Source: Chloroherpetonaceae bacterium
GTDB taxonomy: Bacteria > Bacteroidota > Chlorobiia > Chlorobiales > Thermochlorobacteraceae
Direction of reading: 5' to 3'
Length of the DNA stretch: 64,000 nt
Assembly: GCA_025056565.1 (NCBI GenBank)
Contig: JANWWA010000003.1
Location: forward strand, 1 to 64,000
Part shown: piece by piece, positions 1 to 64,000 of the stretch
Position numbering within the stretch: the stretch's first letter is position 1
Layout: each line of letters starts with the position of its first letter
The notes under the pieces: generated by a model
Seen by the model: the letters and a program-made list of their open reading frames with translations, nothing else
The model's database searches: none
Told to the model about the DNA's origin: nothing
Made by a program: the position numbers and the translations under genes

Positions 1-1
1 A

Positions 2-337
2 ACCGCTGCCAAGACGCTCCAAACTTGGAAAGAGTTAGATGATTTTCACACGGTGATGGCTGAGACATACCACCCGATAGAGGAAGGCAACTTTGCGCCA
101 ATTCGCGCTCGAGCAGGAGAATTGGCACAGCGCGCAAAAGAGTGGGCAAATTCTTCGCCACCTGCGAACTACACCGTAAAGCCTGAATTCAAAACGGCAA
201 TGGATTCGCTGGTGAAGGAGTCGGCGCACTTGGCTGAGATAATTGCAAAGAATGCCCCAAATAGCGAAGTCAAAATTGCGCTAACGGCACTGCATGAGCG
301 ATTCCATCAAGTAGAGGGAATGTGCCAGCGAAAGTAA
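2..337 (+). CDS. C-terminal part of a helical protein of unknown function (partial)
   Basis: The reading frame is open from the left edge to the stop at 335-337, so at least 111 residues belong to a gene that begins outside the window. A GTG (53) and an ATG (56) lie inside it, but the preceding residues (TWKELDDFHTV) continue the same protein-like pattern, so they are not convincing starts. The sequence is predicted to be mainly helical, with regularly spaced His and charged residues (ELDDFH, MAETYHP, ALHERFH), reminiscent of cytochrome c'-type four-helix bundles, but no CxxCH heme motif is visible. The function is not recognised. It sits 64 bp before purS on the same strand. Confidence 0.6.
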   Translation, partial: TAAKTLQTWKELDDFHTVMAETYHPIEEGNFAPIRARAGELAQRAKEWANSSPPANYTVKPEFKTAMDSLVKESAHLAEIIAKNAPNSEVKIALTALHERFHQVEGMCQRK

Positions 338-401
338 AGAAGCGAGGGCAAAAACACCTTTTTGCGTGAATGAATCTCACCGCAAGCAAACCATCAACCC
401 A

Positions 402-671
402 ATGACGTTCAAAGCACGGGTTAGCGTTACGCTCCGCAAGTCTATTCTTGATGTGCAAGGCAAGGCGGTGCTGCAAGCGCTAAGAAGTCTCTCTTACCAG
501 AGCATTAAATCGGCACGAATGGGCAAGCACATTGAGTTGGAACTGGACGCAAACTCGCCAGAGGAAGCCTATCAGATTGTAAGCGCAGCGTGCCAGAAAC
601 TCCTTGCAAATCCTGTAATGGAAGACTTTCACATTGACATTGAACCAGTGGCTGAGCAAACCAGTTCATAG
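402..671 (+). CDS. purS: Phosphoribosylformylglycinamidine synthase, PurS subunit
   Basis: PurS is the small dimeric subunit that joins PurQ and PurL into the FGAM synthase complex of de novo purine synthesis. The 89-residue product matches the family in length and begins MTFKARVSVTLRKSILD, followed by the typical DVQGKAVLQALRSL segment. I chose the ATG at 402; an in-frame GTG at 366 would add 12 residues with no family counterpart. purQ follows after 17 bp, giving the common purS-purQ order. purL is not in the window; purC lies separately at 46.9-47.7 kb. Confidence 0.9.
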   Translation: MTFKARVSVTLRKSILDVQGKAVLQALRSLSYQSIKSARMGKHIELELDANSPEEAYQIVSAACQKLLANPVMEDFHIDIEPVAEQTSS

Positions 672-688
672 CCATATCTCTGAGCGAT

Positions 689-1399
689 ATGTCAAAACTG
701 CGATTTGGGATTGTGGTATTTCCGGGCTCCAACTGCGACCATGATGCCCTAACCGTCTGCCAGTCGCTTCCGAATGCAGAGGCAAGGTTACTTTGGCACA
801 AGAACACTGACCTTGAGGGCAGCGATGTGATTATTTTGCCGGGCGGGTTTTCTTTTGGCGATTACCTTCGTCCGGGCGCCATTGCGCGCGTTTCACCTAT
901 TATGCAAGAGGTCGTGCGGCACGCCAAACTTGGCAAACCCGTGCTCGGCATCTGCAATGGCTTCCAAATTCTCTGTGAGGCAGGGCTGTTGCCGGGCGTA
1001 TTGCTAAGGAACATTCACCGACGCTTTGTGTGCAAAATGGTGCATCTCAAAGTGCTGGATAATCAATCCATTTTTATGGGCGACTACCAAGTAGGTGAGG
1101 TGCTACGTATGCCAATTGCGCACGGAGATGGAAATTACTTTGCACCACCTGAAGTATTGGACGAATTGGAAGCCAACGGGCAGGTGGTGCTCAAGTATTG
1201 CGATGCCACTGGCAACATCACTGATGCGGCAAATCCAAATGGCGCCGCACGCAACATTGCAGGGATTCTGAATCGAGAAAAAAACGTGATGGGACTGATG
1301 CCACACCCAGAGCGCGCCGCTGAAGCCCTGTTAGGCTCGACCGATGGACGCCGACTCTTTGAATCACTGGTGCAACGTGCCGTGGTGCAAGCAATGTAG
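689..1399 (+). CDS. purQ: Phosphoribosylformylglycinamidine synthase, PurQ glutaminase subunit
   Basis: A class I glutamine amidotransferase that releases ammonia from glutamine for PurL in purine synthesis. The 236-residue length is normal. The N-terminus (FGIVVFPGSNCDHDA) is characteristic of PurQ. The nucleophile elbow PVLGICNGFQIL carries the catalytic Cys, and GLMPHPERA near the C-terminus supplies the catalytic His and Glu. It starts 17 bp after purS and is followed 15 bp later by an unrelated exported protein on the same strand, so the three may be cotranscribed. Confidence 0.95.
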   Translation: MSKLRFGIVVFPGSNCDHDALTVCQSLPNAEARLLWHKNTDLEGSDVIILPGGFSFGDYLRPGAIARVSPIMQEVVRHAKLGKPVLGICNGFQILCEAGLLPGVLLRNIHRRFVCKMVHLKVLDNQSIFMGDYQVGEVLRMPIAHGDGNYFAPPEVLDELEANGQVVLKYCDATGNITDAANPNGAARNIAGILNREKNVMGLMPHPERAAEALLGSTDGRRLFESLVQRAVVQAM

Positions 1400-1414
1400 A
1401 CTGCATCCGCATAG

Positions 1415-2287
1415 ATGAGCCGAAGCTACCAAATCTTAGCGCTATGGGTAATGCTAACTTGGGGACTGTGCGCCATAGCGCATACCTCAGCGTGGGCACA
1501 GCGTCAGCCGTATCCGCTTACGCTAAGTTATGACAAACAAGCCTACCGCGCCTTCTTGAAACGCTATGATGCATTCAAAAAAAAGTATCGCTTCAGCTAC
1601 CTAACCGAAGTGCTGGACTCAGTGGCTTGCACCGTTGGGCAACTGGCATATGCGATGCAGCCAATTCAATTGCCGATTGCCAAATATCTGGCAAGTAATG
1701 ATAGCACAGCGGCTTTGCTAAGAGCACTGCGCGAGTTCATAGACGAGAACGAAGGCCTGTTTCACACCAATTCAAAAGAGGTGGTGTTGCTTTCGCTGCG
1801 CGAGGTGGAGGACGCAATTGCTATTCTCTTTGAACGTGCGCAATACGGAAAGCTACGTGCTGGGGGCGAGACGCGTGGACGCTTGGAGTTTATCATGAAT
1901 CGCAAAGGCGAAATCGCCGTGCTGGCTTCAACTACCACGCGTGTGCTGTCAGGATTACCCCAAAAGCCCACTATTTCAACCGATAAGCTCTACAAGAAGC
2001 TGATGGGCAAGCGGCTAAAGTTTAGCGTTGAGGATAAGCAAATTCAGTATGAGGTGGACCGCATTGATGTCATTAAGCCCGGGCCACTCTGCGTCTATGA
2101 AAAGAAAGAAGTGAGAACACTGACCAACAAGCAAGGCAAAGTGGAAAGTCGCTTGCAGCGTGCGACAGTGCACTTAGCTTATGAGGTGGAAATTGACATC
2201 AAATACAAGAAACCCATCGCACGCATCTATATTGATGCAATCACAGGCGAAGAGCTGGCAACGGAGTATCCTTTCCACACGAACTAA
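1415..2287 (+). CDS. Exported protein of unknown function
   Basis: A 290-residue protein with a clear Sec signal: hydrophobic stretch ILALWVMLTWGLCAIA followed by a likely cleavage after AWA (about residue 28). The mature part has a helical first half (residues 40-150) and a second half rich in alternating beta-type segments with basic residues (about 160-290). It ends with IYIDAITGEELATEYPF, which resembles the end of PepSY-like domains (inference only). I do not recognise a family. It is 15 bp after purQ and 3 bp before the next gene, so it may be part of that transcript, but a link to purine synthesis is not implied. Confidence 0.75.
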   Translation: MSRSYQILALWVMLTWGLCAIAHTSAWAQRQPYPLTLSYDKQAYRAFLKRYDAFKKKYRFSYLTEVLDSVACTVGQLAYAMQPIQLPIAKYLASNDSTAALLRALREFIDENEGLFHTNSKEVVLLSLREVEDAIAILFERAQYGKLRAGGETRGRLEFIMNRKGEIAVLASTTTRVLSGLPQKPTISTDKLYKKLMGKRLKFSVEDKQIQYEVDRIDVIKPGPLCVYEKKEVRTLTNKQGKVESRLQRATVHLAYEVEIDIKYKKPIARIYIDAITGEELATEYPFHTN

Positions 2288-2290
2288 CCA

Positions 2291-2641
2291 ATGCTATCCC
2301 GACTGTTGCTAATCTGGCTGGTCAATGCCGTAGCCGTGTATGCAACGGCGATGCTGGTGCCAGACATTACGGTAAAGAGTTTCTGGTCTGCCTTGCTGGC
2401 GGCGCTGGTGTTAGGGTTGGTGAATACATTTCTGCGTCCCATTCTGACCTTGCTCTCGCTACCACTCATTGTCTTCACCTTGGGACTCTTTCTGCTGGTC
2501 ATTAATGCCCTCATGCTGCTACTGGCTTCTGCTATTCTGCCGGGCTTTGAGGTGAAAGGATTTTTCACGGCGGTGCTTGGCTCGCTTTGCATTAGCATCG
2601 TGGCATACCTACTAAGCTGGCTGCTTGGAATAGGCGAGTAG
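2291..2641 (+). CDS. Small membrane protein of the phage-holin 4_2 (YvlD-like) family
   Basis: The 116-residue product is nearly all hydrophobic, with four predicted transmembrane helices. It has the family pattern LGLVNTFLRPILTLLSLPL followed by FTLGLFLLVINALMLLL and ILPGFEVKGFF. Despite the name these are ordinary chromosomal inner-membrane proteins of unclear role, not lysis holins. It starts 3 bp after the preceding exported protein. It ends 40 bp before the convergent TPR gene, with no obvious terminator between them. Confidence 0.85.
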   Translation: MLSRLLLIWLVNAVAVYATAMLVPDITVKSFWSALLAALVLGLVNTFLRPILTLLSLPLIVFTLGLFLLVINALMLLLASAILPGFEVKGFFTAVLGSLCISIVAYLLSWLLGIGE

Positions 2642-2681
2642 TACCTGCTATGCTCTTCTTGCAGTGAGTCCTGCACCAGCG

Positions 2682-3671
2682 CTACAATTTTCTTAGTTTT
2701 TCGAGTCGCTCTTTTGCGTCTTTGGTCAGGTCGCTGGTTTGCTTTTCCAATGAGAGAAATTTCTCAAACTGCTGAGTAGCTTTTTCTTTGTCGCCTTTGG
2801 CTTGATGAGCCACGCCAAGATAGTAGTGTCCTGCTATCCATTTCCTATTTAAGGCAAGAGCTTTTTCAAGCTGTGTGATGGCAGCGTCGTATTCGCCTTT
2901 CTCAGTAAGATAGCGTCCAGACATTGCGTATCCGTAGTGGAGGTCAGGAAAGTCAGCGACGAGCTTTTTGCTAATTGCTCCTGCACGCTCATAGTCTTTC
3001 TTGGCAAGCAGTTCGCTTGCGGCTGTGTATCCATAGTAAGCAAAGTTGTCACGATAGAGTTCGAGCGAGGACTCATCTTTGGGCGGCACGATGCTGAAAT
3101 GCTTGTCAGCATACTTGTCATACTCTTTCTTGTAGAAGTGCACGATGCACCAAAGCATTTGAGCCTTGTTAGCATCAATCGCTTCAAAGGCTTTAGCTTG
3201 ACGCATCGCTTCATCCCAACTGCCACCTACAATACCAGGAGCCTGCATATGGAAGGCAACCAGTGCAAAGCGAGCATTAAGACTGCGTGGGTCTAATTCA
3301 ACGGCCTTTTCAATTGAGCGTTTGATGCGTCCAACGGAGCCGATTTGCGAAAAAATACCAGCTTTTTGCACACTGCGTCCAAGTGACTGTGCAAATGCAA
3401 GGTGGTAGGTGCTGCTGTTCGGATGTAGCTCAATGCATCTTTCATGATGCTTTGAAGCCTCCTCTAACTTGCCTTGATGAAAGTATGCGAGACCCAAGTA
3501 GTAGTGAGCGGAGTCGTCATTTGGATTGGCTTTTAATTGCTCCTGCAGCATAGTTTCTATGTCTTTGAACTGTCCTTTTTTGAGCAAGTGTTTCACCTCC
3601 GCATAGTTTTGTGCAAAGAGGAGGGATGCTGGCAGCAGAAAGAGTAGCAAAAGCAAACAAGTGAAGTTCAT
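2682..3671 (-). CDS. Exported TPR-repeat protein
   Basis: A 329-residue protein with a signal peptide (MNFTCLLLLLFLLPASLLFA, cut before QNY). It is then made of tetratricopeptide repeats, for example AHYYLGLAYFHQGKLEEASK near residue 55 and GHYYLGVAHQAKGDKEKATQ near residue 290. TPR proteins of this type act as periplasmic or outer-membrane scaffolds; the partner cannot be told from sequence. I chose the ATG at 3671 because it places the signal peptide at the N-terminus; a start at 3731 would put 20 unrelated residues in front. It stands alone, convergent with the gene ending at 2641. Confidence 0.85.
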   Translation of the reverse strand: MNFTCLLLLLFLLPASLLFAQNYAEVKHLLKKGQFKDIETMLQEQLKANPNDDSAHYYLGLAYFHQGKLEEASKHHERCIELHPNSSTYHLAFAQSLGRSVQKAGIFSQIGSVGRIKRSIEKAVELDPRSLNARFALVAFHMQAPGIVGGSWDEAMRQAKAFEAIDANKAQMLWCIVHFYKKEYDKYADKHFSIVPPKDESSLELYRDNFAYYGYTAASELLAKKDYERAGAISKKLVADFPDLHYGYAMSGRYLTEKGEYDAAITQLEKALALNRKWIAGHYYLGVAHQAKGDKEKATQQFEKFLSLEKQTSDLTKDAKERLEKLRKL

Positions 3672-3860
3672 CGTGCCAAAGTTGAGTGTTGATTGAGAAA
3701 AGCAATAGATGTGTAAAGATGCCAAATTCAACGGAGAAGATGGCGCACAGTTGCAAAATGCGATGCTGACGGAGAGCTATTGCAGTAGCGCAATCAGATT
3801 GCTACAAATTGTGCGCAAGTAAGTTGCTGAGAGAGGAACTGATGTGGCGCAAGCGGCAAG

Positions 3861-5810
3861 TTATGCTGATTGATGCTCAAAGTGCTGGGCATACCACTCT
3901 GCCAGCACCAGAAGTGTCCAAAGCTGCACGCCATAGTTACGCTCGCCCTTTCGGTGGGCTTCAAAGAGCCGCTTGATATACTTTTTGCTAAAGAGGTTGA
4001 GCGACATCAAACCTGACCCTAAGATGCGCGCTTCGGCAATTGGCGAGAGTTTCCCGCTTCGTAGCCATTCACTGGAAGGCGCAGCAAAGCCTTGCTTTTT
4101 GCGATAGATAATGTTGCGTGGGATAATACCTTCTGCGGCTTTTTTCAGAATGTATTTTGGCTCACCACGCTTTACCTTCAAGCTCTCTGGAATGCGAAAG
4201 GCGAACTCGACTAACCTGTGGTCAAGGAAAGGCACGCGTGCTTCAATTGAGACAGCCATAGACATTTTGTCGACACGCATGAGCAGCAGCTCCGCTAATC
4301 GGCTCTTAAACTCGGCATAAATCATTTTGCGCAAGTAGTCCTCGCCGCGTGCATCAGGCAGCAGTCGCTCTAACTCTGCAAAGAACTTCTCTGCAATTCG
4401 GCCGCTGGATTGCATCTTGCGGCGGAAAGAATCCAGCAGCAAATGCTTCTTCATTTCTTCGGTAAAGCTCACAGCCCCGCCATAGAAGGGAATATCGTTT
4501 TCACTAGCACGCCTTGCATATTCAGTGGGCAAGGAATCACCGCGCAAAGTTTTAGCAGCTTGGTAAGCGAGGTCTTTTATGGCTTGTGGCAAAAGGGAGT
4601 GATAGTAGTTGTAATAGCGCCATTCGCGTAGATAGTGCAGGTAACCGGAGAATTCTTCGTCAGAGCCTTCACCGACCTGCACCACAATCGTGCCCGAGTC
4701 GCGTGCAAGTTTGCTCACAAAATAAAGGGGCACGCAAACAGGGTCAGCATTTGGTTCATCCTGATGCCAAACCATTTTCGGCAAAAAGTCAATCGCATCT
4801 TGTTCTGTGAGAAGAATTTCGTGATGATTGGTGGCAAACTCCTTAGCGATTTGTCGGGCGTATTCGAGTTCGTTGTATTTCTCTAAATCTTTGAAGCCGA
4901 CGGTAAAGGTCTCCACGGGGCGTGACATCAGTTCTGACATCAGTGCCACATTCATTGAGGAGTCAATACCACCCGAGAGCATCACACCGAAGGGCACGTC
5001 GGACATCATTCGCAGTTTAATGGAGTCGCGAAGCAGACGCCGAATGTGCTCTACGCAAAACGATTCTACATAGAATTTTTCCTGTGGAAAATGCTCGGTC
5101 TCGTGGGTTAAGTCCCAATACTTTACCTTTCGCATCTCACCATGCCGATTAATGATGGCGTAGTGTCCCGCTTCCAGCTTATAAATGCCTTTGAACATGG
5201 TTTCACCGGGCGGCGTAGTAAGCAGCGAGAGATAGTCGTAAAGCCCTTGCAGATTGAGTTCCCTTGTGATGCTAGGGTGTTTCAGCATGGCCTTGATTTC
5301 AGAGGCGAAGAAAAGCGCACCATGTTGGAAAGAGTAATACAAGGGTTTAACGCCAATGCGGTCGCGGATAAGATAGAGTTCTTGCGAGCGCGAATCCCAC
5401 AGTGCAATTGCGAACATGCCGTAGAATTTGCTAACGCATTCAATTCCCCACTCCTGATAAGCATAGAGGATGGTTTCGGTGTCGGAGCGACCTTTGTAGC
5501 GATAGCCTTTTTTTTCAAGTTCTTTGCGCAGTTCTAAGTGGTTGTAAATTTCACCGTTGAAGACAAGCCAAATATCGCCTTCTGGATTTTTGGAGTTGAG
5601 TGCATTGCTCATTGGCTGATGTCCAGCTGGTGAGAGGTCAATAATCGCAAGTCGCCGAAAGCCGAGACCGATTTTGCAGTCAGGCGAGAGATAGATACCC
5701 TCGTCATCAGGACCACGGTGGACCATCTCTGCCGTCATCGCTCTCAGTATCTCTTCTGAGAGAAGTAAAGGTGAACCACTGTAGTTAAAAATGCCGACAA
5801 TGCCACACAT
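3861..5810 (-). CDS. asnB: Asparagine synthase (glutamine-hydrolysing) family amidotransferase
   Basis: A 649-residue AsnB-type enzyme. The N-terminal MCGIVGIFNY gives the class II glutaminase nucleophile Cys2, and the domain runs to about residue 200. The synthetase domain contains the ATP pyrophosphatase loop GVMLSGGIDSS and later the EARVPFLDHRLVEFA segment. Members either make asparagine or amidate sugar carboxylates in polysaccharide clusters. Its position at the downstream end of a surface-polysaccharide gene run favours the second role, but the two cannot be separated by sequence alone. A 504-bp gap separates it from the heparinase-like gene upstream, so it probably has its own promoter. 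Confidence 0.9.
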   Translation of the reverse strand: MCGIVGIFNYSGSPLLLSEEILRAMTAEMVHRGPDDEGIYLSPDCKIGLGFRRLAIIDLSPAGHQPMSNALNSKNPEGDIWLVFNGEIYNHLELRKELEKKGYRYKGRSDTETILYAYQEWGIECVSKFYGMFAIALWDSRSQELYLIRDRIGVKPLYYSFQHGALFFASEIKAMLKHPSITRELNLQGLYDYLSLLTTPPGETMFKGIYKLEAGHYAIINRHGEMRKVKYWDLTHETEHFPQEKFYVESFCVEHIRRLLRDSIKLRMMSDVPFGVMLSGGIDSSMNVALMSELMSRPVETFTVGFKDLEKYNELEYARQIAKEFATNHHEILLTEQDAIDFLPKMVWHQDEPNADPVCVPLYFVSKLARDSGTIVVQVGEGSDEEFSGYLHYLREWRYYNYYHSLLPQAIKDLAYQAAKTLRGDSLPTEYARRASENDIPFYGGAVSFTEEMKKHLLLDSFRRKMQSSGRIAEKFFAELERLLPDARGEDYLRKMIYAEFKSRLAELLLMRVDKMSMAVSIEARVPFLDHRLVEFAFRIPESLKVKRGEPKYILKKAAEGIIPRNIIYRKKQGFAAPSSEWLRSGKLSPIAEARILGSGLMSLNLFSKKYIKRLFEAHRKGERNYGVQLWTLLVLAEWYAQHFEHQSA

Positions 5811-6314
5811 TTTAGGTTATGCAGATTTCTGCTTTTTCTTTTTGCGCTGCTGAGTGATTTGTGTGCTTTGGCAAGAAACTTCTGCAAAGCAATAAATCTT
5901 TGCAAGCCGCTGTGGCTCTGCTTTACGAATGCGTTGAGCTAGTGCCGAGCAACCACTTTTCCGTGTGTACGACCTCGTTTGCTGGGGCTACAATAAGTTT
6001 GACGATAGCGATGCTAAGATGACTTTGCCAGCTCCACAATCTCATCAAGGTAGATGCGCCGAAGATACCGCTTTGCTAGTTCCGCATAGACGCCTGTTGG
6101 TCTCACTTCTGCTCGACATAATGGATACATCATCACCGCTTGCCGCTGCATTATGCTGGCAAAGATAGAAGAAAATTTCCGAAAAGAATTGCGCATAGAA
6201 CAGGCAGTTCTGTTAGAAAAGCGAATCTCCAAGAAGTGGATGGACACTCGCTGTAAAAGAACATGGAAAGACTTGCGGTAAAGCTAAAAAGGCTTAGTGA
6301 AAATAGAATCGTTG
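5811..6314. other. 504-bp intergenic stretch with an inverted repeat and a possible gene remnant
   Basis: Between asnB and the heparinase-like gene, both on the minus strand, no convincing intact gene is seen. It holds a perfect 7-bp inverted repeat TGCAAAG/CTTTGCA with an 8-bp spacer at 5883-5904, about 75 bp upstream of the asnB start. It also holds a minus-strand reading frame (6014-6247), listed separately as a possible remnant. Confidence 0.6.
6014..6247 (-). pseudogene. Possible remnant of a polysaccharide-cluster gene
   Basis: A 77-codon minus-strand frame whose last 35 residues look protein-like (TGVYAELAKRYLRRIYLDE) while the first half is low in coding character. It sits in the only large gap of the polysaccharide run and on the same strand. 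This could be the C-terminal leftover of a decayed gene or a chance frame. I do not recognise a family. Confidence 0.2.
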
Positions 6315-8024
6315 TCATCGTCGTTCAATTTTTATCGTGCCTTGCCAGTTGTCTTCAAACTCAATCAAAAGTTCCGCCTTCAAATTTTTCGTTTTCTGGT
6401 AGTAGCCCTTTGAGTAACTGCTATCTCTAAGCGCGATGCTTTGTATGCCCTCAATCCGAATCACTGCATTACCAGCGATAATGATATTCCCACTAACTAC
6501 TGGTGTAAGATTGGGATGAAAATGGAGGCGTGAGACAGCTGTATGCGTCCCACTGGCTATGAGTTTATCTTGGAGCGCAATTGTGTGCGTTGCTTTATCG
6601 AACCGAATAGTGCGGCGATGTAAGACAGAGTTGTTCACAATTTCCGCAATGATTTCATCTTGCTCGCTGTTGTTTCGCCACGAAACTAACTTGGGTTTTG
6701 TCGTATCTGCGGCAATTGACCAAAGATTGCGGAATAGCACAAGTTCTTTGCCGTCGATTTGGATAGTGTTATGGGCTTCAATGCTACGGAAGCATTGGCG
6801 TTCTGATTGATATAAGGTGTAGTTGAAAGTACCAGAATCTACAATAAGCTCTTCGCCACAGAAGAATAGTTCAAAAGAGAGCGTGTCGTTGTGTCCGTGT
6901 CCACCATAACCGTTCATCCCGATGTCGCCAAAATCGAAAAAGAGGTGTGTATTGTGATGGCGCAGCGATGCAAAACCACCTTGCTTAAAGATTGCTGATT
7001 GTGCATTGTGGAGGTCAGCTGACAGCGGCGGCGCAGCGCTTAGCCCGAAATTATTGCTCAGCAGTCTGCTATTGAGCACTGTGCCACTGTCATCGTCACC
7101 GACATTGCAGAGTGTGCCATTGGGTTTGGTTGCGGCGACCAGAAACTGATGCATTTTGCCAAGTTTGCGGTAAAAGCTAGGCGAAAGCCTTAGACTATTT
7201 GCTTCTGAGACAAGTCGGGAGAGTTCAAACATTTCAAGCACGAAGCGGTGATACGATACAGACTTTTCGTAATCCACGCCGTCATCATAGACTTGCTCGC
7301 ACATAGATTCCTCGACAATGGCAAAGCCTTTTCGCACATATTTTCTCTCGCCAAGAAAAATGCCGAGCCAAAGCAGTCCCATGCCATTGGAGAGGTAGTG
7401 ATTGCCATTTCGTCGCCCAAACTCAATGTTCCAATAGATAAACGCTGCGTGTTCTGAGAGGCTTTTGAGCATTGACTTGACGAGCGATGCAGGTGCAAGA
7501 TGACCAAGCAGGACAAGCGTTGCAATCCAATTGACTGCGCGAATCGCCGCTTCCATTGGCACGACCCAGTGCACGCCAAAGCCTAACGGATTTTGTTCAA
7601 GCCAACCATGAACTTGCGCAGTGATTTCATCAAGCAGTTTTTGATCGCGCTTTTGCAAAAATGCGGCGGCAAGCAAGGGCAAATGCTGAAAGCGCGAGAG
7701 TTCCCAGACCACTTTCACGTCGGCTTTTGGCGAATCGAGAAAATTGAATGATGAAGCAGGTGCGGCGTCGTTCCACGCATAGTCAGAAAGCGGGTCATAG
7801 TGCCAATTGATTTGTTCAGGCAATTGAAACTGGTGTCCAAAAATCATGAAGCGATGCGCAAGCAGTGCATCAATCTCTTCTGGTGAAATAGTTGGCGGAG
7901 CGAGGAAAGAAAAGTCGCCGTATCGCTTGACGAGCGAGGTAGGAGAAAGCCTTGAATGAAACCGTTTCCAGCACGACTGACGAAGTGTCTTAAGAAGAAC
8001 TCTGGCTATGATGAGAGACGTCAT
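6315..8024 (-). CDS. Heparinase II/III-fold protein
   Basis: A 569-residue protein with an N-terminal alpha/alpha barrel region (about 30-330) and a C-terminal beta-sandwich (about 360-569). The family hallmark GGHGHNDTLSFELFF lies near residue 375, followed by VDSGTFNYT. Family enzymes are polysaccharide lyases; versions in polysaccharide export clusters are thought to trim or edit the nascent chain. No good signal peptide is visible (MTSLIIARVLLKTLRQ has only a short hydrophobic part), which is unusual for a lyase acting outside the cell. The start overlaps the stop of the upstream methyltransferase by 4 bp (8021-8024), indicating translational coupling. Confidence 0.8.
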   Translation of the reverse strand: MTSLIIARVLLKTLRQSCWKRFHSRLSPTSLVKRYGDFSFLAPPTISPEEIDALLAHRFMIFGHQFQLPEQINWHYDPLSDYAWNDAAPASSFNFLDSPKADVKVVWELSRFQHLPLLAAAFLQKRDQKLLDEITAQVHGWLEQNPLGFGVHWVVPMEAAIRAVNWIATLVLLGHLAPASLVKSMLKSLSEHAAFIYWNIEFGRRNGNHYLSNGMGLLWLGIFLGERKYVRKGFAIVEESMCEQVYDDGVDYEKSVSYHRFVLEMFELSRLVSEANSLRLSPSFYRKLGKMHQFLVAATKPNGTLCNVGDDDSGTVLNSRLLSNNFGLSAAPPLSADLHNAQSAIFKQGGFASLRHHNTHLFFDFGDIGMNGYGGHGHNDTLSFELFFCGEELIVDSGTFNYTLYQSERQCFRSIEAHNTIQIDGKELVLFRNLWSIAADTTKPKLVSWRNNSEQDEIIAEIVNNSVLHRRTIRFDKATHTIALQDKLIASGTHTAVSRLHFHPNLTPVVSGNIIIAGNAVIRIEGIQSIALRDSSYSKGYYQKTKNLKAELLIEFEDNWQGTIKIERR

Positions 8025-8878
8025 TTCACATACCTTGGTTTAGCCACGACAAGCATATTAGACGAAAGCATTTTTAACAGCCCATGTTTTCCCGCCTCGT
8101 CATCATAGTAAACTTTTGCTTTGAAACCACACTCAAAAAGCAGAGACTTTAGCTGCCGAAAACTTTTGACATTGATATGAACTTGGTCATAGTAAATCTG
8201 CTCTGGGGTGCGTATCGTGCCGCGCCATTTTTTCACTATTCGCAAGTAGAGCTTGAAGAGCATTTGCAAGAGATTGGTGTCCGTGTCGTTGCAAATCGCC
8301 AATCCGTTTGGGGTGTGAATAAGCAATTCGCCGCGTGGCGAAAGCAGATGGCGAATTTTCTTTAACAAAGGAATTAATTCTGCGTCTGAGAGATGTTCCG
8401 ATACATCGTTGAGTAAGACAAAATCGTAGACGTCTTCGCCGCTCAGAGTTGCGACGTCGGCGCATATAAACTTACAAGGCAAGGATAGGGCAGCCGACTT
8501 TTGAATGGCTTTCTCTATAGACGGTCTGGAAAAATCTATTCCCACTACTTCTTTTACGTTTCTCGTTGCTAGCGCAATTGCAAAGTCGCCGCTTCCGCAA
8601 CCAATGTCTAGTATGCGTGCATCGTGAAATAATTTCTTTGAGATGTATTCAAAGGCGTTTCTGTGATAGATGTTTAGGCGAAACTTCCCAGGTTCTTCCA
8701 GATAGAGTTCATGATTATTGATTGCGTTGATGTATGCATCGTCATAGAGCGCGGCAACATCACGCGACGAGAGCGTGCGACGGTAAGAATCGAAAAATTT
8801 TTTGAGCAAGATAGACGCTTCTGGCTGACCAAGACGCTCAACGAGAGCCGAAATTTGCTCACGAGATAGATAAAGCAT
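8021..8878 (-). CDS. SAM-dependent methyltransferase in polysaccharide cluster
   Basis: A 285-residue class I methyltransferase. Motif I is ARILDIGCGSGDFAIALA near residue 95, with motif II acidic residue in VVGIDFS and a motif IV-like VYDFVLLNDVSEH. The N-terminal 80 residues are an extra helical region. I placed the start at the ATG at 8878, 8 bp after the upstream gene ends; extension to 9052 would run into the upstream gene with low-complexity basic residues. Likely it methylates a sugar or lipid-linked glycan intermediate (inference from context). Confidence 0.8.
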   Translation of the reverse strand: MLYLSREQISALVERLGQPEASILLKKFFDSYRRTLSSRDVAALYDDAYINAINNHELYLEEPGKFRLNIYHRNAFEYISKKLFHDARILDIGCGSGDFAIALATRNVKEVVGIDFSRPSIEKAIQKSAALSLPCKFICADVATLSGEDVYDFVLLNDVSEHLSDAELIPLLKKIRHLLSPRGELLIHTPNGLAICNDTDTNLLQMLFKLYLRIVKKWRGTIRTPEQIYYDQVHINVKSFRQLKSLLFECGFKAKVYYDDEAGKHGLLKMLSSNMLVVAKPRYVK

Positions 8879-8886
8879 ATTTGTGA

Positions 8887-9900
8887 TTAATGCTTCTGAG
8901 CAATGATGACCAAGTTTTCTCCTTCTTGGCGTTTCGCAAGCGGTAGTTTTGCGTCGCTTGTCTCGAAGTATGTCGGCAAGAATCGCACTTCTTCTGCTGC
9001 CTTCTGAATTTGTTCGTTCAACCACTCTTTGGTCTCTGCTCGGGACAACCATATATGCTTTATGTTAGCTAGCTGCTGTCGCAATCCTACCGCTTCATAG
9101 AATCTTTCTTTCAAAGAAGGCTCTAACATTTTTTTTCTCTCTTGGTATCCAACTAGCGCATTATTGTAAGTGAAAGATTTCACGACGGTGAAGCCGTGGT
9201 CTCTTAACAGGCGCGTTAAATTCTCCGCATTGAAGAAATAAATGTGAAACGGGATAAATCCGCTCCAAAGCTCTCGATGAACTTCAATGTGTTTGGCGTT
9301 CCCGTTTGGCGTATCTATAATCAAAATTCCGCCCACTTTGACAAGTTGCGCAACCGCTGCAACAAACTGTGCGGGGTCAAGCACATGCTCAATTACATCG
9401 AAAGCAACTGCCACGTCGTATTTAACTGTGCATTCTCTTGCATATAGCTCTGCAGTGCCGCGGAATACGGGCACATTGAATGTTTTGCTTGCGAAGTTCG
9501 CTGCAAAGTTTGATAGCTCCACGCCTTGAACGTCCCAACCTAACGCTTTGAGCAGAGCCAGTTGATACCCTTTTGCCGACCCAATTTCAATCAGTTTTCT
9601 CTGCCTTGCGTCTATGTTTAGCAACGCTACGCTTCTCAAATACTGAGATTTAATGCGGCTTATCTCGTGTGACGCAAGTTCATTAAAAAAGTAGTAGTTC
9701 TTTTTGTATAACTTCGGGAATTCTTCTTTGCGCAAGCGTGGTGAGTTAAAAATCAAACCGCATGACTTGCATTGCCGCAAGCGAAAAATGCCCGGATAAC
9801 CGAATTGCTTGAAATTCAAGTCCATAAACGGGTGGCTTTCACGCTCCCCGCAAATAGTGCACGGGATGTTCGCTTCAACTTTTCGCGGATCTAATTTCAT
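8887..9900 (-). CDS. Class I methyltransferase with N-terminal zinc-ribbon, polysaccharide cluster
   Basis: A 337-residue protein. Residues about 10-50 carry paired cysteines (CTICGERES and LRQCKSCGLIFNSPRL) that form the zinc-binding N-domain seen in C-methyltransferase-like sugar enzymes. The SAM domain follows (KLIEIGSAKGYQLALLK; DVAVAFDVIEHVLDP; GGILIIDTPNG). This is the Methyltransf_23 type common in O-antigen and exopolysaccharide loci. I prefer the ATG at 9900; a TTG at 9912 would overlap the stop of the upstream glycosyltransferase by 4 bp and is a real alternative. Its substrate is unknown. Confidence 0.8.
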   Translation of the reverse strand: MKLDPRKVEANIPCTICGERESHPFMDLNFKQFGYPGIFRLRQCKSCGLIFNSPRLRKEEFPKLYKKNYYFFNELASHEISRIKSQYLRSVALLNIDARQRKLIEIGSAKGYQLALLKALGWDVQGVELSNFAANFASKTFNVPVFRGTAELYARECTVKYDVAVAFDVIEHVLDPAQFVAAVAQLVKVGGILIIDTPNGNAKHIEVHRELWSGFIPFHIYFFNAENLTRLLRDHGFTVVKSFTYNNALVGYQERKKMLEPSLKERFYEAVGLRQQLANIKHIWLSRAETKEWLNEQIQKAAEEVRFLPTYFETSDAKLPLAKRQEGENLVIIAQKH

Positions 9901-9908
9901 CTTTGCAA

Positions 9909-11147
9909 TCAAATCCTATTTTGCTTTTGAGACAATGCGGAATATTTTTCAGATAGCGCGCTTTGCACAGCCTCTATTACCAAATGCTCGCTGAGTTGAT
10001 TCAGGCAATTGCGATGTCCGCAGTTCAGCGCGCTTAGCCCTTTCTCGTTCAATATGCCTAATCGCAGACAAGGCGCGCATTCAATCTGAGGGAAAATATC
10101 AGCAAACGGACCTTCCTTCCATTTTCGGAATCCCCAGTAGAACGAAGGACCAAAAATGCGTACTGTGGGCGTGTCCACTAAAATCGCCAAATGCCCTATA
10201 CCGCTGTCGCTACTGAGCACTATCGCTGCGTGTCTAATTAGGGCGGCAACGGTCAACAAATCAAGATGAAAGCAACCCCTTAGAGGAATATTGACCAATG
10301 CTTGCAGTTCATTAAGACTACTTGATTCGGTTGGCGTGCCAACCACGACGACGCTGACTCCTTGCGCACTCAACCACTCGACTACCTTCGCCAATTTGGA
10401 GAGAGGAAGTTTCTTGTAGTCTTGCGCGCTCGATGCGCTCATGTGCAGGACTGAAAACGGTTTAGGACGATTTTGCAACGCTTCCCACAGTTCATTCTGA
10501 CTCAGCCAGTGAATAGCAAGTCGCTGCGCTTCGGCGGGGAGCACGAGGTTCCACCGCCATTCCACCGCGCGCGGCGCGTAAGTTGGTTCAATGCCACGTA
10601 AGATTTCTTGATGAATCAAAATCTCCGAGCGCATCTCGCTTTCCCAAAAAAGTAAAACGCGATGCTCGAACAAGCGTTCATAGATCTTTCGAAGCGGGTG
10701 ACGGTCAACGATTGCAAGCAAATGCTTTGGCGTTGAGCGCAGCGCGGGCAAGAGCGTTGAGAGGCTATACGATGAAATGTAGGAAATGAGCGCGCAGTCG
10801 AACTGTTTTCTCATCAACTTGAGATTTTGCGTAAATGCTTCTTTCCATGAAGCAGGCGTCGGCGAAATTGCAATCAGTTCGTCATAAAGTTCTGGAAACG
10901 CTTGAAAAATGGTCGGTGCGCCAGAAGCAGTCGAGACAAGCAGAGCGATATGCGCATTCGGACGTTTTTCTCGAAGAATCGCCAGCGTGGGAATCATCAT
11001 AATCGCATCGCCAACGCCGCCAAATGCCATAACCAAAATCCGTTTTGGATTGTCTACGCTGCGCTTTGGCAGCCACTTCATCGCAAATGCCCAGATGAGC
11101 ATAACCGCTCTGAGAAGTTTCGCCGCTTTCAACTGCGTTTGCTTCAT
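9909..11147 (-). CDS. Glycosyltransferase family 9 (heptosyltransferase-like)
   Basis: A 412-residue GT-B enzyme of the family that includes LPS heptosyltransferases. Seen are the N-terminal loop RILVMAFGGVGDAIMMIPTL and the C-terminal donor-binding segment LSSDSGIGHLAILVDTPTVR followed by FGPSF. An N-terminal hydrophobic stretch (AVMLIWAFAMKWL) could attach it to the inner membrane. The cysteine cluster CAPCLRLG with later CGHRNCL near the C-terminus occurs in many GT9 proteins. It probably adds a sugar to a lipid-linked acceptor; the donor is not predictable here. Confidence 0.85.
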   Translation of the reverse strand: MKQTQLKAAKLLRAVMLIWAFAMKWLPKRSVDNPKRILVMAFGGVGDAIMMIPTLAILREKRPNAHIALLVSTASGAPTIFQAFPELYDELIAISPTPASWKEAFTQNLKLMRKQFDCALISYISSYSLSTLLPALRSTPKHLLAIVDRHPLRKIYERLFEHRVLLFWESEMRSEILIHQEILRGIEPTYAPRAVEWRWNLVLPAEAQRLAIHWLSQNELWEALQNRPKPFSVLHMSASSAQDYKKLPLSKLAKVVEWLSAQGVSVVVVGTPTESSSLNELQALVNIPLRGCFHLDLLTVAALIRHAAIVLSSDSGIGHLAILVDTPTVRIFGPSFYWGFRKWKEGPFADIFPQIECAPCLRLGILNEKGLSALNCGHRNCLNQLSEHLVIEAVQSALSEKYSALSQKQNRI

Positions 11148-11155
11148 TTTAGGGT

Positions 11156-12040
11156 CTAATCAATCTCCACTAATGGGAGCGACGTTAGAATTTTCTCCTC
11201 TTCCTCTGGCGAAAGTGCAATTGGCGCGCCGCTTGCATCTCGACTCAGGCGATAGCATCCTTTCACGAATGCCTCGTTCGCGCTTCGCTCTGGCAAAATG
11301 TCTGGCTTCAAATCGCGCCGCACAAAGAAGGCATTTGTTCCTGCGCTCGAGCAACCAACCAAAGCGTATCCTTTTTTTTGGGCTAAGCGGTATAGCGCGT
11401 TGAGCGAAGCGCCAAAGTAAATTCCAGAAGGGTGTGCAGCAAGGCGTGCAAAGTCAGGCTTGTAAGGAATTGTAACTGCTCTATGTGCCCCAAAACGAAA
11501 ATTATACTCTACGACAACAATCGCGGGCAGCACAACGGATATGGCGTTCCAAATCCAGTAATCATTGCCATCAATGTCAATAGATAGCAGGCCTATCTCG
11601 CCTACAAACCCATTTTCTTGCAGCAGTTGATTGATATTCTCAGCGGTGATGAACGCGCAGATTGCGGTCAAATCATATTGCCAAGAAATTTCATCGCGTC
11701 GAATAAAGTCAACGCTTTCGGCGTCTCTGTCTATGACCAGCCCTTTCCATTGACCTTGTTTCAAGAGAAAGCGCGTGTTGGACTCGCGGTAATCTTGCAC
11801 GCCAAGTTCAACGAAGACTTTGTTTTTTATCGGGACGTGGCGCACAAGAAACTGAATAATCCCGTCTTCGCCCATCTGTGAAAACGCTTTGAACTCGCTC
11901 TCCGCAAGCAAGGTCGCCGAAGAAGTTTGTCGCAACTCGACTCGCCCAAGAGCCATTTGAATATGCTCGAGTCGCTGTTCCAACTCTGCGATGCCAAGAA
12001 ATCGGCGCAAGAGTTTTTGAAAGCCTCTCCGCAGGTTCAT
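11156..12040 (-). CDS. FkbM-like putative methyltransferase of unknown substrate
   Basis: A 294-residue protein with the pattern AFSQMGEDGIIQFLV...NKVFVELGVQ...NTRFLLKQGQWKGLVIDRD. This is a recurrent hypothetical family in surface-polysaccharide loci that resembles FkbM-type methyltransferases: a motif I-like VFVELGV and a later LLSIDIDGNDYWIW. The N-terminal 45 residues are basic and then coiled-coil-like (RFLGIAELEQRLEHIQMAL). No activity is established by sequence alone. It starts directly after the flippase gene ends (12040/12041) and lies 8 bp from the GT9 gene. Confidence 0.65.
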   Translation of the reverse strand: MNLRRGFQKLLRRFLGIAELEQRLEHIQMALGRVELRQTSSATLLAESEFKAFSQMGEDGIIQFLVRHVPIKNKVFVELGVQDYRESNTRFLLKQGQWKGLVIDRDAESVDFIRRDEISWQYDLTAICAFITAENINQLLQENGFVGEIGLLSIDIDGNDYWIWNAISVVLPAIVVVEYNFRFGAHRAVTIPYKPDFARLAAHPSGIYFGASLNALYRLAQKKGYALVGCSSAGTNAFFVRRDLKPDILPERSANEAFVKGCYRLSRDASGAPIALSPEEEEKILTSLPLVEID

Positions 12041-13363
12041 TCAGATGCCGAAACGTTGTCGCGTTTTTTCAATGCTTGCGCGCACGTCATTTTTGAGTTC
12101 AATGGCAAGCGTACCCGTTTGTCTAAGATCAAGCTTCGTGATAACAGAAAACGCGATGAGCGTAAGCGCGGCAAAAAGCGCGTAGGCGATGCTTGAAGCG
12201 ATCGCAGCGCCATTGACGCCTAACTTTGGAATGAGCCATATGTCCAGCGCAATCGTTGCCAGCATCGCCAAGAAAGCGTTGTAGAGATTGACGTCAGGGC
12301 GGCCGATGCTTGCCAAATACGGCCCTAACACGTTGGCGACGCCGAGAATGACGGCGCCGGGCAAAAGCAAAAAAAGCGGTTCGGCTGCCAGAGCAAATTT
12401 TTCGGAAAACAGCGCGATGATAATGACTTTGCCTGCGATGAAAAGCCCCGCTGCCGCCGCCGCGCCAATCAGCAAAGATAGCAACGCGAGTTTGAACGAC
12501 GCCTCTCGCGCTTTGGGATTGCCTGCCGCCGCCGTCGCCACGATTGCGTTAGACATAGACGCTGAGAGTATCCACAAAGTCTCTGCGATGCGCACCGCCG
12601 TTACGTAAATGCCTAACTCGCTGCTTCCCAAGTAAAATTCCACGAAGTAGGTATCGAGGCGATAGTTGAGAAACTGCATAATCGCGCCGAGATAAACGAA
12701 TGTCGAGATTTGCGCAACGCGCTTGATGTCAGAAAGGCGAAGCGCTTCATTAAACGTCTGCCGAAAGTCGTTTTGACACTTCCAAACGATCGCTATGAGC
12801 GCGCAGATGAAGGTCAAAAGATATGAGGCTATCGCAACGGCGCTTGTCAGCCACCCCGCTAACGCCGCAACTGAAATCACCATAAGCCCGCACGCCTGAC
12901 TGCCTAGCAAGACATAGTTATGAAAAATAATTTCACCTTTGCCAATGAGCAGTCCCAGCAAAAATCCGTTCAGAAAGACAAATGGCAACGTCTGTGCCGC
13001 CAGAAAGAGATAGTCGTCGGAGAGCGTTTTTGGCAATACAAACGTAAGCCAACCGCTGCCGCGCCCGATTAGGAACATCGCTACGGATACCGCCGTCGCT
13101 ATCAGCGCCGCATAGAGCGACAGTTGAATGAGTTTTGGATGCGAGACGTCGCCGCGCGCTCCGACCACCGCGTTTGCGAAAGGGATGCCGAAACTGAACA
13201 GCGCCGTCAGTCCCGTTATGGTCGTAACGAATAGCGCATATTCGCCTTTGCCGCTTGTGCCAAGAACGCGCGAGATAAGCACGTCAATGAGCAGACCAAT
13301 GACGAACTTGTTGAACAAGTTTGTCGCTACCGCGTGGGCGGACTGCCGCGCAACGATTCCCAT
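12041..13363 (-). CDS. Polysaccharide flippase (Wzx/MATE-like membrane protein)
   Basis: A 440-residue integral membrane protein with about 12 predicted helices and the polysaccharide-biosynthesis family layout. The N-terminal helix pair includes NKFVIGLLIDVLISRVLGTSGKGEYAL, a pattern typical of Wzx-like exporters. The likely role is to flip lipid-linked glycan repeat units across the inner membrane. It abuts the genes on both sides (1 bp to the GT4 gene, 0 bp to the next), so it is surely in the same transcript. Visibly richer in GCG/GCC codons than the genes around 16-17 kb, as are its neighbours. Confidence 0.85.
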   Translation of the reverse strand: MGIVARQSAHAVATNLFNKFVIGLLIDVLISRVLGTSGKGEYALFVTTITGLTALFSFGIPFANAVVGARGDVSHPKLIQLSLYAALIATAVSVAMFLIGRGSGWLTFVLPKTLSDDYLFLAAQTLPFVFLNGFLLGLLIGKGEIIFHNYVLLGSQACGLMVISVAALAGWLTSAVAIASYLLTFICALIAIVWKCQNDFRQTFNEALRLSDIKRVAQISTFVYLGAIMQFLNYRLDTYFVEFYLGSSELGIYVTAVRIAETLWILSASMSNAIVATAAAGNPKAREASFKLALLSLLIGAAAAAGLFIAGKVIIIALFSEKFALAAEPLFLLLPGAVILGVANVLGPYLASIGRPDVNLYNAFLAMLATIALDIWLIPKLGVNGAAIASSIAYALFAALTLIAFSVITKLDLRQTGTLAIELKNDVRASIEKTRQRFGI

Positions 13364-13364
13364 T

Positions 13365-14555
13365 TTACCGATTCAACAAGGTTTCGCAGGTCGCTACGAC
13401 GCGCCGCGCGTTTTCTTTCCATGAGAATTTCTCGACGGCGTCTTTTCGCGCGGCTTGCCCCAAGCGCTGGCGCAAGTCCGGGCGTTCGGCGAGGTAGAGA
13501 ATTTTTTCGGCAAGGTCGACATGGTCGCGGTGTTTCATAATGAGCCCGTTTCTCTCGTGATGGATCACGTCGGCGATTTGACCAACGCCTGCCGCAATGA
13601 TCGCTTTGCCCATTCCCATATACTCAAATAGTTTTGTCGGTGACCCGAAAAACATCGTGCCATCCGCATTCTGAACATGCGGCGAGAGCAGCACGTCACA
13701 GAGCGAAAGATACTTCGGCACGAGATGATGCGGCACAAGCCCAAGCATCGTAACATATTCATGCATGCCATCTTCATCTAAAATTTCTTCCACTGTCTTT
13801 CTCAACTTTCCGTCGCCAATTAAAACGAAATGCGCATTCGGATTTTTTTCAATCGTTGGCTTAACTGCTTTTGCCAAGACTTCAACGCCGTGCCACTCGC
13901 CAAACGTGCCAACAAACCCACAAAGAAACTTTCCGCGCCACCTCGCCTGCAAGTCTTGCGGCAAAGACTTGAAAAATGCGCAAGCGTCAATCGCATCGGA
14001 AAACTCGCTGACATCAACGCCGTTTGGATTCACATAAACCTTCTCGGCTGGCACGTCAAACTGACGCAGCAATTCCGCTCGGAGCGCTTCCGACACCACG
14101 AAAATCGCTTTGGCCGCTTCAAACTGAACCGCTTCGCTTCGTGCCAAAAGCCCGCCAAAAATCAAAAGTCCCCAATTTTTTTTCACCCAAGTCTCAATAC
14201 CGTTGACTTCCAAAAACAGGGGAATCCGATGCGCTGCTGCAATCTGTGAGGTTGCATAAACAAACTCGCTATGGCGCTGATAAATCACATCAGGCTTTTC
14301 GCGGTCGAGAATCTTCGGGAGTTCTCGCTTCAAAGTTTGATTGTGCGCAATTGAAGCGATTTCGGGCAGATTTGAATAGAAAGGGTTGTATTCAATCGGG
14401 TAGAATTTGCAACGCGCATCAACGGGCGATGCCGCCGCCGTGACAACCTCCACGCCAAGTTCGCACAGTCCGCCAACAAAGCCCTTCACATGCGAAAACG
14501 AACCACCAACTTGCTGTGCTCCCGTAAAATCTGTACGAAGGAACAAGAGCTTCAT
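13365..14555 (-). CDS. Glycosyltransferase family 4
   Basis: A 396-residue GT-B glycosyltransferase. The N-terminal acceptor domain starts MKLLFLRTDFTG with the glycine-rich QVGGSFSHVKGF loop. The C-terminal nucleotide-sugar domain has FVLIGDGKLRKTVEE and the EX7E-type segment SPTKLFEYMGMGKAIIAAGV. Such enzymes transfer hexoses or deoxysugars from nucleotide donors while retaining configuration. It lies between a methyltransferase gene (33 bp upstream) and the flippase gene (1 bp downstream). Confidence 0.88.
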   Translation of the reverse strand: MKLLFLRTDFTGAQQVGGSFSHVKGFVGGLCELGVEVVTAAASPVDARCKFYPIEYNPFYSNLPEIASIAHNQTLKRELPKILDREKPDVIYQRHSEFVYATSQIAAAHRIPLFLEVNGIETWVKKNWGLLIFGGLLARSEAVQFEAAKAIFVVSEALRAELLRQFDVPAEKVYVNPNGVDVSEFSDAIDACAFFKSLPQDLQARWRGKFLCGFVGTFGEWHGVEVLAKAVKPTIEKNPNAHFVLIGDGKLRKTVEEILDEDGMHEYVTMLGLVPHHLVPKYLSLCDVLLSPHVQNADGTMFFGSPTKLFEYMGMGKAIIAAGVGQIADVIHHERNGLIMKHRDHVDLAEKILYLAERPDLRQRLGQAARKDAVEKFSWKENARRVVATCETLLNR

Positions 14556-14588
14556 TTCGCATCAAGGATACTTTGCCGAAATAGGTCA

Positions 14589-15389
14589 TCACTTCCTTCC
14601 ATAAATCATCATATAAAATCCTGCCCAGCTGGCAAAAAGGGTTTGATTGAGTGCATTGAGCCACTTGGGAAAACGCCGCCGAATTACATCGCAGGCTTGA
14701 AACTGCACATCTCTAAACTTCGAGAACATCTGCCGTAACTCTTTACGAGAATAAGCCTTCCCTAATGGATTATGCTGGCCGTCATAGATGCGCACCCACT
14801 CTTCATAGCCCCAGAACTTCCCTTTGGTTAAACCATAAAGAAAGTAAAGTGGCACGCCAAGCCAAACATGAAGCGAATGCTTGTGGTAGAGCATAATGAC
14901 AATCTCGCCATCAGGCTTCAGAACACGATAAATTTCATCAATCGCTTGTTGCGTGTTGGGCGTGTGATGCAAAACCCCAAACGAATAGACCACATCAAAT
15001 GAGTGGTCGGCAAACGGCAAATTCTCTGCATCAGCGACCAGAAACTGACCCTCTACACCGTAAAGCTCAAAGCGTTTCCGTGAGAGCGCAATGCTCTCTT
15101 CGGTAAGGTCTATGCCTGTTACAATCGCACCATTTCGAGCAAATTGCAAAAGATCCGTGCCCAGCCCACAGCCCACTTCCAAAAGTGTCTTGCCCTTGAA
15201 GGCTTTAAACTTGCAGAGCGTCTCCATAAAGGGCTGTGTGGCATAGCGATAGCGCTCAACTTCATCAAAGAAGGCTTTGCTGCCACGCTCCGATGCTGTG
15301 AATTGCGTGCCACATGGATGTGCATTCCAGTAGTCGTGGACGCCTGATTTGATCGCCTCAGTAGGCGATGTCGCAACAAGATGATTCAT
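14589..15389 (-). CDS. SAM-dependent methyltransferase (Methyltransf_11 type)
   Basis: A 266-residue class I methyltransferase: motif I KTLLEVGCGLGTDLLQFA, then VTGIDLTEESIALS, motif IV-like SFDVVYSFGVLHHTPN, and a hydrophobic C-terminal third. The ATG at 15389 is used; a GTG at 15398 would overlap the stop of the upstream gene by 4 bp. Similar proteins methylate small molecules or glycan termini. It heads the polysaccharide genes proper, just after two genes (136-residue unknown and rlmB) that may be only transcriptionally linked. Confidence 0.8.
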   Translation of the reverse strand: MNHLVATSPTEAIKSGVHDYWNAHPCGTQFTASERGSKAFFDEVERYRYATQPFMETLCKFKAFKGKTLLEVGCGLGTDLLQFARNGAIVTGIDLTEESIALSRKRFELYGVEGQFLVADAENLPFADHSFDVVYSFGVLHHTPNTQQAIDEIYRVLKPDGEIVIMLYHKHSLHVWLGVPLYFLYGLTKGKFWGYEEWVRIYDGQHNPLGKAYSRKELRQMFSKFRDVQFQACDVIRRRFPKWLNALNQTLFASWAGFYMMIYGRK

Positions 15390-15394
15390 TGACC

Positions 15395-15805
15395 TCACTT
15401 AATAAGCCAATTTCGGCGTTTCAGCGATTCTAACTCCAAGTAAGTTTCCAGCACCACGAAGGCGCTCGCAATAGTTTCCGCAAAGAGCTTCCAGATGTCC
15501 GCAAAAATAAAACGCCAAAAGGAATACATCTCTTTGTCACCTGCTTCGTCAATGATGGCTGCATGCAACTTACCGGCAAGAAAGAGAAAGAGCTTTATCA
15601 TCAGCCTGTAGCGCTGCAAGCGCAGAACTTTCGTGCCAAAGAAAATCTTGCCCTTGGCTTGCCGCAAGCGCCTGAGCGTGGCAAGAGGCGTTACCAACTC
15701 CTTTTCCGAAAATGGCTCAACCAATGTGCTGTCAGGCAATGAGTGAGCCGCTAAAATTTTCTGTGCATCACCCGACAAAAGAAAGAGCATAACAGTCTCC
15801 ATCAT
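15395..15805 (-). CDS. Conserved-looking 136-residue protein of unknown function
   Basis: A helical protein without signal peptide; residues 70-110 are hydrophobic (LMIKLFLFLAGKLHAAI; FWRFIFADIWKLFAETI) and may lie at the membrane. Its start overlaps the rlmB stop by 4 bp (15802-15805) and its end touches the methyltransferase start region, so it is translated from the same message. I do not recognise the family. Confidence 0.6.
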   Translation of the reverse strand: MMETVMLFLLSGDAQKILAAHSLPDSTLVEPFSEKELVTPLATLRRLRQAKGKIFFGTKVLRLQRYRLMIKLFLFLAGKLHAAIIDEAGDKEMYSFWRFIFADIWKLFAETIASAFVVLETYLELESLKRRNWLIK

Positions 15806-16611
15806 CGCTCGGCATCAGCTTTTGTCATTGGCAGATGAGCTTGACGCTGACGCACCACCTCGTAGAGCAAGATGCCAGCAGCAACACTTGCGTTGAGCGA
15901 ATCCGTTTTGCCAAACATTGGCACACGTACCACTTCATCACAGCTCTCGTGCACCAAACGTCGCATACCTTTGCCCTCTGAGCCAATGACCAGCGCAACA
16001 TTCATTGTGTAGTCAAAATCAGTGTAAAGTCTCGGCGCATCTGCATCGGTGCCGACAACCCAAATGCCCCTGTCTTTGAGCAAGCGAATCGTTTGTGCAA
16101 GATTGGTAACACGGGCAATCGGTGCATGGGAAACCGCGCCAGCAGATATTTTGTGAACCGTAGAGTTAATTGGCGCAGAGCGATCGCGTGGCAGAATGAT
16201 AAGATCAACGCCAGCAGCTTCTGCAGTGCGAATGATGGCGCCCAAGTTTTGTGGGTCTTCAATACTATCAAGGATCAGCAGGAAAAAGGGCTTGTGACGA
16301 GGCACACTGAGGACATCCTCTACTTCTAAGAAGCGAATGTCGCTGGCAATGGCCACTACACCTTGATGCTTATTGCTACGCGCAAGGTCTGAGAGCTTCT
16401 GGTTGCTGGCTTTGCCGATGGAGATACGGTTGCGCTTTGCCGTGATGAGAATTTCCAGTAGGCGCTTGTCGTGCGCATTGATTTGAAAGTAAATTTTGGC
16501 AATGCGGTCAGGGTGAGCTTTCAGTAGCTCGGCAACGGCGTTACGCCCGTAGATAACCTCTGGCGCAGTCTGCTCTTGTGCAGTGCCTTGAAAGGTTTCT
16601 TGATCTGGCAT
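15802..16611 (-). CDS. rlmB: 23S rRNA (guanosine-2'-O)-methyltransferase RlmB (SpoU family)
   Basis: A 269-residue SpoU-class (trefoil-knot) methyltransferase that would modify G2251 in the peptidyl-transferase P loop of 23S rRNA. The substrate-binding N-domain begins at VIYGRNAVAELLKAHPDRI. Motif 1 is LDSIEDPQNLGAIIRTAEA. The knot signatures ALVIGSEGKGMRRLVHESCD and VPMFGKTDSLNASVAAGI are intact. The 8-10 extra N-terminal residues vary between species. It lies 12 bp downstream of the class II amidotransferase and overlaps the next gene by 4 bp. Confidence 0.93.
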   Translation of the reverse strand: MPDQETFQGTAQEQTAPEVIYGRNAVAELLKAHPDRIAKIYFQINAHDKRLLEILITAKRNRISIGKASNQKLSDLARSNKHQGVVAIASDIRFLEVEDVLSVPRHKPFFLLILDSIEDPQNLGAIIRTAEAAGVDLIILPRDRSAPINSTVHKISAGAVSHAPIARVTNLAQTIRLLKDRGIWVVGTDADAPRLYTDFDYTMNVALVIGSEGKGMRRLVHESCDEVVRVPMFGKTDSLNASVAAGILLYEVVRQRQAHLPMTKADAER

Positions 16612-16623
16612 ATCGCCCCGTTC

Positions 16624-17496
16624 TCAGTTCTCGGTTGGCGTTGAGAGTCGCAGCGTAACAGGGCGCGCTGTAGGCAAGTGCCCATCTTTGAGAAATGGAT
16701 TGGGAATTGCAACAAAGCTAAACTCTCGGTGCTCGTTGATAACCATCATCATATTAAGTGGGAAGGGTTGCCAAGAACTGTCACGGTAATCCAGTGGTTC
16801 AGAAGCGACGACGATGGCATCAGGGAACATTGGACTGCTCTGCGAGTAGTAGAGCGTAGCGGATTTCTCAATGGTGGTGTATCGCGTAATGACGGTGGTT
16901 CTGCCATCGGTGAGCGCCATATTGAGAATGAGGTCAGAGCCGTGCTTTTCAGCCAGCGCATTGAGCCGCGCAATGGTTTCCAGCATCGCTTCAGCCATCG
17001 TAAGAGAAGGCTGGGCATCACGAATAGAAAGGTAGAGGTGGAAGATGTGCTCAGAATCCGTTGTGCCAATAAGGTGCGAATAAAACGGGTCTGAGATTTG
17101 CTGGCGAATGGCGCGCATCATTGCACGCTTGAAGTCACTGATAATGCCGTTGTGCATAAAGATTTGATTCTTCCACTGAAAGGGGTGCGAGTTGGCCTGA
17201 TGCACCAAAAGCCCAGGCGAAGCGGCACGCACATGCACAAAAATCGTGGGTGAGATGATTTTGTCAGCAATGCGTGCAATGTTGATGTCATGCCAGAATG
17301 GCTTTTCGGAGGTAATGACGGCTGGCTCAGGATGCACATCGAGGTTATACCACGCAAGCCCATAGCCGTCCACATTGATAGGCGTAATGATCATCTCGCG
17401 CGGCTGACGCGCTTGCTCGACAAAGTTATGCGGTGGGTCAAAAATAAGTTTTTTGAGCGTAATCGGCTTACCGCAATACACCGCAAATCTGCACAT
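16624..17496 (-). CDS. Class II glutamine amidotransferase (EgtC/YafJ-like)
   Basis: A 290-residue single-domain class II amidotransferase. I start it at the ATG at 17496 because this gives MCRFAVYCG, exposing the required N-terminal Cys nucleophile after Met removal; an upstream start at 17535 would bury the Cys. Further family features are the VHVRAASPGLLVHQANSHPF segment and FMHNGIISDF. YafJ-like and EgtC enzymes hydrolyse gamma-glutamyl bonds; EgtC acts in ergothioneine synthesis, but no egtB or egtD is nearby, so the substrate is open. It heads the minus-strand run ending in the polysaccharide genes and is divergent from the AIM24-like gene. Confidence 0.85.
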   Translation of the reverse strand: MCRFAVYCGKPITLKKLIFDPPHNFVEQARQPREMIITPINVDGYGLAWYNLDVHPEPAVITSEKPFWHDINIARIADKIISPTIFVHVRAASPGLLVHQANSHPFQWKNQIFMHNGIISDFKRAMMRAIRQQISDPFYSHLIGTTDSEHIFHLYLSIRDAQPSLTMAEAMLETIARLNALAEKHGSDLILNMALTDGRTTVITRYTTIEKSATLYYSQSSPMFPDAIVVASEPLDYRDSSWQPFPLNMMMVINEHREFSFVAIPNPFLKDGHLPTARPVTLRLSTPTEN

Positions 17497-17665
17497 AGAA
17501 AGAAGCGTTAAAAGTTTAGGAAAAGCGTTGGTCAATTTCGCCTACCTTCCTTCCGTAGTGAAAGAGCCTGTAAGATACAGCAAATTTGCATTGCGCAAAA
17601 ACGATAGAAGAAGCAATCGGGTCAGATAAAGTGGCAGAGGCGGTCGACATTTGGGCAATTTTTCA

Positions 17666-17698
17666 TTGAGCTGAAACGTATAACTTTCGCTATATTTG
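17666..17698 (+). promoter_or_regulatory. Candidate promoter of the AIM24-like gene (TAnnTTTG type)
   Basis: TATATTTG at 17691-17698 matches the Bacteroidetes/Chlorobi minus-7 form TAnnTTTG. A TTG at 17666-17668 lies about 22 bp upstream, slightly longer than usual. A start near 17704 would give a 70-nt leader before the ATG at 17774. Confidence 0.4.
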
Positions 17699-17773
17699 CA
17701 AAGCCTTCTTGTGCAGGTGGCGCAAGTAGCAGAGAACCCTAAATTTTCTTCAACACTCAAAGCAACAAAAGAT

Positions 17774-18541
17774 ATGCCAGCAGACATCATTGACTACAAA
17801 ATTTTCGGCGATGATATGCAAGCCGTTGAGATTGAGCTTGACCCAGGCGAAGCAGTGCGTGCAGAGGTCGGCGCTATGCTTTATATGGAAGATGGAATTC
17901 AAATGCAGACATCAATGGGCCAAGAAGGGGGGAGTTTCGGTAGCAAACTCTTTGCAGGTCTCAAGCGCGTCATTACAGGCGAGAGTTTTTTTATCACCTC
18001 ATATGTGAATGCGGGACAAGGCAAGAGGCGTGTAGCATTTGCTGCACCCTACCCCGGAAAAATTGTCCCGCTGGATTTGCAAGCCTTAGGCGGTGAGTTT
18101 CTCTGCCAAAAAGACGGGTTTCTCTGCGCAGCCAAAGGCATTGAAATTGAGGTTGCCTTCACAAAGAAAATCGGCACAGGGCTGTTTGGTGGCGAAGGAT
18201 TCATTTTGCAACGCTTAAAGGGCGATGGGTTAGCATTTATTCACGCAGGCGGCACAATCATTCAACGCACACTATCTGCAGGTGAGTCGCTGCGCGTCGA
18301 TACGGGTTGCTTGGTGGCTTTTGCCCCTACCGTAGACTACGACATTGAGTTTGTCGGTGGATTCAAAAATGCACTCTTCGGTGGCGAGGGCTTGTTTTTA
18401 GCCAAATTAACCGGCCCTGGGGTAGTCTATTTGCAGAGCCTACCTTTCTCTCGATTGGCTGACCGTATCGTAAGCGCTTCCTACGGTGGCAGAGAAGAAG
18501 GTGGAATCGGCATCGGCAGCATCTTCGGCAGCGGCGACTAA
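17774..18541 (+). CDS. AIM24 / TIGR00266 family protein
   Basis: A 255-residue protein of the AIM24 family, which forms a trimeric beta-barrel fold; bacterial members have no settled function. Seen are the start [20 protein letters not shown], the repeated-blade pattern ([15 protein letters not shown]), and the glycine-rich segments [15 protein letters not shown] and [14 protein letters not shown], which are typical. The ATG at 17774 begins with conserved residues; an upstream frame to 17696 is probably untranslated leader. Transcribed alone from the divergent region, followed by a 231-bp gap. Confidence 0.88.
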
Positions 18542-18772
18542 GCGACTTGCACCGAAACTTACCTCTAACCTTTCTCTTCACGCAAAGAGAATCCTTCTAT
18601 TGGTTTAATTAGGGGGAAGGGTAAGAATTTGCCTGAACTTGCAAACGCTATGCGCGACTGGAGAGCGCTTTTGTGTCCCTTTCAATGAATTTCATAAATT
18701 GCGGCAAAGACAATCTATCAACAAAATCGCTACGTCCATTAGGGAAACTCTCAATACAGCAGCATACCACGA

Positions 18773-20683
18773 ATGGCTCTGGAAAAATTGCTGGTAGCCC
18801 TCCAAGCTCTTCCGCGCTACGACCAACCCTACTTCCTGCCCACGCTTTGGCATAAAGGCACACTGGGCAAAGAAGCCGTTGAACCGCGCCAATACTACAC
18901 CACGCTAATTGAACGCCTTTTAGCTACGCCAAAAGTCGCACGCCCACAGACCGAAAACGGGGAGTGGACGCGTGACGCTGTCATCTATAACCTTTTTGTG
19001 CGCACGGCGACCGCTTTTGACCATAACCAGAATGGTCAGCTTGACCTCGAGACGCCAAATGCCTTTCGTGAGACGGGCACATTTTTGAAATCCATTGCCT
19101 TGCTGCCCTATCTTCAGCGTTTAGGTGTAAGCGTAGTGCATCTGCTGCCAATTACCGCTATTGGCAGCGATGGCAACAAAGGGAATTTAGGCTCCCCGTA
19201 TGCTATCAAGAATCCTTACAAGCTGGATGAACGGCTCTCAGAGCCGATTTTGGGACTAACAGTAGAAGATGAATTCAAAGCCTTTGTAGAAGCAGCGCAT
19301 CGCTTAGGCTTACGCGTGGTAGTCGAGTTTGTGTTTCGCACGGCGGCAAAAGACAGCGATTGGATTCCTGAGCATCCTGACTGGTTCTACTGGATTGATG
19401 CCGCTGTGCCTGACCGCCCTGCTGGCTCAAACGATGAGACCTGCTACGGTAACCCGATTTTTACAGCCACTGAGCTAAAGCGCATCGCAGAGAAAGTAGA
19501 ACGAGGCGATTTCCATAATCTGCCTGAGCCAAGTCCCACTTACCGCGCCTTTTTTACTGAGACGCCCTATAAAGTTGAAAAGCAGAATGGGCAGTATCGT
19601 GGTCTGACAAGCAGTCAGCGCCTTTGCCGCATTCCTGGTGCTTTTGCAGATTGGCCACCACAGGACACCCAGCCACCTTGGAACGACGTAACCTACCTTC
19701 GGCTCTACACACACCCGCGCTACAACTACATCGCTTACAACACCATTCGAATGTATGAAGCGAACTTAGCAAAACCAGAGTATATCAATCAGCCACTTTG
19801 GGATAAAATCATTGGCATCATTCCCTACTACCAAGATGCCTTTGGTATTGATGGGGTGATGATTGATATGGGGCATGCATTGCCAAGCGACCTTAAAAAG
19901 TCAATGGTCAATGCCGCACGGGCTAAAAATCCTGACTTTGCGTTCTGGGACGAAAACTTCGCCGCCACAGCTAAAAGCCGAAAAGAGGGATATAACGCCG
20001 TAATCGGCTCACTGCCATTTGTGATGCATAAGCCAGCGGAACTGCACAAGATGCTACGTCAGTGGGCACAGTCAGGCGTGGTGATACCTTGCTTTGCAAC
20101 TGCTGAAAGCCACAACACGCCGCGCGCAGCCGCGCGCTTTGGGAACGCTATCTACGGGCGAAATTTTGCGAAGTTTGCCTTTGCCCTCTCTGCATTTCTG
20201 CCAGCAATTCCGTTCATTCACAATGGAGCTGAAATTTGTGAAACCTATCCAATCAATACTGGCTTGGATTTCTCGCCAGAGGAACTGAAGCACTACCCAT
20301 CGCATCGCTTGCCGCTCTTTAGCGCATTTGCTTTTGATTGGGAGAATGGGAATGGACAAGAACCACTGGTGGAGTTTATTGCAACGGTGCTACAAGTGCG
20401 CCAGCGCTATCTTAGCGTCATCACGCAGCACCGTGCTCAGTCGTTCAAACTGCTAAGTGACGAGCGTTCCCCCATACTGGTCTTTACACGCCAAGCAGGC
20501 CACATAGAACTGCTCTATGTGGGGAATATGAATGTGCGTGGGGCAGAACAAATCAGAATCCCGCTGCGCACAGCACAGGCATCGCTGAAAGATTTGCTGT
20601 CAGGGCATTGCTTTCCTGTTGAATCGGGCTTGCTGTCTGTGGAACTACAAGCAGGTGAAAGTGCGCTGTTTGAAATTTCATAA
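18773..20683 (+). CDS. GH13-clan protein related to maltosyltransferases (GlgE-like)
   Basis: A 636-residue TIM-barrel protein of the alpha-amylase clan. Seen are the barrel start [12 protein letters not shown], the substrate loop [16 protein letters not shown], a candidate nucleophile Asp in [12 protein letters not shown], a candidate acid Glu in FAFWDENF, and AESHNTPR in place of the usual NHD region. The classical DxxxNH region is replaced by [14 protein letters not shown], followed by [12 protein letters not shown]. This resembles GlgE-type maltosyltransferases rather than true amylases, so a role in glycogen or maltose metabolism is inferred. A PfkB-type sugar kinase follows after 27 bp. 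Confidence 0.75.
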
Positions 20684-20710
20684 CTTTACGCTCTAACAAA
20701 ATCGTTTGCT

Positions 20711-21622
20711 ATGTCGCTACTGGTTGTAGGTTCATTGGCGTTTGACGACCTTGAAACGCCCTTTGGCACATCGCGCAACACGCTGGGTGGGTCAGCAACA
20801 TACATTTCTATCGCTGCCAGTTTCTTTACCGACAACATTCAATTGGTCGGTGTGGTGGGGGACGATTTCGGCGAAGAAAATCTGAACATCTTTCGGGAGC
20901 GAAATATTGACTTGCATGGCGTCAAAATCGTGCCAAATGGCAAAACCTTTCGTTGGTCAGGACGCTACCACTACGATATGAACACACGCGACACAATTGA
21001 GACGCAGCTAAATGTGCTGGCAGAATTTGATGCGGTGATTCCTCACCAGTATCAGCAAGCTAAATTTGTTTGCTTAGGCAACATTGACCCCGTGCTGCAA
21101 AAGCGTGTGCTCGAGCAAATCTCTCGCCCTAAGCTGGTCATCTGCGACACAATGAACTTCTGGATTGAAGGCAAGCCTAATGAACTGCGTGAGACGCTCT
21201 CAATGGTCGATGCCTTCATCATCAATGACAGCGAGGCACGTCTGCTAGCCAAAGAACCGAACCTGATTAAATGCGCGCGCATCATTCGTGAGATGGGACC
21301 GAAAATTCTCGTCATCAAAAAGGGAGAACATGGTGCACTGCTTTTTACCGACAGTGGCGTATTCTCAGCACCTGCTTACCCGCTGGAGTTCATCTACGAC
21401 CCCACTGGTGCAGGCGACACCTTTGCTGGCGGATTTATCGGCTACCTTGCGAAAACTGGCGACATCAATGAGCAAACTTTGCGAAAAGCAGTGCTCTATG
21501 GCAGCACAATGGCAAGTTTCTGCGTAGAACGGTTTGGCGTAGCACGTCTGCTGGAGCTCAGCCCACTTGAAATTTTCGACCGCTATCAAAGTTTCTTAGA
21601 GCTGTCTCGCATCGAGGAATAG
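20711..21622 (+). CDS. PfkB-family carbohydrate or nucleoside kinase
   Basis: A 303-residue ribokinase-fold enzyme. The N-terminal beta-lid region is SLAFDDLETPFGTSRNTLGG with the GG dipeptide, and the C-terminal signature DPTGAGDTFAGGFIGYL carries the catalytic Asp and the anion hole. The substrate cannot be read from sequence: family members phosphorylate ribose, fructose, adenosine and others. The short spacing (27 bp) after the GlgE-like gene suggests cotranscription and possibly a sugar-salvage step. Confidence 0.85.
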   Translation: MSLLVVGSLAFDDLETPFGTSRNTLGGSATYISIAASFFTDNIQLVGVVGDDFGEENLNIFRERNIDLHGVKIVPNGKTFRWSGRYHYDMNTRDTIETQLNVLAEFDAVIPHQYQQAKFVCLGNIDPVLQKRVLEQISRPKLVICDTMNFWIEGKPNELRETLSMVDAFIINDSEARLLAKEPNLIKCARIIREMGPKILVIKKGEHGALLFTDSGVFSAPAYPLEFIYDPTGAGDTFAGGFIGYLAKTGDINEQTLRKAVLYGSTMASFCVERFGVARLLELSPLEIFDRYQSFLELSRIEE

Positions 21623-21874
21623 GGGCGAAACAAGCACCTCAGCCTTACACAGCAGGCGTTCCCAAAGGTGAGCACACAACACTGAACACTGGAGAATTCC
21701 CGAGTAGGTAATGCACGACGTGGCGTGTTGTGCAGTGCGCTGGCATAACTGGAAAAATCCTGAACTAAAACAGCGGTGCAAGGAAAAAAGCTATAAGAGC
21801 TTGGATATGTGAAACAATGCTTCGCAACTTGTAGTGCTTACGCAAAGCACTGGCAAAAACCCCTGCGACCATAG

Positions 21875-23686
21875 ATGAGCAGTTGGAGAGATAGGACAAA
21901 GCAGACCACTGCACATACAGAGATTGCAATTGGCGACAGCTTAGATACGCTGCGCGCCAAAGCTTTATCCATACTGAATACTGTCTTTGGATATGATGCG
22001 TTTCGTGGCGGGCAAGAGAGCGTGATTTTGAGCTTGCTGAGCGGACGTGATACGCTGGGTGTGATGCCAACAGGTCAGGGTAAATCCATTTGCTACCAAC
22101 TGCCTGCATTGATTTTGCCGGGCATTACGCTGGTGATTTCGCCGCTCATTGCGCTGATGAAAGACCAAGTCGATACATTGCGCGCACGGGGCATTCCAGC
22201 TGCAGCGCTCAACAGTCAAACAAGTGTGGGGGCAACGCAAAAAATTTTTCTGTCGCTTCGCCAGAACGCCCTAAAGCTGCTCTTCATTGCCCCAGAGCGA
22301 CTGCAGAATGTGCAATTTGTTCAAGCAATGCAGGGAGTGCCTATTTCACTGGTCGCCGTTGATGAAGCGCACTGTATTTCCGAGTGGGGATACGATTTTC
22401 GTCCAAGCTACCAAAAAATTGCCTCAGGGCTTGCCAGTCTGCACTTGCCAAAGCGTCCAATTATGCTGGCGCTAACTGCCACAGCAACCGAAGAAGTGCT
22501 GGAAGACATTAAGACTTATCTTGAGCTGCAAGACCCACATCTCTACATTGGTGGCTTCGAGCGACCGAACCTTAGTCTATCTGTTTTTGAGTTGGAAAAT
22601 AAGCGAGGAAAGCTACTGGAAATCTTGCAGGCAGTGCCGGGCGCGGCAATGGTCTATACAATGAGTCGCCAGCTATGCGAAACCACAGCACACTTTCTGA
22701 ATCAAAACGGCATTTCTGCCACATACTACCACGCAGGGCTTTCTGATGAGGCGCGCACACGCATTCAGGAAGCATACTTTCAAAATCGCTGGCGCGTGAT
22801 TTGCGCCACCAGTGCATTTGGTATGGGCATCAATAAACCCGATGTGCGCGTGGTGGTGCATCTTGAACCACCTGAGACGCTGGAAGCATACTATCAGGAA
22901 GCAGGTCGCGCAGGGCGGGACGGCAAAAAAGCCTATGCGGTGCTGCTCTTCTCCAGAAGCGACTTAGAGCGTCGCCGCTACCTTTTGGAGCAAAGTTTTT
23001 TCTCACGCGACGATGTGGAAATTCTCTTCAAAGAGTTGCGCGCACAAGGCATTGAGCTTGAGCTTAGGCGAGACGAATTTTTAGAGATGCTGCATAGCAA
23101 ATATGGCACGCGTTTCAGCAATGCCAAGCTCTCTGCAATTTGCGATTTTCTGGAACGGCATCACCTGATTGCACAACACTCGCACCACAGTCGCTCTGAA
23201 TGGCTGAGGCTCCACCTTGACCGTGCTGATTTTGATGCACGTTTCCGCACTGCACAGGGCACGGAACGCAAAATCCTCGAGCAAATTTTGCGTTCCTTTG
23301 GCAGCGCATGCTTTGGACAAGGCGTTTCCTTCTCTCTTGAAAGCTTTGCTGAAAAAGCAGGCGTAGCGCTCGAGGAAGCGCTGGCACATTTCCAACACTG
23401 GCAAAAGCTCCACCTCTGTGACTTTCAATCCGATGAACTGCTTTCGCTAACCATCTTAGCCCCGCACTTATTGCCAAAAAAGCTGCCGCTTGACTGGGAG
23501 TTACTAAAGCGGCGGCATCAAGCAGCATTGAATCGCTTCCGAGCTATTGAGCGATATCTCCACTATGCCCTCTGCCGACGCAACTTTATCTTGGATTATT
23601 TTGGCGAAGCACGCTACACCGAGAAGTGTGGGATTTGTGACAATTGCTTAGGTCGACACCAACGAAACGCGTCTGCTCTCTCCTAA
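21875..23686 (+). CDS. recQ: ATP-dependent DNA helicase RecQ
   Basis: A 603-residue 3'-5' DNA helicase for recombination repair. N-terminal motif 0 is FGYDAFRGGQESVI, Walker A is MPTGQGKSICYQLPAL, the DEAH box is VAVDEAHCISEWGYDFR, and motif VI is QEAGRAGRDGKKA. The RecQ zinc region is present near the C-terminus (YTEKCGICDNCLG, residues about 585-597). There is no HRDC domain, so it is the short form, and a winged-helix region lies between about 400 and 560. The ATG at 21875 is used. Single gene with a 250-bp gap upstream. Confidence 0.93.
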   Translation: MSSWRDRTKQTTAHTEIAIGDSLDTLRAKALSILNTVFGYDAFRGGQESVILSLLSGRDTLGVMPTGQGKSICYQLPALILPGITLVISPLIALMKDQVDTLRARGIPAAALNSQTSVGATQKIFLSLRQNALKLLFIAPERLQNVQFVQAMQGVPISLVAVDEAHCISEWGYDFRPSYQKIASGLASLHLPKRPIMLALTATATEEVLEDIKTYLELQDPHLYIGGFERPNLSLSVFELENKRGKLLEILQAVPGAAMVYTMSRQLCETTAHFLNQNGISATYYHAGLSDEARTRIQEAYFQNRWRVICATSAFGMGINKPDVRVVVHLEPPETLEAYYQEAGRAGRDGKKAYAVLLFSRSDLERRRYLLEQSFFSRDDVEILFKELRAQGIELELRRDEFLEMLHSKYGTRFSNAKLSAICDFLERHHLIAQHSHHSRSEWLRLHLDRADFDARFRTAQGTERKILEQILRSFGSACFGQGVSFSLESFAEKAGVALEEALAHFQHWQKLHLCDFQSDELLSLTILAPHLLPKKLPLDWELLKRRHQAALNRFRAIERYLHYALCRRNFILDYFGEARYTEKCGICDNCLGRHQRNASALS

Positions 23687-23774
23687 GCACAACAGAGTTT
23701 GAGTGAAGAGCATTTCGAAAAAGTGAAAAGCGTGCTATCTTTCTTTTCCACTAACTTGTTTTTGGAGTAAAGCT

Positions 23775-25475
23775 ATGTCCTTCCCTAACATTCAGCGCGA
23801 AACGCTGGAGATGGATGTCCTGTTCGTCGGCGCAGGACCAGCCAACTTATCGGCCGCCATTCATTTGCAGAATCTCATTGAAGCGCACAATGCGCAATCT
23901 GCCGAGAAGCTGGAGCCACAAATCGCTATTCTTGAAAAGGGGCAGCGTGTAGGTGATCATCTGCTCTCAGGAGCGATCTTGGATCCGATTGCACTGCGTG
24001 AACTATTGCCAAACTATCGGGAGCTGGGCTGCCCAATTGAAGCGGAGGTAACGCAGGAATCACTTTACTTTCTCACTGAGAAGCGAAAAATTCCCTTTCC
24101 GTTTGTGCCCCCGCCGATGCACAATATTGGCTACTACATTATCTCACTCAATAAGTTTGGAGCGTGGCTAGGTCAGATTGCAGAAGCAAAAGGGATAAAT
24201 ATTTTCACGGGCTTTGCAGGCGCAGAAATGCTGCTCGAAGGCACGCGAGTGGTAGGGGTGCGCACCGATGACAAAGGGATTGACAAGTTTGGCAACCCGA
24301 AACCCAACTTTGAGCCCGGAATGAACATTCGTGCCAAGGTGACCGTGTTAGGTGAAGGGCCACGTGGGTCACTGACCAAGCAAATTGTGCCGAAGCTGGG
24401 CTTAGACCGTGGGCGCAACCCTCAGGCTTACGAAACAGGTGTCAAAGAGATTTGGGAAATTCCTGAGGGGCGCATCAGAAAAGGCACAGTGATTCACACA
24501 ATGGGCTTTCCACTTCCAGCGGATATCTATGGTGGCAGTTGGATTTACGCAATGAGTGATACAACGCTTTCAGTCGGTTTCGTAACTGCTCTTGATGCTG
24601 AAGACCCGACCAATGACCCGCACTTCAACTTGCAAAAATTCAAAACACATCCTTTTGTGCGCCGTCTCTTAGAGGGAGGTAAAATAGTCGGTTACGGTGC
24701 AAAGACCATCTCAGGCGGAGGATACTTCTCTATGCCTCAACTGTATGCCGATGGGCTTTTGCTCACTGGTGAATCAGGCGGTTTTCTCAATATGATGCGT
24801 CTCAAAGGCATTCACCTTGCGATGAAGTCAGGAATGCTGGCGGCAGAAACACTCTTCGAAGCCTTAAAGCAAAACGATTTTTCTGCAAGTACCTTGAAGC
24901 GCTACGAAGAAAAATTCCAAAATTCGTGGGCAAAAAAAGAGCTATACCGTGCACGCAACTTCCGACAGGCGTTTAACTATGGACTTTACTTCGGTATGCT
25001 GCGTGTGGGGGCACAAATGCTCTTCGGTGGGCGTGTGCTCAAAGAGCGACTTCCGCTCGAAGCTGACCATACCCATATGTCACGCTTTTCAAGAGCGTGG
25101 CGTGAAAAATACCTGCGCAATAAAGCGCAGTTCAAGTTCGACGGCAAGCTCACTTTTGATAAGCTTACCGATGTCTATGAGTCTAAGACGATGCACGAGG
25201 AAAATCAGCCGTGCCATCTCTACATTCGCCCTGAGATTATAGCGGACATTTGTAACAACAAGTGCATTACGGAGTATGGAAACCCGTGCCAGCATTTCTG
25301 TCCAGCAAATGTCTATGAAATGGTCTCAACAGATAGCCTGATGGGAACGAAGAAACTGCACATCAATGCGTCAAACTGCGTGCACTGCAAAACATGCGAC
25401 ATTGCTGACCCATATCAAGCCATTACTTGGAAAGTGCCTGAGGGTGGCGGCGGACCTGTTTATACAAATGGGTAA
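23775..25475 (+). CDS. Electron transfer flavoprotein-quinone oxidoreductase
   Basis: A 566-residue membrane-associated flavoprotein that passes electrons from ETF (reduced by acyl-CoA and other dehydrogenases) to the quinone pool. The FAD-binding start is DVLFVGAGPANLSAAIHL, followed by GDHLLSGAILDP and the quinone-side GGGYFSMPQL region. The C-terminal 4Fe-4S ferredoxin domain has GNPCQHFCPANVYEM and NASNCVHCKTCDIADPYQAI. The enzyme links beta-oxidation or amino-acid breakdown to respiration; the ETF subunits are not in the window. An SD-like purine run (TTTGGAGTAA) precedes the ATG. Confidence 0.93.
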   Translation: MSFPNIQRETLEMDVLFVGAGPANLSAAIHLQNLIEAHNAQSAEKLEPQIAILEKGQRVGDHLLSGAILDPIALRELLPNYRELGCPIEAEVTQESLYFLTEKRKIPFPFVPPPMHNIGYYIISLNKFGAWLGQIAEAKGINIFTGFAGAEMLLEGTRVVGVRTDDKGIDKFGNPKPNFEPGMNIRAKVTVLGEGPRGSLTKQIVPKLGLDRGRNPQAYETGVKEIWEIPEGRIRKGTVIHTMGFPLPADIYGGSWIYAMSDTTLSVGFVTALDAEDPTNDPHFNLQKFKTHPFVRRLLEGGKIVGYGAKTISGGGYFSMPQLYADGLLLTGESGGFLNMMRLKGIHLAMKSGMLAAETLFEALKQNDFSASTLKRYEEKFQNSWAKKELYRARNFRQAFNYGLYFGMLRVGAQMLFGGRVLKERLPLEADHTHMSRFSRAWREKYLRNKAQFKFDGKLTFDKLTDVYESKTMHEENQPCHLYIRPEIIADICNNKCITEYGNPCQHFCPANVYEMVSTDSLMGTKKLHINASNCVHCKTCDIADPYQAITWKVPEGGGGPVYTNG

Positions 25476-25483
25476 CCTCCTCT

Positions 25484-25648
25484 ATGAGCAAAACCGAGCG
25501 CCCAGCCTTGCCGGCACGCATTTCCTTTCATGAGTGGCTTTGGGCGCTGCTCTTTTCGCCAGGCATACTGTTTACGCTGCTTTATTTGCTTGCAACCCTG
25601 CTAATGCATTCGCCTCTACGCTGGCTTCTGGAGTGGGCTGCAGAGTAG
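25484..25648 (+). CDS. Small single-pass membrane protein (54 residues)
   Basis: An ATG at 25484, 8 bp after the ETF-QO stop, opens a 54-codon frame ending TAG at 25648. The product has a charged N-terminus (MSKTERPALPARISF), one hydrophobic helix of about 22 residues (LFSPGILFTLLYLLATLLM) and an amphipathic tail (RWLLEWAAE). Its position, just after a membrane-bound dehydrogenase, suggests an accessory or anchoring role, but this is inference. No close family is recognised. An overlapping 87-codon frame (25534-25797) in another phase is less protein-like. Confidence 0.5.
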   Translation: MSKTERPALPARISFHEWLWALLFSPGILFTLLYLLATLLMHSPLRWLLEWAAE

Positions 25649-25842
25649 TGCTATGCAAGCTGAACCAGCAAGGGGAGCGAAGAATGAGTGCGGGTTACAA
25701 AGGAGTCCTGAGGCGCAAGTTGGCTCGGGGCTGCGCACAGAGCAGACTCAAAGTGAAACATTTAAGCAAAAATAAGGTAAGACTTGTGAGGGCTTAAAGC
25801 CGTGACGACGGTCACGATTTTCCAAACCATTTCTAACCACGA

Positions 25843-26766
25843 ATGACGCAGGCGCTACATCAAACGGCGGTCTTTCGGTCTCGGCTGTTTGCAGCCAGCT
25901 TACTCTGCCTTGTGTGTCTTAGCTCAGTGTCTTTTTCTCAAGTGGTGCGCCGAGCCGCAATGCCGCTAACGACTGAAAAGTCGATCGCTGTGCAGTTAGA
26001 ATTGGGAGCAATTCGGCTTCAGCTCGGCTCGCAAAATCACGGCAATGCATTTGAGTATGAGTTTCATTCAACCGACACAGCAGCGCTGACAGCAGAATAC
26101 ATAATTCGTGACCAAGTTGGACGACTGGTGCTCCAACATCGTTCCTCTTCCGATGAACCAAAAGGGCGACGCGTCCGATTTAACTGGCGCTCACTCTTTG
26201 GCGATGACGAGACACGCCCCACCTCACAGGAAAATCTTCTTAGGCTACTGTTGCCAACTGATATACCTGTAGAGTTAGACTTCTCCGTCGGTGCAGCCTC
26301 AAATGAGCTGGATATGTCGGGCTTGCGCGTCTCAAGCCTTACGCTGTCTTCAGGTGCCTGTGCGACGCATCTACGCTTCAATGCACCGAACCCGATTCCA
26401 ATGAAGCGGTTGCAGCTCTCAGCAGGTGCGTCCAAATTAGTAGTGGCAGGACTAAGCAATGCGAACTTCGAAGAGCTGGATTTCAATGGCGGTGCGTCGG
26501 ATGTAGTGCTGGATTTTAGTGGCAGCGAACTCCGCTCCTCAAAAGCAAGTATCTCTATCGGGGCGGGGTCAGTGAAGATGCTAGTGCCGAAGGAATTAGG
26601 CGTAAAAGTCAAATATGCCGATAACTTTTTTTCTTCGTTCAAGCTCCCTGAGGATTTTATGCAAGATGGGGAGTGGTTCTACAGCGGCAATTTCTCTGAG
26701 GCAAAACACGTTTTAGAACTGCACATTTCCAGTGGTGTAGGTTCGGTTCGCCTGCGCTGGAAGTAG
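25843..26766 (+). CDS. Exported beta-rich protein with toast-rack (DUF2154-like) fold
   Basis: A 307-residue protein with a signal peptide (LFAASLLCLVCLSSVSFS, cut near residue 33). The rest is built of regular beta repeats: LELGAIRLQLG, VGAASNELDMSG, LSAGASKLVVAG, FNGGASDVVLDFSG and SIGAGSVKMLVPKELGVKV. This GA(S)xxLxL pattern is that of the LiaF/DUF2154 cell-wall-stress domain and its relatives. The function in Gram-negative bacteria is unknown. It stands alone between two unrelated genes. Confidence 0.75.
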   Translation: MTQALHQTAVFRSRLFAASLLCLVCLSSVSFSQVVRRAAMPLTTEKSIAVQLELGAIRLQLGSQNHGNAFEYEFHSTDTAALTAEYIIRDQVGRLVLQHRSSSDEPKGRRVRFNWRSLFGDDETRPTSQENLLRLLLPTDIPVELDFSVGAASNELDMSGLRVSSLTLSSGACATHLRFNAPNPIPMKRLQLSAGASKLVVAGLSNANFEELDFNGGASDVVLDFSGSELRSSKASISIGAGSVKMLVPKELGVKVKYADNFFSSFKLPEDFMQDGEWFYSGNFSEAKHVLELHISSGVGSVRLRWK

Positions 26767-26916
26767 AGCCTTTTATCTGCCAAACACCCTGCGGCAAGCT
26801 GACCTGTATTCACTATTTCCACAGTGCTCTGATGCGGTGAGACCGTTCCGCTGTCAGAAAACAGAAATCTCTGGCTTTTGTTGTATCTTGCGCTCCAAGT
26901 TAAGCTACCACTCATC

Positions 26917-28413
26917 GTGCCGAAACGCAAGGATATCAAATCCATTCTCATCATCGGCGCAGGTCCGATTGTGATTGGTCAGGCTTGCGAGTTTGACTAT
27001 TCAGGCACACAAGCCTGCCGGGCGCTGCGCCAGGAAGGGTATCGCATCATTTTGGTGAATTCTAATCCTGCCACCATTATGACGGACGCCGACGTGGCGG
27101 ACCGCACCTACATTGAACCGATAACCCCTGAGTATGTGCTCAAGGTGATTGAGCGCGAAAAGCCCGATGCGCTGTTGCCAACAATGGGGGGACAAACGGC
27201 ACTGAATGTGGCAGTCAAGCTCGCTGAGTCAGGCGAACTGGAACGCAACGGCGTGGAGCTTATCGGTGCCAAGCTCCGAGCGATTCGCAAAGCGGAAAAC
27301 CGTGAGCTATTTGCGGAAGCAATGAAAAAAATTGGTTTGGAGGTGCCGCGTGGCATTTTCGTGCGCAGCGAGTCCGAAGCGGAATTAGCAATGCAGCAGC
27401 TCGGTTTGCCACTTGTAGTGCGTCCTTCCTTCACGCTGGGGGGCACAGGTGGTGGAATTGTGGAAACGGAAGAAGAATATCTCGAAATTGTGCGGCGCGC
27501 GCTCTCCGCTAGTCCAATCGGCGAAGTGTTGGTCGAGGAATCCATCGTGGGCTGGAAGGAATTTGAGCTGGAGGTGATTCGCGACGTCGCCGATAATGTG
27601 ATTATTGTTTGCTCAATTGAAAACGTTGACCCAATGGGCGTGCATACAGGCGATAGCATTACTGTTGCACCCGCTCAGACCCTCACCGATAAGCAGTATC
27701 AGGCAATGCGCGATGCAGCCATCAAAATCATTCGGGAAATTGGTGTCGAAACTGGTGGCTCAAACATTCAATTTGCGGTGCACCCTGAAACAGGGCGAAT
27801 GATTGTCATTGAAATGAACCCGCGCGTGTCGCGTTCATCGGCGCTGGCATCGAAGGCAACAGGCTTCCCGATTGCCAAAGTGGCAGCGAAACTGGCAGTA
27901 GGATACCGATTAGATGAAATTCAAAACGACATTACCAGAACGACACCTGCATCGTTTGAACCAGCGATTGATTACTGTGTGGTAAAAGTGCCTCGCTGGG
28001 ATTTTGAGAAATTTCGTAATGTCGAAGACCGATTGGGAATCCAGATGAAGTCGGTCGGTGAAGTGATGGCATTTGGTCGCACATTCAAGGAAGCCTTGCA
28101 GAAAGCACTGCGCTCTCTGGAGAATGGTCGTGCAGGCTTAGGAGCTGATGGCAAAGATAAGGTAGATGTCTTCTCGCTGTCTGATGAAGCAAAACTGCGC
28201 TACAAACACGAACTGCTTTCACGCATTCGCATTCCAACTTCAGACCGCATTTTCCTGATTCGCCAAGCCATGCTGACTGGCGCAAACGTGGAAGAAATTT
28301 ATCAAGCCACGAAAATTGATCGATGGTTTCTGCATCAAATCCGCCAGATTGTAGAAATGGAGCTAGAACTGCGCCAGCTGGCTCACGCAGAAGTGCATAC
28401 CTGGCCCTCGTAA
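26917..28413 (+). CDS. carB: Carbamoyl-phosphate synthase large subunit, N-terminal half (split CarB)
   Basis: The 498-residue product is the carboxyphosphate-forming half of CarB plus the oligomerisation domain. It has the start [20 protein letters not shown], the ATP-grasp segment [14 protein letters not shown], and [20 protein letters not shown]. It ends normally at 28413, whereas a full CarB has about 1070 residues, so the second ATP-grasp half and the allosteric domain must be encoded elsewhere. I chose the GTG at 26917 because its VPKRKD start matches the usual CarB N-terminus; the preceding 13 codons are unrelated. Split carB genes are known from several thermophiles and Chlorobi. Confidence 0.88.
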
Positions 28414-28587
28414 CGCATGGTCTTCGTGGATTGCTAGCCGTACCGGTTAAAGCAAGTGAGTGGGTGAGACGAATGTGCAGTAGCCAGTAGTAGCCGCTGC
28501 CCCTGCGACAGTGCCGTTTCTGGCGTTATTTGCTTGGAATACCCAGCATATCTACATTGCCAAGCGCCCAACAACTGCCTGAACGCT

Positions 28588-29913
28588 ATGCCTAAACTCA
28601 CAAACGACCTGACCCAAGCCGAACCGCTAAGCTTCACGCCTGAATTTCTAAGTGCATACAACTTGATGGAACACACAGCCGACCATCTGTTCATTACGGG
28701 CAGCGCAGGTACGGGGAAATCCACTTTGCTCAGCTACTTTCGGGAAAACACCGCTAAAAATGTGGTGGTGCTTGCTCCGACAGGCATTGCTGCACTGAAT
28801 GCAGGGGGGCAGACGATTCACTCGTTTTTCAAATTTCCGCTGGGCGTGGTAACTGCCAAAAGCATTACAGAATCGCCACGCAAGGAATTCTACCAAGCAA
28901 TTGACACGATTGTGATTGATGAGGTTTCAATGGTGCGTGCCGACATCATTGATGGCATTGATTCCTTTATGCGCATAAATGGGCGAAATAAGAAAAAGCC
29001 TTTCGGTGGCGTGCAGATGATTTTCATTGGCGACCTGTTTCAACTGCCGCCTGTGCTATCTGGCGATGATGAAAAGAGTCTCTTTATGTCGCTCTACGAG
29101 ACACCTTACTTTTTCAGTGCATCGGTGTTTGGAAAAGTCCAGCTGCGAACCTTGCAGCTGAGGCAAATTTTTCGGCAAAGCGATGCAGCGTTCATTGAGC
29201 TTCTGCAAGCGATTCGCACAAATTGCGTAGAGCCTTCTCACTTAGAGAGGCTCAACATGCGTGTGAAGCCTGAATTTTTGCCCAGCGAGGAGGATTTTTT
29301 CATCACGCTGACGACGACAAACGAGCGTGCAAGTGAGATGAACATAAAGTGTTTGTCGATGCTAAAAGCAGAGCCGAAGCAGCTTATGGGGACAATTGAA
29401 GGCATCTTTGACCGCAAAGCGCTGCCAACAGAGGAAACGCTGACGCTGAAAAAAGGGGCGCAGGTAATGTTTGTGCGAAACGACCCCTACAAGCGGTGGG
29501 TAAACGGCACGATTGGCAAAGTACGCGAGATTCTGCCAGATGCAGTGAAAGTGGAAATTGAGCGCAACGGGGTTCGGAAGGTGGTAACAGCTGAGCGGGT
29601 AGAATGGCAAATGTTGAAGTATGATTTTGATGCAAAAACTAAAGAAATCTTTTCGGAGCCGATTGGTGCCTTTACACAGTTTCCGCTGCGGCTGGCATGG
29701 GCGGTCACAATTCATAAAAGTCAAGGCAAGACATTTGACAAGGTAGTGATTGATTTAGGGCGTGGCACATTTGCGCATGGACAGCTCTATGTGGCGCTAT
29801 CCCGCTGCCGCTCACTGGAAGGAATTGTGCTGAGGCGCCCAGTGCGTTCTGACGATGTCAAAGTGGATTTGCGTATTGTGGACTTTATGCGCCAGCTTTC
29901 AAGCTCCAGTTGA
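28588..29913 (+). CDS. Pif1-type superfamily 1B DNA helicase
   Basis: A 441-residue ATPase with Walker A (FITGSAGTGKSTLLSYF), motif Ia (LAPTGIAALNAGGQTIHSFF), the Walker B motif IDEVSMVRADIID, motif III (IGDLFQLPPV) and the late UvrD-C-like motif HKSQGKTFDKVVIDLGRG. These features match the bacterial Pif1/RecD2-like group that unwinds DNA 5'-3' and resolves G-quadruplex or fork structures. The ATG at 28588 is used; extension upstream to 28534 is not needed. It is probably a single gene, with 55 bp before the DNA methyltransferase. Confidence 0.9.
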   Translation: MPKLTNDLTQAEPLSFTPEFLSAYNLMEHTADHLFITGSAGTGKSTLLSYFRENTAKNVVVLAPTGIAALNAGGQTIHSFFKFPLGVVTAKSITESPRKEFYQAIDTIVIDEVSMVRADIIDGIDSFMRINGRNKKKPFGGVQMIFIGDLFQLPPVLSGDDEKSLFMSLYETPYFFSASVFGKVQLRTLQLRQIFRQSDAAFIELLQAIRTNCVEPSHLERLNMRVKPEFLPSEEDFFITLTTTNERASEMNIKCLSMLKAEPKQLMGTIEGIFDRKALPTEETLTLKKGAQVMFVRNDPYKRWVNGTIGKVREILPDAVKVEIERNGVRKVVTAERVEWQMLKYDFDAKTKEIFSEPIGAFTQFPLRLAWAVTIHKSQGKTFDKVVIDLGRGTFAHGQLYVALSRCRSLEGIVLRRPVRSDDVKVDLRIVDFMRQLSSSS

Positions 29914-29967
29914 ATGCTCTAACTTCAGAAAGCGTTGTCATAGATGAATGAATTGCCGTGTATCTGA

Positions 29968-31122
29968 ATGGAACTCACCAAGATTAAAAATGCAAAGCAC
30001 GCCACACTAACGCTTTTTGAGGGGGCAGTGCAGCAATCAGACATTCACACTGAGCTGAACTCTACGCGTGAGCACCTGACATCCTTCTTAGAAAAGTTGC
30101 TGCAACTGCAAAATTTAGATTACATCAGGCAAGAAATCTCTCAGTTGCAAGAAAGCTGTCTTTTGAGTGAACAGCGCGGGGTGGAGAGTGTAGAAGAAAA
30201 TGAGGGAGTAAGCGTAAGTGTTCAGAATTTGTCACAACAGCTTTCGCAAATCCTCAGTGCCCAGACACTCGAGCGAGCACACTACTATATCAAGCGTCTC
30301 AAAAAAGCACTTTCCGAAGTCAAGGTGTCTCACATCAATGACTTGAATCTGAATCAGTGGCAAGAGTATGATGACATTTTAACGGATAGTCTCTGGATAT
30401 TAGGAAAGCGAGATACTTCAGGGGCACACCACGCGGGTTACTGGGGAAATTTCGTGCCTGAAATTCCTCGTCAGTTTTTCAAGCGCTATACCAAGAAAGG
30501 GGATTGGGTGCTAGATACTTTTCTTGGAAGTGGCACGACACTCATTGAATGCAGAAGGCAAGGGCGCAACGGCATTGGCATTGAATTGCAACCGAAAGTG
30601 GCTCAATTAGCAGAAATGGCAGTTTCAAATGAGCCGAACCCTCATCATGTGCAAACGCGCATCATCATTGGGGATAGCACAGAGATAGACTACCACAGCG
30701 AGCTATGCAATGCAGGCATTAAACAAGTCCAGCTTCTTATGATGCATCCACCTTACTGGGATATCATCAAGTTTAGTGATGACAAGCGAGACCTCTCAAA
30801 CGCTGGCTGCCTAAGTGCTTTTTTAGCGATGCTAAGCAAGGTGATAGATAGAACATACCCTGTATTGGAAAAAGGGCGATACTTTGCTTTGGTGATTGGC
30901 GACAAGTATTCAGGTGGCGAGTGGATACCACTTGGATTCTACGCTATGCAAGAGGCGCTAAAGCGAGGTTACAAGTTGAAGTCTATCATCGTCAAAAATT
31001 TTGAGGAGACGAGAGGGAAACGAAGTCAGCATGCACTTTGGCGATACCGTGCGTTGGTGGGGGGGTTCTACATCTTCAAACACGAGTATATCTTTCTCTT
31101 TAGGAAAGAAAGCGATTCCTGA
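29968..31122 (+). CDS. DNA methyltransferase (N4-cytosine/N6-adenine type) with N-terminal coiled coil
   Basis: A 384-residue protein. Residues 1-130 are helical and coiled-coil-like, rich in Gln and Leu. The catalytic part shows YWGNFVPEIPRQFFKRY, the SAM motif LDTFLGSGTTLIEC (about residues 182-195) and then the catalytic motif MHPPYWDIIKF (HPPYW from residue 260). The SAM motif comes before the PPY motif, the reverse of the beta-class order. A gene for a possible partner follows 4 bp downstream and is frameshifted. No restriction endonuclease is recognised, so it may be an orphan or half of a restriction-modification system. Confidence 0.82.
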   Translation: MELTKIKNAKHATLTLFEGAVQQSDIHTELNSTREHLTSFLEKLLQLQNLDYIRQEISQLQESCLLSEQRGVESVEENEGVSVSVQNLSQQLSQILSAQTLERAHYYIKRLKKALSEVKVSHINDLNLNQWQEYDDILTDSLWILGKRDTSGAHHAGYWGNFVPEIPRQFFKRYTKKGDWVLDTFLGSGTTLIECRRQGRNGIGIELQPKVAQLAEMAVSNEPNPHHVQTRIIIGDSTEIDYHSELCNAGIKQVQLLMMHPPYWDIIKFSDDKRDLSNAGCLSAFLAMLSKVIDRTYPVLEKGRYFALVIGDKYSGGEWIPLGFYAMQEALKRGYKLKSIIVKNFEETRGKRSQHALWRYRALVGGFYIFKHEYIFLFRKESDS

Positions 31123-31126
31123 AATC

Positions 31127-31421
31127 ATGCAGATGAGCCGTGCTCAGCTGGAGAGGCAAGCATTCAGCCTGACTGCAAAGCACTGGGATTATGAAGCGAG
31201 CGTGCCGAAGGTATCAAGACGAAGGGGGGTTTGACGCTAACCCACGCCTATACATTGTCTACCTAAGCGAAGATATACCCCTCCACGACTTGAAACAAAA
31301 GATCGATGCGCTCAACTTTTCAGAACCCATAGTGGTCAGCTTTGACTACCAACACAAGCGCCCGAGAACGGTGCGGCACTACGAAACACGGTGTTTTGTG
31401 CTGCTGCTAGGCGGGGAGTAA
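31127..31421 (+). pseudogene. Frameshifted partner gene of the DNA methyltransferase
   Basis: Two frames overlap here. The first starts at the ATG at 31127 (MQMSRAQLERQAFSLTAKHW...) and runs into a TGA at 31232-31234, just after a run of six G at 31224-31229. The second continues in another phase to the stop at 31421 (ending RCFVLLLGGE). Removing one G joins them into a single 97-residue protein passing through RRRGFDANPRLYIVYLSED, with no other interruption. The family is not recognised. Either the gene is a pseudogene, the assembly has a miscounted G run, or expression switches by slippage at the run. Confidence 0.6.
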
Positions 31422-31530
31422 AGAGAGATGCTTGTTGGGCTAAACGAAGTAAGTTCCTGTAAAATCATCACTTAGGCAGCCTCTCCGTAGAAAATCCGTA
31501 GCGAACGTGGCTCTTTTATGTCCTACCTTT

Positions 31531-31680
31531 GCACCGTGCAAACCAGCGATGGTAAGCGAAGTCAGGAATGTTGTTCTTTCCCTTGATTCCCAACTTCAGC
31601 GGGAACAATTTGGCAGCGGCAACATAGCGCAAGCCTGAAGGTGAGGAAGCTGACCTTCAAGGTCTTGCGTTATGTTTTTT
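31531..31680 (+). ncRNA. Possible small structured RNA of about 150 nt
   Basis: A minus-7-type box TACCTTTG (31524-31531) lies at the left edge, but no TTTG minus-33 box is seen at the expected distance. A hairpin follows directly (TTTGCACCGTGCAAA). The right end is a long stem: 31621-31642 pairs with 31653-31676 with a few bulges, and the arm is followed by T6 (31675-31680), as in an intrinsic terminator. The stem may simply end the methyltransferase transcript. No known RNA family is recognised with certainty; 6S RNA is a weak alternative. Confidence 0.3.
31621..31680 (+). terminator. Long-hairpin intrinsic terminator
   Basis: The left arm 31621-31642 and right arm 31653-31676 pair over more than 20 positions with a few bulges (AACATA/TATGTT at the base, GAAGGT/ACCTTC near the loop), followed by T6. 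It can end transcription coming from the methyltransferase side. Confidence 0.55.
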
Positions 31681-31711
31681 GATGCAACGCATTAGTGCAA
31701 GCTGATGCACG

Positions 31712-31749
31712 CAAAAGAAAAACGCCCAAACTGCAAGAGCTTGGGCGTT
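31712..31749 (-). terminator. Intrinsic terminator of the lysine-rich peptide gene
   Basis: On the minus strand AACGCCCAA (31749-31741) pairs perfectly with TTGGGCGTT (31729-31721) across an 11-nt loop, followed by a T-rich run TTTTTCTTTT. It lies 21 bp past the stop codon of the gene starting at 31943. Confidence 0.8.
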
Positions 31750-31769
31750 ACTGAATTGCGAAGCTGATT

Positions 31770-31943
31770 TTACTGACCTTCTTCCTTCTTCTTCTTCTTG
31801 CCTTTCTTCTTCTCAGCTTTCTTCTCCGCAGAATCCGCTACGACGGAGACCTTGTCGGACTTCGGAGCCGTAGCTTTCGAAGCTGAAGTAGCGGCAAACA
31901 GCAAAAGAGACCCCATTAGAACAGCGAAAAGAATGCGTTTCAT
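31770..31943 (-). CDS. Small lysine-rich exported peptide (57 residues)
   Basis: The ATG at 31943 opens MKRILFAVLMGSLLLFAATSA, a textbook signal peptide with a likely cut after residue 20-22. It is followed by a short spacer (SKATAPKSDKVSVVADS) and an extremely basic tail of Lys, Glu and Gly (EKKAEKKKGKKKKKEEGQ) ending TAA at 31770. The mature peptide is about 36 residues. A good SD-like AGGAGAAAAA stretch precedes the ATG, and a strong terminator follows the stop, so I consider the gene real although short. Function unknown; basic tails like this can bind polyanions such as DNA, LPS or polysaccharide (inference). Confidence 0.75.
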   Translation of the reverse strand: MKRILFAVLMGSLLLFAATSASKATAPKSDKVSVVADSAEKKAEKKKGKKKKKEEGQ

Positions 31944-31979
31944 TTTTTTCTCCTGATTGGTTTAAGTTCTGAGAGAGCT

Positions 31980-31997
31980 GTTGCAGTTTTTTGCAAC
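31980..31997. promoter_or_regulatory. Inverted repeat between divergent genes
   Basis: GTTGCA (31980-31985) and TGCAAC (31992-31997) form a perfect 6-bp inverted repeat with a 6-bp spacer. It lies between the lysine-rich peptide gene (minus) and the first hydrolase gene (plus). It could be an operator for either, or a hairpin in the hydrolase leader. Confidence 0.3.
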
Positions 31998-32034
31998 GGC
32001 GCAAAATTTAACTTTCCGCAGACAAAATGTGCAA

Positions 32035-32775
32035 ATGCATTTGCGATATTTGGTCATGCAACTAACTGGCATCGGGCTGTGGTGGCTGGTATCAGCACAG
32101 GCATCAATTGGTCTGCATGCACAATCTTTGCCAGCTCCGTCACCTGTGGCATACTTAGCCCGACCAACGGCAAAGACGCAAGCAGCAGTCTTAGTAGTGC
32201 ATGACAATTTCGGTGTAGATGCGTGGATACGCTCACTATGCGATTCGCTAGCGCAGGCAGGGTTTTTAGCGGCAGCTGTCGATTTGTATCGTGGCAGAGT
32301 GCCAGAAGACTTTATGGAAGCACACGAACTCGAGCGTGCTTTGCCAGAAAAAGACGCGCAGCAACGAGTGGTGGACGCTGCAAACTACCTCAGAAATGTC
32401 GAGAAAGTGCGGCGAATTGGGCTTTTGGGTATTGCAATAGGTGGCTCGATTGCGCTGGAAGTACTTGCATGTCAAGGCATAGAGTTTCAAGCCTGCGTTG
32501 TAAATTACGCTGCGCTGCCAACTGCTGATAGCCTCATAAAACCAATCACATGCCCACTTATGCTGCATGTGGGCGAACGGGACATCGGCATTGACCGTGC
32601 AAGCGTGGCACAATTCACATCAAAGATGCAGGGATTCCAGAAAAGCGTGGAGCTTTGCTCTTATCCTAAGGCGGGCTTCGGATTCTTGCGACCAACCGCC
32701 GAAGGCTTCCGCCCAAATGACGCTACACTGGCGTGGCAACGCACTGTGTTATTTTTCAAAAAACATCTCTTTTAA
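32035..32775 (+). CDS. Dienelactone-hydrolase-fold protein, probably catalytically inactive
   Basis: A 246-residue alpha/beta-hydrolase-fold protein. The N-terminus is a probable signal or anchor (MQLTGIGLWWLVSAQASI). It shares the pattern of the next gene: AAVLVVHDNFGVDAWI, AAAVDLYRGRVPEDF and a later GERDIGIDRASV. The nucleophile elbow reads GIAIGGS with Ala134 where dienelactone hydrolases have Cys, and the catalytic His position reads KAGFGFLR instead of SGHAF. Two of three triad residues are thus missing. I use the ATG at 32035; a TTG at 31981 is possible. The intact paralogue starts 23 bp downstream. Confidence 0.8.
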   Translation: MHLRYLVMQLTGIGLWWLVSAQASIGLHAQSLPAPSPVAYLARPTAKTQAAVLVVHDNFGVDAWIRSLCDSLAQAGFLAAAVDLYRGRVPEDFMEAHELERALPEKDAQQRVVDAANYLRNVEKVRRIGLLGIAIGGSIALEVLACQGIEFQACVVNYAALPTADSLIKPITCPLMLHVGERDIGIDRASVAQFTSKMQGFQKSVELCSYPKAGFGFLRPTAEGFRPNDATLAWQRTVLFFKKHLF

Positions 32776-32798
32776 CCACCAATCTATCATCTACCACA

Positions 32799-33548
32799 AT
32801 GAAGACACTTATCCTGCTTGCTTTGCTTGTTCATACAGCGATGCCTCTGCAAGCCAAAATTGTCACGAAGACCGTAACCTATAAGTCAGGCGATGAAGAT
32901 GTCTCGGCTTACCTTGCGATGCCAGAGGCAAAAGGCAAATATCCAGCAGTGATAATGATTCACGAATGGTGGGGACTGAACGACTGGATTAAGGATATGG
33001 CAAATGCGCTAGCCAGCGAAGGGTATGTGGTCTTGGCAGTTGACCTCTATCGTGGCAAGGTGGCAACAAAGCCAGATGAAGCAGGGGCATTGATGAGCGG
33101 GCTGCCCAAAGACCGTGCTGCCAGAGATTTGAAGAGTGCTTATGCCTACCTGCAAACTCTGCCCGAGGTAAATACAGCAAAAATTGGCTCAATTGGGTGG
33201 TGTATGGGTGGCTCTTACTCGCTGCTCGCTGCGCGAGAACTGGGCGAAAAACTGGCGGCGTGCGTCATCAACTACGGTCGCCTAAGTAGCGACAAAAATG
33301 AGCTGGCGACGGTCAAAGCCAGTGTGCTTGGTATCTTCGGCGGTCAAGACCGTGGCATTCCTATTGAGAGCGTGCGTGCATTTGAAACCGCATTGAAAGA
33401 ACTGGGCAGGAGCGTCGAAATCAAAATCTATGATGACTCAGGGCACGCCTTTATGAATCCCAACAACACGCGCGGCTACAACAAAGCCAATGCAGAAGAC
33501 GCTTGGCGGCGCACATTAGAATTTTTCAAGAAAACCCTAAAAGGATAA
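32799..33548 (+). CDS. Dienelactone hydrolase family protein, exported
   Basis: A 249-residue alpha/beta hydrolase with a signal peptide (MKTLILLALLVHTAMPLQA). The strand-turn pattern PAVIMIHEWWGLNDWIKDMA fits dienelactone hydrolases. The nucleophile elbow IGWCMGGSYSLL has Cys135, the Asp is in GGQDRGIP, and the His is in DDSGHAFMN, so the Cys-Asp-His triad is complete. The natural substrate is unknown; family members cleave lactones and esters. The ATG at 32799 gives the signal peptide; an extension to 32733 would overlap the previous gene. Its stop overlaps the ATG of cobT by one base (TAATG). Confidence 0.88.
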   Translation: MKTLILLALLVHTAMPLQAKIVTKTVTYKSGDEDVSAYLAMPEAKGKYPAVIMIHEWWGLNDWIKDMANALASEGYVVLAVDLYRGKVATKPDEAGALMSGLPKDRAARDLKSAYAYLQTLPEVNTAKIGSIGWCMGGSYSLLAARELGEKLAACVINYGRLSSDKNELATVKASVLGIFGGQDRGIPIESVRAFETALKELGRSVEIKIYDDSGHAFMNPNNTRGYNKANAEDAWRRTLEFFKKTLKG

Positions 33549-34609
33549 TGACCTCGGAGGACGGCATTAGAAAGCAGGCGCAGGAAAAATTTGACCAGAA
33601 AACTAAACCGCAAGGCTCTCTTGGCAGATTGGAAGAGCTGGGTGTGCAGCTAGCAGCCGTGCAAAATACCCTCACGCCCCGTGCCAAGCGCAAGCGAATG
33701 CTGGTCTTTGCAGCCAGTCACGGCATTGCAGATGAAGGGGTAAGTGCTTACCCAAAGGAAGTCACAGCCCAAATGACCTTGAATTTTCTGCAAGGCGGAG
33801 CCGCCATCAATGTGCTGGCAAGGCTGGGTGGAATAGATGTGCGTGTTATCAACGCAGGGGTTGAGGGAGAGTTCTCTACAGTAAGTGCGCCGAACTTTCG
33901 CAACGCGCCAATCCGACAAGGCACGCGCAATTTTCTCTATCAGCCCGCAATGACCAAAGAAGAGTGCCAACGGGCACTTGAATTGGGCAAAAGCGAAGTG
34001 GAGCAGGCAAAAAGTGAGGGCATAGAGCTATTAGGCATTGGCGAGATGGGCATTGGCAATACCACAGCCGCTTCAGCACTCTGTGCAGCCTTGCTACCTA
34101 TTCCGACTGAATACTTGGTGGGGCGTGGCACAGGTATTGATGATGAACGATGGGCGCACAAGGTGCAAGTAGTAAAAGCAGCGATAGCGTTGCACCAACC
34201 GAGTTGCATCACGCCAGAAGACTGGCTAGCAGCCGTCGGCGGCTACGAAATTGCGGCGATGACGGGCGCAATCCTTGCTGCTTTTGAACAGCAAATTGCG
34301 ATGGTGGTCGATGGATTTATCGCAACAGCGGCAGCACTGGTCGCAGTTAAGAAAAACCCTGCAGTGAAGTCCGTTTGCTTTTTCGGGCATTGTTCTGATG
34401 AAGCAGGGCATCGCTGGGTGCTCTCGCATCTTGGCGTTGAGCCAATTTTGTCCCTAAAGATGCGCTTAGGTGAAGGCACAGGCGCAGCGCTGGCCATGCA
34501 CATCATTGAAGCAGCGGCAAACCTGCTGACTGAGATGGCAACTTTTGAATCAGCCGGAGTCTCACAGAAAACAGAAGTGCCGAAGACTAAGCACGCTGCT
34601 CTCTCCTGA
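33548..34609 (+). CDS. cobT: Nicotinate-nucleotide:dimethylbenzimidazole phosphoribosyltransferase
   Basis: A 353-residue CobT that makes alpha-ribazole phosphate for the lower ligand of cobalamin. The N-terminal KTKPQGSLGRLEELGVQLA, the substrate loop LLGIGEMGIGNTTAASAL and the late RLGEGTGAALA with the catalytic Glu are all present. The ATG at 33548 shares its A with the TAA of the preceding hydrolase, so translation is coupled. A start at 33503 would lie inside the hydrolase frame. The other cobalamin genes are not in the window, and no cobalamin riboswitch lies upstream because there is no gap. Confidence 0.93.
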   Translation: MTSEDGIRKQAQEKFDQKTKPQGSLGRLEELGVQLAAVQNTLTPRAKRKRMLVFAASHGIADEGVSAYPKEVTAQMTLNFLQGGAAINVLARLGGIDVRVINAGVEGEFSTVSAPNFRNAPIRQGTRNFLYQPAMTKEECQRALELGKSEVEQAKSEGIELLGIGEMGIGNTTAASALCAALLPIPTEYLVGRGTGIDDERWAHKVQVVKAAIALHQPSCITPEDWLAAVGGYEIAAMTGAILAAFEQQIAMVVDGFIATAAALVAVKKNPAVKSVCFFGHCSDEAGHRWVLSHLGVEPILSLKMRLGEGTGAALAMHIIEAAANLLTEMATFESAGVSQKTEVPKTKHAALS

Positions 34610-34676
34610 GCATCGCACCTATCTCCGCTCGCAGAGACGCTATCCATGCGACGCCCAATCTGATGAGAGCGTGATT

Positions 34677-34706
34677 TTTGATTTGAAATTTCAGAGCGTA
34701 AATTTG
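34677..34706 (+). promoter_or_regulatory. Candidate promoter of the DUF4295-like gene
   Basis: TTTG at 34677-34680 and TAAATTTG at 34699-34706, 18 bp apart, match the Bacteroidetes/Chlorobi promoter form TTTG-N19/20-TAnnTTTG. The ATG follows about 34 bp later at 34740. Confidence 0.5.
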
Positions 34707-34739
34707 CGGCTCTAATAAAAACGAGAGAAACTTTAAGGT

Positions 34740-34928
34740 ATGGCAAAAAAGGAAGCAAAGACTGCTGCAACCAAGAAGAAAGTGGAGCTTGGCTTTAAGG
34801 CTGTGAAGCTCGTCTATTCCACCAAATCACCGAAAACGGGGCACTGGCGATTTTCCGAAAAGCTGGTGAAAATTCCCAGCGGACAGGACGACATAAAGTT
34901 TTTGGAGCAGGAAATTAAGAAAGCGTAA
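34740..34928 (+). CDS. Small basic DUF4295-like protein
   Basis: A 62-residue basic protein (MAKKEAKTAATKKKVELGFK...). The core VKLVYSTKSPKTGHWRFSEKLVKI resembles the short DUF4295 proteins that are widespread in Bacteroidetes and that are often encoded with ribosomal protein L33. The match is by pattern only. It has its own promoter and a strong terminator 14 bp past its stop, so it is an independent small transcript. Confidence 0.6.
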   Translation: MAKKEAKTAATKKKVELGFKAVKLVYSTKSPKTGHWRFSEKLVKIPSGQDDIKFLEQEIKKA

Positions 34929-34941
34929 AATGTGTTTCCCT

Positions 34942-34976
34942 TTTGGCTTCTCTTTTTGCAGGAAGCCAAATTTTTT
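34942..34976 (+). terminator. Intrinsic terminator after the DUF4295-like gene
   Basis: TTTGGCTTC (34942-34950) pairs perfectly with GAAGCCAAA (34962-34970) around an 11-nt loop and is followed by TTTTTT. It separates the small gene from the metal-uptake genes. Confidence 0.85.
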
Positions 34977-34990
34977 GAGCAAAGCTAAAA

Positions 34991-35005
34991 TGCAAGCTGT
35001 TTGCA
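34991..35005. promoter_or_regulatory. Palindrome upstream of merC (candidate metal-regulator operator)
   Basis: TGCAA-GCTGT-TTGCA, two perfect 5-bp arms with a 5-bp spacer, 16 bp before the merC-like ATG. The same form occurs again at 35455-35469 in front of the TonB receptor. Assigned as a Fur/Zur-type site by inference from the gene content. Confidence 0.5.
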
Positions 35006-35021
35006 AAACGGAACACTGCAA

Positions 35022-35432
35022 ATGAAAAGCATTCGCCTTGGGATATTGAGCCTCGATATGGTAGGCTTCTCGGCTTCGGCAGCCTGCGCCATTCACTGTG
35101 CAGCGATGCCTTTTCTGGTAACCAGCTTGCCGATGTTGGGGCTTGGGTTTTTAGCTAGTCCACTGGTTGAGCAGCTCTGCATCGTCTTTGGCTTGGTGGT
35201 CGGGGTCTTAGCACTGAGGCACGGCTTTCGGCATCACCACAACGCCACGGCTATCCTGATTCTCACCATCGGGTTTGCTGCCATTTTTGTAGCGCACTCT
35301 GGCTGGGTCGGTGAAGAGCTGGAGGAAGTGGTAACACCAGTTGGCGCATCGGTCGTGGCACTGGCACACTTAGTAAATTGGCGGCTGAGCCGAAATGCTT
35401 GCCAAAGTGAAAACTGCGGACACACTGCTTAA
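35022..35432 (+). CDS. MerC-domain membrane protein
   Basis: A 136-residue inner-membrane protein with four hydrophobic segments. The metal-site motif ACAIHCAAMPFLV (CxxHC) lies near residue 22 in the first helix; MerC proteins move soft or transition metals, and a second Cys pair (CQSENCGH) stands at the C-terminus. The ATG at 35022 is used (TGCAAATGAAAAGC context). The TonB-dependent receptor gene follows after 21 bp. The grouping of MerC with a TonB receptor and a lipoprotein is found in metal-uptake loci of Bacteroidetes, mostly tied to zinc (established for related loci in general, inferred here). Confidence 0.8.
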   Translation: MKSIRLGILSLDMVGFSASAACAIHCAAMPFLVTSLPMLGLGFLASPLVEQLCIVFGLVVGVLALRHGFRHHHNATAILILTIGFAAIFVAHSGWVGEELEEVVTPVGASVVALAHLVNWRLSRNACQSENCGHTA

Positions 35433-35453
35433 TTTTTTTTGAATATTTTTGAA

Positions 35454-37883
35454 ATGCAAATCGTTTGCAGAAAAGGTGTCGCTCTTGTGGTGTATTCAGC
35501 TATTGTTGCAAGTGCATTTGCAGAGCCTGCGTGGGCGCAAACAGCAGTGCTTTACGGCACAGTGCGCGACCGTGAAACAGGCGAGCCACTTCCCTCTGCT
35601 ACAGTGAAGGTGCAGGGCACAGCTCTCTGCACAAAAACCGATGCACAAGGCAAATATCGCTTAGAAGGCGTGCCCATCGGCAGGCTTGAGCTGCAAGCAA
35701 GTTTCGTTGGATACAAGCCAGAGACCATCTGGCTGCAGCGAACTGGTGCGGCGCAAGAAGTCAATTTCGCCCTGGAGCCGCACGAAGTAGAGAAAGCAGA
35801 AGTGGAGGTTCAATCGGAGCGAGAGCGGGCAGTGCTGCAGGCTGCTACTCAGTCAATTGCAACGATGAGTGCCGCTGACTTGGACAAACATCGTGGGCAG
35901 ACATTAGGTGAGACGCTCAGTCAGTTGCCGGGCGTAACCATCTTGCAAACTGGCCCCTCTATTGCAAAGCCCGTTGTGCGTGGGTTGCACAGTCAGCGCG
36001 TGCTAGTAATAAATGCGGGTGTGCGTCAGGAAGGGCAGCAGTGGGGAGCAGAGCACGCACCAGAGATTGACCCTTTTGCCGTGGCGAAAATTGAAGTGCT
36101 AAAAGGTGCGGCTAGCGTCGAGTACGGTGCTGATGCAATTGGCGGTGTAGTTCGCTTGGAGCCACGGTTGCTACCGACTGAAGCCAGTCCCAAAGGTGAA
36201 CTGACACTCAACCTCTTTAGCAACAACGCTCAAGGGGCATTGTCGGGACTTTTGGAGGGCAAATTAGGCGAGCAGATTGGTTGGCGTGTGCAAGCAAGTT
36301 GGCGTCGAGCAGGTGATGCAGCAGCACCAAGTTACTTCCTCACCAATACTGGCTTTACTGAACTCAATTTTTCAGCACACGCTGGTTACACAGGTGATTG
36401 GGGAGAACTCACAGCGTATTACAGCCGCTTTTCCACTGAACTGGGGATTTTGAAAAGTGCGCACATTGGTAATGTAACTGACCTTGTGCGCAGTATGCAA
36501 CGCTTGCAGCCCACTATCACCGACCCATTTTCATTTGCAATTGATTTTCCTCGTCAGCGCATTTCGCATGACTTGGTGTCGCTGCGGGCAAACCTGCAAA
36601 TGGCGACGCTGGGCAAAGTGCAACTAGCATATGGCTACCAGCAAAATATCCGTCAGGAATTTGATGCCCACGTGCCGATTGGCACTGACCCCAGCCGCCG
36701 TGAGGTGCCGGCCTTTGACCTCACGCTCTTTACGCACACTGCTGAAGCACGCTTTCAGCACAGTCCGATTGGCAAGCTTTTAGGCACAATCGGTGTGGCA
36801 CTAACGGCACAGTCGAACCACAACTTGGGACGTGCGGCATTGATTCCAAACTTTGCGGCCACAACCCTTGGCGGTTTCTGGCGAGAAGAATGGGTGCAGG
36901 ACAATTGGACGCTAAGCGCAGGCGTGCGATACGATGTGCGCTGGCAGTCGGCTTCGCCCTACGGCAGCAGCCGAATTGCGCAGCAACTGGCACGGGGCGA
37001 AATTCCAAACCAGCAGATGTTCCAAACCATAACGGGGGCACTGGGAGCAATCTGGCAGTTTGCCAAAGAGTGGTCACTGGCCGTGAATGTAGCGACAGCG
37101 TGGCGACCGCCCAGCATCAATGAGCTGTACAGCGACGGGGTGCATCATGGCACAGCACAATACGAAATTGGCAATCCGCGCCTTGATGTCGAGCGCAGCT
37201 TAGGCATTGATGCGACCTTGCGCCACTTCGGCATGCGCACACGCCTCGAGCTTTCTTTCTACCAAAACACAATCCTGAGCTTCATCTACCTCTTTCCACG
37301 CGTTGAGCCGATTATCACCATTCGAGGGGCGTTTCCAGCATTTGAGTATCAGCAAGCGAATGCCACGCTGCATGGCGTTGATGGCTTTTTTGAGTGGAAA
37401 GTGGCTGAGCATGTAGAGCTGTATGCCTCGCTTGCGCTGGTACGGGGCTGGAACGACAGACAGAATGAACCACTGATTGGGATGCCGTCAGATAGGCTCA
37501 CGCTGGGCACTCACCTCGACTTACCGGAACTGGCTGGACTGGAAAAGCCTTACCTCGAGATAAGCACAACACTCGTGCGACGGCAAGACTGGTATCCAAA
37601 GTTAGAGATGCCAGCGGAGTTGCCGCCTGCAGTCTCTGACCCAGAAGCCTATCAATTTTATGTGCAAAATCTCACTGCACCGCCAGCAGGCTATGGGCTA
37701 CTGAATCTAACGCTCGGCACAGAGTTTTCGCTGTGGGGACAACGTGCTGCGCTAATTGTCTCCGTGCATAACGCTCTTGACCAGCGCTACCGCAACTATC
37801 TCAGCCGCTATCGCTACTTCGCAGATGACCCCGGCAGAAATGTGATTGTGCGCTGGCAAGTCGCGTTTGGAGAGTTTCGCTAA
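35454..37883 (+). CDS. TonB-dependent outer-membrane receptor
   Basis: An 809-residue receptor. The signal peptide ends near AEPAWAQ (residue 28), and then comes a carboxypeptidase-regulatory-like N-domain (about 32-115; TVRDRETGEPLPSATVKVQG). The plug domain (about 130-245) has VVRGLHSQRVLVINAGVRQE and KGAASVEYGADAIGGVVRL, and the rest is the 22-strand barrel ending in VRWQVAFGEFR, a typical terminal aromatic strand. The ligand is not readable from sequence, but the MerC neighbour suggests a metal, probably zinc. ATG at 35454 is preferred to the TTG at 35439. A lipoprotein gene follows after 31 bp. Confidence 0.88.
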   Translation: MQIVCRKGVALVVYSAIVASAFAEPAWAQTAVLYGTVRDRETGEPLPSATVKVQGTALCTKTDAQGKYRLEGVPIGRLELQASFVGYKPETIWLQRTGAAQEVNFALEPHEVEKAEVEVQSERERAVLQAATQSIATMSAADLDKHRGQTLGETLSQLPGVTILQTGPSIAKPVVRGLHSQRVLVINAGVRQEGQQWGAEHAPEIDPFAVAKIEVLKGAASVEYGADAIGGVVRLEPRLLPTEASPKGELTLNLFSNNAQGALSGLLEGKLGEQIGWRVQASWRRAGDAAAPSYFLTNTGFTELNFSAHAGYTGDWGELTAYYSRFSTELGILKSAHIGNVTDLVRSMQRLQPTITDPFSFAIDFPRQRISHDLVSLRANLQMATLGKVQLAYGYQQNIRQEFDAHVPIGTDPSRREVPAFDLTLFTHTAEARFQHSPIGKLLGTIGVALTAQSNHNLGRAALIPNFAATTLGGFWREEWVQDNWTLSAGVRYDVRWQSASPYGSSRIAQQLARGEIPNQQMFQTITGALGAIWQFAKEWSLAVNVATAWRPPSINELYSDGVHHGTAQYEIGNPRLDVERSLGIDATLRHFGMRTRLELSFYQNTILSFIYLFPRVEPIITIRGAFPAFEYQQANATLHGVDGFFEWKVAEHVELYASLALVRGWNDRQNEPLIGMPSDRLTLGTHLDLPELAGLEKPYLEISTTLVRRQDWYPKLEMPAELPPAVSDPEAYQFYVQNLTAPPAGYGLLNLTLGTEFSLWGQRAALIVSVHNALDQRYRNYLSRYRYFADDPGRNVIVRWQVAFGEFR
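35455..35469. promoter_or_regulatory. Palindrome overlapping the start of the TonB receptor gene
   Basis: TGCAA-ATCGT-TTGCA, identical in arms and spacing to the site at 34991-35005, begins one base inside the ATG at 35454. A TATTTTTG element (35444-35451), which fits TAnnTTTG, lies directly before it, although no TTTG minus-33 box is seen. Confidence 0.5.
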
Positions 37884-37914
37884 AAATTTTCATTAACCTA
37901 AACAGTGGAGGACA

Positions 37915-38505
37915 ATGACTTACACAAAACTGCGAATCGTTCGCAACTCAAGCTTAACCTTGCTGCTCTTGGCGTTGCTAGCACTAACCAGCTGCCGCCG
38001 CACCGATAACCCCGCTGATGCAAGAGAGCAGGAGAAAATCACAACGCTCAAACTAAAACTGACGCCGACCACAGGCGGTGCACCAGTAGAAGCCACTTGG
38101 CGCGACCTTGATGGGCCAGGAGGCAATCCGCCGACGATTACGCCACTAAACTTGCGTGCAGGGGTAACCTACAACGGCGAAGTGGAAGTCAAGGACGAGT
38201 CTAAAAACCCGGCAGAAGACAAGACCGAAGAGATTGAAGAAGAGGGTGATGAGCATCTCTTTATCTACACCGTTGGTGGCAATGCAGCAGGGCGGCTCAT
38301 CATCACTCGCACCGATAGGGATAGAAACGGACTGGAAATTGGTCTGAAATATCGGGCACAAGTTACTGCAGGCGGTGCGACTGATGGCACCTTGCGCGTG
38401 GTGCTCTATCACTATTCTGGCTCTGTGCGCAAAACCGCTGCCTATTCACCCAGCAACGAAATTGACATTGACGCTACATTTCGTGTAAATATCGCTGCAC
38501 AGTAA
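37915..38505 (+). CDS. Lipoprotein associated with the TonB receptor
   Basis: A 196-residue lipoprotein: the signal LLLLALLALTSC has a lipobox with Cys27. The mature part contains WRDLDGPGGNPPTITPLNL, TEEIEEEGDEHLFIYTVGG and a beta-rich C-terminal region ending ATFRVNIAAQ. Similar proteins, sometimes annotated as type 1 periplasmic-binding-fold lipoproteins, lie next to such receptors in Bacteroidetes. The strong SD AGTGGAGGACA precedes the ATG. It probably acts in the periplasm or at the outer membrane together with the receptor; this is inference from position. Confidence 0.75.
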   Translation: MTYTKLRIVRNSSLTLLLLALLALTSCRRTDNPADAREQEKITTLKLKLTPTTGGAPVEATWRDLDGPGGNPPTITPLNLRAGVTYNGEVEVKDESKNPAEDKTEEIEEEGDEHLFIYTVGGNAAGRLIITRTDRDRNGLEIGLKYRAQVTAGGATDGTLRVVLYHYSGSVRKTAAYSPSNEIDIDATFRVNIAAQ

Positions 38506-38709
38506 AAAGTGGAATTCTCGCAGAGGGGCAGTCTCCCCCGTCCTGCCTCTATGCAAAAAACGTGAGCAAGCATCAAGCTGACTACTGTCACCCAACAGGG
38601 GCGTAATAGTGAGGGAACATCATAGCCATCTCTGCAACAGGCCACTTACAGGCGGGAAAGGAATGCAGGCAATTATTAAATTTGCTGCAAAAACGGTTCA
38701 CCGCTTAGA

Positions 38710-39678
38710 ATGTCAGAACAACCAACCACCGTCATCACGGGTGCTGCAGGGTTCTTAGGCTCACACCTTTGCGACCGCTTTCTCCAAGAAGGACATCGAG
38801 TGATTGGTATTGATAACTTCATTACAGGCAGCCCTGACAACATTGCACATCTGTTTGGCAACCCAAACTTCAAGTTTATTCGCCACGATGTCTCAAATTT
38901 TATTTATGTGGAGGGACGAGTCGATAACGTCCTGCACTTTGCCTCGCCTGCTAGCCCAGTTGATTATGTCAAAATCCCGATTCAAACGCTAAAAGTTGGC
39001 TCGCTAGGCACGCATAACACGCTGGGCTTGGCTAAGGCTAAAAAAGCACGCTACATGCTGGCTTCGACATCTGAAGTCTATGGCGACCCGCTCGAGCACC
39101 CGCAAAAAGAAACTTACTGGGGGCATGTCAATCCAATCGGCATACGCGGTTGCTACGACGAAGCCAAGCGCTTTGCCGAAGCGATGACAATGGCCTATCA
39201 CCGCCATCACGGCTTGGACACACGCATTCTACGCATCTTTAACACCTACGGGGAACGAATGCGCTTGGATGATGGACGCGCATTACCGTCGTTTGTGAGT
39301 TCCGCCATCAAAGGCGAACCGATGACCGTGTTTGGCGATGGTTCACAGACAAGAAGTTTCTGCTATGTCTCTGACCTCGTGGAAGGCGTCTGGCGACTCT
39401 TGCACACCGAGATTTACGAGCCTGTAAACATTGGTAACCCGAGTGAGATTACGATTTTGGATTTTGCAAAGGAAGTGCAAGCGATTGTGCGTGAGCTAAC
39501 TGGTAAGGAAGTTCCAATTACATTTAAGCCATTGCCAGCCGACGACCCCAGGCAACGCCGCCCTGACATTACCCGTGCGCGTGAAGTCTTAGGATGGGAG
39601 CCAAAAGTAGACCGCGCCGAAGGCTTGCGCCGCACGATTACATACTTCCTAAAACAAGCTGGGCAGCTTCCTGACTGA
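38710..39678 (+). CDS. UDP-glucuronate decarboxylase type NAD-dependent epimerase
   Basis: A 322-residue extended short-chain dehydrogenase. The NAD-binding start [35 protein letters not shown], the catalytic [11 protein letters not shown] (Tyr-x3-Lys) and [16 protein letters not shown] match the UDP-glucuronate decarboxylases that make UDP-xylose. The product would feed surface polysaccharide. A GT87 gene starts 2 bp downstream and folD overlaps that gene by 4 bp, so the three form a tight group. Confidence 0.88.
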
Positions 39679-39680
39679 AA

Positions 39681-41033
39681 ATGCTCGCACGCTTGCGCTC
39701 AAATGGCTTTCCTATTCTTCGGATTGGACTCTATGTCCTCATTGCCGTTGCAATTTTGCTCGAAGCAATCAAGCCCATTCATCGCGGCAAAGACTTGGGC
39801 GTGTTTATTCATGCCGCACGCCTGATGTTGGAGAAGAAAAACATCTACCAAATTCCAACGCCCGAAGGACACCCATACAAGTATCCGCCGTTTTATGCCG
39901 TGCTACACATTCCGCTGGTATTTGTGCCCGTAGAACTGGCTGTCGTGGCTTGGAATGTCTTTACTGTGGTGCTCTTTTCGCTCTCGCTCCGCTGGTTTTA
40001 CGAATACCTGACTGGCGAGACCTTTTCTACGCTTCCTCTGAAGCAACAGTGGATATTAGGCACGCTGACCACGTTGCTATGTGCGCGCTTTGTGCTCTAT
40101 CATCTGACACTGGCGCAAGCGAACATTCCCGTTATGGCGCTTAGCATTTGGGCACTGCGATGCCTGCGTCAAAACAAAGCCATCGCAGGGGGCTTCTGGC
40201 TGGGTCTGGCAATTGCAATCAAGCTACTTGTGGCGCCACTGGCTTTCTGGCTACTTTTGCAGCGCAGGGTGCGTGCGCTCGGGGGAGTCATGCTTGGCGT
40301 CGCTGCATCCGTGCTCTTCCCGACGATTGTGTTGGGCGTGGAAACCAATGTGGCCTATCACCGCGATTGGCTACAAGATTTCTTCTTCGGCAAACTTCAC
40401 CGCTTGGAAGAGTGGACAGATGTAACAAATGTCTCGCCTCATGTGCAGCTCTATCGCTGGTTTAGTGATGCAGTGGCGTTTGAACATAACGGAAACCCTG
40501 TGCGCCTGACGCTCTGGCACATCTCGCCAGAGATGCTGCAACTGGCGAGTGCGCTGCTCACGCTTGCACTGCTCAGCATCATACCGTTGTATGCCTTCTG
40601 TTTTCGCAATTATAGCGCGCTTGTAAGGGAAGGGGGTGGGGCGGCACTGGTTTTTGCCTTGATTCCACTGCTGGCAAGCATCTCACAAAAGCACTATTTC
40701 GTTCTGCTCATGCCCAGTTGCCTCTATGCTGCCTACCTTTGGCATCTTCGGCGCTTGCAGAGCCGCAGGTTTTACTGGCTTGTGGCGCTATTTTTTGCAA
40801 CCACGACACTCACTGCCGATGGCTTTTGCGGAATGTATCTCAGCCAATTGCTGACGGGACATGGTATCCTCCCTTTCGGCGTTCTACTGATGATTGCTGC
40901 ACTGTTTTGCGCAGGCTTTGATTTGGAGAAAACGCTGCACGCTGCCCGAAGTGGCAACGGAGAAAGTAACTTGCAGCGTGCGATGGTCGCTTCAAGCTTA
41001 ATTGCCACCACAAAAAAACCAACTGCACAATGA
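39681..41033 (+). CDS. Membrane glycosyltransferase of the GT87 (DUF2029) family
   Basis: A 450-residue protein with about ten predicted membrane helices. The early part has HRGKDLGVFIHAARLMLEKKNIYQIPTPEGHPYKYPP, containing the acidic active-site region common to these GT-C mannosyl- or arabinofuranosyl-transferases. It uses lipid-linked sugars on the outer face of the membrane (family knowledge). It is translationally coupled to folD by a 4-bp overlap, which need not mean a shared function. Confidence 0.8.
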   Translation: MLARLRSNGFPILRIGLYVLIAVAILLEAIKPIHRGKDLGVFIHAARLMLEKKNIYQIPTPEGHPYKYPPFYAVLHIPLVFVPVELAVVAWNVFTVVLFSLSLRWFYEYLTGETFSTLPLKQQWILGTLTTLLCARFVLYHLTLAQANIPVMALSIWALRCLRQNKAIAGGFWLGLAIAIKLLVAPLAFWLLLQRRVRALGGVMLGVAASVLFPTIVLGVETNVAYHRDWLQDFFFGKLHRLEEWTDVTNVSPHVQLYRWFSDAVAFEHNGNPVRLTLWHISPEMLQLASALLTLALLSIIPLYAFCFRNYSALVREGGGAALVFALIPLLASISQKHYFVLLMPSCLYAAYLWHLRRLQSRRFYWLVALFFATTTLTADGFCGMYLSQLLTGHGILPFGVLLMIAALFCAGFDLEKTLHAARSGNGESNLQRAMVASSLIATTKKPTAQ

Positions 41034-41920
41034 TTTTGCTCGATGGCAAAAAAATCTCAGACGAGATTAAGTCTGAGCTTGCGCAGCAAATTGCGGCGCT
41101 GCGTGCGCAAACGGGTGAGGTGCCTGGATTAGCAGTGATCTTAGTGGGTGAAAATCCTGCTTCACAGATTTATGTGCGCAACAAAGCAAAGGCATGCGCT
41201 GAGGTCGGGATTCGCTCTACGGTCATTGAACTGCCGGAGCATATTTCGCAGGCAGAGCTTTTGGAGAAAATTGCAGCACTAAACGCCGATGCGTCGGTGC
41301 ATGGCATTTTGGTGCAGCAGCCTTTGCCTAAGCAGATTGATGACTTTGCTGTAACGCTAGCGATTGCACCCCACAAGGATGTGGACGGCTTTCACCCAGA
41401 AAATGTAGGGCGACTGGTAATTGGTCGTCTCGAGGATTGCTTTGTGAGCTGCACGCCTTTCGGGGTGTTGGAACTTTTGAGGCGATACCGAATTGAAACG
41501 GCAGGCAAGCACTGTGTGGTTTTAGGGCGCAGCAATATCGTTGGCAAGCCAATGGCAAACCTGATGCTACAGAAATTGGAGGGAATGAACGCAACGGTTA
41601 CCGTTTGCCACTCGGCTTCGCACGATATTCCATCGCTGACTAAGCAAGCAGACATCTTGATTGCGGCAATTGGCAAGGCGCACTTTGTGAAGGCAGAAAT
41701 GGTGAAAGCAGGAGCCGTCGTGATTGACGTGGGTATTAACCGCATTGCCGATTCGACAACCAAGTCAGGCACACGCATTGTAGGTGATGTAGATTTTGAT
41801 GCCGTCTCAAAGGTTGCTTCAGCGATTACGCCTGTGCCCGGCGGCGTTGGCCCAATGACGATTGCTATGCTGTTGCAGAACACCGTGAAATCCTTTTTGC
41901 GCATGATGCAAAAGTCATAA
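41030..41920 (+). CDS. folD: Bifunctional methylenetetrahydrofolate dehydrogenase/cyclohydrolase FolD
   Basis: A 296-residue FolD, which interconverts 5,10-methylene-, methenyl- and 10-formyl-tetrahydrofolate. Seen are VILVGENPASQIYVRNKAKA with the catalytic Lys region, VQQPLPKQIDDF, PHKDVDGFHPENVG, the NADP fold CVVLGRSNIVGKPMANLML and the ending VPGGVGPMTIAMLLQNTV. The length is usual. The start overlaps the previous stop by 4 bp. Confidence 0.95.
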   Translation: MILLDGKKISDEIKSELAQQIAALRAQTGEVPGLAVILVGENPASQIYVRNKAKACAEVGIRSTVIELPEHISQAELLEKIAALNADASVHGILVQQPLPKQIDDFAVTLAIAPHKDVDGFHPENVGRLVIGRLEDCFVSCTPFGVLELLRRYRIETAGKHCVVLGRSNIVGKPMANLMLQKLEGMNATVTVCHSASHDIPSLTKQADILIAAIGKAHFVKAEMVKAGAVVIDVGINRIADSTTKSGTRIVGDVDFDAVSKVASAITPVPGGVGPMTIAMLLQNTVKSFLRMMQKS

Positions 41921-41989
41921 GAAATCGGCACAGAGATGCACTGAAAGTGCGCTCGAGCGCTCTGACCTACATCTCAACACAAACTGACA

Positions 41990-42958
41990 ATGCGACACAA
42001 GACCTTTCTTTTCACTACAATTGCATGTGCGTGGCTGCTGAGCCTGCTCCACTTCTATGGCTGTGGAGGGTCAAGCTCCCAGCCTATGCGTCCGAAAATT
42101 GGCTATGTGCTCATGGTGCGAGATGCCACGCTGGAAGAAGCCCGTCGCGGTTTCTTTGATGCCTTGCGCGACTCTGGCTTTGAGCAGGGAAAAACGCTCG
42201 AGGTAATTGACCAGAATGCTGAGGGCGACATTGCAAATCTCAATCAAATTCTGGACTACTTTTTAGCGCAACGCGTGATGCTCATTGCCACAAATCCGAC
42301 TGTTGCAACCGTTGCCGCCGTGAGCAAAACGCAAACTGTGCCAATTTGTATGATGGTCTCACCGCGCCCTGACTTAGCGGCGCTTTCAAAGTCGCCAAGC
42401 GAAGCGCCTAAGAATCTGTTTGGCGTCTATGAAACCCTAAGCTACATTGATACCAGCATCGCCCTCATCAAAGATGTGTTCCCAAATGCCAAGCGTATCG
42501 GCACGATTTTTAACACCAGTGAGCCAAACTCGGTCAATGCAATGAACCGACTGCGCGCAATGTGCAACCTCTTGGGGTATGAGCTAATTGAAGCAGGTAT
42601 CACGAACTCAAACGAATCCCAGCAAGCCGCACAGAATTTGCTGTCCAAAAACATCGATGTGTTTTTTGCCTTGCCAGACAACATTATTTTCTCCAGCTTC
42701 GAGACCATCAAGCAAACACTGGACAGCAAGCGTGTGCCAATTGTGACCTCTGAAGTTGGACTGGTAAAGCGGGGAGCACTCTTTGCCTACGGAGCAGATA
42801 TGTATGAATGGGGTCGGCAGGCAGGTCAAATTGCAGTTCGCATTCTTAGGGGCGAATCAGGACGGCTGGAAGAGGTGCGCGTGCGCAAACGCGTCTTCAA
42901 TGCCCGCATTGCCGAAACCTTCAATCTCCCTATTCCAGAAAGCTTTCAGCGGCTCTGA
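41990..42958 (+). CDS. ABC-type substrate-binding lipoprotein (PF04392 family)
   Basis: A 322-residue lipoprotein: hydrophobic signal with lipobox FYGC (Cys near residue 25), then a two-lobed periplasmic-binding fold. Seen are [37 protein letters not shown] and [22 protein letters not shown]04392 proteins bind amino acids or small organics for ABC transporters, but no permease or ATPase gene is adjacent. The C-terminus overlaps the converging coaD gene by 13 bp (42946-42958). Confidence 0.82.
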
Positions 42959-43449
42959 TTCGCACTCGAGTAGCCGAACTTGTGCTGCAAGGCGCGCACC
43001 ACAGGCGGCGGCACAAAATCAGAAACATCACCGCCCAAGCTTGCAACTTCCCGAATGATGGAGGAAGTAAGGTAAGTGTATTTTTCATTCGGCATCAAAA
43101 ATACGGTGGTAATCTCTGGACAGAGATGGCGATTCATTAGCGCAATTTGAAACTCATACTCAAAATCTGCAACCTGACGCAAGCCGCGAATAATAGCGTG
43201 GGCACCTTTTTTTCGTGCATAGTCAATAAGCAACCCGCCCTCGAATTTCTCCACATACACACGCTCATAGTTTGCAACGGATTCCTGTATCATCGCAAGG
43301 CGTTCATCAAGCGTAAAGAGCGTTTTTTTCTGGCTATTGACAGCTACAACAATGCTAACCTCATCAAAGATGCTGAGTGCACGCTCCAGCACGTCAATAT
43401 GCCCGAAAGTAAATGGGTCAAAAGTGCCCGGATAGATTGCGTGTTTCAT
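42946..43449 (-). CDS. coaD: Phosphopantetheine adenylyltransferase
   Basis: A 167-residue CoaD for the fourth step of coenzyme A synthesis. [21 protein letters not shown] with the nucleotidyltransferase motif [16 protein letters not shown] and the late [22 protein letters not shown] are all in place. Convergent with the lipoprotein gene, with a 13-bp overlap at the ends. Together with rsmD (40 bp upstream) it forms the common rsmD-coaD pair. Confidence 0.95.
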
Positions 43450-43488
43450 CTCGACTGGCTTTCTTGGCGCCGATGGGCACGCTCTCTT

Positions 43489-44052
43489 TTAGTGTGCTGC
43501 AGGCGCTGGTTTATCGTTCGGAGAAAAGAAACTCAAGACGGTCGTGCCGAATGTTTTTTGCAGTTCAAACTCACGGTGCATTGCAAATTGCTGGCTCCGA
43601 TGATGCTCCAAAACAAGATAGCCGCCTTCTCGGAGTAAGTTGCGTGAAAAAATTTTCTCGAGCAAACGGTGATGCGCACTGAATTTGTAAGGCGGATCTG
43701 CAAAGATGAGGTCGTACTGCTCAGTGGTCTTGTCCAAAAAATGCATTGCGTCAATACGCCAAACTTTGGCTTGTGCACTAAGTGAGAAGGCAGCCAAAGA
43801 TTGCTGAATGGCTCTGGCGGCTTCAGGGAGATGCTCGACAAAGGTGCAAAATGCAGCGCCACGGCTAAGGGCTTCTATACCCAAAATACCACTGCCAGCA
43901 AAGAGGTCGAGTACATAGAGATTCTCAAAATCAATGCGAGCGGCTAAGGTGTCAAAAAGGGTTTGCCGCACTCGGTCGGTTGTGGGACGCACATCTTGAG
44001 AACTGATGGTGCGAACAGTGCGCCGCTTCAATTTGCCTGCAATGATTCGCAT
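43489..44052 (-). CDS. rsmD: 16S rRNA (guanine966-N2)-methyltransferase RsmD
   Basis: A 187-residue methyltransferase. MRIIAGKLKRRTVRTI, RPTTDRVRQTLFDTL, the SAM site VLDLFAGSGILGIEALSRGA and the catalytic motif LIFADPPYKF are typical of RsmD. It modifies G966 of 16S rRNA during small-subunit assembly. It precedes coaD, as in many genomes. Confidence 0.93.
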   Translation of the reverse strand: MRIIAGKLKRRTVRTISSQDVRPTTDRVRQTLFDTLAARIDFENLYVLDLFAGSGILGIEALSRGAAFCTFVEHLPEAARAIQQSLAAFSLSAQAKVWRIDAMHFLDKTTEQYDLIFADPPYKFSAHHRLLEKIFSRNLLREGGYLVLEHHRSQQFAMHREFELQKTFGTTVLSFFSPNDKPAPAAH

Positions 44053-44118
44053 CGTCGCAAAGTGAGAAGTTGTGCCGCACCTGTCTCCAAAAAATAGGCT
44101 CAGAAAGTTATGCAGACT

Positions 44119-45036
44119 TCAAAAATCGCCGAATTGCGTAGGTGGCAATTCCAGCAAGGCTTTTTCTGCCAGTTCCTTTGAAGGTGGCTTGCCATGCCAA
44201 TTGCTACCGTCAGGCATTGTGCCTTCAAAGAAAGAGACCCCCTTGCCCATTGTGGTTTTTGCCAAAATCACAACTGGCTTACCATGCCCACATTGGGCTT
44301 GTGCAGCTTTGACAGTATCAATCACGCTGGCCATAGAATTACCGTCGCAATGAAACACATGCCAGCCGAAGGCTTCCCACTTGTCTGCAAACGGTTCGAT
44401 ATTCATCACTTTGCTCACTTCGCCATCAATCTGCTGATTGTTCCAATCCACAATACCGATGAGGTTATCAACCTTGTGATGGGCGGCAAACATGGCCGCT
44501 TCCCAGATTTGCCCTTCTTGGCACTCGCCATCACCCATTAGGCAATAGACAAGGTATGGGTTTTTGTCCAAGCGAAAGGCCAGTGCAGCACCCACAGCGA
44601 CGGAAAGCCCTTGCCCCAGCGAGCCAGAGGCTACGCGAATGCCGGGCAAGTGCGTATCGGTGGCAGGGTGTCCTTGCAAGCGAGAGTTGATTTTGCGAAA
44701 TGTAGCAAGCTCAGAGAGGGGAAAGTAGCCAGCGCGTGCCAACGCTGCATACCAAATCGGTGAAATGTGTCCGTTGGAGAGGAACAGAAAGTCTTGGTCT
44801 TTGCCGCTCCAAAAAGTCTCGGGATTGTGGCGCAAAAGATGAAAGTAAAGCGCGGTGAAAACGTCGGCCATACCCAGTGAACCGCCTGTATGACCTGACT
44901 GCGCCATAGCCAGCATTCGCACCACATCACGACGGAGTTGGCGGGCCAGTTCTTCCAGTTCTTCAAGGGTGTTGAGGCGGGAGACAGTTCTGCCTTTTGA
45001 AGGCTGCAAGGCAGGCGGGTCTATGACAGCTATCAT
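44119..45036 (-). CDS. Transketolase, N-terminal (TPP-binding) subunit
   Basis: A 305-residue protein equal to the first half of transketolase. It has AQSGHTGGSLGMADVFTALY, PATDTHLPGIRVASGSLGQG and the TPP/metal motif GDGECQEGQIWEAAM ... DWNNQQIDG. The second half (pyrimidine-binding and C-domain) is not next to it in the window. Split transketolases work as complexes of two subunits. It would serve the pentose-phosphate pathway and, where present, CO2-fixing or aromatic synthesis routes. Confidence 0.85.
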   Translation of the reverse strand: MIAVIDPPALQPSKGRTVSRLNTLEELEELARQLRRDVVRMLAMAQSGHTGGSLGMADVFTALYFHLLRHNPETFWSGKDQDFLFLSNGHISPIWYAALARAGYFPLSELATFRKINSRLQGHPATDTHLPGIRVASGSLGQGLSVAVGAALAFRLDKNPYLVYCLMGDGECQEGQIWEAAMFAAHHKVDNLIGIVDWNNQQIDGEVSKVMNIEPFADKWEAFGWHVFHCDGNSMASVIDTVKAAQAQCGHGKPVVILAKTTMGKGVSFFEGTMPDGSNWHGKPPSKELAEKALLELPPTQFGDF

Positions 45037-45188
45037 CTTTGCTGGTGTATTTGAATTGTTGGTCTCGAAAACTGCTATAAAAAGGAAACAAAAATTTACC
45101 CAAAGCGTTGGTGATGCGCTTCACCGTAGCAAGCCTCACTCTGACAGCGCCAAGCAAAAAGGGGAGAAAAAGCCGACGAGACTGGCAC

Positions 45189-45635
45189 TCACTTTGCAAG
45201 TTCTCTTCCGGCATTGCGAAGATACCAGTATCCTTTGTATCGCACAAAGAGCACATCTCTGCCTTTGCGTTCAAAATAGGCACAACTGAATTCATCGTTC
45301 CACTCTGGACTGCGTCCCTTAACTTCTTGCAGCGCCGCTTGGAGTGCTGGCGCATTCATCTTGAACTGTGCTATCAGCGCTTCAAACGAAACCTTAGAAA
45401 GCGTCTGGTCTACATCAGGTGGGTAAAAATAGCGTGCAATGAGGGTGTGGTAGTCTTCGGATTTCAGCAGAGCTAACATTGAGTCAATTGTAGCTTTAAC
45501 TTCCTGTTCTGCTTCAAGCCTTGCCTTGTGTGCAAGAGCCGCATCACGCTGCTTTACTGGATACTGCGCCACGGCCGACTTGGCGAAAGTGGCAAGTAAA
45601 GCGAAGAGTATTGCATAGCTCTGCGGTGTGTGCAT
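45189..45635 (-). CDS. Exported protein of unknown function (148 residues)
   Basis: A small exported protein: signal peptide SYAILFALLATFAKSAVA, cut before QYPVKQR. The mature part is helical at first (AALAHKARLEAEQEVKATI) and then alpha/beta (SMLALLKSEDYHTLIARYF, DVLFVRYKGYWYLRNAG), a pattern seen in NTF2-like folds (tentative). The ATG at 45635 is used; a GTG at 45653 would overlap plsY. No known family is assigned. Confidence 0.6.
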   Translation of the reverse strand: MHTPQSYAILFALLATFAKSAVAQYPVKQRDAALAHKARLEAEQEVKATIDSMLALLKSEDYHTLIARYFYPPDVDQTLSKVSFEALIAQFKMNAPALQAALQEVKGRSPEWNDEFSCAYFERKGRDVLFVRYKGYWYLRNAGRELAK

Positions 45636-45645
45636 CTTCAAGTTG

Positions 45646-46236
45646 CTATCCACCTTTGAAGGCTTCTTTCATTACATCACGGTGTGCGAGCAAGATAAGT
45701 CCTGAGAGAAAAATGATAAAAGGTAAGGCTTCGACTGGCTCAAAGAGTGGCACAATGAGCACAACAGAGACTGTGGCAGCAATGTTGCAGAAGTGTAGTT
45801 TTCGTGAGTATAGCCACGCCAGCACCCAGACAACAAGCCAAGCAATAAGCATAGATTTCATAAAGAGCAACGTGGCACCTGCAGCCGTCGCTAAACCACG
45901 CCCCCCTTTGAAGCCAAGCCAGATGCTGTAGCAATGCCCTAGCACGGCAAAGAAGGTTGCCCACATCTTAGGGGCCAGTGCCTCTTTGCCCGATAATCCC
46001 GTGCTAAAATAAGCGTCTGCTAGTAACACTACGGCGACGCCTTTCAGCGCATCTAAGACGCCCACCGTAATACCAATCGCTTTCGAGCCAGTGACATCGT
46101 AGCTGTTCATCGCACCCACGTTGCCTGTGCCCAGTGTTCGAATGTCTTTGCCCGTCAAGGCTTTGAGAATCAAAAACGCAAAGGGAATAGAGCCGATAAG
46201 GTATGACAAAGCAGCTAAGAGAAATGCATCCCACAT
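45646..46236 (-). CDS. plsY: Glycerol-3-phosphate acyltransferase PlsY
   Basis: A 196-residue inner-membrane protein with five predicted helices, which acylates glycerol-3-phosphate with acyl-phosphate in phospholipid synthesis. Seen are YLIGSIPFAFLILK, DIRTLGTGNVGAMNSYDVTG (the GSGNxGA motif with one Ser to Thr change) and GFKGGRGLATAAG. A longer frame upstream to 46449 is an artefact: the first 71 residues are not PlsY-like. DedA lies just upstream (8 bp) on the same strand. Confidence 0.9.
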   Translation of the reverse strand: MWDAFLLAALSYLIGSIPFAFLILKALTGKDIRTLGTGNVGAMNSYDVTGSKAIGITVGVLDALKGVAVVLLADAYFSTGLSGKEALAPKMWATFFAVLGHCYSIWLGFKGGRGLATAAGATLLFMKSMLIAWLVVWVLAWLYSRKLHFCNIAATVSVVLIVPLFEPVEALPFIIFLSGLILLAHRDVMKEAFKGG

Positions 46237-46244
46237 ATCGGTAT

Positions 46245-46904
46245 TCAGCGTAACGGTGTCTTGTGCGAAACGGTTTTTGCTTTTCTCACCCAGCGATAAA
46301 TCAAAAAGCCAATAAGCGCAAAAACTACGACGGTAAGGAGCGTGCCATAAGTCGTGATATAGTCGCCTAGTGTCTCCCAATTGTCGCCCAGAAGGTAACC
46401 GCCGAAAACCAGCAAGATGTTCCAGCTGACGGCACTGATGGCAGCGCAAAGGTGCGTCAGCAGTGGATTGAGGCGCGAAAACCCAGCGGAAATGGAGATA
46501 ATGGAGCGTGAGCCAGTTAGGAATCGATTCGCAAGAATAAGTCCGTAGCCATACTTTGCAAATCGTGTGCGAATCTCGGGTAAGTGCTCAGCAGGAAAGA
46601 ATCGCTGCACAAGCCGTGCAATGCGTGAATTGAGTTTAGCATTCGGCTCACCGTGAAAGCGCAAGGAAACCCAGTATCCGATGCCATACATAGTAGCAAA
46701 ACCCAACACCGACCCCGCACTTGCCCACATGACGCAAGCAGCAAATGAAAGGTCAGTATGCGGCACGAGTGTGCCAACAAACGCAACCGGCATATCGCCC
46801 GGAATAGGTGGTACGACATTTTCCAGATACGCAATCGTAAAGAGCGAAAGATATATGGCGCTGCTGTCCAGTGTTTTGATAAGTGTGATGATGTCTTCAA
46901 GCAT
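46245..46904 (-). CDS. DedA family membrane protein
   Basis: A 219-residue member of the DedA/SNARE-associated family. It has several membrane helices, the re-entrant PPIPGDMPVAFVG motif near residue 33, and RFAKYGYGLILANRFLTGSRSIISI. Family members are undecaprenyl-phosphate flippases or proton-dependent transporters needed for envelope integrity. It lies between plsY (8 bp) and purC (18 bp) in one direction, so all three may be one transcript. Confidence 0.88.
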   Translation of the reverse strand: MLEDIITLIKTLDSSAIYLSLFTIAYLENVVPPIPGDMPVAFVGTLVPHTDLSFAACVMWASAGSVLGFATMYGIGYWVSLRFHGEPNAKLNSRIARLVQRFFPAEHLPEIRTRFAKYGYGLILANRFLTGSRSIISISAGFSRLNPLLTHLCAAISAVSWNILLVFGGYLLGDNWETLGDYITTYGTLLTVVVFALIGFLIYRWVRKAKTVSHKTPLR

Positions 46905-46922
46905 AATAGTGTGCGATTAATC

Positions 46923-47660
46923 TCAGCCCAAAAGTCGTCGTCTCACTTCTTGATAGGCTTCCTCGACTTTGCCTAAGTCGAATCGGAAGCGGTCTTTGTC
47001 GAGTTTTTCGCCCGTCTGGGCGTCCCAGAGACGGCAGGTGTCGGGGCTAATTTCATCACCGAGCAAAATCTCTGTTCTGCCATCGAGCGTGTGGAATCGC
47101 CCAAACTCTAACTTGAAGTCCACAAGTTTCAAATCTTTTTGTAGAAATAAGTCTTGTAGCACCGCATTGACCTTTGATGCCAGCTGGCGGAGCTTTTCAA
47201 GCTCTTCGCGTGAGGCAAGTCCCAGCACAGCCGCATGGTCATCATTGAGTAGTGGGTCACCCAGTGCGTCGTTTTTGAAGTAGAACTCGATAATTGGCGT
47301 TGGCAATTCATCACCTTCTTTGAAACCGTAGCGCTTGACCAGCGAACCGGCCGCAATGTTGCGCGTGACGACCTCAATTTTGATAATCTCCAGCTTTTTG
47401 CAGAGCATGTCTCGCTCTGAGAGCTTGCTGACAAAATGCGTTGGAATGCCAAAATCAGTCAGGTATGAGAAAAGAAAACACGAAAGTTCATTATTGACGA
47501 TGCCTTTGCCCGCAATCGTGCCGCGCTTTTCGGCATTAAATGCTGTTGCATCGTCTTTGAACTCCTGAATAATGAGCGAGGGATTTGAGGTCGCATAAAC
47601 CTTTTTGGCTTTGCCTTCGTAGAGCAATTCTTTTTTGGCAATGTGAGCAAGTGTGGTCAT
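46923..47660 (-). CDS. purC: Phosphoribosylaminoimidazole-succinocarboxamide synthase
   Basis: A 245-residue PurC (SAICAR synthetase) for purine synthesis. ELLYEGKAKKVYATSNP, FKDDATAFNAEKRGTI, the substrate segment VDFKLEFGRF and LGDEISPDTCRLWDAQTGEK are present. I use the ATG at 47660; the upstream frame to 47690 adds only ten residues. A promoter-like element lies on the minus strand at 47688-47719. Confidence 0.94.
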   Translation of the reverse strand: MTTLAHIAKKELLYEGKAKKVYATSNPSLIIQEFKDDATAFNAEKRGTIAGKGIVNNELSCFLFSYLTDFGIPTHFVSKLSERDMLCKKLEIIKIEVVTRNIAAGSLVKRYGFKEGDELPTPIIEFYFKNDALGDPLLNDDHAAVLGLASREELEKLRQLASKVNAVLQDLFLQKDLKLVDFKLEFGRFHTLDGRTEILLGDEISPDTCRLWDAQTGEKLDKDRFRFDLGKVEEAYQEVRRRLLG

Positions 47661-47687
47661 AGTGGTTTGTGCTTTAACTATGGGCTT

Positions 47688-47719
47688 CAAACTTATAGAT
47701 TCATCTAAGATAATCCAAT
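47688..47719 (-). promoter_or_regulatory. Candidate promoter of purC (TAnnTTTG type)
   Basis: On the minus strand, TAAGTTTG (complement of 47688-47695) is preceded, 20 bp upstream, by ATTG at the TTTG position. This is one mismatch from the form seen upstream of the OmpA gene. It sits 28 bp in front of the chosen ATG. Confidence 0.35.
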
Positions 47720-47888
47720 CCGCTGCGCAGGTGCGGCGGAAGCGGTGCGTAAGGTTGTGCTGCGGCGACCGTCTTTGCTACTGGGAAGGTAAGCGTATCA
47801 CATCAAGCATTACTGCTTCGCTTTTCAGTAAGCGTAGTGTATTTTGGATAGTAGGTTTCTCCCACCGAGTGTGCAAACGACGCTGAGA

Positions 47889-49310
47889 ATGGAATTCTAC
47901 GAGCGAATCAAGCAGGCGCTTGTGGCGCTGTCGAACCTCTCGAATGCATCACTCCGCCAACATCTTTTGGGAGCGCTGTGGGAGACGCTCCGCTCGCATC
48001 ATAGTGTTCCGATGACGGCTGGCGAGGAAGCCACCTTTCTTTACTTCGGTCATGCCGATACGGTGCACTGGCACGGCGACTTCAACCAGTGGGGCGGACA
48101 AAAGGGTATGGTCACCGAAGGCAAGCGACTGGGTAAATCAGACCTCTGGCTTTTGGAAAAGGTGTTTCCGGCTGATGCAAGGCTGGATTACAAAATTGTG
48201 CTCAATCACCGTGAATGGCTCTTGGACCCTGCCAATCCGTATCGGTGCAAAAGTGGCTTCGGCTACAGCTCAGAGCTGCGAATGCCACGCTATGTGTATC
48301 CCATATCCAGTTTGCGCCGACCTGATGTGCCAAGAGGCACAATGAGCGAGACGCTGCGCTTGCAAAGTCGCCATTTGGGCTATGCGGTGGCAATTCAAGT
48401 TTATCTTCCTTTTGGCTATGAGCGACTAAGTCGCCTGCCGGCTCTGTATGTAACCGATGGGCACGAATACGCTGATGATGAAATGGGGGCACTATGCACC
48501 ACACTCGATAACCTGATTTACGACAAGCGCCTTGAACCTGTAGTGGCTGTCTTCATTGACCCGCGCAATCCTGACAACCCGAATGAAAACCGACGGCTTG
48601 AAGAGTATCCAGCAAATCCCAAGTTTCTAAAATTTGTAACCAAAGAGGTTGTGCCGCTAATTGACGCACTGTTCAATACAGATGCAAAGGCTTCAGCACG
48701 TGCTTTTATTGGCACATCGTTTGGCGGTTTGTGTGCAGCCTATGTAGGCATCAAAGCGCCAGATGTGTTCCAGCAAATTGGGGTGCAATCGCCTTCATTT
48801 TGGAAATATCCAGAGATTTTCGAACTCTATGAAAAGTCGCCCCGTTTGCCGCTTAGGATTTACATCAGCTCTGGCACCATTCACGACACTGCGTTGCGAG
48901 CACGCCAGATGCACGATGTGCTTACACGCAAGGGCTATGAGCACTTTTACCGTGAGACCAATGAGAGCCACTCTTGGGGCACATGGCGCGGAACACTGGA
49001 GGAAATGATGCTCTACTTTTTTGGCAAGCCTACTTCTACGCAAGTGCTCAGACCGCGTCCTGAAAATGACACCAATTTCAAGCTCTCCGCAATGCCCGCC
49101 ATAACCCAGATTCATTACACACTTGCCCAGCGAGAAAAAGTAACCATTCAGCTCTATGACCTTTCTGGAAAGGAACTCGGTCGGCTTGCGTGCAAAGCGC
49201 AAAAGCGAGGGCACCACACCGTTGACTTACCCAAGCTTGATGCGGGGCTTTACTTTTATCGCCTGCAAATCGGGGCAATGTGCAAAACGCAGCTCTTCAA
49301 AGTGACATGA
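47889..49310 (+). CDS. Esterase family protein with C-terminal sorting-like domain
   Basis: A 473-residue protein in three parts. Residues about 60-140 resemble the carbohydrate-binding E-set domain of esterase D-like enzymes (HGDFNQWGGQKGMVTEG). Residues 150-385 form an alpha/beta hydrolase domain with nucleophile elbow FIGTSFGGLCAA and a catalytic His in NESHSWGTWRG. The final 70 residues (ITQIHYTLAQREKVTIQLYD ... LDAGLYFYRLQIG) match the type A sorting domain used by the type IX secretion system. No N-terminal signal peptide is seen. ATG at 47889 is used; the upstream frame adds no signal. Confidence 0.8.
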   Translation: MEFYERIKQALVALSNLSNASLRQHLLGALWETLRSHHSVPMTAGEEATFLYFGHADTVHWHGDFNQWGGQKGMVTEGKRLGKSDLWLLEKVFPADARLDYKIVLNHREWLLDPANPYRCKSGFGYSSELRMPRYVYPISSLRRPDVPRGTMSETLRLQSRHLGYAVAIQVYLPFGYERLSRLPALYVTDGHEYADDEMGALCTTLDNLIYDKRLEPVVAVFIDPRNPDNPNENRRLEEYPANPKFLKFVTKEVVPLIDALFNTDAKASARAFIGTSFGGLCAAYVGIKAPDVFQQIGVQSPSFWKYPEIFELYEKSPRLPLRIYISSGTIHDTALRARQMHDVLTRKGYEHFYRETNESHSWGTWRGTLEEMMLYFFGKPTSTQVLRPRPENDTNFKLSAMPAITQIHYTLAQREKVTIQLYDLSGKELGRLACKAQKRGHHTVDLPKLDAGLYFYRLQIGAMCKTQLFKVT

Positions 49311-49343
49311 CACTTTGAGAAAGAAAGGTGCTGGCTGTGCAAA

Positions 49344-51002
49344 CTAATCAGGGAACATTTCCTTGATGCGGCTTTCTACGGCTTCGTGTTTGGCGCGTCC
49401 TTCTTTGTAGCCCATTGCAGCGTAAAACTCTGCGTCATAGTTACGCGTGCGAATCACAACGGGCATTGGCAAGGCATGCCCAAGTATCAAGGCTTGCTGG
49501 CGAGTGTCGAGGCTGGCAAGAATGTTGCGCATCCCACCAGCATTGCTCACACCGCTGAGCGCTGCGTTGATGTCTTTTTCATCCGAAAGCGCTGCGATGA
49601 TTTTTGTGCCAATCTGGCTCAGAATTTCATCGTCAATGCCAGACGGGCGCTGGTCGACCAGCAAAAGTGAGACATAATACTTGCGAAGTTCTCGAGCAAT
49701 TTTGCCAAATGAAGTCTGTGAAGCGGCACGTGGATTTAGAAACTTATGCGCTTCTTCAACAGCGATAACAAGTTGCTTGGGTTTATCCAGTTTGTTCTGG
49801 GTGCGCAAAAAGGTATCGGTTGCGTCTTTGTAGGCTTCCTCTACACGGCGTGTGATCACATTGGCGACAAGCAAGTAGCTAATCATATCTTCATACTTAC
49901 CGAACTCTACCACGACACTCACGCCGCGGCGCAAATCGCTAATGAGGTCATCAATGATATTAAGCTTGCCTGCTTGTGGCTCAAAGTCTAAGAATTTGCA
50001 CTGCGTGCGCAGCCTTTCCATACGTCGCCAGAGCGCTTGCATGGAGGAGTAGAGCAAGTTTTTTCGGTCTGCAAACTGCATAGCTTGCTCAGGGTCGTCC
50101 ATCAGGCGCATAAATTCACCAAGCCAATTTGCACCGAAGGCTTGTTTAAGAATGCTGGTGTATTCTGCAGCAGTCGGATTGAGGCGCAGCTCTTCTTGAA
50201 GAAGCAAAATGTCTTCTGGCTCGATTTGGTCAATGCCGAGCCGGACTTCGCGGTCGCAATGTGCGCCACGTCGGCGCGTGCCTTCAGGGTCAAGCGAGTA
50301 AATCTTAACCTTGCCACGCGACGCAAAGAGCGGCTGCAACCCTTTAACCGACGACTGTCCCTCGCCTTCAAATGTGCCCTTTGTGCCATATTCATTGTGC
50401 ATATCAAAAACCAGTGCAACTGCAGCATCAGTTTTGATAAGTCCAGCAAGCAACAGGCGTGTGATGAAGGTTTTGCCTGTTCCTGTGCGACCAAAGACAG
50501 CGCTGCTGCGCTCAGCAAAGCGCTCCATATCCAAGCAAACAGGCTGCTTCATATCGAGCGGCGTGCCAATGAAGAAATACTTGCGCCCTTGCGCTGCATT
50601 CTGTGACTCCGATCCAAACACAAGCGCAATATCGTCATCAGTGGCTTCAGCTACAGAAGCAAAGTGAGATGGAATCGTTTTCACTGGCTCCAAAATGGCA
50701 GGACGAGCGTGCTTGTCGCACATCAGCATTGGACGCAGCGACACAACCGTATAAGCCAATGAGCCTGAGACAACCTGCCGAATAAGGTCATGCTGAAAGT
50801 CTGGCGGATTGGAAAGCAGACTATCGTTGCTGGCAGCAAGGCGAATGTCGGTAATGATGGAAAAGAAGTCATACTGCCTGCCTTCCACAACTAAAAACTT
50901 CCCTGCTTTGATGCTCTCGAGAGGCACATGCTCCAAGAGCTTCATTTCCAATCCTTCCAGCAAAGAACCACGAATAACTTTGCCCAGTATGGTTCTATCC
51001 AT
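49344..51002 (-). CDS. HerA-like ATPase (DUF87 family)
   Basis: A 552-residue ATPase of the HerA/FtsK superfamily. An N-terminal beta-barrel (about 1-130) precedes the P-loop AVFGRTGTGKTFITRLLLAG, the Walker B IAVEEAHKFLNPRAASQTSF and DQRPSGIDDEILSQIGTKI. HerA enzymes translocate DNA, usually with the nuclease NurA, which is not nearby. It is preceded, 18 bp upstream on the same strand, by a protein with a histone-like tail, suggesting a DNA-linked pair (inference). Confidence 0.82.
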   Translation of the reverse strand: MDRTILGKVIRGSLLEGLEMKLLEHVPLESIKAGKFLVVEGRQYDFFSIITDIRLAASNDSLLSNPPDFQHDLIRQVVSGSLAYTVVSLRPMLMCDKHARPAILEPVKTIPSHFASVAEATDDDIALVFGSESQNAAQGRKYFFIGTPLDMKQPVCLDMERFAERSSAVFGRTGTGKTFITRLLLAGLIKTDAAVALVFDMHNEYGTKGTFEGEGQSSVKGLQPLFASRGKVKIYSLDPEGTRRRGAHCDREVRLGIDQIEPEDILLLQEELRLNPTAAEYTSILKQAFGANWLGEFMRLMDDPEQAMQFADRKNLLYSSMQALWRRMERLRTQCKFLDFEPQAGKLNIIDDLISDLRRGVSVVVEFGKYEDMISYLLVANVITRRVEEAYKDATDTFLRTQNKLDKPKQLVIAVEEAHKFLNPRAASQTSFGKIARELRKYYVSLLLVDQRPSGIDDEILSQIGTKIIAALSDEKDINAALSGVSNAGGMRNILASLDTRQQALILGHALPMPVVIRTRNYDAEFYAAMGYKEGRAKHEAVESRIKEMFPD

Positions 51003-51020
51003 TGTTCCTTCACTCCATAG

Positions 51021-51821
51021 TTATTTTTTCTTCAACCTTGTCGCTTTCGCCTTTGATGCGCTCTGTTTCTGCTTAGTAGCGGCTGCTGATTTGGTCGATT
51101 GCTTAACTTGGCGCTTCGCTAAGGTAGATTTTGCACTGGCTTTTGTGCGGGCTGCTGGAGCTGCTTTCTTCTTAGCTGATGCAGTGCGTTTTGAGGACGG
51201 TGAAGCAACTTTGCCTGAGGAAGCCTTGACGGCTTTTTTCGCGGTTTTCTTCTTTGCTTGTGCTGCAGCTGATTGTCTAGCAGCCAATTTCTTAGAAGCG
51301 GCGCGTGATGCTTTGGCAGTCGCAGGTGTAGCGGGAGGCAATTCCTTAGAACGCCCGTTGATAATTTCTTCGGTAAGTGCCTCAGCAAGAGCACGCGCTT
51401 CTTGCTCTTCCTCATGCTCTGGTGCAGGCTTCTGCTGATGTGATTGCTGCACATACCGCACAAACGCAGCGTGTAGCTCATGCGCCAATTCTTTGTCGTC
51501 ACTTTCTAACGCTTGAAAGTAGTGCTGCGCCATTCCAATTCCAGTGTCCAGCACTGTGCCTGACTCATAGACAGCGCCCATCTCAACATTTACAATCCAA
51601 ACATCATACTTTGGCTCACTGTCCTCATCGTTCTCATAGACTTGATAAAACTCACAGTGCGCAATGCCTGCTTCACCTTCAGTTATGAACATGTCTTCAA
51701 TGGACTTCGGCGCCTTGCCAAACCACTTCGGATAGGCATCGAAGAGTTGCGCACGCTGCACTTCGGAGAGTTCTTCAAGGTTATCGGGGGTAACGTCGAG
51801 CTTCTTTTCAAATCTAAGCAT
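51021..51821 (-). CDS. Protein with histone H1-like lysine/alanine-rich C-terminal tail
   Basis: A 266-residue protein. Residues 1-145 are acidic to neutral and alpha/beta (FEKKLDVTPDNLEELSEVQR ... IVNVEMGAVYESGTVLDTG). The tail of about 110 residues is built from Lys, Ala, Ser and Thr repeats (AAQAKKKTAKKAVKASSGKV; KRTASAKKKAAPAARTKASA), as in histone H1-like HC1 proteins, and would bind DNA non-specifically. The first domain is not recognised. It is encoded just before the HerA-like ATPase gene and on the same strand, with 18 bp between. Confidence 0.7.
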   Translation of the reverse strand: MLRFEKKLDVTPDNLEELSEVQRAQLFDAYPKWFGKAPKSIEDMFITEGEAGIAHCEFYQVYENDEDSEPKYDVWIVNVEMGAVYESGTVLDTGIGMAQHYFQALESDDKELAHELHAAFVRYVQQSHQQKPAPEHEEEQEARALAEALTEEIINGRSKELPPATPATAKASRAASKKLAARQSAAAQAKKKTAKKAVKASSGKVASPSSKRTASAKKKAAPAARTKASAKSTLAKRQVKQSTKSAAATKQKQSASKAKATRLKKK

Positions 51822-52091
51822 AGCGAAAAATGGTTGGTTGCTGCACCGTCGCCATATAGGTGCAGAGGAATTTAGCCGAAAGAAAATACATCTTAGCTAA
51901 ATCATTTCGCAAAGTATCGCCTGCTTGAAGGCAGCGGTGTTTCAAACCCTCGGAGCGTGCTGCCTACCCGACCCTTCTGCAGCTTAAAAAATCGTCCAAA
52001 ACGACTACTGAGCTACTCAAAACGGCTGCAGTAAAGGCGGAAGGCAGTGTAACTTGCTCCTGCAACTCATAAACCTTTTGGGAGTGCAAGT

Positions 52092-53243
52092 ATGAAGTGC
52101 GATGTAGCAGTTATTGGCGGAGGGCCGGGCGGCGCAACGGCAGCAAACGAGCTGGCTAAAGCAGGCGTTGATGTCGTGTTGATTGAGCGCAACCTTAACA
52201 ATGCAAAACCTTGCGGGGGCGCAATTCCACTGGGCTTAATTGAGGAGTTTGAGATTCCAGATGAGCTGGTGGAGCGCAAGGTAACACAAATGGCGGTGCG
52301 CTCGCCGAAAGGACGCATCATTGAAATGTCAATGCCAAACGGGTATGTCGGAATGGTGCGCCGTGAGCGATTTGATAAGTTCTTGCGGGAGCGCGCGGCA
52401 CAGTCGGGTGCCGAACTGCTCGAAGCGAAAATGCAGAGCGTAAAAGCAGTAGGAGACGGCTACACCATTTCAGTCGATGCAACCGGTCAAGGCATCTCGC
52501 AAATTCAGGCGAAGTTTGTGCTCGGTGCCGACGGAGCAAACTCCAAAACCGCACACGACCTGTCTTTTCCACCCAATGAATTCAAAGCAGTCGCTCTTCA
52601 GCAGCGCTTCCACTATGCGCCTGAGCTGGCGCGATACCAAAATCTGGTGGAGATTTGGTTCGATGGAGAAGTCTCACCCGATTTTTATGCGTGGGTGTTT
52701 CCAAAAGCCGACCATATTGCCGTAGGCACAGGCACTGAAGATACACGTGGCAACATCAAACAACTGCAAAAACGCTTCCGCGAAAAGCTCCAGCTTCACA
52801 TGGAGCCTTACTATGAAGAAGCGGCTAAAATTCCAATGCATCCACGCAAGCTCTTTGCGCGTGACACTGTCGCACTCATCGGCGATGCAGCAGGACTGGT
52901 AACCCCCTCTAACGGCGAAGGCATTTTCTTTGCGATGAAAAGCGGTAAGATGGCGGCTCACACTTTGCTGGATATTCTTGCCAAAAGAGAGCAATCTCTC
53001 TCGAGATACGAGAAAACCTTCCGTAGAACTTATTTCACGATATATGCAGGCTTAGCTCTCCTGCAATGGGTGTATTATCGCAACGACCGCTTGCGCGAAA
53101 GTTTCGTAGCAATCTGCGAAGACAAGCACGTGCAGCAAATTACCTTCGACTCTTATCTCTACAAGAAAATGGTGCCAGCCCCGCTTTGGGTGCAGGCCAA
53201 AATCACGGCAAAAAATCTCTACCACCTTGTGCGGGGGCACTAA
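52092..53243 (+). CDS. bchP: Geranylgeranyl reductase (BchP/ChlP family)
   Basis: A 383-residue FAD enzyme. N-terminal [40 protein letters not shown], the [11 protein letters not shown] segment, [20 protein letters not shown] and the long C-terminal helix region ending [17 protein letters not shown] are characteristic of the reductase that saturates the geranylgeranyl tail of (bacterio)chlorophyll to phytol. This points to a phototroph. No other bacteriochlorophyll gene is in the window, so archaeal-lipid-type or quinone-tail reductases of the same family are the alternative. Divergent from the histone-tail gene, separated by 270 bp. Confidence 0.85.
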
Positions 53244-53511
53244 GCCACGCTTGTGTGTGCAGCAGAAGTGCTCCTTCCCCTTGATTCTACAATTTCGCAG
53301 TGCAGCAGGGCAAGAGGGGTGGTAGCGCAAAGAGACGATTGCACTCCACCTGCTTGCTCAGGTGCACAGCGTCAAGGCTCTGAGCGACCGCTGTGTGTGT
53401 GGTCGTTTAGTGCTGCATTGTCGGTCTGTCTCAGCTATGGCTGGCTCCACCTTTTCAAACCCGAAAAAATCCCTATCTTTAAAGTTTCACAACTTAAACA
53501 ATGCCCGAACT

Positions 53512-54957
53512 ATGCTCGCTTATCAGCGCACCATTAAAAGAGAGGTCTCAATTTGGGGCTGGGGACTGCACACAGGGCAGGAGTGTATGATTACCTTCAA
53601 GCCTGCACCTGAAGATTATGGCTACCGCTTTGTGCGTGCCGATATGCCAGATTCACCAGAAATCCCAGCAGATATTGACCATGTGGTAGATATTCGGCGC
53701 GGCACGACCATCGCAGTCGGTGAAGCTAAGGTGCATACTACAGAGCACGTGCTTGCAGCACTGTACGGCTTGCAAATTGATAACTGCCGCATTGAGCTAA
53801 CTGGTCCTGAGCCACCTGTCTTAGATGGCAGTAGCAAACCTTTTGTCGATGCGCTGCTTTCTGTTGGTTTCGAGCAGCAGTCTGCACCTAAAAATTACCT
53901 CATCATTGATGAAACGGTCGAATATGTCGATGAAGCGCGCGGCGTGCATATTGTAGGGCTACCCTTAGATGGCTTTCGCGCCACCATTATGATTGATTAC
54001 AAAAACCCTGCGCTCGGCTCACAGCACACAGGTATTTTCGATATGGAAAAGGAGTTTGCGACCGAGTTTGCTGGAGCGCGCACCTTCTGCTTTCTGAGTG
54101 AAGTTGCCGAGCTGGCTAATCAAGGGCTAATCAAAGGCGCAGATATTGACAATGCAATTGTGATTGTCGACCGCCCCTTCTCACAAAGCGAACTGGATGA
54201 CTTAGCCCGCAAGCTGTCCAGAAACAAAAACGGTGTGCATCTTGAAATCGGCGAAAATGGAATTCTCAACAACCGCCAACTGCGCTATCCCAATGAACCA
54301 GCACGACACAAGCTTTTAGACTTGCTGGGCGACTTAGCCTTAATTGGAATGCCAATTAAAGCGCAGATTTTGGCTGCACGTCCAGGACATGCTGCCAATG
54401 TGGAGTTTGTAAAGAAACTGCGCAAACTCATTGAGAAAAATAAACTCACACGCAAGTATCAGCATGAGCGGCGCGCGGGCATTGTCTTCGATGCAGCAGC
54501 AATTGCGCGCATTTTGCCACACCGCTATCCTTTTCTGCTCATAGACCGCATTCTGGAGTTCAAACTCGATGAAAAAATCGTAGCGGTGAAAAACGTAACC
54601 ATCAACGAACCCTTCTTTCAGGGGCATTTTCCGGGTAACCCAATTATGCCCGGCGTGCTCATTTTGGAGGCGATGGCGCAATCAGGCGGCATTTTGCTAC
54701 TTAACGGCAACGAGGGCTTTCAAGATAAAGATGTCTATTTTATGGGCATTGACAAAGCACGCTTCCGCAAACCCGTCACGCCCGGCGACACGCTCATTAT
54801 TGAGTCTGTTGTAAAGAATCGTCGAAAAAGCGTCTGCCAATTTGTCTCGCAAGCTTTTGTGAGAGGTGAGCTGGTATGCGAGGCAGAATTAATGGCGACA
54901 GTTGTGCCCAGACAAAGAACCGAAAACGGCAAGTCTGTGCATCTCGAGAGTAAGTAA
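53512..54957 (+). CDS. lpxC/fabZ: Bifunctional LpxC-FabZ: UDP-acyl-GlcNAc deacetylase and acyl-ACP dehydratase
   Basis: A 481-residue fusion. Residues 1-305 are LpxC, the zinc deacetylase committing to lipid A: REVSIWGWGLHTGQ, ATTEHVLAAL-type zinc His in TTEHVLAALYGL, and RHKLLDLLGDLALIG. Residues 330-481 are FabZ, the 3-hydroxyacyl-ACP dehydratase: ILPHRYPFLLIDRILE, with catalytic His and Glu in FFQGHFPGNPIMPG and VLILEAMAQSGG. The fusion is typical of Bacteroidetes and Chlorobi. I start at the ATG at 53512; the 50 upstream codons have no LpxC counterpart. Confidence 0.95.
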   Translation: MLAYQRTIKREVSIWGWGLHTGQECMITFKPAPEDYGYRFVRADMPDSPEIPADIDHVVDIRRGTTIAVGEAKVHTTEHVLAALYGLQIDNCRIELTGPEPPVLDGSSKPFVDALLSVGFEQQSAPKNYLIIDETVEYVDEARGVHIVGLPLDGFRATIMIDYKNPALGSQHTGIFDMEKEFATEFAGARTFCFLSEVAELANQGLIKGADIDNAIVIVDRPFSQSELDDLARKLSRNKNGVHLEIGENGILNNRQLRYPNEPARHKLLDLLGDLALIGMPIKAQILAARPGHAANVEFVKKLRKLIEKNKLTRKYQHERRAGIVFDAAAIARILPHRYPFLLIDRILEFKLDEKIVAVKNVTINEPFFQGHFPGNPIMPGVLILEAMAQSGGILLLNGNEGFQDKDVYFMGIDKARFRKPVTPGDTLIIESVVKNRRKSVCQFVSQAFVRGELVCEAELMATVVPRQRTENGKSVHLESK

Positions 54958-55015
54958 CAGACTTTGCCACATGCGGCGTCTCAAAGGAAACTCTTATGCA
55001 CTAAAGGCAGAAGCT

Positions 55016-56089
55016 ATGCGAATCGGGAATCTTCAATTCACGCAGCCGATTGTCTTAGCACCGATGGAAGATGTAACCGATCCATCGTTTCGACGCTTGT
55101 GTAAGCGCTTTGGCGCCGACATTGTCTATACGGAATTCATCAGTTCTGAAGGCTTGGTGCGCGGCGCAGCTAAATCTATGCGCAAGCTCAAGGTTTTCGA
55201 TGACGAGCGCCCGGTAGCTATTCAAATTTTCGGCAATCAGGTCGAGGCAATGGTAGAAGCAGCGCTGATTGCCGAAGCTGCAAATCCTGACTTCATTGAC
55301 ATTAATTATGGCTGTCCCACAAAGCAAGTGGCAGGGCGTGGGGCAGGTTCTGGACTGCTTTGCAATCCGAAGCTGATGGAAGAGATTACCTCAGCGGTGG
55401 TCAAAGCGGTCAAGCTCCCTGTGACAGCAAAAACCCGCATCGGTTGGGACGAAAATTCCATTTCCATTTTGGACACCGTCAAGCGCTTGGAGGGCTGTGG
55501 GATTCAAGCGCTCACCATTCACGGACGCACACGCGCGCAGATGTTCAAAGGAACGGCTAACTGGGAGTGGATTGCACGTGCCAAAGAAATTGCTACCATT
55601 CCCATCATTGGTAATGGCGACATCTGGCAAGCATCTGACGTCGTGCGACGCTTTGCAGAAACCAAAGTCGATGGCGTGATGATTGGTCGTGGCGCAATTG
55701 GCAACCCGTTTATCTTCCGAGAAGCCAAGCACCTTTTGCAAACAGGGCAGCCGCTGCCACCACCAACCCACCATGAGCGCATTCAAGTTGCAATGGAGCA
55801 CCTTCGAATGTCGGTCGAGTGGAAAGGGGAAAAGTATGGGGTGCTGGAAATGCGTCGTCATTACTCGAGCTACCTGAGAGGGTTACCGAATGTGAGCAAA
55901 GTGCGCGACCGCATTGTGCGAGAAAATGACTGGCGTGTTGTACTGGAAATTTTGACTGAATACGAGCAAGAGTGCGACCGTCATCTGGCTGAAGGCACAT
56001 TTGAGCGTTATGCTGAATTTCGTAACGACCACTCCAAGAAGTGGATGCCTGACCCAGACCCTAATTTTGCAGTAGTGGCTGAAATGTAG
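55016..56089 (+). CDS. dusB: tRNA-dihydrouridine synthase
   Basis: A 357-residue FMN enzyme that reduces uridines in the tRNA D loop. MRIGNLQFTQPIVLAPMEDV, the NYGCPTKQVAGRGAGSGLL segment with catalytic Cys, TAKTRIGWDEN, LTIHGRTRAQMFKG and GVMIGRGAIGNPFIF are present, as in DusB. The ATG at 55016 is used; the upstream frame overlaps lpxC/fabZ and is not Dus-like. A GTG-start sensor kinase follows 14 bp after the stop. Confidence 0.92.
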   Translation: MRIGNLQFTQPIVLAPMEDVTDPSFRRLCKRFGADIVYTEFISSEGLVRGAAKSMRKLKVFDDERPVAIQIFGNQVEAMVEAALIAEAANPDFIDINYGCPTKQVAGRGAGSGLLCNPKLMEEITSAVVKAVKLPVTAKTRIGWDENSISILDTVKRLEGCGIQALTIHGRTRAQMFKGTANWEWIARAKEIATIPIIGNGDIWQASDVVRRFAETKVDGVMIGRGAIGNPFIFREAKHLLQTGQPLPPPTHHERIQVAMEHLRMSVEWKGEKYGVLEMRRHYSSYLRGLPNVSKVRDRIVRENDWRVVLEILTEYEQECDRHLAEGTFERYAEFRNDHSKKWMPDPDPNFAVVAEM

Positions 56090-56103
56090 TTGCTTATTGT
56101 AGT

Positions 56104-58443
56104 GTGCGGAGTACAAAGCTGAAGTGTTTAGTCTGCTGGCTGGGCGTGTGTATAAGCGCGCTTTTTTCTACAGTGCCGCTTGCCGTGAGCCTGACAACTG
56201 ACGCATTGCTCCAGCCTTCGGAGCGCCTTGCTCGACTCTCATCGCTCATTCGCTTTTACTGGCGCACCAATCTCGATAGCATTTTGCACTACGCCAGAGA
56301 GCTGGACTCATTAGGTATCGCCTTCGGCAACCTTAATGCGCAAGCCGATGCAGCAGACGCAATAAGCTATGCCCTTGAACGCCGTGCGGAATACGACACC
56401 GCACTTGTTCTGCGTAAGAAAGCGCTTTCACTCTACTTAGAGCTAAGTCGCCTTGATAGAGTGGCGTGGAGTTACCATAGCTTAGGTAACCTCTACGACT
56501 ATTTAGGCCTGCCTGATGCCGCACTGTCGTTTCACTTCAAAGCGCTTAGGCTGCGTGACTCGCTAGGCCTGACAAAAGACTTGCTCTGGTCATACAACCG
56601 CATTGCCGACATTTATCTCAGTCAAGGCAAAGATGACCTTGCGCGGTCTTACCGTGAAAAAGCCCTCGAGCTTGCAAAAGCACTGAATGATCCATCAGCA
56701 CTTTGTGCGACAATCGGTGCACTGGCAAAGCACGAAGTTCAAACTAACCCCAATCAAGCTGAGCAGTATGCGCGCCAATCTCTGGCACTGGCAGACTCTC
56801 TGGGCGATAAGTTCTATGCTGCGACCGCTATCAGTGTGTTAGGCGATGTGGAACTCTTTCGCAATCACCCAAAATCTGCGTTATCTCACTATCGCAAAGC
56901 GCTGATGCTGTTCGAAGAGTTTGGCGCAAAGCGGCTTGTAAGCAGAACACTAATCGATATTGGTAATGCCTATTTGAGGCTTGGTGCTTACGACAGTGCA
57001 GCGGCGGTCGCCGCCAAAGCACTTTCAACAGCGATGCTCTCTCACTCTCGCAATGAAGAAAAAGCGGCGTGGCTGCTTCTAACCGATATTGCCGTTGAGA
57101 GGCAAGACTACAAGCAGGCTGTAGCTTTTCAGATGCAGTATATTGTGCTGCGAGATTCAATTTTGTCGGAAGAGCGTGAGCGCAACATTGCCTTTTTGCA
57201 GGAAGAATTTGAAACACGCCGCAAGGAGCAACTGCTTCAGCATTTAGCCCGAGAAAAAGAACTTGAACAAAATCGGCGTAACTTACTGCTTGCAGCAACA
57301 GGGATTATCACAGCACTCGGCCTTGGCATCTTTGCACTGTTAGTCGCCCTCAATCGCCAAAAACAGATACGCTTGCAAGAAACAGAAGCCAGAGCCAAGG
57401 TGCTCGAGAAAATGAATGAGATTCAAGCTTCGCTCCGTGCAGAAGCGGAGATGGCGCAGCTGGATTTAGAGAAAGCAAACCGAGCGCTCTCAGAAGCCTT
57501 GCAGAAACTGGCGGAAAAGCACGCTGAAGCAGAGCAAGAGCGAGAGAAGGCAATTACCGCAAGCAACAAACTGGCTGAAGCCCTTGCAGCAATTGAGCGC
57601 CAGCGCGATGAACTGGCTGAACAGCGTCGCATTGCCGAAGAAGCTAGTGCATTCAAAAGTGAGCTTTTGGCGATTGCGGCACACGACCTTAAAAACCCGC
57701 TGCAGGTCATTCTTGGCTTTGCGCAGCTGCTCAAGGGCAAGTTGGAGAATCCAGAACTGGCTGCTCAAATTGAGTCGGCAGCGCGCAAAATGCTAGCACT
57801 CATTAAAGAGTTGCTGGAGAGTACTGCCGTAGAAGCTGGACAAATCCAGTTAGACTTGCAGCCAACAAACATTGGGGCACTAGTAAAACTATCTGTCTCG
57901 TTCAATGAACCTGCGGCGGCGCAAAAAAATCAAACCATTCACTTTGAGGCCGCGCCGAACTGTTTTGCAAATGTCGATGCGAGGCGTTTTACAGAAGTCA
58001 TTGATAACCTTATCTCAAATGCAATCAAATACTCCCCGTCGGGGGCTAACATCTACATAAGCGTAGCTCGGCTTCCGCTGCAGCACAGTCATCGACGCCG
58101 CAAAGAGGACTGGCCATGTGCGCTTCCTGAAAATGATGTGATTGAAATTGCCGTGCGAGATGAAGGGCAGGGGCTATCTGAAGAGGATATGAGAAAAATT
58201 TTCCGTAGATTCCAGCGACTTTCAGCTCAACCTACTGGCGGAGAGACCTCAACAGGCTTGGGCTTGTCCATCGCCAAAAGAATCGTCGAGCTGCACAGTG
58301 GTCTCATCTGGGCAGAGTCGGCTGGGCTTGGCAAAGGTGCAACCTTCTATGTGGCTCTGCCCGCCATGATGCCAATTGCAACCGATTCACCTGAACAACT
58401 GCAAGTGCAAAATGACCAAACCACGTCTTTTGATTGTGGATGA
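56104..58443 (+). CDS. TPR-containing sensor histidine kinase
   Basis: A 779-residue membrane kinase with a probable signal (LVCWLGVCISALFSTVPLAVS), periplasmic TPR repeats (about 40-360), a membrane helix (NLLLAATGIITALGLGIFALL near residue 400), a long coiled coil to about 520, and the kinase core. The phospho-acceptor is His527 in AIAAHDLKNPLQVILGF. The ATPase part has VIDNLISNAIKYSPSG, VRDEGQGLSEEDMRKI and STGLGLSIAKRIVELH. The GTG at 56104 is used. Its 3' end overlaps the response-regulator start by 32 bp. The sensed signal is unknown; periplasmic TPRs suggest a protein or peptide partner. Confidence 0.85.
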   Translation: MRSTKLKCLVCWLGVCISALFSTVPLAVSLTTDALLQPSERLARLSSLIRFYWRTNLDSILHYARELDSLGIAFGNLNAQADAADAISYALERRAEYDTALVLRKKALSLYLELSRLDRVAWSYHSLGNLYDYLGLPDAALSFHFKALRLRDSLGLTKDLLWSYNRIADIYLSQGKDDLARSYREKALELAKALNDPSALCATIGALAKHEVQTNPNQAEQYARQSLALADSLGDKFYAATAISVLGDVELFRNHPKSALSHYRKALMLFEEFGAKRLVSRTLIDIGNAYLRLGAYDSAAAVAAKALSTAMLSHSRNEEKAAWLLLTDIAVERQDYKQAVAFQMQYIVLRDSILSEERERNIAFLQEEFETRRKEQLLQHLAREKELEQNRRNLLLAATGIITALGLGIFALLVALNRQKQIRLQETEARAKVLEKMNEIQASLRAEAEMAQLDLEKANRALSEALQKLAEKHAEAEQEREKAITASNKLAEALAAIERQRDELAEQRRIAEEASAFKSELLAIAAHDLKNPLQVILGFAQLLKGKLENPELAAQIESAARKMLALIKELLESTAVEAGQIQLDLQPTNIGALVKLSVSFNEPAAAQKNQTIHFEAAPNCFANVDARRFTEVIDNLISNAIKYSPSGANIYISVARLPLQHSHRRRKEDWPCALPENDVIEIAVRDEGQGLSEEDMRKIFRRFQRLSAQPTGGETSTGLGLSIAKRIVELHSGLIWAESAGLGKGATFYVALPAMMPIATDSPEQLQVQNDQTTSFDCG

Positions 58444-59098
58444 CGATGCGGCACAGCAGCTCTTCTACCTTTCGGCTCTGTCTGGCTACAACCTCGAGAT
58501 TGATGTGTCTTCCGACGGCTGGCAAGCGCTGCGCAAAGTCTCTGGGACGCAGTATGACCTCATCTTTTTGGACATGGCAATGCCAAAGATGTCCGGCATT
58601 GACTTTCTGAGTGCGGTGTCTGATATGCCAAATGTCGTGCTGCCTTTGACGATTGTCATTAGCAGTCTGAGTCAGAAAGAAAAAATGATGGAAGCGCTCT
58701 CGCTGGGCGCAAGTGCTTATTTGCTCAAGCCAGTTGAAGTGGCGCAGCTCAAAAGCCTTGTTGAAGACTATCTGGGCGCGATTGCGCCAGCTTCGCCTGC
58801 TGCAGACGTAGGGACTTATTCAAGCAAGCGGCCACTGCCGCAAAACCAAACTGCCTTTACGGCAGAGAACACAGCAAAAACCAAGCAAAGTCAATTTGAT
58901 TCGCTCACGAAGGCAATGGCGACGATGGTGTTTCAGAAAATCACTGCCACGCTGGTCGTGGAAACACAGCTGGGCACCGCAGAGTTAAATTACTACCGTG
59001 GAAAGTTGCGCCATGTAAAGTTTCTAAACCAAACTGGCATTGATGCGCTAGAGACGCTGCGCAAACTACCGCCGATTTCCATTACCTTAGCACCATAG
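58412..59098 (+). CDS. Response regulator with C-terminal PATAN-like domain
   Basis: A 228-residue protein. Residues 1-125 are a receiver: LLIVDDDAAQQLFYL, phospho-acceptor Asp in LIFLDMAMPKMSGIDFL, TIVISSLS and LLKPVEVAQLKS. The rest, after a Gln/Thr-rich linker, ends SLTKAMATMVFQKITATLVV ... YYRGKLRHVKFLNQTGIDAL, resembling the PATAN/DUF4388 domain found in gliding and photosynthesis-regulating response regulators. No DNA-binding helix-turn-helix is seen. Its start overlaps the kinase stop by 32 bp, so the two form one signalling unit. Confidence 0.8.
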   Translation: MTKPRLLIVDDDAAQQLFYLSALSGYNLEIDVSSDGWQALRKVSGTQYDLIFLDMAMPKMSGIDFLSAVSDMPNVVLPLTIVISSLSQKEKMMEALSLGASAYLLKPVEVAQLKSLVEDYLGAIAPASPAADVGTYSSKRPLPQNQTAFTAENTAKTKQSQFDSLTKAMATMVFQKITATLVVETQLGTAELNYYRGKLRHVKFLNQTGIDALETLRKLPPISITLAP

Positions 59099-59104
59099 CC
59101 ACAA

Positions 59105-60385
59105 GTGTTCAAAGTCATTGATTATCAATCGCCGGATTTACTGCAGGCGTTTCTTTCACGCCGCCACAGCTTTGACGTTGAAGCCGAGCAGCGTGTTAGA
59201 GGCATTATAGATGCTGTCCAAACTGAAGGCGATGCGGCTGTGCGGCGCTTTACCAAGGAGTTTGATGGCGTGGACCTGAGACGCTTTCGAGTTTCACCGA
59301 AGGCGCTGCAAACTGCCTTGAAAGCAGTGCCAAAGTCGCTCTTTAAGATTTTGGAGCAAGCCGCAGAGAATATCACGCGCTTCCATGAGCATGAGCTTGA
59401 AAAGAGCTTCTTCTATGATGATGGCGATGGCGTCGTAATTGGTCAAAAGGTTACACCAATTGAGCGCGCAATGTGCTACGTGCCCGGCGGCAAGGCCGTC
59501 TATCCCTCTTCGGTCTTGATGAATGTCATACCAGCCAAAGTCGCAGGGGTGCGTGAGATTTTCATTACATCGCCCGTAGGGGCATCTGGGCAAATTCATC
59601 CACACATTGCCGCAGCAGCAGCAGTCGTCGGTGTCGACTGCCTCTACCAAATTGGTGGCGCGCAAGCTATTGCAGCCTTTGCATTTGGCACAGAGCAAGT
59701 GCCAAAAGTGGATAAAATCACAGGGCCGGGCAACAAGTATGTCGCAATTGCAAAGCGGCTGGTATTTGGTGTGGTCTCAATTGATTCCGTCGCAGGACCG
59801 TCCGAGATTGCCATTATCGCTGATGAAACTGCTAACCCGACTTATCTTGTGCTAGATCTTTTTTCACAGGCTGAGCATGATGAAGATGCCTCCGCCGTGC
59901 TAATTACGCCGTCACGCCCACTGGCAGACGCTGTGCAAAAAGAAGCGGCACGCTGGCTTCCTAAAATGGCGCGTAAGCATATCATTCAAGCGGCTATCCA
60001 GCGCCACTCCGCAATTATCTTGGTAAAAGATTTGGCTCAAGCCTGCGATGCAGCTAACCAGCTTGCCCCTGAGCATCTTGAGGTGCAAACAGCGCAGCCA
60101 TGGGAGTTGCTGCCACATCTCAGGCATGCTGGAGCAATTTTTTTAGGCGAACACTCGAGCGAACCCGTTGGGGATTACTTTGCAGGTCCAAACCACACGC
60201 TGCCGACCAGCGGCACTGCACGCTTTTTCTCAGCGCTTTCTACACGCGACTTTCTCAAACGCACATCGATTATCCATTACACCAAAGCACGCCTGATGAA
60301 AACAGGCGAGAGCATTGCGGCATTTGCCGATGCCGAAGCGCTGCAGGCACATGCTGAAGCCATACGGATTCGATTGCGCCAATGA
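59105..60385 (+). CDS. hisD: Histidinol dehydrogenase
   Basis: A 426-residue HisD catalysing the last two steps of histidine synthesis. MCYVPGGKAVYPSSVLMNV, DKITGPGNKYVAIAKRLVFG, VSIDSVAGPSEIAIIADE, DLFSQAEHDEDASA (zinc/His site) and the HLEVQTAQPWELLPHLRHAG region are present. The GTG at 59105 is the start, 6 bp after the response regulator stop. Other his genes are not in the window. An LptF/G gene overlaps its end by 4 bp. Confidence 0.94.
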   Translation: MFKVIDYQSPDLLQAFLSRRHSFDVEAEQRVRGIIDAVQTEGDAAVRRFTKEFDGVDLRRFRVSPKALQTALKAVPKSLFKILEQAAENITRFHEHELEKSFFYDDGDGVVIGQKVTPIERAMCYVPGGKAVYPSSVLMNVIPAKVAGVREIFITSPVGASGQIHPHIAAAAAVVGVDCLYQIGGAQAIAAFAFGTEQVPKVDKITGPGNKYVAIAKRLVFGVVSIDSVAGPSEIAIIADETANPTYLVLDLFSQAEHDEDASAVLITPSRPLADAVQKEAARWLPKMARKHIIQAAIQRHSAIILVKDLAQACDAANQLAPEHLEVQTAQPWELLPHLRHAGAIFLGEHSSEPVGDYFAGPNHTLPTSGTARFFSALSTRDFLKRTSIIHYTKARLMKTGESIAAFADAEALQAHAEAIRIRLRQ

Positions 60386-61845
60386 AGATTCTAACCCGAT
60401 ACATCTTAAAGCAGCACATCGCGCCGTTCATCTTTGCCTTCTCTACGGTGATTTTCGTCTTCACGGTGCAATTTCTGACACGCACGCTGGATAGATTGGT
60501 AGGAAAAGGGCTACCGATTGAGACCATTGTAGAGCTGGTGGTGCTGCAAATGGCGTGGATGGTGGTGCTGGCTGCGCCGATGGCGTCGCTGGTTGCAACC
60601 TTGATGACCTTTGGCAACCTGACAAGTTCGCTGGAGATGACCGCAATTCGGGCGGGTGGCATCTCACTGTGGCGTGTGCTGGTCCCCGTAATGGTCGCAG
60701 GGCTGGTGCTGACCTATCTGGCTGAACGATTTGGCAACATTATCCTACCAGAAGCCAATCACCGTGCAAAAGTCCTGATGATGGATATCTCGCGCCAGAA
60801 GCCAGCCTTCGCCTTGAAAGACAATGTCTTTTCTGATATGATTTATGGCTATGCGATTATGGCACGCAAAACCGTGGACACCACGTCCAAACTTTACGGC
60901 ATAACAATCTACGATTACTCTCAGCCGAACGTAACGGCGCTGATTACAGCTGATTCAGCGGAAATGGAATTTAGCAGCGATGGCAATCATCTGCTTATGA
61001 CGCTCTATCAAGGTGAGATGCATGAAATTGACCGTGACACACGCCTCAGTTACCGCAAGGTGAGTTTCTACCTCCATCGTGTGCTCTTTGACGCTACAGG
61101 CTACAGCTTTGAGCGCTCTGATGAAAGCAGCGTCTCGCGTGGAGACCGTGAGCTTTCTGCCAGCGATATGCTTGCAATCTGCGATAGCCTAACCTTACAC
61201 ATCAAGGCGGCTCAGCAAACTTTCCAGCAAAACTTATCGGAGTTTTTGCGAGAGCTTATTTTGCCGAGTGCGCTTTTTCGTGATAGCTTGCGGGCACAGT
61301 TAGATGTCTCACCAGAGCATTTAAGCCGAGATGTGGACTCGGTGCTGACTGACCTCGCGCAGCACACAACCACAAATTTCTCATTGGATTCACTGGGCTA
61401 TCTGCGCCGCATTGCAGGTGAGCGACGCGAGGCAGCTGTAGATTACGCCATCACGATACTGCGCAACAATATGACAGTAACATCCTCGGCGCTCTACACG
61501 ATTGATAACCAAGAACTTGCAATTAGTGCCTATATGGTAGAAGTGCACAAAAAGTATGCGCTGCCGTTTGCGTGCTTTTTCTTCGTGCTGGTCGGCGTGC
61601 CGTTGGGAGTATTGGCTAAGCGGGGAGGCTTTGGCGTGGGAGCTGGTCTTTCGTTGATATTTTTTTTGCTATATTGGATATTCCTCATCGGCGGAGAGAA
61701 GCTTGCGGATCGGCAACTTATTTCTCCTGCTGTCGCGATGTGGAGCGGCAATGTTGCGATTCTTCTGGTTGGTATCGTTCTGCTTATTCGCGCTTCTGGT
61801 GTAGAACTAACAGGCTGGCGACGCACAAAATCCCAAACAATGTGA
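60382..61845 (+). CDS. LptF/LptG family lipopolysaccharide export permease
   Basis: A 487-residue inner-membrane protein with the family layout: three N-terminal helices (FIFAFSTVIFVFTVQFLTRT; VVLQMAWMVVLAAPMASLVA; VLVPVMVAGLVLTYLAER), a periplasmic beta-jellyroll with a helical insertion (about 260-380) and three C-terminal helices. LptF/G proteins form the ABC permease that moves LPS to the outer membrane with LptB. It is longer than the usual 360-390 residues, mainly through this insertion, as in many Bacteroidetes. It overlaps hisD by 4 bp. Confidence 0.88.
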   Translation: MKILTRYILKQHIAPFIFAFSTVIFVFTVQFLTRTLDRLVGKGLPIETIVELVVLQMAWMVVLAAPMASLVATLMTFGNLTSSLEMTAIRAGGISLWRVLVPVMVAGLVLTYLAERFGNIILPEANHRAKVLMMDISRQKPAFALKDNVFSDMIYGYAIMARKTVDTTSKLYGITIYDYSQPNVTALITADSAEMEFSSDGNHLLMTLYQGEMHEIDRDTRLSYRKVSFYLHRVLFDATGYSFERSDESSVSRGDRELSASDMLAICDSLTLHIKAAQQTFQQNLSEFLRELILPSALFRDSLRAQLDVSPEHLSRDVDSVLTDLAQHTTTNFSLDSLGYLRRIAGERREAAVDYAITILRNNMTVTSSALYTIDNQELAISAYMVEVHKKYALPFACFFFVLVGVPLGVLAKRGGFGVGAGLSLIFFLLYWIFLIGGEKLADRQLISPAVAMWSGNVAILLVGIVLLIRASGVELTGWRRTKSQTM

Positions 61846-61873
61846 TTTTTCACACAGCCTGACGCATGGCACT

Positions 61874-61905
61874 TTTGAATAGTCAGGCAAAATCGTCTAT
61901 ATTTG
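61874..61905 (+). promoter_or_regulatory. Promoter of the OmpA-family lipoprotein gene
   Basis: TTTG at 61874-61877, a 20-bp spacer, then TATATTTG at 61898-61905. This matches the Bacteroidetes-type consensus TTTG-N19/21-TAnnTTTG exactly. A start near 61911 gives an 80-nt leader before the ATG at 61991. An inverted repeat (GCCTGAC at 61857-61863 and GTCAGGC at 61882-61888) overlaps it. Confidence 0.65.
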
Positions 61906-61990
61906 CGTTCGGTGTTAAGTCAGGTTAGTGCCGAAAGCCAATAAAACCAATACTTTTTCACATCTCCGTTAATACAAACGCGCAAAAACA

Positions 61991-63067
61991 ATGAGTTACA
62001 AAAAACTCCTCTCATACTTCCTTTGCTCGACGGTGCTCAGCGCTATTGTAGCTGGGTGTGCTGCATGCAGTTCTGCGCCGATTCCACCACCCAGACCTGT
62101 TATCAAACTTTTTGAAGCAAAGTATAACATCATCGAAGAAGGAAAATCCACCACTATTTCTTGGGCAGTGGAAGATGCGGATACTGTAGAAATTAGCGAA
62201 ATTGGATTTGTTGAAGCCTCTGGCTCTAAGACACTTCAGCCGTCTAAGACCACAACCTATACCCTACGCGCTTCCAAAGAAGGAATGGTTACTGAAATGC
62301 CAATTAGCGTTACAGTAACGCCACCGCCACCTGCACCCACCGTAACGCTATCGGCAAGCCCTACCAAAATCAAAGCAGAAGAAAAAGCTGTGTTGTCTTG
62401 GAATGCTCAAAACGCAGAGTATGTCGAGCTTCGTGAAGGCAATACGCTAATCGGTCTCTTCCAGCCAAAAGGCACATATGAGGTAGTCGGCAAAACCAAA
62501 GGCACATTGAACTATACCATCACGGCTTTTGGGCGAGGTGGAAAAGGCAATGCAAATGCTTCCATAGAGGTAACTGACTTTACAGTCGGCGATAAAATCG
62601 CTATCTCAATCAACTTTCCAACTGGTAGTGCGGTCATTCCTCGCTCTGAACTGCCAAAGTTAGACGAAGTAATTAACCTCTTGAAGCAAAAGCCCAACTT
62701 AGTGGTAGAAATCTCAGGCCACACCGATAACACGGGTGGTGGCAAGCCACCAGTTAAAGGCAAGAAGGAATCTGACGCTGCGTTTGAGAAGCGTCTGAAG
62801 CAGTTTGAAGAACGTCGCAAGAAGCAGAATCAAGCGCTTTCGCTGCGCCGTGCAGCGGCAGTGCGCACCTACCTTATTCAGCAGAAAATTGCAGCGCGCC
62901 GTATGACCGTGCGTGGGGCAGGTGAATCAGAGCCTGTTGCCAGCAATGATACCGAGGAAGGGCGAGCACAAAACCGCCGCATTGAGCTACGCGCTATTGG
63001 TACCCTGCAGGATATTGAAAAGCAGCGTGAGCGTGCAAAGCAGGTGCGCAAGCAAAGGGGGCAATAA
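61991..63067 (+). CDS. OmpA-family lipoprotein with two Ig-like repeats
   Basis: A 358-residue outer-membrane lipoprotein. Lipobox region AIVAGCAAC gives a lipid Cys near residue 23. Two beta-sandwich repeats follow (about 38-110 and 115-195), and then an OmpA C-terminal peptidoglycan-binding domain: ISINFPTGSAVIPRSELPKL, VVEISGHTDNTGG and NRRIELRAIG. Between HTDNTG and LSLRRAAAV an extra charged stretch of about 30 residues (KGKKESDAAFEKRLKQFEER) is inserted. The protein probably ties the outer membrane to the cell wall. Transcribed from its own promoter and ended by a strong terminator. Confidence 0.88.
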   Translation: MSYKKLLSYFLCSTVLSAIVAGCAACSSAPIPPPRPVIKLFEAKYNIIEEGKSTTISWAVEDADTVEISEIGFVEASGSKTLQPSKTTTYTLRASKEGMVTEMPISVTVTPPPPAPTVTLSASPTKIKAEEKAVLSWNAQNAEYVELREGNTLIGLFQPKGTYEVVGKTKGTLNYTITAFGRGGKGNANASIEVTDFTVGDKIAISINFPTGSAVIPRSELPKLDEVINLLKQKPNLVVEISGHTDNTGGGKPPVKGKKESDAAFEKRLKQFEERRKKQNQALSLRRAAAVRTYLIQQKIAARRMTVRGAGESEPVASNDTEEGRAQNRRIELRAIGTLQDIEKQRERAKQVRKQRGQ

Positions 63068-63086
63068 AGTTCCTTAGGAAGGTGTC

Positions 63087-63118
63087 AAAGGCAAGTCATG
63101 CACTGACTTGCCTTTTTT
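63087..63118 (+). terminator. Intrinsic terminator of the OmpA lipoprotein gene
   Basis: AAAGGCAAGTCA (63087-63098) pairs perfectly with TGACTTGCCTTT around a 5-nt loop (TGCAC), ending in a run of T. It lies 19 bp past the stop codon. Confidence 0.9.
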
Positions 63119-63142
63119 GTTTCAACTTAGTGTTGGCGCAAG

Positions 63143-64000
63143 ATGAGCTTAATGGTTAGCGTGTCGGGCATTCGTGGCATTGTCGGCGAAAGCCTGACGC
63201 CAAGTCTCCTATTGGATTATACCCAAGCTTTTGCCGCATGGCTCTATGAGCAGAAAAGTAGCGGCAAACTGGATTTGCAAGTCGGAGTGCCGAAGGTCGT
63301 CATCGGGCGCGATACGCGCCCAACTGGGCAAGCAATCCTTGACTTTGTGCAAAGTGTGCTGGTGCAGTGTGGGTGCAATGTAATCAATTTGGGCGTGGCA
63401 ACCACGCCGACAGTTGAAGTGGCAGTGATAGCAGAACACGCCGACGGAGGAATAATTATTTCTGCTTCACACAATCCGCTGGAGTGGAATGCGCTTAAGC
63501 TGCTGAACCGCTCAGGCGAGTTTCTGACACCCGCTGAAGGAGCGCGTGTGCAAGCGCTGGCAGCCAGTCAGCAGTGCGTAACGGCACGCTGGAATCAGTT
63601 TGGCATTGCCGTATCCAACGCTGGGTATAGTGACTTGCACATTCAAAAAACACTCTCACTGTCCATCATTGACACGAAAAAAATTGCTGCGCGCCGCTAT
63701 AGGGTGCTGGTTGATGCGGTCAATGGCGCAGGCTCAAGCATTGTCCCAATGCTGTGTGAGCGATTAGGTGCAGCAGAGGTCATCAAAGTGGCTTGCAACG
63801 GCAGTGGCATCTTTCCACGACCACCTGAACCAATTGAAGAGAACCTAAAAGAGACACAAGCACTGGTAGCGTATCACCATGCAGATATTGGTATTGTGGT
63901 AGATCCCGATGTTGACCGAGTGTGTTTTATCTGCGAAGATGGGTCGCTGTTTGGAGAAGAATACACACTGGTGGCCTGCGCAGATTTTTATCTCCATCAC
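63143..64000 (+). CDS. glmM: Phosphoglucosamine mutase (partial, N-terminal two thirds)
   Basis: The frame starts at the ATG at 63143 and is open to the right edge, giving 286 residues. It begins MSLMVSVSGIRGIVGESLTP and has VVIGRDTRPTGQ, the phosphoserine loop IIISASHNPLEWNALKLL and the metal-binding DPDVDRVCFI. These match the GlmM-type alpha-D-phosphohexomutases of Bacteroidetes/Chlorobi that make glucosamine-1-phosphate for peptidoglycan and LPS; a phosphomannomutase or phosphoglucomutase role cannot be fully excluded on the visible part. Confidence 0.85.
   Translation, partial: MSLMVSVSGIRGIVGESLTPSLLLDYTQAFAAWLYEQKSSGKLDLQVGVPKVVIGRDTRPTGQAILDFVQSVLVQCGCNVINLGVATTPTVEVAVIAEHADGGIIISASHNPLEWNALKLLNRSGEFLTPAEGARVQALAASQQCVTARWNQFGIAVSNAGYSDLHIQKTLSLSIIDTKKIAARRYRVLVDAVNGAGSSIVPMLCERLGAAEVIKVACNGSGIFPRPPEPIEENLKETQALVAYHHADIGIVVDPDVDRVCFICEDGSLFGEEYTLVACADFYLHH

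Follow-up and report, generated by a model that had tools for sequence, protein, structure and literature searches.

A merC, TonB-dependent receptor and lipoprotein locus with predicted Zur-type operators in a Chlorobi genome, and MerC as a candidate zinc importer

The merC locus, its boxes and its proteins

The locus holds three genes, for a MerC protein, a TonB-dependent receptor and a lipoprotein, which run in the same direction with short gaps between them and are accompanied by three copies of a palindromic box:

34991-35005, no strand assigned: box 1, TGCAAGCTGTTTGCA, predicted Zur operator, 16 bases 5′ of the merC ATG
35022-35432, + strand: merC, 136 aa (PF03203, 8.5e-24), candidate inner-membrane zinc importer
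35454-37883, + strand: ZnuD-like TonB-dependent receptor (identified by Pfam), with an N-terminal carboxypeptidase-regulatory-like domain
35455-35469, no strand assigned: box 2, TGCAAATCGTTTGCA, overlapping the receptor ATG (35454)
37915-38505, + strand: lipoprotein of an uncharacterised family, predicted beta-sandwich, kept behind the receptor in relatives
37931-37945, no strand assigned: box 3, TGCGAATCGTTCGCA, a near-palindrome starting at +16 of the lipoprotein gene

The host is a Chlorobi genome of 2.92 Mb in 75 contigs, and by the window we mean the whole 64,000-nucleotide stretch of it that was analysed. A preliminary description of the window had reported two palindromes with the same arms and spacer length, at 34991 and 35455, and both are present there; that list of sites was right in these two and missed the third copy, box 3. 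Boxes 1 and 2 are the sole zero-mismatch matches to TGCAA-N5-TTGCA in the 64-kb window. When up to two mismatches are allowed, the window holds 87 matches, which equals the 82 ± 8 expected by chance. A sigma-70 promoter scan, of a kind that is uninformative in this phylum, gave no match.

The MerC protein scores 84.6 bits against PF03203, for which the Pfam cut-off is 27.6, and so belongs to the family. Its invariant residues among relatives are D12, C22, H25, C26, E50, H67, H71, H72, H92 and H116, including a CxxHC motif, and such residues would suit a metal path. A fold search with MerC found no relative (best E 0.56). The best match of the receptor among solved structures is ZnuD of Neisseria meningitidis (4rdr, E 2e-30), with BtuB next (6e-11). 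Unlike ZnuD, the receptor carries the extra N-terminal domain listed above, had no His-rich runs that we could find, and scores 119 bits against the NCBIfam ZnuD model, far under its cut-off of 950, so that we call it ZnuD-like only. The lipoprotein has no Pfam match and its fold search gave no confident relative (best E 1.4e-3, TM 0.30); the lipobox Cys27 is invariant among relatives.

Frequency and conservation of the box

The preliminary description considered two such palindromes at gene starts hard to explain by chance. As worded, this fails, because exact TGCAA-N5-TTGCA arms occur 20 times in the host genome when 21-25 are expected from Markov models of order 1-4 trained on 427 kb of it. 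Enrichment of the arms-only pattern was thus rejected, and since the pattern occurs at its expected frequency, the arms alone prove nothing and the argument from chance is weak. The 7-1-7 form TGCAAAY-N-RTTTGCA is enriched, with 4 matches observed against 0.33-0.41 expected, and box 2 is among the four. More than half of the 20 exact-arm matches are off-consensus, and these lie mostly inside genes. Thus, although the palindrome is common in coding DNA in the sense that many exact-arm matches are coding, which the preliminary description would have counted against its reading, those matches are mostly off-consensus.

A scoring matrix built from the merC boxes of nine relatives only gave its top ranks in the host genome to receptor and polyferredoxin sites (21.9-23.9 bits). 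Box 1, at merC itself, scores just 17.0 bits and ties with a site before an HU-like gene at C6:44400. There is no metal gene at the C6:44400 site.

merC is present in 10 of the 81 genomes searched, namely the host and nine relatives, among them a member of the same genus (G001) that corresponds to Candidatus Thermochlorobacter aerophilum. TGC[AG]A-N5-TTGCA lies shortly 5′ of merC in 9/9 of these relatives, and the flanks have otherwise diverged. Gene order, which the preliminary description had proposed to compare, is kept: wherever the contig reaches, the genes after merC encode a receptor and a lipoprotein like those of the host (that of G008 stops within merC). Boxes at the receptor start are also found in G001, G002, G003 and G005, and the box at the lipoprotein start has counterparts at the same position in G001 and G003. 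Judged by this conservation, the sites are real. Counted as unique places, the strict pattern TGCRAAYNRNTTGCA occurs at 48 in 11 genomes (G000-G010) and at 15 in 30 relatives from the order, a rate ratio of 6.9 per base, and none of the matches inspected in the order relatives, including Chlorobiaceae, lies beside a metal gene. The merC-bearing genomes are related and not independent, so p-values overstate the evidence.

Beyond the family, the MerC domain is found in 140 of the 392 genomes of a phylum sample. We took 66 Bacteroidota loci and called a MerC close when its profile score was at least 89. With at most one mismatch, the box stands at -21 to -39 of merC in 17/17 close homologues, which come from two families (f6, f9) and share the consensus TGCAAC-N3-GTTGCA, and in 3/49 distant ones (Fisher 4.5e-13, a value overstated by kinship). 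A Fur-family gene lies within the stretch read at 15/17 close loci versus 10/49 distant loci. In other phyla, mostly Planctomycetes, a Fur-family gene is near merC in 21 loci (two overlap), and the box before merC is enriched (15 versus 2.8 expected), with a significance inflated by kinship.

Genes and candidate regulator associated with the box

In the host genome, two boxes stand at another receptor gene (C2:235842, C2:235917), one at C1:499523 is 5′ of a receptor gene that follows a DUF1826 gene, and one at C1:502501 is 5′ of a 4Fe-4S polyferredoxin gene. Among relatives, boxes are found at receptor genes (L138, L144, L154), at polyferredoxin genes (L140, L143, L147, L151) and at the ZIP transporter gene of G009. 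COG0523 genes of the NDMSE type are boxed in G001, in G002 and, as copies that are broken or lie at a contig end, in G003 and G004; the G001 protein passes the NCBIfam cut-off for ZigA (637 bits against 600). Genes of other COG0523 subfamilies, taken by family and not by box, have no box. Chance may account for one site within the G001 DUF1826 gene and for several in G009, which fall inside genes or far from any.

DUF1826, COG0523, outer-membrane receptors and QueD are members of published Zur regulons (PMC2770081, PMC5786701), and 7-1-7 is a published layout of Zur boxes (PMC6103462). Two features that mark a Zur regulon are found here, a common operator at the ZigA-type COG0523 gene, the DUF1826-linked receptor, the ZIP gene (G009) and the ZnuD-like receptor, and the form of that operator as a Fur-family 7-1-7 inverted repeat. 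Metal-related genes, for which the preliminary description had suggested looking at further boxes, are thus found there, mainly in relatives; znuABC, which it had named as one such target, is impossible as a target because it is absent. Its leading candidate, a Zur-type repressor, gains support from the company that the box keeps and from a receptor nearest to ZnuD, and from this pattern of sequences we think it probable that the locus is under Zur-type zinc control.

Two Fur-family proteins are encoded in the host genome. The clade A protein occurs in 16/16 sampled genomes and is Fur-like in look. The gene for the clade B protein (G000:C6:142554, 148 aa) lies between those for dihydroorotase and hydroxymethylbilane synthase, and the protein has a FUR domain (PF01475, 96 bits) with the CxxC structural zinc motifs HHHHIVCIDCG and GYCASC. 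Among solved structures it matches Fur best, with actinobacterial Zur close after and E. coli Zur far lower, and it falls under every NCBIfam cut-off, a profile that does not by itself mark it as Zur. Clade B is present in G000-G010 and G012, thus in every sampled genome with a boxed locus, and absent from four sampled Chlorobiaceae; the exception is G012, which has the protein but one strict box only. Because its distribution tracks the box, clade B is a likelier partner of the box than clade A, and it is most likely the box-binding repressor. Placing clade B and the MerC-linked regulators of other phyla in one clade was rejected, since the branch that joins them is weak (40%).

MerC as a candidate zinc importer

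ZnuA is absent from G000-G010, and the ZnuB permease is absent from 27/27 close-MerC genomes (G000-G008, G010 and 17 Bacteroidota). ZIP is absent from G000-G008, save for one sub-threshold match in G003. Draft genomes may hide genes in gaps, but these absences recur over many genomes. Relatives from the order that are without merC carry ZnuA, ZIP or both (G009, G011, G012, G014, G022, G025), and G010 has merC and ZIP together. What is new in the genomes compared is that the host family is without ZnuA, ZnuB and a clear ZIP, yet its merC is always boxed. From this, and from the invariant CxxHC and histidines, follows the hypothesis that MerC imports zinc. We regard MerC of this locus as a candidate inner-membrane zinc importer, a role that leads among those we considered and to which we commit ourselves only tentatively. 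With the same reserve, the CxxHC-type MerC subfamily may be a new class of zinc importer under a Zur-type box in Bacteroidota and Chlorobi (probably also Planctomycetes), replacing ZnuABC and, in the host family, ZIP.

The sequences themselves show the boxes, where they lie and how they are kept, the genes that go with them, and the lack of ZnuA, ZnuB and a clear ZIP. We infer that the metal is zinc, that clade B supplies the repressor, that control is negative, and all of the transport roles. Under zinc sufficiency, a Fur-family dimer loaded with zinc, most likely of clade B, would occupy the 7-1-7 boxes at the three gene starts and so block expression of merC, the receptor and the lipoprotein. 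When zinc falls, the repressor would leave the boxes. The ZnuD-like receptor, together with TonB, would then carry zinc through the outer membrane, the lipoprotein would aid in holding it or passing it on, and MerC would move it over the inner membrane, substituting for the missing ZnuABC and ZIP.

The main rival keeps Zur-controlled zinc uptake and gives the import step to an ABC-2 type system, built on the orphan ABC ATPase behind zigA, or to an unrecognised transporter, with MerC acting as a sensor, a chaperone or a leak channel. Such an ATPase gene does follow the boxed zigA in G001, G002, G006 and G008, and Caulobacter has a Zur-controlled ABC-2 system, znuGHI (PMC4176598). However, no permease gene adjoins the ATPase, and boxed MerC homologues occur throughout Bacteroidota, where ZnuB is absent too and the ATPase is not in the locus. 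We consider this rival plausible and somewhat less probable than import by MerC itself.

That the box serves another metal, be it nickel (Nur type), iron (through the Fur-like protein at C1:467997) or copper, seems unlikely to us. The boxed 4Fe-4S polyferredoxin gene and the closeness of the clade B protein to Fur in sequence would both fit such a role, but ZigA, DUF1826, ZIP and the ZnuD-like receptor are all zinc-linked, and the inspected boxes have no nickel, iron or copper transport genes and no SOD genes, although nickel transport or SOD genes would be expected at the boxes of a Nur-type regulon. The Streptomyces Nur box is TTGCAA-N5-TTGCAA-like, a resemblance that also speaks for nickel.

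MerC is known from mercury resistance, and the Pfam name of the domain would suggest this role. The proteins of mer operons share with ours the PF03203 domain over most of the protein and the build of a small helical membrane protein. MerC of Tn21 has a vicinal Cys pair, whereas the protein studied here has CxxHC and invariant histidines in its place. There are no mer genes beside merC in the window or in relatives, merC is constantly paired with a receptor and a lipoprotein, and it keeps a Fur-type box and Fur-family neighbours, so that mercury resistance in place of metal nutrition is very improbable. Least probable of all is a chance origin of the palindromes, which the expected genome-wide frequency of the arms would allow and which is already refuted by conservation of the box 5′ of merC in every relative despite changed flanks and at 17/17 close MerC homologues across Bacteroidota.

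Import by MerC under a Zur-type box would address the question of how zinc crosses the inner membrane in Chlorobi and in many Bacteroidota without ZnuABC, for which MerC is now a named candidate. The box would be an operator with which zinc-regulated genes could be located throughout a phylum. If the reading is true, the automatic 'mercury resistance' label of many genes would be corrected. Among open-access papers we found none that ties MerC to Zur or to zinc import, and none that examines the Zur regulon in Chlorobi or Bacteroidetes.

Among known systems, Caulobacter crescentus znuGHI/znuK (PMC4176598) is like the arrangement proposed here in having Zur-controlled TonB receptors and an importer other than ZnuABC. 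The importer there is of the ABC-2 type, whereas here the ABC ATPase is an orphan and it is MerC that stands in the receptor operon. The Zur regulons of Proteobacteria (for instance in Francisella, Caulobacter and Neisseria) comprise znuABC or zupT, ZnuD or other TonB receptors, COG0523/YciC/ZigA, and DUF1826. The predicted regulon resembles them in its gene company, in a 7-1-7 inverted repeat at gene starts and in a controlled outer-membrane receptor. The letters of the box differ, TGCAA-N5-TTGCA here and GTTA-N5-TAAC in Proteobacterial Zur, and the boxes here lie over or inside gene starts. There is no ZnuABC here, and MerC is found in the place where the inner-membrane importer is expected.

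Polyferredoxin genes

The box, a predicted Zur operator, lies at a small 4Fe-4S polyferredoxin (Fer4_5) gene in five genomes, and we regard this gene as an unexpected, putative Zur target.

L019:17919-18491 (end of contig C1 in this genome, G000), boxed Fer4_5 polyferredoxin gene; counterparts at L140, L143, L147 and L151

A polyferredoxin paralogue (L018:8866-9516) carries an exact-arm site within its own N-terminal coding region.

Split genes and small ORFs

Split genes are among the members of the boxed regulon, namely a receptor gene of G000 (L019:13170-15468), the merC-locus receptor gene of the relative G002 (L098) and the lipoprotein gene of the relative G001 (L097), each of which lies in two frames through either decay or draft-assembly error. 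The merC locus is also accompanied by small ORFs: counterparts of the one directly upstream of merC are discernible in several relatives, and in genus g3 and G010 an extra ORF sits between merC and the receptor gene.

Window 34740-34928, short Lys-rich ORF (MAKKEAKTAATKKK...) immediately ahead of merC
L101:5429-5740, L102:9204-9521, L103:9523-9942 and L099:3689-4087, small His-rich ORF with CxxC motif

Putative zinc-related genes in relatives

Behind zigA, a ZigA-type COG0523 GTPase gene, lies an orphan ABC ATPase gene, which no permease gene adjoins at any of the four loci listed.

L143:1507-2208, L140:1460-2161, L147:6061-6903 and L152:5822-6691, orphan ABC ATPase gene

The order relative G012 has a separate zinc island, perhaps of acquired origin, in which ZnuA, ZnuB and COG0523 genes lie with two further Fur-family genes nearby (C68:84000-102000, L214). 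In G009, another order relative, a strict box (L129:5665) stands 228 bp ahead of a QueD-like gene, behind which lies a gene for a GTP cyclohydrolase I-like protein; both gene types are also found in other Zur regulons.
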